Shown here one piece after another: positions 1 to 41,008 of a stretch of 41,008 nt of DNA (position 1 is its first letter; the number at the start of each line of letters is the position of its first letter). A model generated the notes under the pieces. That model saw only the letters and a program-made list of their open reading frames with translations. It ran no database searches and had not been told where the DNA came from. The position numbers and the translations under genes were made by a program. Source of the stretch: Deltaproteobacteria bacterium (GTDB lineage Bacteria > Desulfobacterota > Desulfovibrionia > Desulfovibrionales > Desulfomicrobiaceae); assembly GCA_009930495.1 (NCBI GenBank), contig RZYB01000006.1, positions 1 to 41,008 of the forward strand, in the 5' to 3' direction.

Positions 1-124
1 GGACTTCATCAAGGCCATGGGCAAGCAGAACGAGGAATTCATCATGATCCTCGATATCGCCAAGGTCTTTTCCGCCCAGGAACTGTCATTGATCCACGAC
101 CCCGAGATGGCCGAGCCCAATTGA
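1..124 (+). CDS. cheW: CheW adaptor, C-terminal fragment (cut by window start)
   Basis: Only the last 40 codons are present, in the frame starting at base 2 and ending with TGA at 122-124. The peptide has the end of a CheW fold: F-I-K-A-M-G-K, then E-E-F-I-M-I-L-D-I and K-V-F-S. CheW couples chemoreceptors to the CheA kinase at the inner membrane. The receptor-like gene begins 46 bases downstream on the same strand and the rest of a che operon follows, which supports the call. The sequence matches the CheW C-terminus better than the CheA P5 domain because it ends shortly after the conserved I-L-D-I strand. The full length and start cannot be seen. Confidence 0.8.
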   Translation, partial: DFIKAMGKQNEEFIMILDIAKVFSAQELSLIHDPEMAEPN

Positions 125-170
125 TTCAGGGCGCCGTCAAGGCGCCACCAGCCCAAGGATTCACGACCGC

Positions 171-2099
171 ATGCCCCACGCCACCGACACGCCCTCCGAC
201 CCACGCCAGGCCCTGAACCGCTGCGCCGGCCTGCTCGACCCGCTCCTGCCGCGACTGGCCAGGGTCATCAAGGACCGGGAAGAGGATTTCCTTGGTCTGG
301 GCGCCGGTATTTTCCAGATCAACGCGGCCATCGGACGCTTTTCCACCGAGGCCTCGGGCTTGGCCACGTCCGTTGGCGCGGGCGGAGTCGGGCGGGCACT
401 GACCGAATTGGGCGCGGAGTCCGCCCAGGCCCGGGAGATCTTTTCCTCGGTGACCATGGATGGAAACCTGGAAGGCATGGACCAGGCCCTGGTGCTGATC
501 AAGGAACTGGACCAGGCCATGGGTGAATTCCATCGTCTGGTCAAAACGCTCAAGGTTCTTGGAATCACAACCCGCATCGAAAGCGCGCGTCTGGGGTCCG
601 CCGGTCAGGGATTCACCACCCTGGCCGACGACGTCGAAAGCCTGGCCGCCAAAATCGTGCACTACGCCGAAACCATCCGTGGCCATTCCCGCCTGCTCCT
701 GACCCAGGTCGGCACGGCCCAGGCCCAGACCGTGACGCACATGCGCGGCCACGCCCAGACCGTGCGGACCATGTTCGACAACCTGTTCGCCAGCATCTCC
801 GAGCTCGAAGCCATGCGCGGCCGGTCCGCGAACCTCGTGGACGAACTGGCCCAGGGCTCGCGCCTAGTGGCCGAAAGCATGGGGCAGATCATTGCCTCGA
901 TGCAGTTCCACGACATCACCCGCCAGCAGGTCGAGCACGTCGAGGAAATCCTGGCCCAGGCCGTGCGCGAAATCCAGGATCTGGACGAATCCACCGACCC
1001 GCGCGGGCTGGCCTCCTGGGTCCGCGACGTGCTCCGCCTCCAGGCCCCGCAACTGCGTCAGGCGCGGGACATGTTCCACAACGCCGTGACCGGGCTCATG
1101 GCCAGCATGTCCATCATCGGGCAAAAAATCGAAGCCCTGGAAGATCGGATCACGGCCCTGGCCTATGGCGCCGACGACCAGGGACAAAGCATTCTGGACA
1201 CCATCCGGGCCAACATCGCCCAGGTCATCGAAGCCATGCGCCAGGCCGGCGACCAAGCCTCGAGCACGGGCGCCATCATGGCCGAGGTGGCCGGGACCGT
1301 GTCCCAGGTGGCGGCCTTCGTGGCCGACATCGAGGAAGTGGGCGCCGAAATCGAACTCATCGCCATCAACGCCAGCGTCAAGGCGGCCCACACCGGCGAC
1401 CAGGGACGGGCCCTGGGTGTCCTGGCCGTGGCCATCCAGCGTCTGTCCGTCGATGCCCGTCAGCACACGGCCATCGTCACCGAAAAGCTGACCGCCATTT
1501 CCCGCGCCGCCTCCCGTTTGAACGATCTGGCCCAATCGGCCGATGTCGGGGATTTGGTCGCCGAGCTCAACGACAAATTTTCCGGCCTGCTCGATGCCCT
1601 GGCCGGGCTGGACTCGGACATGAAAAACGGCGTCCTGCGCCTGTCGGAAATGACCGGAAGCCTGACCACCCAGATCCGCGAGGCGACCGGTTCCATCCAT
1701 GTGCATACCCTGGTTGGCGAGGAACTGGATGCCCTGGAGGCCGAAATCGCGGCCATGGGCGAGCACTTCACCGCCTTCAAGGACGAACTGGACGCGGCCA
1801 GCCAGCCCGAAAAGCTCAAGGAGCAATTAAGCCGCTACACCATGGACAGCGAGCGGCTGGTCCATCTGGCCGTGATCGGGCATGAATCCGGGACCGAAGA
1901 CGCTGTCCAGGGCGACGACGTGGAACTCTTTGACGACGTGGAACTTTTCGACGACAACATTGAACTTTTCGACGGCGTGGAGCTTTTTGACGAAACCCCG
2001 CCGCCGACAGCGCCAACTCCGCCCGTAACCGAAACTCCCGCCCAGACCGCGGCGGTTGAAGTCGAGGAAGATCTGGGCGATAACGTGGAACTATTCTGA
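171..2099 (+). CDS. Soluble receptor-like chemotaxis protein with two degenerate hairpin motifs and VELF tail
   Basis: The 642-residue product has no signal peptide or membrane segment, is mostly predicted coiled-coil helix, and is probably cytoplasmic. Two stretches resemble the chemoreceptor signalling tip. Residues 129-160 contain I-E-S-A-R-L-G-S-A-G-Q-G-F, and residues 395-425 contain I-A-I-N-A-S-V-K-A-A-H-T-G-D-Q-G-R; compare [12 protein letters not shown] in the true receptor at 9803. Both are diverged. Residues 582-607 carry four tandem D-x-V/I-E-L-F units. A Pro/Thr/Glu-rich linker follows, and the protein ends in D-N-V-E-L-F. The start is the ATG at 171, with AAGGA about 11 bases upstream. 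It lies between cheW and a STAS/cheY/cheA/cheR series, so a role in the same signalling array is likely. Whether it activates CheA, scaffolds the array or binds CheR is unknown. Confidence 0.75.
   Translation: MPHATDTPSDPRQALNRCAGLLDPLLPRLARVIKDREEDFLGLGAGIFQINAAIGRFSTEASGLATSVGAGGVGRALTELGAESAQAREIFSSVTMDGNLEGMDQALVLIKELDQAMGEFHRLVKTLKVLGITTRIESARLGSAGQGFTTLADDVESLAAKIVHYAETIRGHSRLLLTQVGTAQAQTVTHMRGHAQTVRTMFDNLFASISELEAMRGRSANLVDELAQGSRLVAESMGQIIASMQFHDITRQQVEHVEEILAQAVREIQDLDESTDPRGLASWVRDVLRLQAPQLRQARDMFHNAVTGLMASMSIIGQKIEALEDRITALAYGADDQGQSILDTIRANIAQVIEAMRQAGDQASSTGAIMAEVAGTVSQVAAFVADIEEVGAEIELIAINASVKAAHTGDQGRALGVLAVAIQRLSVDARQHTAIVTEKLTAISRAASRLNDLAQSADVGDLVAELNDKFSGLLDALAGLDSDMKNGVLRLSEMTGSLTTQIREATGSIHVHTLVGEELDALEAEIAAMGEHFTAFKDELDAASQPEKLKEQLSRYTMDSERLVHLAVIGHESGTEDAVQGDDVELFDDVELFDDNIELFDGVELFDETPPPTAPTPPVTETPAQTAAVEVEEDLGDNVELF
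1914..1991 (+). repeat. In-frame tandem repeat encoding D-x-V/I-E-L-F units
   Basis: Four units lie side by side (D-D-V-E-L-F, D-D-V-E-L-F, D-D-N-I-E-L-F, D-G-V-E-L-F), and a fifth (D-N-V-E-L-F) ends the protein at 2082-2096. Synonymous codons differ between units: CTC/CTT for Leu, TTT/TTC for Phe, GAA/GAG for Glu. The repetition is therefore kept at the protein level and is not a recent DNA slippage product. Confidence 0.85.
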
Positions 2100-2116
2100 C
2101 CTATTCGGAGATCCGC

Positions 2117-2443
2117 ATGTTCACCTGCACCCATGGTGGCACCGAAGCCGCACCGATCATCACCCTGGCCAATGACCTGACCCTGGAACATTGCCGGGAA
2201 ATCCACGCGGAGCTTAAGCGTGCTTTTCCCGCGCGGGAACTCCGTCTCGACCTTTCGGCCTCGGAGAAATCGGACGCGTCCTTTCTCCAGCTTCTCCATG
2301 CCCTGATCCGGCACGCCGGCGCCACCCAGACCCGGCTACTCCTCATCGCCCCCCTGCCCGACCATCTGGTGTCGCTGGCGGCGACGGTCGGGGCGTCCGG
2401 CCTGATCAAGGACATCTCCACCCATATCGAGGAACCCCAATGA
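2117..2443 (+). CDS. STAS-domain protein of the chemotaxis operon
   Basis: This 108-residue single-domain protein fits the STAS family (anti-sigma-factor antagonist/MlaB-like fold). It has the strand L-R-L-D-L-S at 42-47, then S-D-A-S-F-L-Q-L-L at 52-60. S55 sits where SpoIIAA-type proteins have their phosphorylatable serine. No kinase or phosphatase partner of the SpoIIAB/SpoIIE type is visible. The start has GGAG six bases upstream. Its stop overlaps the cheY start in an ATGA tetranucleotide, so the two are translationally coupled. STAS proteins in che operons probably act as binding switches, but the partner here is unknown. The fold call is fairly firm; the role is inference. Confidence 0.75.
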   Translation: MFTCTHGGTEAAPIITLANDLTLEHCREIHAELKRAFPARELRLDLSASEKSDASFLQLLHALIRHAGATQTRLLLIAPLPDHLVSLAATVGASGLIKDISTHIEEPQ

Positions 2444-2802
2444 GCAAGATAATCATGACCGTCGATGATTCCGCCAGCGTCCGCCAGATGGTCTGCCTGA
2501 CCCTGAAGGACGCGGGCTACACGATCATCGAGGCCTGCGACGGCAAGGACGCCCTCGCCAAGCTGACCGGTCCCGTGGATATGATCGTGACCGACCTGAA
2601 CATGCCCAACATGGACGGCATCGAGCTGATCCGTTCCGTCCGGGGCATGGCCCCGTACAAATTCGTGCCCATCATCATGCTGACCACCGAATCCCAGGCC
2701 AACAAAAAAGAGGAAGGCAAGGCCGCTGGCGCCACGGGCTGGATCGTCAAACCCTTCAAGCCGGAACAACTCCTGGCCGTGGCCAAGAAACTCCTGCGCT
2801 AA
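2440..2802 (+). CDS. cheY: CheY-type single-domain response regulator
   Basis: The 120-residue receiver domain has every catalytic residue in place: D9 and D10 for the metal ion, D52 as phospho-acceptor (V-T-D-L-N-M-P), T82 and K104 (V-K-P-F-K). Position 101 is Trp, where flagellar CheY usually has Tyr or Phe that rotates on activation. There is no output domain, so the phosphorylated protein must act by binding, either to the flagellar switch or as a phosphate sink. It overlaps the STAS gene by four bases and precedes cheA by 23 bases, so CheA is the likely phosphodonor. The segment K-K-E-E-G-K-A-A-G-A-T-G-W is typical of the CheY subgroup linked to chemotaxis operons. Confidence 0.9.
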   Translation: MSKIIMTVDDSASVRQMVCLTLKDAGYTIIEACDGKDALAKLTGPVDMIVTDLNMPNMDGIELIRSVRGMAPYKFVPIIMLTTESQANKKEEGKAAGATGWIVKPFKPEQLLAVAKKLLR

Positions 2803-2825
2803 CACCTCCAGCCCAAGGATCATCC

Positions 2826-4895
2826 ATGTCCCGCGAAGAACAAAACCGACTGGCGTTCAAGGAAGAAGCCCTGGAGCTCCTGGGAGAACTGGAATCTTCC
2901 CTGCTGGAACTGGAAACCGATCCCCACGACGACGAGATCATCAACCGGGTCTTCCGGGCCATGCACACCATCAAGGGCTCCGGGGCCATGTTCGGTTTCG
3001 AGGACATCGCCACCTTCACCCACGAGGTGGAAACCGTGTTCGACCTGGTCCGCAACGGCCAAATGACCGTGTCCAAGGAACTGCTGGACCTGACCCTGCT
3101 GGCCCGGGACCACATCCTGGCCATGCTCGAAGGCCAGGACGAGCATCTGGGCGAGCAGGCCGAGCGGGTCATCACGGGCCTTAAAATCCTGTGCCCGCGT
3201 CTGGAGGAAACCGCGCCCGCGCGGTCTTCCGAAGACCGGGAACAACCTTCCGACACCGACGCGCCCTGCCCGAGCACATGGCGGGTACGCTTCATCCCGC
3301 CCGCCAATCTTTTCCTGACCGGGACCAATCCGGGCGCCCTGCTGGAAGAACTGTGCGAGCTGGGTCAGTACCACGTCATCATGCACACCGACAGCATTCC
3401 GTCCCTGGATGATCTGGACCCGGAACAATGCCACGTCTGGTGGGACGTGATCCTGACCACGGTCCATGGCGAGGACGCCATCCGCGACGTGTTCATCTTC
3501 GTGGAGGAGGACAGCGACCTGACCATCCAGGAAGTCGGCTCCTGCCAGACCATCGACGAGGAGTCCTACAAACTCATCGGCCAAATCCTGCTGGAAAAAC
3601 AGGACGTTTCCAAGGACGATCTGGAGCGCATCCTCCTTGAACGCAAACCCATCGGCCAGCTTCTGTCCGAAGCCGGATTGGTCAGTCCGAGCCAGGTCGA
3701 GGCCGCCCTGGCCGAACAGCAGGCCGTGCGCCGCTTGCAAGCCCAGCCCCAGCAGGCCGAAACCCAGGCCTCCAGCATCCGGGTACCGGCGAACAAACTG
3801 GACTATCTGGTCGATCTGGTCGGGGAGCTGGTCACGGCCCAGGCCAGATTGACCCAATTCGCCGGCGAGCACGCCAACCCGCACCTGCAGGCCATTTCCG
3901 AGGAAATCGAACGTCTGTCCGACGAATTGCGCGACAGCACCCTGGGTATCCGCATGCTGCCCATCGGCACCACGTTCAGCCGTTTCAAACGTCTGGTGCG
4001 CGATTTGTCCCAGGAACTGGGCAAGCACATCGTGCTCGACACCCTTGGGGCGGAAACGGAGTTGGACAAAACCGTCATCGAACGCCTGAGCGATCCCCTG
4101 GTCCATTTGCTGCGCAACAGCATCGATCATGGAATAGAACTCCCGGACCTCCGCACGGCCAGAGGCAAGCACCCCGAGGGACGCATCGAGCTTTCGGCCG
4201 AGCATTCCGGTGGCGAGGTCCTGATCCGCATCACCGACGACGGCCAGGGCATCGACCCGGACCGCGTCCGGGCCAAGGCCGTGGAAAAAGGGCTGATCGC
4301 CGCCGACGCCATCATCCCGGACAAGGACGCCCTGCTGCTCATTTTCGCGCCGGGCTTTTCCACCGCCGAAAAGGTCACCAATGTCTCGGGCCGGGGCGTG
4401 GGCATGGACGTGGTCAAGCGCAATATCGACGCCCTGCGCGGCCGGGTCGGCATCGAAAGCGAGGTCGGACGCGGCACCACGGTCACGGTGCGCATCCCGC
4501 TGACCCTGGCCATTATCGATGGTCTCCAGGTCCAGGCCGGCGACAGCTATTTCGTCATGCCGCTCTCGGCCGTGGAAGAATGCGTCGAACTGATCCGCGC
4601 CAACGACGAGGACCGCAAGGCCTTCATCAACCTGCGTGGCCAGGTCGTGCCCTACATCAGCCTGCGCCAACGCTTCGATATTCCGGGAGAAGCACCGGGC
4701 ATCGAGCAGGTCGTGGTCACCAACACCCAGGGCCAGCGCGTCGGCATCGTCGTGGACCACGTCATCGGCGAGCACCAGACCGTGATCAAAAGCCTGGGCA
4801 AGGTCTACCAGGACGTGCGCGGCATTTCCGGGGCGACCATCAAGGGCGACGGCAGCATGGCCCTGATCCTCGACATCCCGAGCCTCATCGCCTGA
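2826..4895 (+). CDS. cheA: Chemotaxis histidine kinase CheA with an extra MshEN-like module
   Basis: The 689-residue product has the CheA domain order. Hpt/P1 covers about 1-125 with phospho-acceptor H47 (A-M-H-T-I-K-G-S). A P2-like domain covers about 151-235. The dimerisation domain P3 is about 315-385. The ATPase P4 shows N-box H-L-L-R-N-S-I-D-H-G (428-437), G1 D-D-G-Q-G-I-D (471-477) and G2 G-R-G-V-G-M-D (522-528). The CheW-like P5 is about 555-689. Between P2 and P3, residues 249-298 form two consecutive segments of about 24 residues (L-I-G-Q-I-L-L... and P-I-G-Q-L-L-S-E-A-G-L-V...A-L-A-E-Q). They resemble the tandem motif of MshEN/GspE N-terminal domains. CheA phosphorylates CheY (and CheB where present). 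The start has AAGGA nearby and follows cheY by 23 bases. Confidence 0.95.
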   Translation: MSREEQNRLAFKEEALELLGELESSLLELETDPHDDEIINRVFRAMHTIKGSGAMFGFEDIATFTHEVETVFDLVRNGQMTVSKELLDLTLLARDHILAMLEGQDEHLGEQAERVITGLKILCPRLEETAPARSSEDREQPSDTDAPCPSTWRVRFIPPANLFLTGTNPGALLEELCELGQYHVIMHTDSIPSLDDLDPEQCHVWWDVILTTVHGEDAIRDVFIFVEEDSDLTIQEVGSCQTIDEESYKLIGQILLEKQDVSKDDLERILLERKPIGQLLSEAGLVSPSQVEAALAEQQAVRRLQAQPQQAETQASSIRVPANKLDYLVDLVGELVTAQARLTQFAGEHANPHLQAISEEIERLSDELRDSTLGIRMLPIGTTFSRFKRLVRDLSQELGKHIVLDTLGAETELDKTVIERLSDPLVHLLRNSIDHGIELPDLRTARGKHPEGRIELSAEHSGGEVLIRITDDGQGIDPDRVRAKAVEKGLIAADAIIPDKDALLLIFAPGFSTAEKVTNVSGRGVGMDVVKRNIDALRGRVGIESEVGRGTTVTVRIPLTLAIIDGLQVQAGDSYFVMPLSAVEECVELIRANDEDRKAFINLRGQVVPYISLRQRFDIPGEAPGIEQVVVTNTQGQRVGIVVDHVIGEHQTVIKSLGKVYQDVRGISGATIKGDGSMALILDIPSLIA

Positions 4896-4902
4896 TCCGG
4901 CC

Positions 4903-5745
4903 ATGACCACGCCCAACGCGGACGCCCCGCTCATGACCGACCGCGAGCTGAAGCAGTTCAGCGAGTTCATCTACACCGAACTGGGCATCAAGATCACCCA
5001 GACCAAGAAAACCATGCTTCAGGCCCGCCTCCAGCGCCGGCTGCGCACCCTGAACATGCGCAGCTACGGGCAGTATCTGGAATACCTGCAGACCCTCAAG
5101 GGGCTGGAAGTGGAACTGCCCCGGATGGTCGACGCCGTGACCACCAACACGACCAGCTTTTTCCGCGAGCCCAAGCATTTTGAATTTCTGACCACCACGA
5201 TTCTGCCCGAATGGACCAAGCGCAATCCGGACCGCGCCTTTTCCATCTGGAACGCGGGCTGCTCCTCGGGCGAGGAGCCCTACACCACGGCCATGGTCCT
5301 TCTGGACTACGGCGAACGGGTTGGGCCGTTGCGTTTTTCCATCCTGGCCACGGACATCTCCACGGACATCCTGCACAAGGCGGCCCGGGCCGTGTACGAG
5401 GAAGAAAAAATCGGAACCATTCCCCTGGATTTCAGACTCAAATACCTGTTGCGCAGCAAGGACCGAAACAAAAGACTGGTCCGCGTGGCCCCCGAAGTCC
5501 GGAACACGGTCGGCTTCAGGCGGTTGAACTTCATGGACGATTTTCAGTTCCGGGAGTGCATGGACCTTATTTTTTGCCGAAACGTCATGATTTACTTCGA
5601 TAAAAAAACACAACACGAACTGGTCCAAAAATTCTGCGATCATTTGAAACCAGGAGGGCACCTCTTCATTGGCCATTCCGAAAGCCTGTCCGGCACGGGG
5701 CTACCCCTCAGGCAACTGGCCCCGGCCACGTACCAACGTCTGTAA
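4903..5745 (+). CDS. cheR: CheR chemoreceptor glutamate methyltransferase
   Basis: The 280-residue product matches CheR: an N-terminal helical domain (about 10-80) and a SAM-binding Rossmann domain. The signature W-N-A-G-C-S-S-G-E-E-P-Y-T lies at about 119-131, and D-L-I-F-C-R-N-V-M-I-Y-F-D near the C-terminus. CheR transfers methyl groups from S-adenosylmethionine to receptor glutamates for adaptation. The gene starts seven bases after cheA. A second in-frame ATG at 4936 (M-T-D-R-E-L) is a possible alternative start, since the first 11 residues look non-conserved. No CheB methylesterase is in view. The repeated N/D-V-E-L-F tail of the protein at 171-2099 could be its docking site (inference). 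Confidence 0.95.
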   Translation: MTTPNADAPLMTDRELKQFSEFIYTELGIKITQTKKTMLQARLQRRLRTLNMRSYGQYLEYLQTLKGLEVELPRMVDAVTTNTTSFFREPKHFEFLTTTILPEWTKRNPDRAFSIWNAGCSSGEEPYTTAMVLLDYGERVGPLRFSILATDISTDILHKAARAVYEEEKIGTIPLDFRLKYLLRSKDRNKRLVRVAPEVRNTVGFRRLNFMDDFQFRECMDLIFCRNVMIYFDKKTQHELVQKFCDHLKPGGHLFIGHSESLSGTGLPLRQLAPATYQRL

Positions 5746-5758
5746 CAAAGGAGCCGTC

Positions 5759-6130
5759 ATGATCCGCGTCATTCTGATCTGCCTGTTGCTGTCCACTCCG
5801 GCCTGGGCCGGACCGTGGGTCGCCCTGAACCCGGTTGAACTGGTCTCCCCGGGCGGCACGGCCAGCATCGAACTCGGTGAAACATTCGGCAAGATCGACA
5901 ACATCCGCTTCCAGCTCGACGGCGCGACCGTGGAATTCCTCGGGGTCACCGCGATTTCGAGCCAAGGAACCGCCATCGCCCTCAAAACGCCGGGCATCCT
6001 GAAAAGCGGCGAGGGTTCGGGACTCATCAACATTCCGGGCCAGGCCCTGCAGGTGGAAAGCCTCAAGCTCGGATACCGCGTCGTTTCGGGCCGCGCGGGC
6101 ATCGTTTCCATACGGGTCAAGACGGACTGA
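5759..6130 (+). CDS. Small secreted protein of unknown function
   Basis: The 123-residue product begins with a clear Sec signal peptide: M-I-R-V-I-L-I-C-L-L-L, then S-T-P-A-W-A before a probable cut at residue 17. The mature part of about 106 residues is rich in beta-strand-forming residues, has no cysteine, and reads like one small beta-sandwich or binding domain. The ATG at 5759 was chosen because AAAGGAG lies seven to eight bases upstream and the signal peptide starts there; a longer in-frame reading from 5669 would run through the end of cheR. It follows cheR by 13 bases and is probably cotranscribed. I do not recognise the family. A periplasmic accessory to signalling is possible but unsupported. 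Confidence 0.65.
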   Translation: MIRVILICLLLSTPAWAGPWVALNPVELVSPGGTASIELGETFGKIDNIRFQLDGATVEFLGVTAISSQGTAIALKTPGILKSGEGSGLINIPGQALQVESLKLGYRVVSGRAGIVSIRVKTD

Positions 6131-6209
6131 TGGCCGGCGACACGTCGACGACACACCTTTACATCCCGCCAGGCACCCTTCAGAATGCATTCTTTTTCCA
6201 AGGATGCTC

Positions 6210-7451
6210 ATGAAACATTTCGACCTCATCGTCATCGGCGGCGGTCCCGCCGGTCTTCTGGCCGCGGCCACGGCCGCCGGGCGCGGCGCGTCCACCCTGC
6301 TTTTGGAACGCATGGACCGACCAGGGCGCAAGCTGCGCATCTGCGGCAAGGGCCGGGGCAACATCGGCAACACCGCGCCCCTGGAAGAATTTCTAAGCCA
6401 TTTCGGCAAGAACTTCCGTTTCCTGCGTCCGGCCTGTGGCCACTTCTTCACCCAGGACAGCATCGACCTTTTGACCCATCTGGGCGTGCCGACCAAAATC
6501 GAACGCGGCGGTCGCATTTTCCCGGAAAGCGACAGCGCCCAGGATCTGGTGGACGCCTATGTCCGCCACGCCAGGACCCAGGGCGCGACCATCCAGACCG
6601 GGGCCCGCATCCGCGACATCCGCCGCGTCGAGGCGGAATTCGAGGTCCGCGCCGGCGCCCAGGGCTTCCGCGCCGCGCGGGTTGTCCTGGCTACTGGTGG
6701 CGCCTCCTACCCAGCCACGGGCTCCACCGGCGACGGGTACGAACTGGCCAAAAGTCTGGGGCACGCCATCGTTCCCATCGCTCCGGCCCTTGTTCCCCTG
6801 GTCACGGCCGGGGACACGGCCGCCCGGCTCCAGGGCTTGTCCCTCAAAAATGTCCGGGCCGAATTGCGCCTGGACGGCAAAAAAGCGGCCGAGGGAATGG
6901 GGGAGATGCTCTTCACGCATTTCGGCCTGTCCGGGCCCATCATCCTGACCTTGAGCAAGGCCGCCGTGCGGGGCCTGAACGCCGGCCAAGGCGTGGCCAT
7001 GGTCCTGGACCTGAAACCCGCCCTGGACCCGGCCAAACTCGACGCCCGTCTGCTGCGGGATCTGAACGAACACGGCAAGATGCACGTCGAAAACCTGCTG
7101 CGCGGACTGATGCCACCCAAGCTCATCCCGGTGTGCCTGGATCAGACCGGTCTTGTTCCGGACAAGGCCGCGCACCAGATTTCGGCGGCCGAACGCAAGA
7201 CGCTGCGGCAATGGCTCAAGGCGCTGACCCTGCCTGTCATCGGACATCGGCCGCTGCGCGAGGCCATTGTCACCGCTGGCGGCGTGCCCCTGGCCGAGGT
7301 CAACCCCAAAACCATGGAATCCCGCATCCAGCCCGGACTCTTTCTGGCCGGCGAAGTCCTGGACATGGACGCCGACACGGGCGGATTCAATCTCCAGGCG
7401 GCGTTGTCCACCGGGTACCTGGCCGGACTTTCCGCCGCGCGTCGGGCCTGA
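6210..7451 (+). CDS. BaiN/HI0933-family flavoprotein (NAD(P)/FAD-dependent oxidoreductase)
   Basis: The 413-residue product opens with a dinucleotide-binding fold (D-L-I-V-I-G-G-G-P-A-G) for FAD. It continues with G-R-K-L-R-I-C-G-K-G-R-G-N, characteristic of the HI0933/BaiN family, and ends with A-G-E-V-L-D-M-D followed by D-T-G-G-F-N-L-Q, the family's C-terminal FAD contact. Members are soluble flavoproteins of mostly unknown substrate; some reduce bile-acid intermediates. The second of two nearby ATGs (6210) was preferred over 6204 because AAGGA ends at the proper distance from it. It begins 79 bases after the secreted protein, so it may or may not share that transcript. The substrate cannot be read from the sequence. 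Confidence 0.85.
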   Translation: MKHFDLIVIGGGPAGLLAAATAAGRGASTLLLERMDRPGRKLRICGKGRGNIGNTAPLEEFLSHFGKNFRFLRPACGHFFTQDSIDLLTHLGVPTKIERGGRIFPESDSAQDLVDAYVRHARTQGATIQTGARIRDIRRVEAEFEVRAGAQGFRAARVVLATGGASYPATGSTGDGYELAKSLGHAIVPIAPALVPLVTAGDTAARLQGLSLKNVRAELRLDGKKAAEGMGEMLFTHFGLSGPIILTLSKAAVRGLNAGQGVAMVLDLKPALDPAKLDARLLRDLNEHGKMHVENLLRGLMPPKLIPVCLDQTGLVPDKAAHQISAAERKTLRQWLKALTLPVIGHRPLREAIVTAGGVPLAEVNPKTMESRIQPGLFLAGEVLDMDADTGGFNLQAALSTGYLAGLSAARRA

Positions 7452-7515
7452 CCTTGCGCGCCCGGACACCATGGGCTAGGAAAAAAGAAAATTCGTATCC
7501 GGCAAGGAGGATTTC

Positions 7516-7995
7516 ATGACCGAACACGCGCTTCCCGCCCCCGGCGAACCGGCCCCGGGATTCTGTCTCCGTGGCACCTCGGAGGCGGACCTCCGTCTGG
7601 AAGATTTTCGGGGCCAATGGGTGGTGCTGTACTTCTATCCCAAGGACAACACCCCCGGCTGCACCACCGAAGCCCGGGAATTCTCGGCCCTGATGCCGGA
7701 ATTCTCGGCCCTGGGCTGCGTCATCCTGGGCGTGAGCCCGGATTCCATGAAGACCCACCACAACTTCATCGCCAAACAAGACCTGCGTATCGAACTGCTG
7801 AGCGACCCCGATCACGCGATACTGGAACAATTCGGCGCCTGGCGGCTCAAAAAAAATTACGGCAAGGAATACATGGGCGTGGTCCGATCCACCGTGCTCA
7901 TCGATCCCCAAGGCATTGTCCGTCACGTCTGGCCCAAGGTGAAGGCGGCCGGCCACGCGGCCGAGGTTCTGAACACCCTGCGGCAACTGCGCTAA
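7516..7995 (+). CDS. bcp: Bcp/PrxQ-type thiol peroxidase
   Basis: The 159-residue peroxiredoxin has the active-site segment Y-P-K-D-N-T-P-G-C-T-T-E-A (41-53) with peroxidatic C49. It reduces hydrogen and organic peroxides in the cytoplasm. Many Bcp proteins have the resolving cysteine five residues later (C-T-x-x-x-C), but here that position is Arg54. The other cysteines are C17 and C68, so the protein is a 1-Cys type or resolves through an unusual partner. The start has a near-perfect AAGGAGG seven bases upstream, one of the strongest ribosome sites in the window. The next gene starts eight bases after the stop, so the two are probably cotranscribed. Confidence 0.93.
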   Translation: MTEHALPAPGEPAPGFCLRGTSEADLRLEDFRGQWVVLYFYPKDNTPGCTTEAREFSALMPEFSALGCVILGVSPDSMKTHHNFIAKQDLRIELLSDPDHAILEQFGAWRLKKNYGKEYMGVVRSTVLIDPQGIVRHVWPKVKAAGHAAEVLNTLRQLR

Positions 7996-8003
7996 AAAGC
8001 ACC

Positions 8004-9230
8004 ATGAACCACGATCAACACCAGGTTCTCGGCGCCCTGCTGGACGAGGTGGCCGCATGCGCGCGCAAAAAGGACTCGGTCCGCTGTCGGCGGCTTTTGG
8101 ACAGCGTCCGCGCCTGGGGGCATGACGTTTTAGCGTCCGCCCCCGGCGCGCCGCGCACGGAACTGGAAGAACTGCGTCAAAAACTGCACGCCTCCAAAAC
8201 CGCCTTCGAAACCACGGTCGGCGCCTACAAGGATCTTTTGGAGACCTTCGAAATTTTCCGTTCCAGCATCGATATCATCCAACAAGCCAAGCGATTGGAC
8301 GAATTGCCCCAGGCCATCGAGCACGTCCGCCAACTGCGGGGCATGCATGCCCTGCACATGGTTCTGGATCAGAATTTTTTCGGCCCGGACAGACCCGACT
8401 GCTTTGGCTGGGCGCCCTCCCACCAGTTGCGCGAGCACATGATCCAATTCACCCCGGCTCTCCACTGGCCCATGCTCTACCTTGGAGACATCAACGGCGT
8501 CGAGAATCCTGCCTTTTTCCTCGAATCCGGACAAATGCCCGACAACGGCTCCTGCGTCATTTTCGCGCTGCGCCATAAATACCAGTCCGGCGCGATCATC
8601 GGCTTTTTCGCGGCCTGCGATCCGTCCCCGGACCGATACGGACCGGACAAGGCCACGGATTTTCTCGGCCATTTCTGCGATATCCTGGCCAGCACCCTGG
8701 TCAACGCCCTGGAACACGCCCAGCTCGAGGAATTAAGCGTGCGTGACTCCCTGACCGGGGTCAACAACCGGGCCTACCTGGAACGCCACGCCCCGCGCAT
8801 TCTGGAATTCGCCACGCGCCGGGATTTTCCCGTCCATCTGTGTTTCATCGACCTGAACGGGTTCAAGGCCGTCAACGACACCCTGGGGCACGACGCCGGA
8901 GACCAGATCCTGATCAGCGTGGCCCAAACCATCCAGGTCATGGTCCGCAATTACGACATCTTTGTCCGTCTCGGCGGCGATGAATTCGTGGTTCTCCTGC
9001 CCGACACCGACGAAGCCAAGGCTAAATCCTTCCGTGACCGCCTGGAAAATGCCCTGGACCACATCGATGTCCAGACTGTTTGCGGCCACGACACGCCGCT
9101 GCGGGTCTCCGCGTCCGTGGGCGTGGCCCGCCATCAGGCCGGCCAAACCCTGGACGAACTGCTGCGCGAGGCCGACCGGCTCATGTACGCGGCCAAATCC
9201 TCCAAACCCCAACCACCCAGGACGCCATAA
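8004..9230 (+). CDS. Diguanylate cyclase with DUF484/GAF-like sensor
   Basis: The 408-residue product makes c-di-GMP from two GTP. Residues about 50-100 are helical. About 100-240 resemble a GAF-type domain of the DUF484 kind, with C-V-I-F-A-L-R and G-A-I-I-G-F-F-A-A-C-D. The GGDEF domain spans about 244-400, with the active loop G-G-D-E-F at 324-328. R-N-Y-D at 315-318, five residues before it, is a proper RxxD inhibitory site, so product feedback is expected. No membrane segment is seen, so it is a cytosolic enzyme. The ATG at 8004 was chosen because it follows the bcp stop; the same frame is open further upstream only inside bcp. The ligand of the sensor is unknown. Confidence 0.9.
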   Translation: MNHDQHQVLGALLDEVAACARKKDSVRCRRLLDSVRAWGHDVLASAPGAPRTELEELRQKLHASKTAFETTVGAYKDLLETFEIFRSSIDIIQQAKRLDELPQAIEHVRQLRGMHALHMVLDQNFFGPDRPDCFGWAPSHQLREHMIQFTPALHWPMLYLGDINGVENPAFFLESGQMPDNGSCVIFALRHKYQSGAIIGFFAACDPSPDRYGPDKATDFLGHFCDILASTLVNALEHAQLEELSVRDSLTGVNNRAYLERHAPRILEFATRRDFPVHLCFIDLNGFKAVNDTLGHDAGDQILISVAQTIQVMVRNYDIFVRLGGDEFVVLLPDTDEAKAKSFRDRLENALDHIDVQTVCGHDTPLRVSASVGVARHQAGQTLDELLREADRLMYAAKSSKPQPPRTP

Positions 9231-9235
9231 CCACC

Positions 9236-9706
9236 ATGCTCGACCTTGACATTCCCGGCTTCGGCCACCTGCGACTGGAACATCTCGTGCTCGATTTCAA
9301 CGGAACCCTGGCCCTGGACGGACACGTCCAGCCCGGAGTCTTTTCCCGCTTGAGCCAACTCAAGGCATTCTTGTCCATTCACATCCTGACCGCGGACACC
9401 TTCGGCACAGTCAAAACCACGTTTGCCAGCACGCCTTTCACGATCCATATCCTGCCCCAAGGCAATGAGAACAACGCCAAGCGGGACTATGTCCGCGCCC
9501 TGGGCCCCAGCACCTGCGCCTGCCTGGGCAACGGCAACAACGACGCGGCCATGCTGTCCGAGGCGGCCCTGTCCATGGCCGTGCTGCAACCCGAAGGCAC
9601 GGCCTGGAAAGCCCTGTCCTCGGCCATGCTCGCCGTGCCCGGCATCGAATCCGCCCTGGACCTGCTCCTGCATCCGGCCCGCCTCAAGGCCACGCTCCGG
9701 TTCTAA
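9236..9706 (+). CDS. Minimal HAD-superfamily protein (soluble P-type-ATPase-like)
   Basis: The 156-residue product is a capless HAD fold. Motif I is D20-F-N-G-T-L, motif II lies in I-L-T-A-D-T, a lysine follows at N-N-A-K-R, and motif IV is G-N-G-N-N-D. The nucleophile Asp is present, but the second acid of the usual D-x-D is Asn22. That is unusual for HAD phosphatases and matches the small group annotated as soluble P-type ATPase-like proteins. A phosphatase activity is possible but uncertain; a non-catalytic or regulatory role cannot be excluded. The start lies five bases after the diguanylate cyclase stop, so the two form a transcription unit. Confidence 0.75.
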   Translation: MLDLDIPGFGHLRLEHLVLDFNGTLALDGHVQPGVFSRLSQLKAFLSIHILTADTFGTVKTTFASTPFTIHILPQGNENNAKRDYVRALGPSTCACLGNGNNDAAMLSEAALSMAVLQPEGTAWKALSSAMLAVPGIESALDLLLHPARLKATLRF

Positions 9707-9739
9707 AGCTGTCGTCATTCTCCTTCCTGCCTTTTATGA

Positions 9740-9768
9740 TTGATCTATTTCCCCCGAGACCGTAATAG
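9740..9768 (+). promoter_or_regulatory. Possible sigma-70 promoter of the Cache chemoreceptor
   Basis: TTGATC (9740-9745) and TAATAG (9763-9768) are 17 bases apart, 34 bases before the receptor start. Matches to consensus are moderate (4/6 and 3/6). A flagellar sigma-28 type site was looked for and not found. Confidence 0.3.
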
Positions 9769-9802
9769 TATCCTATCGCATATCCACCATCGGGAGGGCT
9801 CA

Positions 9803-11863
9803 ATGTTCAATCTTCGGTCCATCAAGTTCACAACCAAACTTTTTATCGGCATTCTGACCATCCTCGTCCTTTCCATCTTCACCGTGAACACGGTCACCAC
9901 CATCCAGGTCCGCTCCGATCTCTTCAAGCTCGGCCGCGAGGACTTGAAAAGCATCAGTGACTCGGTTTTCAATTCCCTGGTCGCCCAGCATTCCATCCTG
10001 CAGGAAAAACTAAGCGGCGACATGCTGATCCTGGAAAATGAACTCAGCGACCTGGGCGCGATCTCCCTCGACACCATGAACATGCGCTCCCAGACCATCA
10101 CCAACCAGGTGACCAAGGCCCAGGAACAGGCCACCTTTCCGACGCTAAACGCCAATGGCGTCATCCTCAACGGCAACGACCAGATCGTGGACTCGCTCCA
10201 ACGCATGGTCGGCGGCGTGGCCACCATTTTCCAAGTGGTGGACGGCAAGCTGCTGCGCATCACCACCAATGTCGTGGACGCGGTCGGAAAACGAGCCGTG
10301 GGCACGTACATCCCCTCCGACAGCCCGGTCTACAAAACCATCATGCGTGGCGACACATACACGGGACGCGCCTTTGTCGTGAACGATTGGTATTTGACCG
10401 CCTACAAACCCCTCAAGGATGTCACGGGGAAAATCATTGGCGCCATGTTCGTTGGACGCAGCATCCTGACGCCGCAGTTGCGGGAAATCCTGACCGCCAC
10501 CAAGGCAGCCGGCGTTGGCGACTTTTTTGTCTACAACTCCGAAGGCACCCTGCTCGTCCACTCCAAGCTTGAAGGTCAAAATATCTTTGAACTGCCCGGA
10601 GTCGGTGAACTCTACCGGACTCACAAAGGCGGCTTCATCGACTATGAATGGGACGGCGACACCACAATCTCCCACACCCAGTACTTTGAACCCTGGGATT
10701 GGCATCTGGGCGTTGGCCTGAGCACCACCCAGATGTTGCGCGGCCTGGACCAAAAAATCATCCTCGAAAGCGTTCTCGTCGGCGGCATCGCCATCGTCCT
10801 CGGCATCGTGGTCTCGATCTTGCTGATCCGGGCCATTTCCCGCCCCCTGGCCCAGCTGGCGGCCCAAAGCCTAAAAATGGCCGAAGGCGACTACACCGTG
10901 AACTTCTCCTATCCCGCCAAGGACGCCATCGGCAACCTGGCCGAATCCATGACCACCATGGTCGAAAGGACCAAGGAAATGCTCGGCGAAATCACCGCCG
11001 CGACCCAGGCCCTGGCGGCCTCGTCCTCGGAGCTCTCGGCCATCTCCACCCAGATGACCGGCAATTCGACCCAGACCGCCCATCTGGCCGGCACCGTCAA
11101 CAGCTCGGCCGAAGACGTCAGCGGCAACATGAACTCGGTGTCCGCGGCCATGGAAGAAGCCGCCATCAACATGAACACCGTGGCCACGGCGGCCGAGGAA
11201 ATGTCGGCCACGATCCAGGAAATCGCCCAAAATTCCGAGCGGGCCAGAAACACCACCGCCAGCGCGGTGGACAAATCCAGAACCACGTCGGAACGCGTTC
11301 ACGAGCTGGGCTCGGCGGCCAAGGAAATCAACGCGGTCACGACCACCATCACGGCCATCTCCTCCCAAACGAATCTCTTGGCCCTGAACGCGACCATCGA
11401 AGCGGCGCGGGCCGGGGAAGCCGGCCGGGGGTTTGCCGTTGTCGCCAACGAAATCAAGGAGCTGGCCCTGCAAACCGCCAAGGCCACCGAGGACATCCGG
11501 GAAAAAATCAACGGCATCCAGTCCGTGACCGGCCAGACCGTGCATGAAATCAGCGAAATCACGGACGTCATCAGCGAGGTCAACGACATCGTTGGCACCA
11601 TCGCCGCCGCCGTGGAGGAACAATCCGTGACCACGCGGGACATCGCCGAAAACGTCGGCCAAGCGTCCATGGGCATCTCCGAAATCAATGGCAATGTGGC
11701 CACCAGTTCGTCCATGACCCGATCCATCAGCCAGGACATCGAAAAAGTCCGCCTCGCTTCCGAGGAGATGACCATGAGCAGCCAGACCGTGCAGCAAAGC
11801 GCCACGGAGCTGTCCACCCTGGCCGAGCGCCTGGCGGAGCTCGTGTCGCGCTTCAAAATCTGA
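9803..11863 (+). CDS. Methyl-accepting chemotaxis protein with periplasmic Cache domain
   Basis: The 686-residue transmembrane receptor has a first membrane helix at about 12-33 and a periplasmic sensor at about 34-320. The sensor resembles the Cache_3-Cache_2 type: [15 protein letters not shown] and [11 protein letters not shown] second membrane helix spans about 322-344, then a HAMP linker, then the coiled-coil signalling domain with tip [12 protein letters not shown] at 533-544. It has no CheR-docking pentapeptide and ends V-S-R-F-K-I. The start at 9803 has GGGAGG seven bases upstream. Cache sensors commonly bind small organic acids or amino acids; the ligand here is unknown. It may feed the CheA at 2826. 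Confidence 0.95.
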
Positions 11864-11911
11864 CCGCCCCCGGATTACGAAACGAGACTCGGAAATAAAT
11901 TGAAAAAGTGT

Positions 11912-11940
11912 TTGACAAAGCAGGGGGCCGTCCATAAAAG
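11912..11940 (+). promoter_or_regulatory. Promoter of the tRNA-Pro/tRNA-Thr unit
   Basis: A perfect TTGACA (11912-11917) and TAAAAG (11935-11940) stand 17 bases apart. Transcription would start about seven bases further on, just before tRNA-Pro at 11955. Confidence 0.7.
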
Positions 11941-11954
11941 CGACTTCTCGTTGT

Positions 11955-12031
11955 CGGGATGTAGCGCAGTCTGGTAGCGCACTTGAATGGGGTTCAAGGG
12001 GCCGGAGGTTCAAATCCTCTCATCCCGACCA
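11955..12031 (+). tRNA. tRNA-Pro, anticodon GGG
   Basis: The 77-base gene folds as a full cloverleaf. The acceptor stem is CGGGATG with CATCCCG. The anticodon stem is CTTGA with TCAAG around loop ATGGGGT, giving anticodon GGG. The T-arm contains GGTTCAAATCC, and the 3' CCA is encoded (12029-12031). It reads CCC and CCU proline codons. tRNA-Thr follows eight bases later, so the two are processed from one transcript. Confidence 0.95.
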
Positions 12032-12039
12032 CAACGAAA

Positions 12040-12115
12040 GCCCACATAGCTCAGTCGGTAGAGTGCGTCCTTGGTAAGGACGAGGTCAGCAGTTCAATCC
12101 TGCTTGTGGGCTCCA
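12040..12115 (+). tRNA. tRNA-Thr, anticodon GGT
   Basis: The 76-base gene folds as a cloverleaf. The acceptor stem is GCCCACA with TGTGGGC. The anticodon stem is CGTCC with GGACG around loop TTGGTAA, giving anticodon GGT. The T-loop is TTCAATC, and CCA is encoded at 12113-12115. It reads ACC and ACU threonine codons and ends the two-gene tRNA unit. Confidence 0.95.
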
Positions 12116-12123
12116 GACAACAA

Positions 12124-12147
12124 AGCCGGTCCTAGGACCGGCTTTTT
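12124..12147 (+). terminator. Rho-independent terminator after the tRNAs, probably bidirectional
   Basis: A perfect 20-base palindrome (AGCCGGTCCT with AGGACCGGCT, 12124-12143) is followed by TTTTT. On the other strand it is followed by TTTGTTGT, so it may also stop transcription of pal, which ends 59 bases away on the minus strand. Confidence 0.85.
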
Positions 12148-12205
12148 CATTTCCGCGCACCAGCGGCAAAACATCCAGGAAATCCAACCCAGGGCCCCGC
12201 CGAAG

Positions 12206-12742
12206 CTATTTGACGGCGCTGGCCTTGAATTCATCCCGCCGATTCTTGGCCCAGGCCTCTTCGTTGGACTCCGGCACGGCCGGGCGCTCCTCGCCATAAC
12301 TGATCAAGCTCAACCGTGCCGGCGCGACGCCAAGCTGAACAAGATAGTCATGCGCGGCCTGCGCCCGCCGGGCACCGAGAGCCATGTTGTACTCGTTGGT
12401 CCCCCGCTCGTCGCAATGGCCCTCGATCAGGGCCTCCAACGCGGGAAATTCCTTCATCAGCGCGGCCTTTTCCGTCAAAACCTGCCGGGACTCGGGCGTC
12501 AGATCGCTTTTGTCGAAGGCAAAATAGATCCGTTCCGCGCCAATGGTGTCGATGGCCCGAAGCTGCGCTTCCGCTTGACGCCGCGCTTCAAGCTCCTCGG
12601 CCGACATACCGCCGCCGAAATCCTGACTGGTGGCCACGGGTGGCGAAACCGCCGGAGTCGAACTGACCTTTTTGGCGCAACCGCCAGCCATCGCAAGCCC
12701 AAGCACCAGCAAAATCAATCCCGAAATGCCTAACTTTTTCAT
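12206..12742 (-). CDS. pal: Peptidoglycan-associated lipoprotein Pal (OmpA-C domain)
   Basis: The 178-residue product has a lipoprotein signal (M-K-K-L-G-I then a hydrophobic stretch and A-G-G-C) with Cys23 as the likely lipidated residue. The lipobox is imperfect. A short Ser/Pro/Val-rich linker follows, then an OmpA-C/Pal domain from about residue 70: I-Y-F-A-F-D-K-S-D-L, E-G-H-C-D-E-R-G-T-N-E-Y-N and L-G-A-R-R-A. Pal anchors the outer membrane to peptidoglycan and works with TolB, but no tol genes are adjacent. The start was chosen by the strong AAGGAGG about seven bases upstream and the lipoprotein signal; the frame is open further upstream, without a better site. Confidence 0.93.
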   Translation of the reverse strand: MKKLGISGLILLVLGLAMAGGCAKKVSSTPAVSPPVATSQDFGGGMSAEELEARRQAEAQLRAIDTIGAERIYFAFDKSDLTPESRQVLTEKAALMKEFPALEALIEGHCDERGTNEYNMALGARRAQAAHDYLVQLGVAPARLSLISYGEERPAVPESNEEAWAKNRRDEFKASAVK

Positions 12743-13014
12743 GTCATCCTCCTTGTGATGAAGAAAAAGGCACCGTCGTCCCAACCATCTGGAACAGTTC
12801 CACTGATAATACATTTTCCCGATCCCGCCAGAAGAAATACGATAGTCTTTCCTCGGCCACGCGATTTTTTTTCGCGGCCAGTTCATCCACGCCCCCCTTG
12901 GACGACGGCGCGGACACCCAGATGTCTTCCTTTGCTTGCAAAGCCGCCCGAGTCTGGTACATAACCAGTCATGATCTTTGTCGCACCAAACATGCTTGCC
13001 AAGGAGACGCAGCC

Positions 13015-13455
13015 ATGACCATGTTTTCCAAAATTCTTTGTCCGGTTGATTTTTCGGACGCAAGTCCGGCCATCGCCAAAACAGCGCTGGAATTCGCCCG
13101 GAAATTCGACGCCGAAGTACTCGTCGTCTATGTCGCGCCATCCATGATCCAATACGAAATATTCGACCTGCCCGCGGCTTCCCTGCCGCAATTGGTCGGG
13201 GATATCGTCAGCGGAGCGGAAAAAACCATGGCCGAATTCATTTCCACGCATTTCAGCGGTATCCACGCCAGCGGCAAGGTGGTCAGCGGCGACGCGGCCG
13301 AATCCATCGTCAACCTAGCCCAGTCCGAAAAGGCGGACATCATCATCATGGCCACCCACGGTCGCCAGGGCCTAAACAGGCTCCTCTTCGGCTCGGTGGC
13401 CGAAAAAGTGGTCAAGACCTCGCCCATTCCCGTCATGACCATCCGGCCCGTGTAG
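13015..13455 (+). CDS. Universal stress protein (UspA family)
   Basis: The 146-residue single Usp domain begins K-I-L-C-P-V-D-F-S-D and ends with the nucleotide-binding segment A-T-H-G-R-Q-G-L-N-R-L-L-F-G-S. This fits the G-2x-G-9x-G-S pattern with Ala in the first place, so ATP binding is likely. The ATG at 13015 has AAGGAG nine bases upstream and begins at the conserved first strand. The gene diverges from pal across a 272-base gap (12743-13014). That gap shows a poly-T-looped inverted repeat at 12855-12879 but no confident promoter. The trigger and partner of this protein are unknown. Confidence 0.93.
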   Translation: MTMFSKILCPVDFSDASPAIAKTALEFARKFDAEVLVVYVAPSMIQYEIFDLPAASLPQLVGDIVSGAEKTMAEFISTHFSGIHASGKVVSGDAAESIVNLAQSEKADIIIMATHGRQGLNRLLFGSVAEKVVKTSPIPVMTIRPV

Positions 13456-13461
13456 CCACCC

Positions 13462-13490
13462 GGCGCGGTCCGTCGCCAGCGGACCGCGCC
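13462..13490 (+). other. Strong GC hairpin between usp and the permease gene
   Basis: An 11-bp perfect stem (GGCGCGGTCCG with CGGACCGCGCC) around a 7-base loop begins seven bases after the usp stop and ends 13 bases before the permease start. There is no T-tract, so it is not a standard terminator. It may protect mRNA ends, mark processing, or limit read-through. Confidence 0.6.
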
Positions 13491-13502
13491 CACGCATGAC
13501 CG

Positions 13503-14291
13503 ATGACATTCCCACGATTCCCCTTCCGAGTCCGATGTTCCTCGATGTGCGCGATCTTCGCATATGTCCTGACCATGACCGCCATCGTCTGGACCGTGCT
13601 CCATGGCGCCGAAGCGTCCGGGTATCACTGGCAATGGTACCGGGTGCCCCGTTTTTTGATCCGCCCCGACGGTTCGCCCGGCCCGCTGCTCCACGGCGCG
13701 GGGATCACGTTGCTGGTCTCGAGCCTTGGCTTCGTGGGGGCAGGAGTACTGGCGATGATCACGGCCCTGCTGCGCCTGTCGGACTCCATCGTGGGACGGG
13801 CCATGGCCCGTGTTTATCTGGAATCGATCCGGAACACCCCGCTGCTGGTGCAAATCTTTTTCATCTACTTCGTGGTCGCGCCGATCATCGACATCGACCG
13901 CCTGGCCGCGGCCGTTCTGGCCTTGTCCCTCTTCGAGGGGGCCTATGCCTCGGAAATCATCCGCGCCGGCATCCTGGCCGTGCCCAAGGGGCAATGGGAA
14001 GGAGCCTGGAGCCTGGGCATGAGCCCCGGAACAGTGTATGGTCGGATCATCCTGCCCCAGGCCCTGCGCCACGGCCTGCCGCCCCTGACCAGCCAGGGCG
14101 TGTCGCTCATCAAGGATTCGGCGCTGGTTTCAACCATCGCCATTTTCGATCTGACCATGCAAGGACAGGCCATCGTGGCTGAAACATTCCTGAGCTTTGA
14201 AATCTGGTTCACCGTGGCGGGCATGTACCTGGTGGCCACCTGGAGTCTCTCCGGATTGGCCAAGCGTCTGGAAACCGCGCGCCGAGCCTAA
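13503..14291 (+). CDS. Amino-acid type ABC transporter permease (HisM/GlnP family)
   Basis: The product of about 262 residues is an inner-membrane permease with several hydrophobic segments. The EAA loop is E-G-A-Y-A-S-E-I-I-R-A-G-I...G-Q-W-E-G-A-W-S-L-G and then I-I-L-P-Q-A, diagnostic of the polar amino-acid subfamily. V-Y-L-E-S-I-R-N-T-P-L-L-V-Q earlier is also typical. The start is uncertain: ATG at 13503 has only a weak ribosome site, and an in-frame ATG at 13545 (M-C-A-I-F) starts just before the first hydrophobic stretch. The binding protein and a second permease follow on the same strand. The substrate is unknown. Confidence 0.88.
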   Translation: MTFPRFPFRVRCSSMCAIFAYVLTMTAIVWTVLHGAEASGYHWQWYRVPRFLIRPDGSPGPLLHGAGITLLVSSLGFVGAGVLAMITALLRLSDSIVGRAMARVYLESIRNTPLLVQIFFIYFVVAPIIDIDRLAAAVLALSLFEGAYASEIIRAGILAVPKGQWEGAWSLGMSPGTVYGRIILPQALRHGLPPLTSQGVSLIKDSALVSTIAIFDLTMQGQAIVAETFLSFEIWFTVAGMYLVATWSLSGLAKRLETARRA

Positions 14292-14313
14292 CCACAACAA
14301 TCTGGGAGGTATC

Positions 14314-15117
14314 ATGTTCCGCTTTCTCCTCGCCCTGCTTCTGGTATCCATGGTCATGCCCGCGACGGCCATGGCGGAACCCGGACCAGGGATTCTGGAC
14401 GGCATCCAACAACGCGGCGTGCTGCGCGTGGGCTTCGACACCTTTGTCCCCTGGGCCATGAAAGACAAAAATGGCGAATACATTGGTTTCGAGACCGATG
14501 TGGCCCGCCGCTTGGCCCAGGACATGGGCGTTCAGGTCGAATTCGTGCCCACCAAGTGGTCCGGCATCATCCCGGCGCTTTTGACCGGAAAATTCGACAT
14601 CATCATTGGCGGCATGGGAATTCTCCCCAGCCGGAATCTGAAAGTGAACTTCTCCCGGCCCTACGAGTATTCTGGCATGTCCATGGTCGCCAGCCGCAAA
14701 CTGGCGCCCGATATGAGCACGCTGGCCGACTTCGACAAGCCAGAAGTAACCCTGGCCGTGAAAACCGGCGCGACATCGGTGGCCGCGGCCAAAAAACACA
14801 TGCCCCGCGCCACGCTGCGCATGTTCGACGACGAAGCCCAGGCCTTGCAGGAAGTTCTGAACGGCCGCGCCCACGCCATGGTGGCCTCGGCGCCCTTTCC
14901 CGAGCAACAGGCCATCCGGCATCGCGACGCCCTGTATCTGCCCTTGAACGGCGAAACCTTCACCAAGGAACCCATCGGCTTCGCCATTCGCAAGGGCGAT
15001 GTCGATTTCCTCAACTTCCTGGATAATTGGATAGCCGTGACGGAATCCGAGGGATGGCTGGCCGAACGGCACGCCTATTGGTTCCGAACCATGGACTGGG
15101 AAACCAAGATCAAGTGA
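14314..15117 (+). CDS. ABC transporter substrate-binding protein (family 3, polar amino acids)
   Basis: The 267-residue periplasmic protein has a signal peptide (M-F-R-F-L-L-A-L-L-L to A-M-A, cut near 21-22). The body is SBP_bac_3: G-V-L-R-V-G-F-D-T-F-V-P-W at the N-terminus, then G-F-E-T-D-V-A-R-R-L-A, W-S-G-I-I-P-A-L-L-T-G-K-F-D and S-R-P-Y-E-Y-S-G. It captures a small polar solute for the two permeases that flank it. The start has GGGAGG seven bases upstream. It begins 22 bases after the first permease and ends close to or within the start of the second. The ligand, probably an amino acid, cannot be fixed from sequence. Confidence 0.92.
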   Translation: MFRFLLALLLVSMVMPATAMAEPGPGILDGIQQRGVLRVGFDTFVPWAMKDKNGEYIGFETDVARRLAQDMGVQVEFVPTKWSGIIPALLTGKFDIIIGGMGILPSRNLKVNFSRPYEYSGMSMVASRKLAPDMSTLADFDKPEVTLAVKTGATSVAAAKKHMPRATLRMFDDEAQALQEVLNGRAHAMVASAPFPEQQAIRHRDALYLPLNGETFTKEPIGFAIRKGDVDFLNFLDNWIAVTESEGWLAERHAYWFRTMDWETKIK

Positions 15118-15134
15118 GATCCAAACCGGCATCC

Positions 15135-16028
15135 ATGCCCATGGCCCGGACGGCCCGACCGGGACGACCGGGCCGTGGGCTGAACAGACTTGACCTGGTC
15201 TTGCTTTGCCTTGGCGGCGCGGTGGCCGGATATCTGATCATCCATGGCCGCGGGCCGGCCCAAGGCTGGAACTGGGAAATTCTAGGCCCGTACCTGCTCC
15301 GCGAAGACGGACGGCCAGGGCTGCTTCTTCAAGGACTCCTCACCACCATCCGCCTGACCTGTTGGTCGGCGGGATGCGCCCTGATTATCGGCATCGCGGC
15401 GGGCTTGGCGCGGACCAGCACCAATCCGTACCCCCGGCTCATGAGCGCGACCTTCGTTGAGCTCTGCCGCAACACGCCGCCGCTGGTCCTGATTTTTTTG
15501 TGTTACTATTTCCTGGCGGATCAACTCATCCCCGGCGCCGGGCTCCAAAATTTAGCCCGACATGCCCCGGCCTGGCTTCAAGCCTCGCTGGAGGCAATTC
15601 TGGGTCCCCTGGGGCAGATGGACGCCTTCCTAAGCGCCGCCCTGACATTGGGCCTGTACGAAGGCGCCTATGTCGCCGAAATCGTGCGCGGCGGCATCCT
15701 GGCCGTGCCCGCCGGCCAATGGGAAGCCGGCCGGGCCCTCGGCTTTCCAAAGTCCACGCTCCTCCGTCTCGTGATCCTGCCCCAGGCCGCGCGAAACACG
15801 GTCCCCCCCCTGGCCGGCCAGCTCATCTCGACCATCAAGGACTCGGCCATCGTTTCGGCGATCTCCATCCAGGAACTGACCTTCCAAGGAACGCAAATCA
15901 TGGCCACCACCTACCACACCTTTGAAATCTGGTCCTGCGTGGCCCTGCTCTATTTTCTGCTGACCTTTTCCTGTTCCCTGGCCGCAACCCGCCTGGAACA
16001 GCGCCTGCGCCGGGCCTACACAATCTGA
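15135..16028 (+). CDS. Second amino-acid type ABC transporter permease (HisQ/GlnP family)
   Basis: The 297-residue membrane protein has the same EAA loop as the first permease (E-G-A-Y-V-A-E-I-V-R-G-G-I then G-Q-W-E-A-G-R-A-L-G and V-I-L-P-Q-A), plus V-E-L-C-R-N-T-P-P-L-V-L. It is longer, with an insert before the loop (about 145-180). The two permeases would form a heterodimer. The start is ambiguous: ATG 15135 or 15141, or GTG 15114, which overlaps the binding-protein stop as GTGA. No ATP-binding subunit gene follows; the next gene is convergent, ten bases away. An ATPase must be supplied from elsewhere. Confidence 0.88.
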   Translation: MPMARTARPGRPGRGLNRLDLVLLCLGGAVAGYLIIHGRGPAQGWNWEILGPYLLREDGRPGLLLQGLLTTIRLTCWSAGCALIIGIAAGLARTSTNPYPRLMSATFVELCRNTPPLVLIFLCYYFLADQLIPGAGLQNLARHAPAWLQASLEAILGPLGQMDAFLSAALTLGLYEGAYVAEIVRGGILAVPAGQWEAGRALGFPKSTLLRLVILPQAARNTVPPLAGQLISTIKDSAIVSAISIQELTFQGTQIMATTYHTFEIWSCVALLYFLLTFSCSLAATRLEQRLRRAYTI

Positions 16029-16038
16029 AGACGGCTCG

Positions 16039-18483
16039 CTAAAACCGGTACTCCATCCCCAACCAGAACTGCCGCCCCAATTCATAGCTGTCCTCGGAAT
16101 CAGCCACGGGAATGCGCGCGTCGAACACATTGAGGACCTCAAGCCCCAGGGTCAGAATCTGTGAATCCGTGACCGGCGCGTCCCAGGTCAATTTCCAATC
16201 AAATGTATACACGGGTTCGCGGTTGACCCGCTCGTACACATCGTAGTCCTCGCCATCGACGGTGACGTCGTCGTCAGCACGGACGACGGCCCGATAACCG
16301 GCCCGGGCCCAGGTCACGTTGGAAAACGAAAAACCCAGGGGCAGCTTGGCCGTGTACACAAGGCTGGCCACCCAGGGGCGATTGAAGTTCGTGCGCGGCA
16401 AATCAATTTTGTCCACCAGATCTCCATCATACCAGACCTTTTCATCCAGGGCCTCGTCGTCCAGGGTGGAATCATAGCTTTCGTGCGAGGTGATGGTTTC
16501 CTGCACGGTCAGATTCAATTCCAAGGCATGCCGCCGCCATTCCTTGGACCACGTGCCGGTCAAACCCTGATACCGGGATGACCCGTTATTATTCAGAATA
16601 TAGCGGAATTCGCCATCCGCGTCCTCGATCCGTTCGCGGGCGAACTCGTCCTCGTACCATCGGTTTATCCAGCGCACGGACAACCGGCCCCAATCGTTGG
16701 CGCCAAAAGCCAGACTCTGATCAAACCCCAAAACCGCCTCGTCGGAATAGGGCGTGTCCAGGGACGAAAACCGGTATTTGGACGTCGAGGCGTCGCTGGC
16801 CCGCCAATATCCGTCCTCGTCTCCACGTTCGGGATACACGGCGTTGCCGGCCCCGGGGCTCCGTTCCTCCCGCCGTAACTCCTTCCTGGCCTCGCGCAGT
16901 TTATAGGTCATCAGGCCTTGTCCGTGATAGCGATTCAGGCCGCCAATCAAAATCGTGCTTTTGTCGGCGAACAGATCGTATTCCGCGGCCAGACGGGGCG
17001 ATAGATTCACGTTTTCCAAAAAATCATCATAGGACAGGCGCACGCCAGGGCGCAGCATGAGACGGTCGATGCCGATCTCGTCCTCGACATACACGGCCAG
17101 GATATTCATGTCCGCGCTCACGGAGTCCGCGTCATAGACGGAGCGCTTGGAAAAATACTGCTCCTTGTCGACACTGTCCGTCTGGGAACCCGTCGGGTCC
17201 CAAACCGAAGAGGACGCCTTGGGCGAATAATACACATACGCTGTTTCCGATCGCTCAAAAGTTCCCCTGACATGCTCCAAATCCAGCCCACCAGCCAGGG
17301 CATGGCGAAAGCCGGCCCATTCCATGGCCCGGAAACGGGCATCCAGACTCGTGGACAGTGTCCGCTGGGTCATTTCCAAATCGCCGTAACTGCCCTCGAT
17401 GCTGTATTTGTCATCCACGTCGCCCCAACTTTTGCTCGCGGTGTTCAGCCAGCTTTTGAGCTCGTTGCCGGCATCGCGCGAGGACGTGAAGTCCTGGTAG
17501 CCAAGACGCAAATCCAGATCGCCAAACCCCAGCGTCCAATCGCGCCCGGCCTGCAGGCGCCACGAATCCCGAGTCAGTTCGACCTCGCTGTCCCGCTGCT
17601 GGTTCATGTAGTGCACGCTCCGATAGGGGGCGTACAAAAAATCGAAATGGAACCGCCCCCCGTCGGGAAGCAGCGCGCCATATTTGAGCAGGGTGTTCAG
17701 ACCGAGTCGGCTTTCCTCGTCCGGACAGGCTTCACGCTCCAAGGGAATGGAGGAATGGCGCACGGACACGGCTCCCAACACGGCGGCAGTATCCGTCACG
17801 GGGACGTTGATCATGAAGTCGCCGTTCTGGCGCACGAATTCGGGTTGAAGGCGTGGCGAAGTCGAGGAATCGAATTCCTCGTCATCGGAATGCAAGGAGG
17901 TCCAGGCCGACCTGGTGGTCCAGTATTTCGCCGTGCCCCAGAGAAAGGAATCCGGGAACCGGAGAGTGCCCTGCATCACCCCGCCGGTGAAGCCGCCCAG
18001 GCGGGCCGGAATATTCGAGCTGTACACGGCCGCTTCGGCCAACAATTCCGGAGAAAGATAAAAAAGCTGTGGATGATCGGACAATCTGGTTGTATCGGTG
18101 GGCGAAGCTTCCGAATCCGGATCCAGAAGCGACGTGGCGGACATGCCGTCTATCAAAAAAACATTTTCATAGGTCCTGCCTCCGGATATGGACATGCGGG
18201 CGGGCGCGATTTCTCCACCTTGGTCACTGCTCCGGTACACATCGCTGAACTGAACACCCGGCGCGGTCCGCACGGCTTCGTTGGCATCGCCTTGCAAGCC
18301 GGGGCGGTGCTCCAAGGCCTGGCGATCGATGACGGTCCGCCCTTCCGAGGGCGGCGGGCTTGAGTCCGTGACCACGACCGGATGCAGCGCGAACACGCCG
18401 GTGGAATTATCGGCCAGGACGCGGCCCGCGCCAGACACCACAAGCAGGCACTGGGCCCACACCAGGCAAGTCCTCCACGTCAT
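16039..18483 (-). CDS. TonB-dependent outer-membrane receptor
   Basis: The 814-residue product has a signal peptide of about 25 residues (M-T-W-R-T-C-L-V-W-A-Q to V-L-A). A possible TonB box lies in H-P-V-V-V-T. The plug domain spans roughly 45-190, with A-P-G-V-Q-F-S-D-V, I-S-G-G-R-T-Y-E-N-V-F-L-I-D-G-M and P-A-R-L-G-G-F-T-G-G. A long aromatic and acidic beta-barrel follows, ending G-M-E-Y-R-F with the terminal Phe usual for outer-membrane proteins. The start was chosen by GGAGGG six bases upstream; an open stretch before it has no such site. The substrate is unknown, and there is no siderophore or cobalamin gene nearby. It diverges from the propeller diguanylate cyclase. Confidence 0.92.
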   Translation of the reverse strand: MTWRTCLVWAQCLLVVSGAGRVLADNSTGVFALHPVVVTDSSPPPSEGRTVIDRQALEHRPGLQGDANEAVRTAPGVQFSDVYRSSDQGGEIAPARMSISGGRTYENVFLIDGMSATSLLDPDSEASPTDTTRLSDHPQLFYLSPELLAEAAVYSSNIPARLGGFTGGVMQGTLRFPDSFLWGTAKYWTTRSAWTSLHSDDEEFDSSTSPRLQPEFVRQNGDFMINVPVTDTAAVLGAVSVRHSSIPLEREACPDEESRLGLNTLLKYGALLPDGGRFHFDFLYAPYRSVHYMNQQRDSEVELTRDSWRLQAGRDWTLGFGDLDLRLGYQDFTSSRDAGNELKSWLNTASKSWGDVDDKYSIEGSYGDLEMTQRTLSTSLDARFRAMEWAGFRHALAGGLDLEHVRGTFERSETAYVYYSPKASSSVWDPTGSQTDSVDKEQYFSKRSVYDADSVSADMNILAVYVEDEIGIDRLMLRPGVRLSYDDFLENVNLSPRLAAEYDLFADKSTILIGGLNRYHGQGLMTYKLREARKELRREERSPGAGNAVYPERGDEDGYWRASDASTSKYRFSSLDTPYSDEAVLGFDQSLAFGANDWGRLSVRWINRWYEDEFARERIEDADGEFRYILNNNGSSRYQGLTGTWSKEWRRHALELNLTVQETITSHESYDSTLDDEALDEKVWYDGDLVDKIDLPRTNFNRPWVASLVYTAKLPLGFSFSNVTWARAGYRAVVRADDDVTVDGEDYDVYERVNREPVYTFDWKLTWDAPVTDSQILTLGLEVLNVFDARIPVADSEDSYELGRQFWLGMEYRF

Positions 18484-18495
18484 ACCGAACCCTCC

Positions 18496-18518
18496 ATGAT
18501 TCAAATATGTTGCATCAT
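18496..18518. promoter_or_regulatory. Operator-like dyad between TonB receptor and diguanylate cyclase genes
   Basis: ATGATtCAA, five bases, then TTGcATCAT: eight of the nine arm positions pair. It lies 12 to 35 bases upstream of the receptor start codon and 79 bases before the divergent gene. The centre does not match a standard Fur box. The rest of the 113-base gap is AT-rich and shows no confident promoter. Confidence 0.5.
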
Positions 18519-18596
18519 AATCAAAAAACCAAGAAATAAATTCCAAATCTCCATCCAGGTCTTGCAACCAAGGCAAACCCAAGGCAGATTGGCCTA

Positions 18597-21563
18597 ATGT
18601 TTCACAAGCTTCAAGCCCTAAAAGCAGTCCACCACGTGTTGGCGCTATGCGTTTTTTTCCTGCTTGTTCCAGCAAGGCTTGAAGCCACCATGGAAGTCAG
18701 CCTCGATGTCCAACACCTGACCGTCTCCGAATCCAGAAAAGGCCAAAACAGCATCATAAAAGCGATCCAGGACCGGGATGGCTTCATCTGGATGGCCGCC
18801 ATTCACGGCCTCTACATCCACGATGGGCAGCAGCTCCGCCCGGCCCTGGCCGAGCATCTGGCCAACGCGACCATTTGCGACATCCACATCGATCGGCGGG
18901 ACACGCTCTGGGTCGCGACCACGACCGGTCTGTTGAGCTATTCCCTGCTCACGGACAAGGCCGCATGGCATCGCGCCGGTCCAGGCGGGCAGGGACTGTC
19001 CTCGGACATGATTTTTTGCGTCACCGAGGACAGGATGGGCACCATCTGGGTCGGCACGGCCGATGGAGGACTCCATCGGTACAACGAAATTCTCGACACC
19101 TTTTCCCTGCTGGACGTGATTCCCCCGGCCGTTGACGATCAAACCAAGACCAAATCCGTTTTCGACATCCTCGAGGACGCACGCGGCAACATGTGGTTGA
19201 GCACCAACCACGGCCTTTTGCGCCTGGGGCCGGATCGCGGAGCAGCCACGATCATCCACTCGGAATCCGGAGACCGTCTCCCGGTGCGCAAACTGGCCAT
19301 GGACGGAAAAGGCGGAATTTGGGCCAACCCGCTTGGCCGCGGGCTGTGCAAGGTGGAGACAACGGGCAACGAAACCTTCCTGAAAATAATCCCGGAATTT
19401 TCAGCGACCCAGGTTTGGGATATATTGGGAGATAGTCGCGGAGACATCTGGATCGGGACCAAGAACGGTCTCTACCATGTCACCGAGGATCAAACGCTGA
19501 TCCGCCACAACATAACGGCGACCGACCAGATCCAGGACATGCCCGCCAACGTCGCGTCCATCAGCGAGCTCAAGGCAGGTGTTTTCGCGATCGGGGTCTG
19601 GGACAGCGGAGTCTATCTTGGAGCGCTGCGTCCCGGAGCGCGCTTTCTGGACGTTGTCACCCAGGACAACGGGCTGCGAATAAAGCTGCAACGCAATCGT
19701 TGCGCCTACAATCCTCGGGATGGACGCATCTACGTCGCCCCGGTGTCCGGCGGCCTCTACCGATCCCAACCGGTGCGTGACATCCACCTGGAATACGCGG
19801 AGCGCATCGAGGTGACCCAATACCTACGTACCCCCAGAATCTCGGCCCTTTTCGTGGATTCACAACAGGGCATGATTGCCTCGATGTCGGAATACTTTCT
19901 GTATATCGCCCCCACGGGAGAAATCACCCGCGTGGAAACCCCACCCATATACACACGGAACCTGCCAGCAACCTTCCGCTGCGTCAGCCAGGCTCCGAAT
20001 GGACGATTTTGGATGGCCGCGCAGGTGCATGTTTGCTCCTGGATTCCCGGGGAAGAGGCGGTGACACTGCACGCCAAAAGCCAAACCTTTACCGGGGTCA
20101 CGGCCGTGGATGGCACGGCGTGGATCACATCCACCCAGGGCATCTTCCGCCTCGGAAACAACGCGACACGCCTGGACCGGGTCTTGGGCACGGCCCCGAC
20201 AACATCGATTTTCAAGGACACGAAGGGCCACCTTTGGGTTGGAACCGTCGAAGGCCTTCTGCGCCTGGATTGCCGCACGCTGACGCCGGCCACGGTCACG
20301 CTTGGATCCGACACGCCCATATGCTCCGTGCAATCCTTTTGGGAAAGCCCCGACGGCGACATCTGGTTCCAAAATCTGGACGCGGTTTACGTGGTCCGCG
20401 CCGGCAGCGATACCGCCACGGAAATGGTCGCCGAAAACCAAGGCCCGGCCCAGGCCATCACCAGCTCGCCAATGGCAATCCTTCCCGGCGGCACCCTTGT
20501 CTTCGGGCACACTTCGGGACTTCTTCTGGTCGACCCGGCCAAATTGACGGCCACGTCAACGCCACAAACAATTATTTCCGATCTGCGCATCTTCGACCAG
20601 CCCGTGGCAGCCTCCAACCGGGGCCTCCTCCCCTCGCGGCTGGACCTTGATTACCGCCAGAACTATCTGACCTTCGGCTTCGGCACTCCCGGATTCAATC
20701 ACCTGCGCCGACCGCGCTATGTCTATAAACTCGAAGGCGTGGACGCGGATTGGACCCAGAGCGAGTCCCGCGACTACGCCACCTACGCCCATCTCGATCC
20801 GGGGAGCTACACGTTCCTGGTGCGGGAGATTTCCGGAGCGCATCCGCCGGCGGCCCTGCCCTTCACCATCGCGCCGCCCTGGTGGCTGACACCTTGGGCC
20901 AAAACTGGCTATGCCGTCGTGACCCTGATGAGCATCGGCGCGGCCTTCGTGCTCACGACCCGGCTCCAGGCCGGACACATCCGACGGGAAATGCTGGAAA
21001 CCCTGGTCATGCAGGACCCCCTGACCGGCATCCCCAACCGGCGCAAATTCAACGAAGTTCTGGAAATGGAAAAGAGCCGGTGCAAACGCACCCGCTGCAC
21101 CATGGCCCTGATCATGATCGACGTGGATTATTTCAAGGGATTCAACGACCGCTTCGGGCATCAGGCCGGAGACCAGGCATTGTGCGCCATTGCCCGCACC
21201 CTGCGCGACACCCTGCGCCGGCCGGAAGATTTTGTCGCCAGATACGGTGGAGAGGAATTCGTGATCATTTTGCCCAACACGGGCCGGGAAGGAGCCGAAC
21301 GCGTCGCCAAAAAAATTCAAACCGCCATGGCCGAGGCCAATATCGCCTACCCCGGATCGCCTATTTCCGATCGAATCACGATCAGCCTGGGCATTTCATC
21401 CTTCAGACCGGAATCGGACATGCACATCGAATCCGGGCTTTTCTCTGCGGATCAAGCCCTCTACCAAGCCAAGCGGGATGGTCGGAACCGCTTTTTCTAC
21501 AAGGAACTGGGTGCAAACCTAGCCCTGCTGCCGCTGTGCGAGAAAGCGATCGATCCCGCATAG
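18597..21563 (+). CDS. Periplasmic beta-propeller sensor diguanylate cyclase
   Basis: The 988-residue membrane protein has a signal peptide at 1-30. A large periplasmic region of about 650 residues contains two-component-regulator-propeller repeats, each ending like I-W-V-G-T-x-x-G-L (for example near 68, 101, 144, 196, 284 and 545). A Y_Y_Y domain lies at about 690-760 (Y-V-Y-K-L-E-G-V-D-A-D-W). A membrane helix at about 770-790 follows, then a cytoplasmic GGDEF domain. The active loop is G-G-E-E-F (884-888), with R-P-E-D five residues before it as an RxxD feedback site. It should turn a periplasmic signal into c-di-GMP. The ATG at 18597 lacks a clear ribosome site, but the signal peptide fits it. 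The 3' end overlaps the convergent radical SAM gene by 45 bases. Confidence 0.9.
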   Translation: MFHKLQALKAVHHVLALCVFFLLVPARLEATMEVSLDVQHLTVSESRKGQNSIIKAIQDRDGFIWMAAIHGLYIHDGQQLRPALAEHLANATICDIHIDRRDTLWVATTTGLLSYSLLTDKAAWHRAGPGGQGLSSDMIFCVTEDRMGTIWVGTADGGLHRYNEILDTFSLLDVIPPAVDDQTKTKSVFDILEDARGNMWLSTNHGLLRLGPDRGAATIIHSESGDRLPVRKLAMDGKGGIWANPLGRGLCKVETTGNETFLKIIPEFSATQVWDILGDSRGDIWIGTKNGLYHVTEDQTLIRHNITATDQIQDMPANVASISELKAGVFAIGVWDSGVYLGALRPGARFLDVVTQDNGLRIKLQRNRCAYNPRDGRIYVAPVSGGLYRSQPVRDIHLEYAERIEVTQYLRTPRISALFVDSQQGMIASMSEYFLYIAPTGEITRVETPPIYTRNLPATFRCVSQAPNGRFWMAAQVHVCSWIPGEEAVTLHAKSQTFTGVTAVDGTAWITSTQGIFRLGNNATRLDRVLGTAPTTSIFKDTKGHLWVGTVEGLLRLDCRTLTPATVTLGSDTPICSVQSFWESPDGDIWFQNLDAVYVVRAGSDTATEMVAENQGPAQAITSSPMAILPGGTLVFGHTSGLLLVDPAKLTATSTPQTIISDLRIFDQPVAASNRGLLPSRLDLDYRQNYLTFGFGTPGFNHLRRPRYVYKLEGVDADWTQSESRDYATYAHLDPGSYTFLVREISGAHPPAALPFTIAPPWWLTPWAKTGYAVVTLMSIGAAFVLTTRLQAGHIRREMLETLVMQDPLTGIPNRRKFNEVLEMEKSRCKRTRCTMALIMIDVDYFKGFNDRFGHQAGDQALCAIARTLRDTLRRPEDFVARYGGEEFVIILPNTGREGAERVAKKIQTAMAEANIAYPGSPISDRITISLGISSFRPESDMHIESGLFSADQALYQAKRDGRNRFFYKELGANLALLPLCEKAIDPA

Positions 21564-23198
21564 ACGGCAGCTGTCGCATCCGGCGCGAGGACATGGCGCG
21601 GTCATGGCCGCGTGGCGATACTTGATCCATTCCCCGTATAAAAAACGGCGGGAGACACCCACATCAAGCCGCTCCCACGGAAAGACCTCGTCCCGCCCCG
21701 GCCGATGCCCCAACACCGCGTCCACCAAGGACGCGTGGGCCCGCATTGCCGCTGGAAAGCCCTTATCGGCGGCCAATTCCAAAAAAGGAAAAATCTCTTC
21801 GCCGCCCTTGGCCAAAAAAGCCTGCACCCGGGCCTGCCCTGGGTTTTCCCCGGAAAAGCGCATACCCTTGAAGCGTCCAACGGCGGTCTTGAAACGCTTC
21901 ATGGCCCCCCTGAACCACGCCTCGTCGGGAAAGGCGGCCCACTGCAAGGCAGTCCAGGCCTTGGGAATCAGGCAGCTCACGGACAGGGAAATCAGCTCCA
22001 CGCCGTGCTTGCGCCCCCCCTGCCCCTGTTTGCGGGCCGCGTCGACCCGGGCCAGAAATTCTTCGAATTCGGCCCAATCCGCCTCGTCCTCGTCGGGCCA
22101 ACCCGTGATCATGTAAAGCTTGAGGGTGTTGAACTGCAATCGACTGATCCGGGCCACCGCGTCCAGAAAGGCATCCTCGGAAAAATGCTTGTTCATGGCG
22201 GCGCGCAAGCGACGGCTGGCGCCTTCCAGCGCCAAGGTCACGGACCGGGTTCCCGTCTTGCGCAAAAATTCCAAAAACTCGTCGGTCAGGCCATCGGCGC
22301 GCAGTGACGACAGGGAAAACTTCACGCCTTCATCCTGAAGCCAGCGCAAAAACGGGAGCAGGTCCGGCCAGTCCGTCAAGGCCGTGCCGACCAAGCCAAC
22401 CTTGCGTGGTCCGCATTGACGCACGATATTCCGCAACTCGGACATGGCCGCCTGACGCGGCGGCTTGTAAATGCTTCCGGCCGCGCAAAAACGGCATCCA
22501 TACGGACAGCCCCGATTGACTTCCAGCAAGAGCATGTCCCGGAACTGGGATTCTGGACTGACAAAGCAAGAATATGCCGGACCACGCAGCTCCCCCGGCG
22601 CCCCCGGAGCGATCCGACGTCGGACCGGCTCCGGACTTTGCCCCGGGATAAGCATGCCATCCATGGCCGCGATGGCGGCCTGGGCCTCGGCCTTGTCCCG
22701 GCCATGGATCCATGCCCCGGCCAGGCGCGTCAGCACCTCGACCAAACCGGCCTCGGCCTCGCCGCAAAAAATTCCGTCCAAGGCGGGCAAGAGCGGAAAC
22801 GGGTTGAGAAAGGCCACGGGACCACCGGCCAATACCAACGGCCAGACGGAACGATTTGTCGCGCGCACCGGAATCCCGGCCGCATCGAGCATGCTCAGGA
22901 CAATCGGAAAATCGCCCTCGAAATTGAGGCTGAAGAGAATAACGGGATAAAGGCTCAGATCACGCCCGGAATCGACGGATTTGGGCCGCTGCGAAGAGGG
23001 GTCCCAGAAAAAGCGCTCCACGGCCAAATCGTCCCGGCCTGCAAGCAAACGGTAGACGACCTGCCAACCCAGGGTCGACAAGGCGTGCTCGGCGCGTTCG
23101 GGAAAAATCAAGGCCACGGGCAAACGGCCTCCCCACTCCTTCAAGGGTGGGGGGCCGCTACCATGGAACAACGCGGGAATTTGGTCGGAGGCAGGCAC
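21519..23198 (-). CDS. Radical SAM protein (YgiQ/TIGR03960-like) at the end of the dcw cluster
   Basis: The 559-residue product has an N-terminal region resembling a B12-binding-type fold (L-I-F-P-E-R-A-E-H-A-L-S-T-L-G-W) and the radical SAM motif C231-P-Y-G-C235-R-F-C238 for a 4Fe-4S cluster. A barrel follows (L-A-L-E-G-A-S, I-T-G-W-P). A second cysteine set closes the protein: C536, C541, C544 and C547 (C-P-R-A-G-C-D-S-C-R-L-C), possibly another cluster. It lacks the DUF2344 domain often linked to this family. The start is GTG, 29 bases after the ftsZ stop, with a weak GGAG; no better in-frame ATG exists near it. The reaction is unknown. Confidence 0.85.
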   Translation of the reverse strand: MPASDQIPALFHGSGPPPLKEWGGRLPVALIFPERAEHALSTLGWQVVYRLLAGRDDLAVERFFWDPSSQRPKSVDSGRDLSLYPVILFSLNFEGDFPIVLSMLDAAGIPVRATNRSVWPLVLAGGPVAFLNPFPLLPALDGIFCGEAEAGLVEVLTRLAGAWIHGRDKAEAQAAIAAMDGMLIPGQSPEPVRRRIAPGAPGELRGPAYSCFVSPESQFRDMLLLEVNRGCPYGCRFCAAGSIYKPPRQAAMSELRNIVRQCGPRKVGLVGTALTDWPDLLPFLRWLQDEGVKFSLSSLRADGLTDEFLEFLRKTGTRSVTLALEGASRRLRAAMNKHFSEDAFLDAVARISRLQFNTLKLYMITGWPDEDEADWAEFEEFLARVDAARKQGQGGRKHGVELISLSVSCLIPKAWTALQWAAFPDEAWFRGAMKRFKTAVGRFKGMRFSGENPGQARVQAFLAKGGEEIFPFLELAADKGFPAAMRAHASLVDAVLGHRPGRDEVFPWERLDVGVSRRFLYGEWIKYRHAAMTAPCPRAGCDSCRLCGIDRFLAQRQQG

Positions 23199-23227
23199 GG
23201 TGGAAACGATGACGGACCGCTCCGAAA

Positions 23228-24481
23228 TCAGTCTGCCTGCATTCTGATGAACGAGGGAATTTCGAATTCCTCCTCGTCGAACAGAAACTCGGCGTCATCG
23301 GGACTCGTCGCGGGCCGACGCGGTTCCTGACGGCGATCCTCCTGGATGGAATTCTTCGGATTGCGCAAATAGGTCGGCACGCTCAGATCAGAGGCCTCGC
23401 TGACGTTGATCTTGGGCCGCCGCGGCCGGTTGATGATCGCGCGACCTGGATCCTCGATGCCTCTGGCACCCGGCGTGGCCGGGGTGAGCGTGGTCACCTT
23501 GGCGCTTTTTTCGGCTGGCGCGTTACCATCCTGAATACCCGTGGCGATCACGGTGATGCGCATTTCGTCGGTGCATTCCATGTCGAACACCGTGCCGAAA
23601 TAAATCTTGGCGTCCTCGTGCGCGGCGTCGTGCACGATGGCGGCCGCCTCGCTGACTTCCTCGATGGTCAAATCCGGTCCACAGGTGATGTTCATGAGCA
23701 CGCCCCGCGCGCCATCGATAGTCACGTCTTCCAGCAACGGGCTGGTGATGGCCTTCATGGCGGCCTCGCGGGCGCGACCGTCGCCGGACGCGATCCCCGT
23801 GCCCATCATGGCCAGGCCCATCTCCTGCATGACGGCCTTGACATCGGCAAAGTCCAGATTGATCAGGCCCGGCACCATGATCAAGTCGGAAATACCCTTC
23901 ACGGCGTGAAAAAGAACCTCGTCGGCCTTGGCCAACATATCCACGAACGAGGCTTTCTTGGACGCCAGCGTCAACAGCCGATCATTGGGGATGGTGATGA
24001 TGCTGTCCACGATCTCGCGCAATTCCTTGATGCCGCGCTCGGCCTGCTGCTGCCGACGCTTGCCCTCGAAAAAGAACGGCTTGGTGACCACGGCCACGGT
24101 CAAGGCGCCCATGTCCTTGGCCACCTGGGCGATAACCGGAGCCGCGCCGGTACCCGTGCCGCCGCCCATGCCAGCGGTGACAAACACCATGTCGCAATCC
24201 CCCAGCACGTCGCGGATCTGGGCCTGGCTTTCCAGGGCCGCGTCACGGCCGACGTCGGGATTGGCGCCGGCGCCCAGCCCCTTGGTCAGCTTGTCGCCAA
24301 GCTGGATCTTGAACTCGGCCTTGGAATGCTTCAAGGCCTGCATGTCCGTGTTGGCGGTGATGAATGTCACGCCTTGCATGGCGGACTTGATCATGTTGTT
24401 GACAGCGTTACCGCCGCCGCCACCGCATCCGATCACCTTGATCAATGCGTTGTCTTCGCGTTCGATTTCCAAGAAATCCAT
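23228..24481 (-). CDS. ftsZ: Cell division tubulin homologue FtsZ
   Basis: The 417-residue product has the tubulin signature G-G-G-T-G-T-G (106-112), the N-terminal nucleotide loop G-C-G-G-G-G-G-N-A, and the T7-loop region N-L-D-F-A-D-V that completes the neighbour's GTPase site. The variable linker (about 320-400) is Pro/Arg-rich. The C-terminal tail F-E-I-P-S-F-I-R is the docking peptide for FtsA and other anchors. FtsZ forms the cytoplasmic division ring. The gene is second to last in its operon, 71 bases after ftsA; this is the widest gap within the cluster and could hold a promoter, but none is evident. Confidence 0.98.
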   Translation of the reverse strand: MDFLEIEREDNALIKVIGCGGGGGNAVNNMIKSAMQGVTFITANTDMQALKHSKAEFKIQLGDKLTKGLGAGANPDVGRDAALESQAQIRDVLGDCDMVFVTAGMGGGTGTGAAPVIAQVAKDMGALTVAVVTKPFFFEGKRRQQQAERGIKELREIVDSIITIPNDRLLTLASKKASFVDMLAKADEVLFHAVKGISDLIMVPGLINLDFADVKAVMQEMGLAMMGTGIASGDGRAREAAMKAITSPLLEDVTIDGARGVLMNITCGPDLTIEEVSEAAAIVHDAAHEDAKIYFGTVFDMECTDEMRITVIATGIQDGNAPAEKSAKVTTLTPATPGARGIEDPGRAIINRPRRPKINVSEASDLSVPTYLRNPKNSIQEDRRQEPRRPATSPDDAEFLFDEEEFEIPSFIRMQAD

Positions 24482-24552
24482 ACTGTTCCCCCTACGCTTA
24501 TGCGTTGCTCCCTAACTATCGAAACCGGCCTCGCCGCCCCAACTGTCTTTGT

Positions 24553-25779
24553 TCAGCTAATGTCCACGAACCATTTTTTCATCCGGGCCAGTATGGAGTG
24601 GAAGACGTTGGTGTCGCGAATACGGATTTTGTTGTCGCGCCCCTGCTTTTCCGCGCCATACAGAAGCAGCCCCACCGCTGTCGCGTACATGGGACTGTCC
24701 ACCACGTCCTTGAGCCCGCCAATCCCGGTCGGCGAGGCCGTTCTGGTCGGCAGGTTGAAAACCTGCTCGGCCAGTTCCTGAATGCCGTCGATGCGCGACG
24801 CGCCGCCCGTGAGCACCACGCCCGCGCCGATCAGCTTCTTGTAGCCGGAGCGGATCAATTCCTGGTCCACCAGTGCCAAAATTTCTTCCATGCGCGGCTC
24901 GCAAATCTCGGCCAGTACCTGACGAGTCAATTTGCGGGGCTCGCGCCCTCCCACGCTGGGGACTTCGATGATCTCGTCCGGGTTGACGAGTTCGGCCAGG
25001 GCGCAACCATATTTGATCTTGATTTTTTCCGCGGCCTGCGTCGGTGTCCGCAGCCCGAAGGCGATATCGTTGGTCAGGTTGGTCCCGCCCAGGGCGATGA
25101 CCCCGGTATGCTTGATGGAGTTGCCATGAAAAATGGCCAAATCCGAAGTGCCTCCGCCGATATCGACCAAGGCGACCCCAATCTCCCGTTCCTCGTCCGT
25201 CAACACGGCCTTGGACGAGGCAAAAGCCTCGAGGACGATGTCCTCGACGTCCAGGCCGGACTTATGACAGGATTTGACGATATTCTGGGCGCTGGTCACC
25301 GCTCCGGTGACAATATGCACCTTCACTTCCAGGCGCACCCCGGCCATGCCCAGAGGATCGGCGATGCCGGCCTGGTCGTCGACAATGTATTCCTGGGGCA
25401 GGATATGGATAACCTCCCGGTCCAGGGGAATGGCCACGGCCTTGGCCGCGTCGATAACCCGTTCGATATCGCGGGACGTGACCTCGCCGCCCTTGACCGC
25501 GATGACGCCGTGGCTGTTGAAGCCCTTGATATGGCTGCCGGCGATCCCGGCGTATACCGCCCGGATTTCACATCCGGCCATGAGTTCCGCTTCCTCCAAG
25601 GCCTTCTTGATGGACTGCACGGTCTGCTCGATGTTGACCACCACGCCCTTGCGCAGGCCCGTGGAGGGGCTGGTGCCGATGCCCACGATATCGACTCCGT
25701 CCGTGCTGACTTCACCCACGACGGTACAAATTTTGGTGGTCCCGATATCCAGACCAACGATCAAATCCGATTTGGCCAT
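24553..25779 (-). CDS. ftsA: Actin-like division protein FtsA
   Basis: The 408-residue product has actin-fold phosphate motifs V-G-L-D-I-G-T-T-K and V-D-I-G-G-G-T-S-D. Its C-terminal amphipathic helix (V-F-H-S-I-L-A-R-M-K-K-W-F) holds it to the inner membrane. FtsA tethers FtsZ and recruits later division proteins. The start at 25779 has GAGGGGAAAG directly upstream; an in-frame ATG at 25791 would add four residues and lacks that site. A small hairpin (CCGGC with GCCGG, 25795-25809) lies in the 38-base gap after ftsQ. Confidence 0.97.
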   Translation of the reverse strand: MAKSDLIVGLDIGTTKICTVVGEVSTDGVDIVGIGTSPSTGLRKGVVVNIEQTVQSIKKALEEAELMAGCEIRAVYAGIAGSHIKGFNSHGVIAVKGGEVTSRDIERVIDAAKAVAIPLDREVIHILPQEYIVDDQAGIADPLGMAGVRLEVKVHIVTGAVTSAQNIVKSCHKSGLDVEDIVLEAFASSKAVLTDEEREIGVALVDIGGGTSDLAIFHGNSIKHTGVIALGGTNLTNDIAFGLRTPTQAAEKIKIKYGCALAELVNPDEIIEVPSVGGREPRKLTRQVLAEICEPRMEEILALVDQELIRSGYKKLIGAGVVLTGGASRIDGIQELAEQVFNLPTRTASPTGIGGLKDVVDSPMYATAVGLLLYGAEKQGRDNKIRIRDTNVFHSILARMKKWFVDIS

Positions 25780-25817
25780 CTTTCCCCTCATCAACCGGCA
25801 AACGGCCGGCACGCATT

Positions 25818-26660
25818 CTAGAGTGTTTTTTCGACTGCCGGTGCGGCCTTGTGCCGGACCCAGGCCCGACCCGGCATGACAAACATGGATGTGACCATTT
25901 CCAGTTCGCCCCGATGTTCCAGGTCGGCCCACAGCTTGGTCAAGCATGTCACGGCCGCGTGCAGATCCTTGCCATCCAATTGAACGAGAACCCGTGGTCT
26001 CTCCAGAAAAAGACTGTATTGCTCGGCGCTGTCCTGACGCATCCAGGCGATCTGGCTCATGCCAAAAGGCAGGGCGTTGCGGCCGATTTCCCCCAACAGG
26101 GCCATGAATCCCGGTCCAAGCGGCACCCCCTCCTCCTTGTCCAAAAGCGGCAGGGAAATGAACTTGTCCACCCCCACGCCGACAATGGGCTGGCCGGTGA
26201 TATCCGCGTAAAAAAGACGATCATCGCGCCGGACCAGAAAAAAAGGCGTCCTTTCCTTGACTTCGATAATCAGCTGGTCCGGCAAGGTGCGGGTCACGGA
26301 CACGGTTTCGATCCATTCCGAGGCCGCGACCCGTCGTTGGATATCGACGATGTTCAAGCCAAGGATATTGCAGCCCGGCGCGACACCACCCATGGCGGCG
26401 ATTTCGTCCGAACTCAGCCGCTGGGCGCCCCTGACTTCCAGCTTGTCCAGAGAAAAAAATTCATGCTCCGTGATCCAGCGGTACGTCAGCAGGATCGCGG
26501 AACTGACCCCGATCAGGAAGATCACGGCCAGCATCCAGCGACAAACCGCGCCCACTGCCCGGCCAACCCCGGCGAGCAGCCCTCCGACAACTTCGGTCTT
26601 GGCCACGGGCCGACGCAAATCCGTTCTTCGGGAAACGTTCCTGCGAATTCTCTTGCCCAT
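25818..26660 (-). CDS. ftsQ: Division protein FtsQ
   Basis: The bitopic membrane protein of about 280 residues has a basic N-terminus (M-G-K-R-I-R-R) and one membrane helix (M-L-A-V-I-F-L-I-G-V). A POTRA domain (L-D-K-L-E-V-R-G-A-Q-R-L-S) and the FtsQ beta domain (T-L-P-D-Q-L-I-I-E-V-K-E-R-T-P) follow. It links early and late divisome proteins in the periplasm with FtsB and FtsL. The start is uncertain. ATG 26660 lies 25 bases after murC, while ATG 26699, in frame, would overlap the murC end by 14 bases and add 13 residues. Neither has a strong ribosome site, so coupling to murC is likely. No murB or ddl gene lies between them. Confidence 0.9.
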   Translation of the reverse strand: MGKRIRRNVSRRTDLRRPVAKTEVVGGLLAGVGRAVGAVCRWMLAVIFLIGVSSAILLTYRWITEHEFFSLDKLEVRGAQRLSSDEIAAMGGVAPGCNILGLNIVDIQRRVAASEWIETVSVTRTLPDQLIIEVKERTPFFLVRRDDRLFYADITGQPIVGVGVDKFISLPLLDKEEGVPLGPGFMALLGEIGRNALPFGMSQIAWMRQDSAEQYSLFLERPRVLVQLDGKDLHAAVTCLTKLWADLEHRGELEMVTSMFVMPGRAWVRHKAAPAVEKTL

Positions 26661-26685
26661 GACCGCTGTGTTCACGCCGCTTGTC

Positions 26686-28059
<1,374 letters not shown>

Positions 28060-28074
28060 GAATATATCTCGTGA

Positions 28075-29154
28075 TTACCGGTTTCTGGTTCCGGCCAAAG
28101 ACTGTAGTTCCGCCACGACCCGCTCGCCGGCATCGGGCCTGCCCATGTCCCGGGCGGCGCGACTCATCTTGGCCAGCCGATCAGGCATGCCAAACAAATC
28201 GCCCACCGCCGCAGCCAGGCTCTTGTCTTCCAGATAGCTTTGCTGGATCACCATGGCCGCGCCCTCGGCTTCCAAAAACCGGGCGTTCTTAAGTTGATGG
28301 TCGTGCGTGGCATAGGGGAAAGGCACCAGGATGCTCGGCTTTCCGGCCGCCGTCAGCTCGGCGATGGTCGTGGCGCCGGCCCGGCAAATCACCAGATCGG
28401 CAAAGGCGTAGGCCTCTTCCATGGTGTCGATGAAGGCATCGACGCGGGCTTCGGGATAGTGCTCGGCGTATGCGGCGCGAACCATTTCGTAATCGTCGCG
28501 ACCGGTCTGATGCCAAATCTGGATGCCCTGGCCGCGAAAGCTGTCCATTTCGCGCAGCATGATCCGGTTCAGGGCCGCCGCGCCCTGGCTGCCGCCGACC
28601 ACGAGCACGTTACGGCCATGGGTTGGCTCGCGGTCGCGCAAGACGCGGATATTGCCCCGGATGGGATTACCGGTGACGACCACATTGCGACCGGTAAAGG
28701 CCGGCGCGTCCATCCCCTCGAAGCTGACCAGGACCCGATCAACCCGGCGGGCCAGAACCCGGTTGGTCACGCCCGGCACGCTGTTTTGTTCGTGGATGGC
28801 CGTGGGGATGCCCATGAAACTCGCGGCCAGCACGCAGGAAAAACCCGCGTAGCCGCCCAGGCCCAGGACCACGTCCGGCCGAAAGCGCCGCATCAGCCGC
28901 CAGGCCTTGAACAGACTCCGGCCAAGCCAGACGACACTGCCCACGCTTCTGAACCCCCGCCCCAAGACACCCCTGGCCGGCAACGCGACAAACTCCAGAC
29001 CGCTCCGCGCGGCCCACCGCCCCTCGGGCCCATGCTCGCCACCGACAAACAGAATCTCGCACTGGGGCTCGGCCTGACGCACGGCCTCGGCCACGGCCAA
29101 AGCCGGGAAAATATGGCCTCCGGTGCCGCCAGTGGTCACAACAAGACGCTTCAT
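28075..29154 (-). CDS. murG: Lipid II synthase MurG
   Basis: The 359-residue glycosyltransferase adds GlcNAc from UDP-GlcNAc to lipid I on the inner face of the membrane. It shows V-V-T-T-G-G-T-G-G-H-I-F-P-A near the start, N-S-V-P-G-V-T-N-R, V-V-G-G-S-Q-G-A and C-R-A-G-A-T-T-I-A-E-L, all MurG motifs. The ATG at 29154 overlaps the ftsW stop as ATGA, and GGAAGG stands eight bases upstream inside ftsW. Translation is probably coupled to ftsW. Confidence 0.97.
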   Translation of the reverse strand: MKRLVVTTGGTGGHIFPALAVAEAVRQAEPQCEILFVGGEHGPEGRWAARSGLEFVALPARGVLGRGFRSVGSVVWLGRSLFKAWRLMRRFRPDVVLGLGGYAGFSCVLAASFMGIPTAIHEQNSVPGVTNRVLARRVDRVLVSFEGMDAPAFTGRNVVVTGNPIRGNIRVLRDREPTHGRNVLVVGGSQGAAALNRIMLREMDSFRGQGIQIWHQTGRDDYEMVRAAYAEHYPEARVDAFIDTMEEAYAFADLVICRAGATTIAELTAAGKPSILVPFPYATHDHQLKNARFLEAEGAAMVIQQSYLEDKSLAAAVGDLFGMPDRLAKMSRAARDMGRPDAGERVVAELQSLAGTRNR

Positions 29155-30272
29155 GGTCGAGCCTTCCGGGAGAGGTTCAACAACATTCCAACACAAAAAT
29201 ATTCCGCCAGCAAATGACTGCCACCATAACTCAAGAACGGCATGGGCACGCCCTTTGGCGGCAAGGCGCCCAGCACCACGCCCGCGTTCAGCACTCCGCC
29301 CATGAGGATGATCGCGCCCATGCCAAAAGCCGTGATCCGGTCGCGGATATCCTGCTGGCGGATACTGATGAGCACCGCCCGCCACAGCACGACGCCAAGC
29401 AACACAAAAATCAGCGACAGACCGACAAAACCCATTTCCTCGCCCAATACGGAAACGATAAAGTCATTGTGGGCTTCCGGCAGGAAAAAAAGCTTCTGCC
29501 GCCCTTCCCCCAGCCCCAGTCCCAGCCAGCCGCCCGAACCCAGCCCATAGAGGGACTGGACAAGCTGATAGCCGGAATTCTGGGCATCCTTGAAGGGATC
29601 GAGAAATGCAAAAAACCGCCGGAAACGATACGGAGAATTGACCACCAGGAGCACCGCCGAGACCGCGGCCAGCATTCCGGCCGATCCCAAAAAAATAATC
29701 CGTGTTCCACCCGCCAGGCACATCAAGAACAAAAGCCCAGCCATGACCATGGCACCGCCGAAATCCGGCTGCAAGAGCAAAAGCAGACACAACGCGCCCG
29801 TCATCAGAATAGGGGGCAAAAATCCCACGCTGAAGGTCTGCACCATGTCCTGCTTGTTGGCGAAAAAATAGGACAAATAGAATACCAGGGCGACCTTGGC
29901 CACTTCCAGGGGCTGGATGGACAGGGGGCCGAGGCGCAGCCACCGGCTGGCGCCGCCGGCCGTGGTGGCCAAGGGCGAAACAAGGGTCAGGACAAGCAGC
30001 ACCGCGGCGAGAATGATCCAAAAATAGGGGCGGCGGTAAAAAAAGTTCATGGACATCCGCATGGCCCCGATCAGCACCAAAAATCCAACCAGCATGTACG
30101 CCGCCTGTTTCCAAAACAGCGCGTATTTGTCGCCATACACCTTCTCGGCCATGATTCCGCTGGCGCTCATGACCATGATCAGCCCCAAGGCCGAAAAGGC
30201 GACTATCGCCCCCAGCAGCACATAATCAAAGTGCATGGGAGGAAGCGCGGTTTCACGCTGCGTGATCTTCAT
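29151..30272 (-). CDS. ftsW: Septal peptidoglycan polymerase FtsW (SEDS family)
   Basis: The 373-residue protein has about ten hydrophobic segments and is a SEDS glycosyltransferase that polymerises lipid II with its partner FtsI. Typical segments are [22 protein letters not shown] and F-L-S-Y-G-G-S. The start at 30272 overlaps the murD stop as ATGA; an in-frame ATG at 30290, inside murD, is less likely. The end overlaps murG by four bases. Its position between murD and murG matches the classic dcw order. Confidence 0.96.
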
Positions 30273-31561
30273 GCCTGTCCATCCACCCATTCGCGCACGG
30301 CGCGTTGAAACGCCTTGCCCCGCTCCTTGTAGTTGGCGAACAAATCAAAGCTGGCCGTGGCCGGGGACAACAGCAGGCATTCTCCGGCCTTGGCCTCGTC
30401 GGCGGCCCGAAACACGGCGTCTTCCAGGGTCGCGTCCCAGGTCATGTCCACGCCGGCCCCGGCCCAGGCGGCCTCGAAAACCTCCCTGGACCGGCCAAAG
30501 AGATACACCCCCCGCACCCGTTCCCGGACCAACGGCAAAATCGCGCCCAAATCCCCCCCCTTGAACACGCCTCCCGCCAGCAGCCGCACCGGGCGGTCCT
30601 GACTGCGCAGGGCCGCGCCCAGGGAATCGATGGTCGTGGACTTGGAATCATCGACAAACACGATTCCGGCGTGCTCGGCCACGGCTTCCAGACGATGCGG
30701 CAGGGAAGAAAAACCATCGATCCCGTGCTGGACCTCGTCCTGGGACAAGCCAAAAAAACGGCACGCCAGATAGGCCGCTTCCATGTTTTCCCGGTTGTGC
30801 GCCCCAGGCAGGCCGGGGCAGTCGAAACGCTCGCTGGCCACGAAATAGACCCGCCGCGCCGGGGTAAAGGCCCGGCCCTCCAATTCCTCCTTCATGGACA
30901 GCGGCACGATGGCCAGATCGTCGGGTCCCATGTGGGCGAACATGCTCAATTTGGCGTCTAGATATTCGTCCATGGTCGCGTGGTAATCGAGATGATTGGA
31001 CGAAAAATTGAGCAGCAGGGCGACCCGTGGCCGAAAGGAAGGCGAATTTTGAAGCTGGAAACTGGACACTTCCAGCACCACGACATCGGCCTGATCGTGG
31101 TCCAGAAGGTATTCGGACAATGGCGTGCCAATGTTGCCGCCAGTGAACACAGTCTTGCCGTTGCGTTCCAGAATGCGGCTGATCAGCGTCGTGGTCGTGG
31201 TCTTGCCGTTGGTGCCGGTGATGGCCACGACGGGCTCGGTCACGAACCAACTGGCCAGTTCCAATTCGGAGACAAGCTGCACGCCGGCGGACAACAACGG
31301 CGCGATCCGCGTCCGGGGAATGCCGGGACTCAGGACCACGATCTGCGCGTCCGCGAAATGCGCCGCGTCATGTTCGCCGGTCACCACGTCCCATTGCGCG
31401 GACTCGGGCAGATCGGCGACGCGGGCGGGGTCTTTTTCCAAAAGGCGGACCGAGGCGCCAAGCCGGGACAACAGGCGGCCGGCGGCCAGCCCCGAACGAC
31501 CGGCGCCGACAACCACGGCCCGATGTCCTCGAAGTTGATCCGCGTGGATAAATTCGCGCAT
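30269..31561 (-). CDS. murD: UDP-N-acetylmuramoyl-alanine-D-glutamate ligase MurD
   Basis: The 430-residue Mur ligase has an N-terminal Rossmann domain ([12 protein letters not shown]), ATP loop [22 protein letters not shown], and C-terminal [12 protein letters not shown], a MurD hallmark. It adds D-glutamate to UDP-MurNAc-L-Ala. ATG 31561 (M-R-E-F-I) was preferred to an in-frame TTG at 31567. It lies seven bases after the mraY stop and ends in an ATGA overlap with ftsW. Confidence 0.96.
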
Positions 31562-31568
31562 GTGCAAC

Positions 31569-32645
31569 CTACCGCAATTTCAAGGTTCCAAGGGCCATGA
31601 CCGCCAAGAGCAGCGACAGGATCCAGAACCGGATAATGATCTTGGACTCATGCACACCTTTCTTTTCGAAATGATGATGCAGGGGAGCCATGCGGAAAAT
31701 CCGCTTGCCGCCACTGACCTTGAAATATCCAACCTGCAGGATGACCGAAAGCGTCTCGACCACGAACAACCCGCCCACGACCACCAACAGGAGTTCCTGT
31801 TTGCAAAGGATGGCAATGAATCCCAACGTGCCGCCAATACTCAGGCTGCCGACATCGCCCATGAAAACCTGGGCCGGATACGCATTGAACCACAAAAAAC
31901 CAAGGCCCGCGCCGATCATGGCGCCACAGATAACCGTCACCTCCCCCACCCCGGGGACGTAGGCCACTTGCAGATAGTTGGCCAGATTCACGTGGCCGGC
32001 CACATAAATGAACAGGGCAAAGCAACCGGCCGAAACCACGGCCGGTCCGATGGCCAACCCGTCCAGTCCGTCGGTCAGATTGACGCCGTTGGACGCGCCG
32101 ATCATGACGAACACGGCGAAAGGCACATACATCCAGGACAAATCAGGCCGAAAATTTTTGAAAAAAGGCGCCATGAGCTGGGTCGAGTACTCCGGAAAAT
32201 AAACCAGCAACGAGGCCGCGCCGACAGCGATGATCAACTGCCCGGCCAGCTTGGCGCGGGGAGACAGTCCATCGTTATGACGCCGGACCACCTTGATATA
32301 GTCATCGGCAAAGCCCACGGCGCCGAAACCGACAAAAACCATGATGGTCAGCCAGACGTATTTGTTTGTTAAATCGCCCCACAAAAAGACGCTGGCCAGC
32401 ATGCAAAACCCAAAGAGCAGGCCACCCATGGTCGGGGTGCCGCTCTTGCCCTGATGATCCGGGCCACACTCCTTGATGTACTGACCGCATTTCAACTTGC
32501 GCAACCAGCCAATGAAGGTCGGACCAATGATGATGGCCAGGATCAGGGCGGTGAGCATGGCATAGATCGACCGGAAGGTGATATACCGGAAGACGTTCAA
32601 GAGCCCCAATTGCTCACTCATGGGGTACAACAGATGATAAATCAC
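31569..32645 (-). CDS. mraY: Phospho-MurNAc-pentapeptide transferase MraY
   Basis: The 358-residue polytopic membrane enzyme makes lipid I by moving phospho-MurNAc-pentapeptide onto undecaprenyl phosphate. Key segments are [37 protein letters not shown] and M-A-P-L-H-H-H-F-E, covering the catalytic Asp residues and the histidine loop. The start is GTG at 32645, overlapping the murF stop as GTGA, with AGAGGA eight bases upstream. The next ATG in frame would cut off conserved N-terminal sequence. Confidence 0.97.
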
Positions 32646-33994
32646 GCCCAGTTCCTCTCGACGGCCTGATAAAAATGTTCCATCGCGCAGCTCCGCGACC
32701 CCTTGAAAAGCATCACCCCGCCAGCGTCGCGCACGTCGGCCAGGGCCCCCGTGACATCGGATGGATCCTCCACCCGTCGAAACAGCCCGGAAAAGGTTCC
32801 CAATCCATCCTGAACATCGCGGGCATGCGCGCCGTGAAAAAAACAATGCGAGCAGGCCGTGCGTCCGATGAGCCGCCCCAGATCACGATGCGCGGCCGCG
32901 CTCTCCGGCCCCAGCTCGCGCATGTCCGCCAACACCAAAACCAGCCGCCGGCCCTGGGCCAGACGCTCCGCCTCGTGGATGGAACGGGCCATGGACACGG
33001 GATTGGCGTTGTAGGTATCGTCGATCAGGGTCCAGGCTCCCGCCTGGGCAATGGCGAAACGCTGGGGCACCGGCGCGTAGGTACCCAACGCCTGGGCGAT
33101 GGTTTCGGGCGACAGCCCCAGTTCCATGGCCATGGCGACCACCGCGGCCATGTTCTCCTCGACGTGGACATTGGCCGAAACCGTCAGGTTCACGACGCGC
33201 CCCCGGGCACAAAGACCAAATTCGGCCCGATCGCCATGCACCGCGCGTTGACGACAGGAATAGGCCACGTCCCGACCGCCACCGGAAAAAAGGACCCGGC
33301 GCGGGCAGCGGCCGTCGCTTTCCGTAACCAACAGCGGATAGTCGGCGTTCACGCAACAAAAGCCCCCAGGACGGACAAAATCGAACAGGCTGGATTTTTC
33401 ACGGGCCACCCCGGCCAGATCGCCCAGTCCCTCCAGATGGCAGGGACCGATATTGACCACCATGGCCGCGTCCGGGGCCAGGATGCGCCCCAAATCGTCC
33501 ATGTCTCCCGGACGGCTGATGCCCAATTCCAAAACCCAGAAATCTTCCGTCCCGGTCATCTCCAGCATCGACAAGGGCAGGCCGATCTGATTGTTCAAAT
33601 TGCGAAAATTCTTGGCCGTCGGGCCAACGGCGCCCAGAACCTGGGCCAGCATCTCCTTGACCGTGGTCTTGCCGGCCGAGCCGGTGACGCCGATGACCCT
33701 GGCCGTGGATCGCTCCCGCCAAGCCCGGGCCAGGCGACCCAGGGCCACGGTGGTGTCCTCGACCAGAAACACGGGTGCGTCCACGGTCAACGGCGCGCTG
33801 GCGACCACGGCCCGCGCCCCGGCGGCCACGGCCTGGGCCGCGAATTGATGACCGTCCATGTTCTGGCCGACAATACAGAAAAAAAGATCCCCCTCGCCCA
33901 CTGTGCGACTGTCCGTGCGCACCCGCGTCACGACGGACGACGAACCCGCATCGAGGTAGCAACCTAGGGCAAGGGCGATTTCGGCCAAGGTCAT
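32642..33994 (-). CDS. murF: UDP-MurNAc-tripeptide D-Ala-D-Ala ligase MurF
   Basis: The 450-residue Mur ligase adds D-Ala-D-Ala to the UDP-MurNAc-tripeptide. It has D-S-R-T-V near residue 28, the ATP loop [21 protein letters not shown], and [12 protein letters not shown], the MurF signature. The ATG at 33994 begins two bases after the murE stop. An in-frame GTG at 34000 would overlap murE. It needs D-Ala-D-Ala from a Ddl ligase, whose gene is not in this cluster. It ends in a GTGA overlap with mraY. Confidence 0.96.
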
Positions 33995-33996
33995 GT

Positions 33997-35415
33997 TCAC
34001 GCCAGATACTCCCGCACGACTTCGAAGTCGGAAAAATGCGTCTTGGTCGTGCCGATGATCTGATAATCCTCGTGACCCTTGCCCGCGATGAGCAAGGCAT
34101 CTCCAGGATGCATGCGCTCGATGGCCAGACCGATGGCCTTCCGCCGGTCCACCTCGCGCAGGACCTGGGGCGCCTCGGTCAAACCTGGAGCGACCTGATC
34201 CAGAATCGATTCCGGGTCCTCGGTGCGGGGATTGTCCGAGGTCAAGATCGCGATGTCCGCATGCCGGGCCACGGCCTGCCCCATGAGCGGACGTTTGGTC
34301 GCATCGCGATCCCCGCCACAACCAAAAACCGTGATCAGGCGCGCAAAGCCCATGGCTTTCAAGGCCGCCGCAACCTTTTCCAGGGCATCGGGCGTGTGCG
34401 CGTAGTCGATGAAAATATCAAGCTGCCTGGAATTCGGAACCCGTTCCAGCCGTCCTGGCGCTCCGGGCGCATCGGCCAGGACCAGCATCTGTTCGGGCGT
34501 CAACCCCAACAGCAAACCGGCTCCCTGGCAGGCCAACAGGTTGGAGGCGTTGTGCCTGCCCACCAGTCCGGTCCGCAGCTCCCAGGATTGTCCGGCATAC
34601 CGCATGGCCAGTCGCATGCCCCGGGGGCCCGAATCGAGCACTGTCCCATGCAGCTCGGCCGGCACGTCCAAACCATAGCCAAGAAGATCGTCGCGACCCG
34701 CCAGAAGTTCGCGCCCACGGGGATCGTCCACGTTGACCGCGCCCTTGGCGCAACGCCGCTCTAAATCCCAAAAAAGCCGCGCCTTGGCCGCGAAATACGC
34801 GTCCATCGTCCGATGGTAATCGAGATGGTCCTGGGTCAGGTTGGAAAAAACCCCGACATCCACCGGAACCCCGGCAATGCGATCCTGATCCAGGGCGTGG
34901 GAAGAAACTTCCATGACCACGCATTCCACCTGGTCATCAACCATGCGCCGGATTGTCCCGTGCAGGCTCAGGCAATCCGGAGTGGTCATGCTCGCCGGCT
35001 CGAAATGTCCGTTCCAGGAGCATCCGATCGTCCCCATGAGACCGGCGCGCACGCCGTTGCGGGCCAAAAGATATTCCAGGAGGTAGGCGATGGTGGTCTT
35101 GCCGTTGGTCCCGGTCACCCCAACGACCCGGGGCATGCGATCCTTGGTGCCAAGGGCGGTCCGGGCCAGAACCCCCAAGGTCCGTGCCGGATTGGGCACC
35201 GCGACGAAGCAGACCCCTTCCACGGGTCTTGCCGGAGCGCCCTGGGCGTGCACCACGACCCGCGCCCCCCTGGCCACGGCCTCGTCGATGAACCGCGCGC
35301 CATCCACCCGCGAGCCGGGCATGGCCACGAACACGCCACCAGGCCGCACTTTCCCGGAATGGGAGTACAGCCCGGCGCCATGTTCCAGCATGTCCACAAT
35401 TTGATCGAGTTGCAT
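33997..35415 (-). CDS. murE: UDP-MurNAc-dipeptide ligase MurE, diaminopimelate type
   Basis: The 472-residue Mur ligase has D-S-G/S-type N-terminal elements (L-Y-S-H-S-G-K-V-R-P-G), ATP loop G-T-N-G-K-T-T-I-A-Y, F-S-N-L-T-Q-D-H-L-D-Y-H, and S-D-N-P-R-T-E-D-P. The D-N-P-R motif is the known marker for meso-diaminopimelate as the third stem residue, so the cell wall is of the usual Gram-negative type. ATG 35415 was preferred over GTG 35421 because AAGG lies seven bases before the ATG but only one before the GTG. It follows ftsI by 12 bases. Confidence 0.96.
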   Translation of the reverse strand: MQLDQIVDMLEHGAGLYSHSGKVRPGGVFVAMPGSRVDGARFIDEAVARGARVVVHAQGAPARPVEGVCFVAVPNPARTLGVLARTALGTKDRMPRVVGVTGTNGKTTIAYLLEYLLARNGVRAGLMGTIGCSWNGHFEPASMTTPDCLSLHGTIRRMVDDQVECVVMEVSSHALDQDRIAGVPVDVGVFSNLTQDHLDYHRTMDAYFAAKARLFWDLERRCAKGAVNVDDPRGRELLAGRDDLLGYGLDVPAELHGTVLDSGPRGMRLAMRYAGQSWELRTGLVGRHNASNLLACQGAGLLLGLTPEQMLVLADAPGAPGRLERVPNSRQLDIFIDYAHTPDALEKVAAALKAMGFARLITVFGCGGDRDATKRPLMGQAVARHADIAILTSDNPRTEDPESILDQVAPGLTEAPQVLREVDRRKAIGLAIERMHPGDALLIAGKGHEDYQIIGTTKTHFSDFEVVREYLA

Positions 35416-35427
35416 CGTCACGCCTTG

Positions 35428-37380
35428 TTAACTGGGTTCCTGGGTCAACCACAGCCGGCATTTTTTATCCGCCGGCCACTTCTCGCCCGGAGCGGGTTTT
35501 TGCCGTTCCACCAAAACACCCTGGCCGGAAACCACGGGCACGATATTCCGTCCAACGAGAATCTCCAGGGCCTGACGCACAGTGGCGCCCTTCAGGTCCG
35601 GCATGGTCGCGTTGTCGACCTTGATCTCGCACTCCCGCGACACGGACGCCATGAAACGATTCGGAGCCAGGGGCCGCGCCATCGTCCGCTCCATGGGTTC
35701 GGTCAGCATGCCCGAGGAGGTCAAAAGCTGCACGCCGACATTCCGGACCTCGGGCGCCACCAGAACCCCGCCGTAATGACCGGCCTGGGGCTCGTCGACC
35801 AGCATGCACACCAGATATTTCGGTTTGTCCGCCGGAAAGATGGCGAAGAACGACGCCACGTACTCGCTCCCGTACCCGCCCGTGGGGCTGGCCTTTTGGG
35901 CCGTGCCAGTCTTGCCGGCCACGCGCACGCCGTCAATGCGGGCCCTGGTGCCGGTGCCGTCCATCTGCACCACCTCTTCCAGCATGGTCATGACGGCCCT
36001 GGCCACGGCGGGATCGAACACCCGCACGCTCTCCGGCGTCGGATGAGGCTCGTGCACCAAGCGCAGCGGCAAACGCATCCCCTCGTTGGCTAGGCATAAA
36101 TACGCCTCGGCCATTTGGAGCATGGTCACGCCCAGCCCTTGTCCGAAGGCCATGTTGGCCAGATCCACCTGGGTCCACTGGGCGAAGGGTCGGATCAGGC
36201 CGGCGGACTCGCCCGGCAGGGGCAAACCCATGGGCCGGGCAAAGCCAAGCCGCTGCAGATAACGGTCATACTTGGCCGCGCCCAATTCCAGGCCGATCTT
36301 GGCCATGCCGATATTGCTCGAATACCGGACGATCTCGCTGACGGTCAGTTTTTCGTACTTGTGCGTGTCCTTGATCCGTCGGCCGCCAACCTTCCATTTT
36401 CCCTGTTCACAATCGTACTTCGTGTCCGGCGAACAGATCTTTTCCTGAAGCGCGGCCGCGACCACGATGGGCTTCATGGTCGAACCGGGCTCGAAGATGT
36501 CCACGGCCAGACGGTTTTTCCATTCCCCGTCGGTTTTTTTGACCACGTTGGGATTGAAAAGCGGATAGTTCGCCCAGGACAGAATCTCGCCAGTGGCCAC
36601 TTCCACCACCAGGGCCATGCCGTATTTCCCCCGGGCGCGCAGCACCGAACGCTCCAGCGCCTCTTCCGTGGCCAGCTGAACCTGGGAATCGATGGTCAAA
36701 CGCAGGGTCTCGCCGTTGAACGAGGCGCGGTCGTCACGATCGAGGTTGAAAAGCCGTTTCCCGGCGGCATCTTTCTGGACCGTGTACTTGGCCGACGAAG
36801 GCGCCAGCAGATCATTGAAGCTGCGTTCCACGCCCTCGATGCCACGACCGTCCACATTGACAAAACCAAGCAGCTGGCCGGCCATGTAGCCTTGTGGATA
36901 CTGGCGCGAGTTTTCGGCATCCAGATAAACACCGGGCAGGCGCTCTTCGCGGATGGCCTGGGCCTGGGCGTCGCTGATCTTGCGGGCGACCCAGACAAAG
37001 CGCTTCTTGGGATCGAGAACCGTTCCGATATCCTTGGAGCTGGTCCCAAGGATTTTTCCAAGAGCCCGGGACGTGAGCCAGCGGTCGACGATTTCCTTGG
37101 GCCGGGCGTACACGGACTGGGTGATGATGGTCTTGGCCAAAAGCAAACCGTTTCGGTCCACGATCTCGCCGCGCTTCCCGGAAACGGTCTCGGAGGCCCA
37201 GTACTGCCGGTTCGCCATCTTGGCGTATTCCGGTCCCTTGACCACCTGCACATAATAGGCACGCGCCCACAACCCCATCAGCACCACGCCAAAAATCACG
37301 CCGGCAAAAATAATCTTGCCCCGGCTGCGATCCTTGGGCGGCTTGCGCTCCCTGGCGAGGTTGCTTTCTTTTTTGGCCAT
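35428..37380 (-). CDS. ftsI: Septal transpeptidase FtsI (PBP3) with C-terminal PASTA domain
   Basis: The 650-residue class B penicillin-binding protein has a short cytoplasmic basic end, one membrane helix (about 22-40) and a pedestal domain (R-G-E-I-V-D-R-N-G at 70-78). The transpeptidase active-site triad is S300-T-M-K303, S354-S-N356 and K490-T-G. It cross-links septal peptidoglycan with FtsW. Residues about 589-646 form a PASTA-like module (M-P-D-L-K-G-A-T-V-R-Q-A-L), rare in E. coli-type PBP3 but usual in Gram-positive PBPs. The ATG at 37380 has AAAAGG nearby, six bases after ftsL. Confidence 0.96.
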   Translation of the reverse strand: MAKKESNLARERKPPKDRSRGKIIFAGVIFGVVLMGLWARAYYVQVVKGPEYAKMANRQYWASETVSGKRGEIVDRNGLLLAKTIITQSVYARPKEIVDRWLTSRALGKILGTSSKDIGTVLDPKKRFVWVARKISDAQAQAIREERLPGVYLDAENSRQYPQGYMAGQLLGFVNVDGRGIEGVERSFNDLLAPSSAKYTVQKDAAGKRLFNLDRDDRASFNGETLRLTIDSQVQLATEEALERSVLRARGKYGMALVVEVATGEILSWANYPLFNPNVVKKTDGEWKNRLAVDIFEPGSTMKPIVVAAALQEKICSPDTKYDCEQGKWKVGGRRIKDTHKYEKLTVSEIVRYSSNIGMAKIGLELGAAKYDRYLQRLGFARPMGLPLPGESAGLIRPFAQWTQVDLANMAFGQGLGVTMLQMAEAYLCLANEGMRLPLRLVHEPHPTPESVRVFDPAVARAVMTMLEEVVQMDGTGTRARIDGVRVAGKTGTAQKASPTGGYGSEYVASFFAIFPADKPKYLVCMLVDEPQAGHYGGVLVAPEVRNVGVQLLTSSGMLTEPMERTMARPLAPNRFMASVSRECEIKVDNATMPDLKGATVRQALEILVGRNIVPVVSGQGVLVERQKPAPGEKWPADKKCRLWLTQEPS

Positions 37381-37386
37381 GCCTTT

Positions 37387-37659
37387 TTATTCCACCATGC
37401 GGATCTGATCTCGCGCCGGAGGCCGCAGTCCGGCCTTTTCCGCCCTGTCGCGCAGGGTTGGCGGCGCGAGCAAATAGTGCAACTCCACCTGAAGCTTGGA
37501 ATGCTGTTCCAGCATCTCCTGATACTCACGCTCCAGGGCCTTCAGCTTGTAGGCGTGATCCACCCGCTCGATATTGACCCACACCAGCGTCAAACCAAGC
37601 ACGATGGTCACCAGAAACATGGCGCCAAGGCCCACGAAACCGACACGACCAGCGCTCAC
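37387..37659 (-). CDS. ftsL: Division protein FtsL
   Basis: The 90-residue bitopic protein has one membrane helix (G-L-G-A-M-F-L-V-T-I-V-L-G-L) and a periplasmic coiled coil with leucine heptads (about 30-75). It then has L-R-D-R-A-E-K-A-G-L-R-P-P, typical for FtsL before the C-terminus. It belongs to the FtsQ-FtsL-FtsB complex that switches on FtsW/FtsI. The start is GTG at 37659, overlapping the rsmH stop as GTGA. Identity rests on size, topology and position between rsmH and ftsI, because the sequence itself is poorly conserved in the family. Confidence 0.9.
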   Translation of the reverse strand: MSAGRVGFVGLGAMFLVTIVLGLTLVWVNIERVDHAYKLKALEREYQEMLEQHSKLQVELHYLLAPPTLRDRAEKAGLRPPARDQIRMVE

Positions 37660-38615
37660 GCCTCGTCTCCAAGCCGTTCGGCCACGCGCAACTTGGCGCT
37701 CCGACTCCGGCTGTTGACGCGCATTTCCTCGGCGGTGGGCAGCAGTGGCTTGCGAAACGGCAGACGCACCTTTTTTTCATGGCCGCACTGGCAGACGGGG
37801 TATTCCGGCGGACACAGGCAACCCGAGCTTTCACGGCGAAACGCATGCTTGACGATGCGGTCTTCCAGGGAATGAAATGAGATGACCGCGATGCGGGCAC
37901 CCGGAGCGAGCACGTCGATGACGCGGTCCAAAAAAAGCCCGATTTCCTCCAGCTCGCCGTTGACCTCGATCCGCAGGGCTTGAAACGTCTTGGTCGCCGG
38001 ATGGTTCCGGGCCAGGGCCCGACGCTTGGCGGGATAGGCGGCGGCCACGATTCGGGCCAGTTCCAGGGTGGTCCGGATGGGACTCTCTTCCCTGGCGGCG
38101 ACAATGGCCCGCGCGATGCGCCCAGCCATGGGTTCCTCGCCATATTCCCAGATGATTTTCCGAAGCCGGTCGTACGAGGCGCTGTTGACGATGTTCGCGG
38201 CGGGAGCACCGCCTGAACCAGGATCCATGCGCATGTCAAGAGGGCCGTCGTGAAGAAAGGAAAATCCACGCTCCGGGCTGTCCAATTGCACGGAGGACAC
38301 GCCCAGGTCGGCGATGACGCCATCCACCCGTGACCAGCCCACCTCCTCCAAGGCGTCCTCGAAATACCGAAACGCGGAATGCACGCAGGTCACGGCATCT
38401 CCAAATGGCGCCAACCGGGCCTTGGCCCGAGCCAGGGCATGTTCGTCGCGATCCAGGCCAAGCACGCGGGCCCGCCCGCCGGTCAATTCCATGATCCGGG
38501 CGGTATGGCCGCCCAACCCCAGGGTGGCGTCCAGATATCGTCCTCCCGGCTTGGGCGCGATCCAGTCCATGACTTCGTCGCGCATGACCGGGACATGCTG
38601 CACTATCTCATTCAT
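37656..38615 (-). CDS. rsmH: 16S rRNA (cytosine-1402 N4) methyltransferase RsmH
   Basis: The 319-residue SAM-dependent enzyme, formerly MraW, has H-V-P-V-M near the start and D-A-T-L-G-L-G-G-H-T for SAM binding. It also has D-L-G-V-S-S-V-Q-L-D, R-G-F-S-F, D-M-R-M-D and A-V-I-S-F-H-S-L-E-D-R-I-V-K. It methylates the ribosomal P-site decoding region. The ATG at 38615 has GGAG upstream and lies 11 bases after the mraZ stop. Its end overlaps ftsL. Confidence 0.97.
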   Translation of the reverse strand: MNEIVQHVPVMRDEVMDWIAPKPGGRYLDATLGLGGHTARIMELTGGRARVLGLDRDEHALARAKARLAPFGDAVTCVHSAFRYFEDALEEVGWSRVDGVIADLGVSSVQLDSPERGFSFLHDGPLDMRMDPGSGGAPAANIVNSASYDRLRKIIWEYGEEPMAGRIARAIVAAREESPIRTTLELARIVAAAYPAKRRALARNHPATKTFQALRIEVNGELEEIGLFLDRVIDVLAPGARIAVISFHSLEDRIVKHAFRRESSGCLCPPEYPVCQCGHEKKVRLPFRKPLLPTAEEMRVNSRSRSAKLRVAERLGDEA

Positions 38616-38626
38616 ACGGCTCCAGA

Positions 38627-39082
38627 TCAGAATCGCAATTCAAAACCGTTGGCGGCCAGGTCGTCCATGACCTCGTCAAAATTGTCCTGCATGGCCTGCT
38701 GCTGGGCCTCGAACCGCTCCCGGTCCCAGATCTCGAATTTGCGCCCCACCCCCGCCAGGATGATATCTTTTTGCAACCCCGCGTACTTGCGCAAATGAGG
38801 TGGGATGAGCACCCGCCCCTGCTTGTCCAGGATCACCTCCACGGCTCCGGCGATAAAAAAGCGATGAAAATCACGGAAACGACGATTGGCCATGTTCAGC
38901 TTGGAAAAGCTCTGCTCGATGACCAGCCACTCCGGCATGGGATACGCGGCGATACAATCGTCAAAATTGGTCAACATGAGCGAGCCGTCCGGGGACTGCG
39001 CCAAAACCTCGTCACGGAATTCCGGGGGCAGCATCAGCCGTCCCTTGGGATCCTGGGTTCGTTGCGCATGCCCTCTAAACAT
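38627..39082 (-). CDS. mraZ: dcw operon regulator MraZ
   Basis: The 151-residue protein has two AbrB-like MraZ repeats: D-P-K-G-R-L-M-L-P-P-E-F-R at 11-23 and D-K-Q-G-R-V-L-I-P-P-H-L-R at about 86-98. Both carry the D-x-K/Q-G-R DNA-contact turn. MraZ proteins form rings and bind direct repeats ahead of their own operon, repressing it in E. coli. A matching repeat array lies 12 bases upstream (39094-39134). The start has GAGGG at a suitable distance. Confidence 0.96.
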   Translation of the reverse strand: MFRGHAQRTQDPKGRLMLPPEFRDEVLAQSPDGSLMLTNFDDCIAAYPMPEWLVIEQSFSKLNMANRRFRDFHRFFIAGAVEVILDKQGRVLIPPHLRKYAGLQKDIILAGVGRKFEIWDRERFEAQQQAMQDNFDEVMDDLAANGFELRF

Positions 39083-39093
39083 ATTCCCTCACG

Positions 39094-39134
39094 TTTTTCC
39101 CACTATTTACCACTTTTTACCACCCCATACCCAC
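39094..39134 (-). promoter_or_regulatory. MraZ operator: direct GTGG repeats
   Basis: Read on the minus strand, three adjoining 10-mers, GTGGTAAAAA, GTGGTAAATA and GTGGGAAAAA (39123 down to 39094), repeat with a 10-base period. A further GTGGG lies at 39134-39130, and a degenerate GTGAGGG follows next to the ribosome site. Known MraZ sites are TGGGN or AAAGTG-type repeats with the same 10-base spacing. Confidence 0.85.
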
Positions 39135-39153
39135 CGCGCCGCGCGCCCGTCAA
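39124..39153 (-). promoter_or_regulatory. Probable promoter of the dcw operon
   Basis: On the minus strand, TTGACG (39153-39148) and TATGGG (39129-39124) are 18 bases apart. The -10 element touches the MraZ repeats, which would let bound MraZ block or modulate RNA polymerase. A 15-base inverted repeat (GCCGGCG T CGCCGGC, 39154-39168) lies directly upstream. Confidence 0.5.
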
Positions 39154-39487
39154 GCCGGCGTCGCCGGCCACCGACAAAACCAAGCGTGAAAAACCGATAA
39201 TTCAGGCAGATACAATTTCACAACATCCGTCAGGAACCGACCAAAACCACGACGTGGCACTTCGCACCGACTTGCTCTCTCAAATTCTTGACACTCTATT
39301 TCGAGAGGAATATCCACTGGACTGGATTCGATAACCTACGAAAATCGACTTTACTTTTAATGTAATTCGTTAAATTTTAACAACAAAAAAGACAAATACC
39401 GAGCTCGGACACGCATAACGCGAACACAGGATCACAAGTTTTCGCCTTGCTAAACAGCGTCTGCGTTCACAGCAGAAACATTTTTTT

Positions 39488-39516
39488 TTCAAAACGCATT
39501 CATAAGACGTTATATT
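39488..39516 (+). promoter_or_regulatory. Possible promoter of the Hyf-type gene
   Basis: TTCAAA (39488-39493) and TATATT (39511-39516) are 17 bases apart, matching consensus at 4/6 and 5/6. The start codon is 15 bases after the -10, so the leader would be very short. Confidence 0.35.
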
Positions 39517-39531
39517 TCGCGGATCATTGCC

Positions 39532-41008
39532 ATGAATATTTCTTTTTTGCTTCTCTGCACCCTGCTTGGAATGCTCACTGGCATGATGTTTACGTCCAAA
39601 GCACGAGTCTGGATCGCATGCACGCTGACTGGTGCGTTGTGCGCCTTGCTCGCTGGCATTTCGATACTCCTTGGGCAACCCTCCTGGTCCTGGACCAACG
39701 GCGTGGCCCTGGGAGGACAGACGATATCCCTGAATCTTGACGCGCTGGGTGCCTTTTTTCTCATTCTTTTGTCCGTCGTGGCCTCGGCCGCGTCCGTTTA
39801 CTCCCTTGGTTATTGGCACCAATCAGCCCACCCCCAAAGCGCGCCTCGCGGACGTTGCTGGTGGAACGCCATGCTCCTGGGCATGGGCGGCGTTCTGCTG
39901 GCGGGAAATGGACTGCATTTTCTCCTGGCCTGGGAGCTTTTCGCCGTCAGCGCCTATTTCCTGGTCAGCCTGGAGCGAAACAACAATACAGCACGGAGCG
40001 CTGGCTGGCTCTATCTGGCCGCCTCCCACGTCGGCACCCTGGCCCTGTTCGCCTTTTTCTCGGCCCTGGCCGCGCAAACCGGCTCCTGGGAGCTGGGCTC
40101 CCTGTCCCACCGGCCGGATCTTGCCCCCCTGTTCTGGTTGGCCCTCGTCGGATTCGGCATCAAGGCCGGCGTCTTCCCCCTGCACATCTGGCTGCCCTCG
40201 GCCCACGCCAATGCCCCCAGCCATGTCTCGGCCCTCATGTCCGGCATGGCCATCAAGATTGGCGTGTACGGCCTCGTCCGCTTCAGCGGCTGGATGCCCC
40301 TGCCTCCGGGCGCGGACTGGCTCATCGCCGGCCTTGGCTGCGCCAGCGCCGTGCTTGGCGTGGCCTTCGCCCTGGGCCAGCATGACCTGAAACGTCTTCT
40401 CGCCTACCACAGCGTGGAAAACATCGGCATCATCCTCATGGGTCTGGGCTTCGCGCTCCTGGCCCGCGAACGAAGCATGCCCGCCTGGGGCGCCCTGGCC
40501 CTGGCCGGAGGGCTGCTGCATATCTGGAACCACGGGCTGTTCAAATCCCTTCTCTTTCTGGGCGCGGGCTCGGTCCTGCACGCCACGGGCACGCGCGAAA
40601 TGAGCCGCCTGGGAGGACTATGGCGCGCCATGCCCTGGACCGCGACCCTCTTCACCCTGGGTTCCGTGGCCATTTGCGGCCTGCCGCCCCTGAACGGTTT
40701 TGTCAGCGAATGGCTGATCTATTCCGGCCTCTTTCAGGCGGGCATCGCCAAAAACGACACGGCCGTGGCCGCTATTCCAGCCGTCGTGCTCCTGGCCGTG
40801 ACCGGGGCCCTGGCCCTGGCTTGCTTCATCAAAGTCTGTGGCGTGATCTTTTTGGGCGCACCCAGATCGAACCGCGCCACAACGGTTCACGAATGTGCCC
40901 GGACCATGCGCGCGGGCATGCTCCTGCTAGCCGCCGGGTGCATGGTCATCGGTCTCTTTCCGGCCGTGGTCTGGCGCATCTTGCCACGGGTGGCCCACGC
41001 ATGGTCCG
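39532..41008 (+). CDS. Proton-conducting membrane subunit, HyfB/HycC type (cut by window end)
   Basis: The frame is open from ATG 39532 to the window end, giving 492 residues without a stop. The product is very hydrophobic with many membrane helices. Family segments are L-L-A-W-E-L-F-A-V-S-A-Y-F-L-V (conserved Glu in an early helix), G-F-G-I-K-A-G-V-F-P-L-H-I-W-L-P-S-A-H (pumping Lys and the following motif), A-Y-H-S-V-E-N-I-G-I and H-A-L/W-N-H-G-L-F-K-S-L. They point to the antiporter-like subunit of hydrogenase-4/formate hydrogenlyase type complexes rather than NuoL/M/N of complex I. The partner genes lie beyond the window. The ribosome site is weak (GGA nine bases upstream). Confidence 0.88.
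   Translation, partial: MNISFLLLCTLLGMLTGMMFTSKARVWIACTLTGALCALLAGISILLGQPSWSWTNGVALGGQTISLNLDALGAFFLILLSVVASAASVYSLGYWHQSAHPQSAPRGRCWWNAMLLGMGGVLLAGNGLHFLLAWELFAVSAYFLVSLERNNNTARSAGWLYLAASHVGTLALFAFFSALAAQTGSWELGSLSHRPDLAPLFWLALVGFGIKAGVFPLHIWLPSAHANAPSHVSALMSGMAIKIGVYGLVRFSGWMPLPPGADWLIAGLGCASAVLGVAFALGQHDLKRLLAYHSVENIGIILMGLGFALLARERSMPAWGALALAGGLLHIWNHGLFKSLLFLGAGSVLHATGTREMSRLGGLWRAMPWTATLFTLGSVAICGLPPLNGFVSEWLIYSGLFQAGIAKNDTAVAAIPAVVLLAVTGALALACFIKVCGVIFLGAPRSNRATTVHECARTMRAGMLLLAAGCMVIGLFPAVVWRILPRVAHAWS

Follow-up and report, generated by a model that had tools for sequence, protein, structure and literature searches.

The tail of a soluble, receptor-like protein encoded in a chemotaxis operon of a Desulfomicrobiaceae bacterium ends in GDNVELF, which looks like a C-terminal docking motif carried on a disordered linker, and its best supported partner is CheY of the same operon. 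The gene of this protein, called here X, lies near the beginning of the window, that is the whole stretch of 41,008 nucleotides analysed (contig RZYB01000006.1). Because the evidence on the tail favours CheY and X has an invariant DxxxQ, we propose that X is a CheZ-like protein, docking CheY by its tail and removing its phosphate or at least holding it, and consider this reading somewhat better than an even bet. The relevant features, in positions of the window, are:

1..123, + strand: end of cheW, C-terminal 41 aa, with the start upstream of the window; frame DFIKAMGKQNEEFIMILDIAKVFS...
171..2099, + strand: gene X, a 642-aa soluble all-helical MCP-signal-like protein with a disordered tail (Pfam MCPsignal E 8e-14, two stretches)
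573..596, + strand: RIESARLG, a segment resembling an MCP tip (residues 135-142), conserved with little or no change in the alignment and predicted within an unbroken helix in both structure models
903..938, + strand: QFHDITRQQVEH, with the invariant CheZ-like DxxxQ, D248 and Q252 (alignment of X relatives)
1833..1856, + strand: RYTMDSER, residues 555-562, the last conserved block ahead of the variable linker; its Y, T, M and final R do not vary in the alignment of X relatives
1914..1931, + strand: internal copy 1, DDVELF, read from the sequence, as are the next three
1932..1949, + strand: internal copy 2, DDVELF
1950..1970, + strand: internal copy 3, DDNIELF
1971..1988, + strand: internal copy 4, DGVELF
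1989..2075, + strand: linker rich in Pro, Thr, Glu and Ala, read from the sequence (pLDDT 36-52 for equivalent linkers in models of two relatives)
2076..2096, + strand: terminal motif GDNVELF, with the stop codon TGA directly after; Leu-Phe end invariant, predicted strand in the CheY read-through model
2117..2443, + strand: STAS-domain protein, 108 aa (Pfam STAS_2 E 1e-12), overlapping cheY by 4 nt
2440..2802, + strand: cheY, 120 aa, encoding the protein to which the tail is proposed to dock (Pfam Response_reg E 3.5e-25)
2826..4895, + strand: cheA, 689 aa, with domains Hpt, H-kinase_dim, HATPase_c and CheW
4903..5745, + strand: cheR, 280 aa, beta-subdomain KYLLRSKDRNKRLVRV (Pfam CheR E 6e-60; gap-free alignment to Salmonella CheR 1bc5)

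Thus, the gene order in the window is cheW-X-STAS-cheY-cheA-cheR, a tight operon in which reading frames and Pfam confirmed the neighbours STAS, cheY, cheA and cheR as the first-pass annotation gave them. The cheW fragment at 1..123 is too short for a Pfam assignment and received none; it is 63-88% identical to the ends of full CheW proteins, which are encoded intact at the same place in relatives. By an order-wide search X was registered in 67 of 247 genomes and 22 of 51 genera of Desulfovibrionales. Its orthologues in genomes of the same genus, whose named records include Desulfomicrobium MAGs, are 52-56% identical and mark the source as Desulfomicrobium-like, and the operon X-(STAS)-cheY-cheA-(cheR) is kept across relatives. 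One genome of the same genus (G024) has the entire X-STAS-cheY-cheA-cheR cluster duplicated (L048 and L049), with 7 VELF-type units in one X and 2-3 in the other.

More relatives were gathered by a collection scan with the patterns QFHDI[TVA]RQ and RYTM[ED]xERx[VI]. The tail is part of neither, and loci chosen in this way do not have its conservation built into the sampling. The scan, which with the single X sequence gave no match in genome contigs and recovered relatives with an alignment query, reached Geobacterales, Nitrospirae, and Syntrophus-type and Ignavibacteria/Bacteroidota MAGs. The motif stands at the end of all 79 loci found by the scan and of all loci of the order. Among 130 distinct relatives Leu-Phe is the exact C-terminus in every one, preceded by [ED] in 130/130, [VI] in 129/130 and Asn in 126/130; before this Asn, Asp was found in 119 and, further upstream, Gly in 110 of the 130 proteins. 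The usual ending is GDN[VI][ED]LF and the overall form [GD][DN]N[VI][ED]LF-COOH. All six Leu codons are used for the motif Leu, both Phe codons are used evenly, and the linker upstream of the motif differs in length and content among relatives. With a near-invariant terminal motif and a free linker, selection on the motif is strongly purifying and acts at the protein level. The initial description of a docking-type motif under such selection, placed on a flexible linker of a soluble receptor-like protein of the che operon, is therefore borne out by the 130 relatives and the use of all Leu codons. Orthologues having an intact cheR and a freely differing tail were looked for as well, but the terminal motif is preserved in each of the 130 distinct relatives. 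In its genome only X has a C-terminus of the GDNVELF type. Among the papers searched, none contains NVELF or FHDITRQ with this meaning, and no expression-level or published evidence on the motif was found.

The internal copies behave differently from the terminal one and are not under such selection. The last 61 residues of X hold five V/I-E-L-F units, four of them being the internal copies at residues 582-606, and 20,000 shufflings of the 87-residue tail never gave more than two [VI]ELF, so that the five-copy tail is real. Divergence of the repeat codons was also confirmed, V/I, E, L and F being written differently among the five copies. The four tandem D-x-V/I-E-L-F units are present as reported, except that the third is longer, with 7 residues (DDNIELF). 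In relatives the number of internal copies varies from 0 to 7, and 108 of 147 loci have none; arrays of 2-7 copies were found mainly in Desulfomicrobium, the genus of the window, and one other genus (named record Desulfonatronum). The internal copies arose by recent expansion in a few lineages, and the arrays of these two genera apparently expanded separately. The multi-site character suggested earlier is thus lineage-specific; similarly, the survey of V-E-L-F in homologues revealed conservation of the terminal copy and a variable copy number of the repeat array. A Proteobacteria MAG outside the order (L206) has three internal copies about 20-30 residues apart, each reading DLGDGIELF or DLGDGVELF; here the whole terminal block was expanded independently.

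Genomic context points to CheY. Its gene is the constant neighbour of X and directly adjoins X in about 20 loci without STAS. Eight genomes from other genera that carry X have orthologues of the window CheY with 72-79% identity, as has every X-bearing genome checked, and in a genus with cheY moved away from X the identity is still 72-75%. Such CheY was absent from 13 of 14 X-less genomes, the contig of the 14th ending inside cheY, and this co-occurrence does not separate CheY from the other members of the operon. In the genus with named records Solidesulfovibrio X stands directly before cheA, and STAS-cheY is located behind another cheA-like gene (loci L081, L087, L095-L100, L210 and L212-L215). 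Three smaller genomes of the same genus as the window (G034, G048 and G064; 2.3-2.8 Mb) have neither X nor its CheY and keep a canonical CheZ. Comparison with 85 other receivers gave for X-linked CheYs a signature that includes K95, K99, T104, G105, W106, Q115, V119 and K122 (E. coli numbering), situated on alpha4-beta5-alpha5. K95, K99, W106 and K122, which are basic or aromatic and conserved on this output face, are predicted to suit an acidic peptide.

Structures were modelled by AlphaFold2 as single chains, taking natural loci where X is in frame with the next gene and reading stops as Gly. The only construct with CheY (L056, the same family as the window) joins X to CheY through 31 residues and lacks STAS; of the 102 rows in its alignment 24 were paired read-throughs, and X-only rows stopped before the tail. 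The mean pLDDT of this model is 89, falling to 39-52 in the tail linker. Residues 611-620 (LGDNVELFGI) reach pLDDT 86 and V615-E616-L617 form a beta strand, while the internal copy at 596-600 is disordered. All remaining strands of the model are those of CheY, from which pairing of the motif with the CheY sheet follows for the model. It suggests that GDNVELF may dock CheY by beta-strand addition of V-E-L, although the read-through itself, by setting CheY at a distance of 31 residues from the motif, biases the model towards docking. In the control (L047), where X is in frame with STAS, all four copies have pLDDT below 50 and form no strand, and STAS is well folded. This control is an imperfect match to L056, as it has a 5-residue spacer and another alignment (69 rows, 28 paired), and the predicted contrast is taken as support for docking to CheY, short of proof. 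VIA-align and Foldseek returned, among the matches listed, receivers only for the CheY model of L056, including 1f4v and related structures, and MCP coiled coils and STAS folds for the STAS model of L047; CheZ did not appear in the listed matches, an absence that carries no weight either way. Altogether, CheY, which the first-pass annotation had as one of several possible partners, became the best supported one by operon structure, co-occurrence and the AlphaFold2 model.

The body of X resembles receptors in part and carries a hallmark of CheZ. MCPsignal matched in 33/33 aligned members and is above the cut-off in X of the window; the Pfam search of X revealed no ligand-binding or sensor domain, and its helical N-terminus of about 120 residues has no Pfam sensor domain. 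True receptors turn at the hairpin tip. The tip-like segments RIESARLG and IAINAS of X (window 555-902 and 1242-1628) lie inside unbroken long helices in both the L056 and the L047 model, an arrangement with which X may be a straight rod, not a receptor hairpin. Residues Q245, H247, D248, R251, Q252 and H256 are invariant, and the block S-x-Q-F-H-D-I-x-R-Q-Q-x-E-H around them is invariant or nearly so. DxxxQ is the phosphatase motif of CheZ (PMC7750401), where Gln147 and an acidic residue enter the active site of the receiver (PMC3035606); in X it is predicted to be helical (helix 249-277 of the L056 model, numbered there D251/Q255). Hhalign against CheZs of the order placed this DxxxQ gap-free on SFQDLTGQRIKR, with a probability of 4.2%. 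Pfam CheZ gave no match at E<=1 in X of the window and NCBIfam CheZ gave E 0.026, far below the cut-off; in 7 of 33 relatives Pfam CheZ matched weakly (best E 1e-4), coiled-coil noise being similarly strong, and a separate search gave E 1.7e-4 for one relative. A phosphatase role of X may be regarded as a weak lead. An ordinary CheZ is encoded elsewhere in the genome (L041, contig C39; FQDLTGQ, end DVDDLLSQLGL), so that X, if a phosphatase, would be a second, pathway-specific terminator.

Several other partners were considered for the tail. According to the first of these alternatives, favoured initially, the motif is a divergent NWETF tethering CheR or CheB, and CheR, gathered at the array by X, methylates neighbouring receptors. 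It agrees with NWETF at positions 1, 3 and 5 (N, E/D and F) and has a free C-terminus; cheR belongs to the operon of X in many lineages; the operon CheR keeps R187 and R197, its beta-subdomain has the length of that in Salmonella CheR, and the subdomain is conserved and contains strongly basic LLRSKDRSKRLVR, which would suit an acidic peptide. However, receptor pentapeptides obey the rule xZxxZ, where Z is F, W or Y (PMC7390727), and NVELF does not, having V or I at position 2 in 129 of 130 relatives. Six contacts of CheR with the pentapeptide, Q182, R187, G188, G190, G194 and R197, are named in PMC2577667, and by the gap-free alignment with Salmonella CheR two of these six, R187 and R197, are kept in the operon CheR, whose residues corresponding to Q182, G188, G190 and G194 are L, S, D and R. 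Of the 15 other MCPs encoded in the genome, none has such a pentapeptide at its end, the frame of one of them (L248) being less certain. The C-terminus of the transmembrane-type MCP at window positions 9740-11863 is RFKI, not a CheR pentapeptide. A strict methylation consensus, seen in nearly all receptors of the genome, is missing from X of the window with its MCPsignal match and was found in 6 of 68 X orthologues. Besides, several X clusters have no cheR nearby, and in the internal copies the carboxyl end is not free. CheR is present in 47/47 X-bearing genomes searched, and phylogeny therefore does not decide on it. As NVELF departs from xZxxZ, no other receptor of the genome bears a pentapeptide and four of six contacts are replaced, CheR loses its place as the favoured partner, and tethering of CheR or CheB is unlikely. 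The operon CheR may still bind a different acidic peptide, since relatives share the basic LLRSKDRSKRLVR.

It is also rather improbable that the motif docks CheA, CheW or a polar landmark, X being a structural adaptor of the array, although cheA stays beside X even in the genus where STAS and cheY have moved and the MCP-like body hints at insertion into the array; an ordered site is already offered by the read-through model with CheY. Binding to the adjacent STAS protein in a partner-switch system, another option of the first-pass annotation, could be expected from the position of the STAS gene, directly after X in most lineages and across phyla. However, in about 20 loci the gap of 19-264 nt between X and cheY is too short for STAS and the motif is kept, and in the AlphaFold2 model of X with STAS every copy is left disordered next to the well-folded STAS domain, which makes this partner very unlikely. 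The short sequence x-L-F resembles the sliding-clamp-binding motif. Such a reading, QL(S/D)LF, and those of a degron or PDZ-type ligand setting the amount of X are suggested by the strictly C-terminal hydrophobic end of all relatives and were set aside as scarcely credible: the Gln of the clamp motif never occurs (Asn in 126/130) and the context is chemotaxis, expansion of internal copies is pointless for a signal of the free end, and conservation of N and E/D is unusual for a degron.

Returning to CheY as the partner, one can assume that tethering draws CheY or CheY~P close to the helical body of X, a long one, where the invariant D248-x-x-x-Q252 would copy the catalytic DxxxQ of CheZ. X would then dephosphorylate CheY at the array, or at least hold it there, and in Desulfomicrobium and Desulfonatronum each X would hold more CheY molecules through its extra copies, giving avidity. 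The layout of CheZ would thus be reached with a different body and, as predicted by the model, with a beta-strand rather than a helical peptide. The broader idea, that X founds a family of CheY~P phosphatases or scaffolds which is widespread but undescribed and combines a receptor-like rod, strand addition by GDN[VI][ED]LF and, in some sulfate reducers, a store of up to eight CheY sites, is tentative and we consider it more doubtful than probable. In any case, a chemotaxis family with a very strictly kept C-terminal motif extends across phyla and is seemingly undescribed, and C-terminal tags on receptor-like proteins need not be CheR tethers. If CheY is docked, this would be a third way to hold it, after the peptides of CheZ and FliM, would account for the way in which the signal of the X pathway is ended or buffered in many delta-type bacteria, and would provide a natural series of 1 to 8 sites for studying tether avidity.

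Among known systems, the operon of cheA3 in D. vulgaris may or may not be this cluster: cheA3 is given there as the terminal gene (PMC3944678), while cheA of the window has cheR downstream. Geobacter CheRs of groups A-C belong, in the consulted part of PMC2577667, to related clusters without recognisable pentapeptide receptors, as here; X and its GDNVELF/GDNVDLF end are absent from that part of the account. Chemoreceptors with pentapeptides NWETF/xZxxZ (Tar, Tsr and McpB of P. aeruginosa) share with X an MCP signalling domain and a C-terminal tag of five residues placed after a flexible linker. Unlike them, X has V/I at position 2, no consensus methylation sites and repeats inside the linker, its tag is shared by no other receptor of the genome, and the contacts in CheR are not kept. 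With CheZ (PF04344; PMC7750401) X shares the layout, a helical body carrying DxxxQ, a disordered linker and a C-terminal peptide, for which binding of CheY is proposed in X. In contrast to CheZ, the body of X is MCP-signal-like, about three times longer and gives no significant CheZ match, and its terminal peptide is predicted to be a strand, not a CheY-binding helix. Peptides of the FliM N-terminus and CheZ C-terminus are short and acidic-hydrophobic, as that of X, and meet CheY at alpha4-beta5-alpha5. Both bind CheY as helices, whereas for the peptide of X the model predicts a strand.
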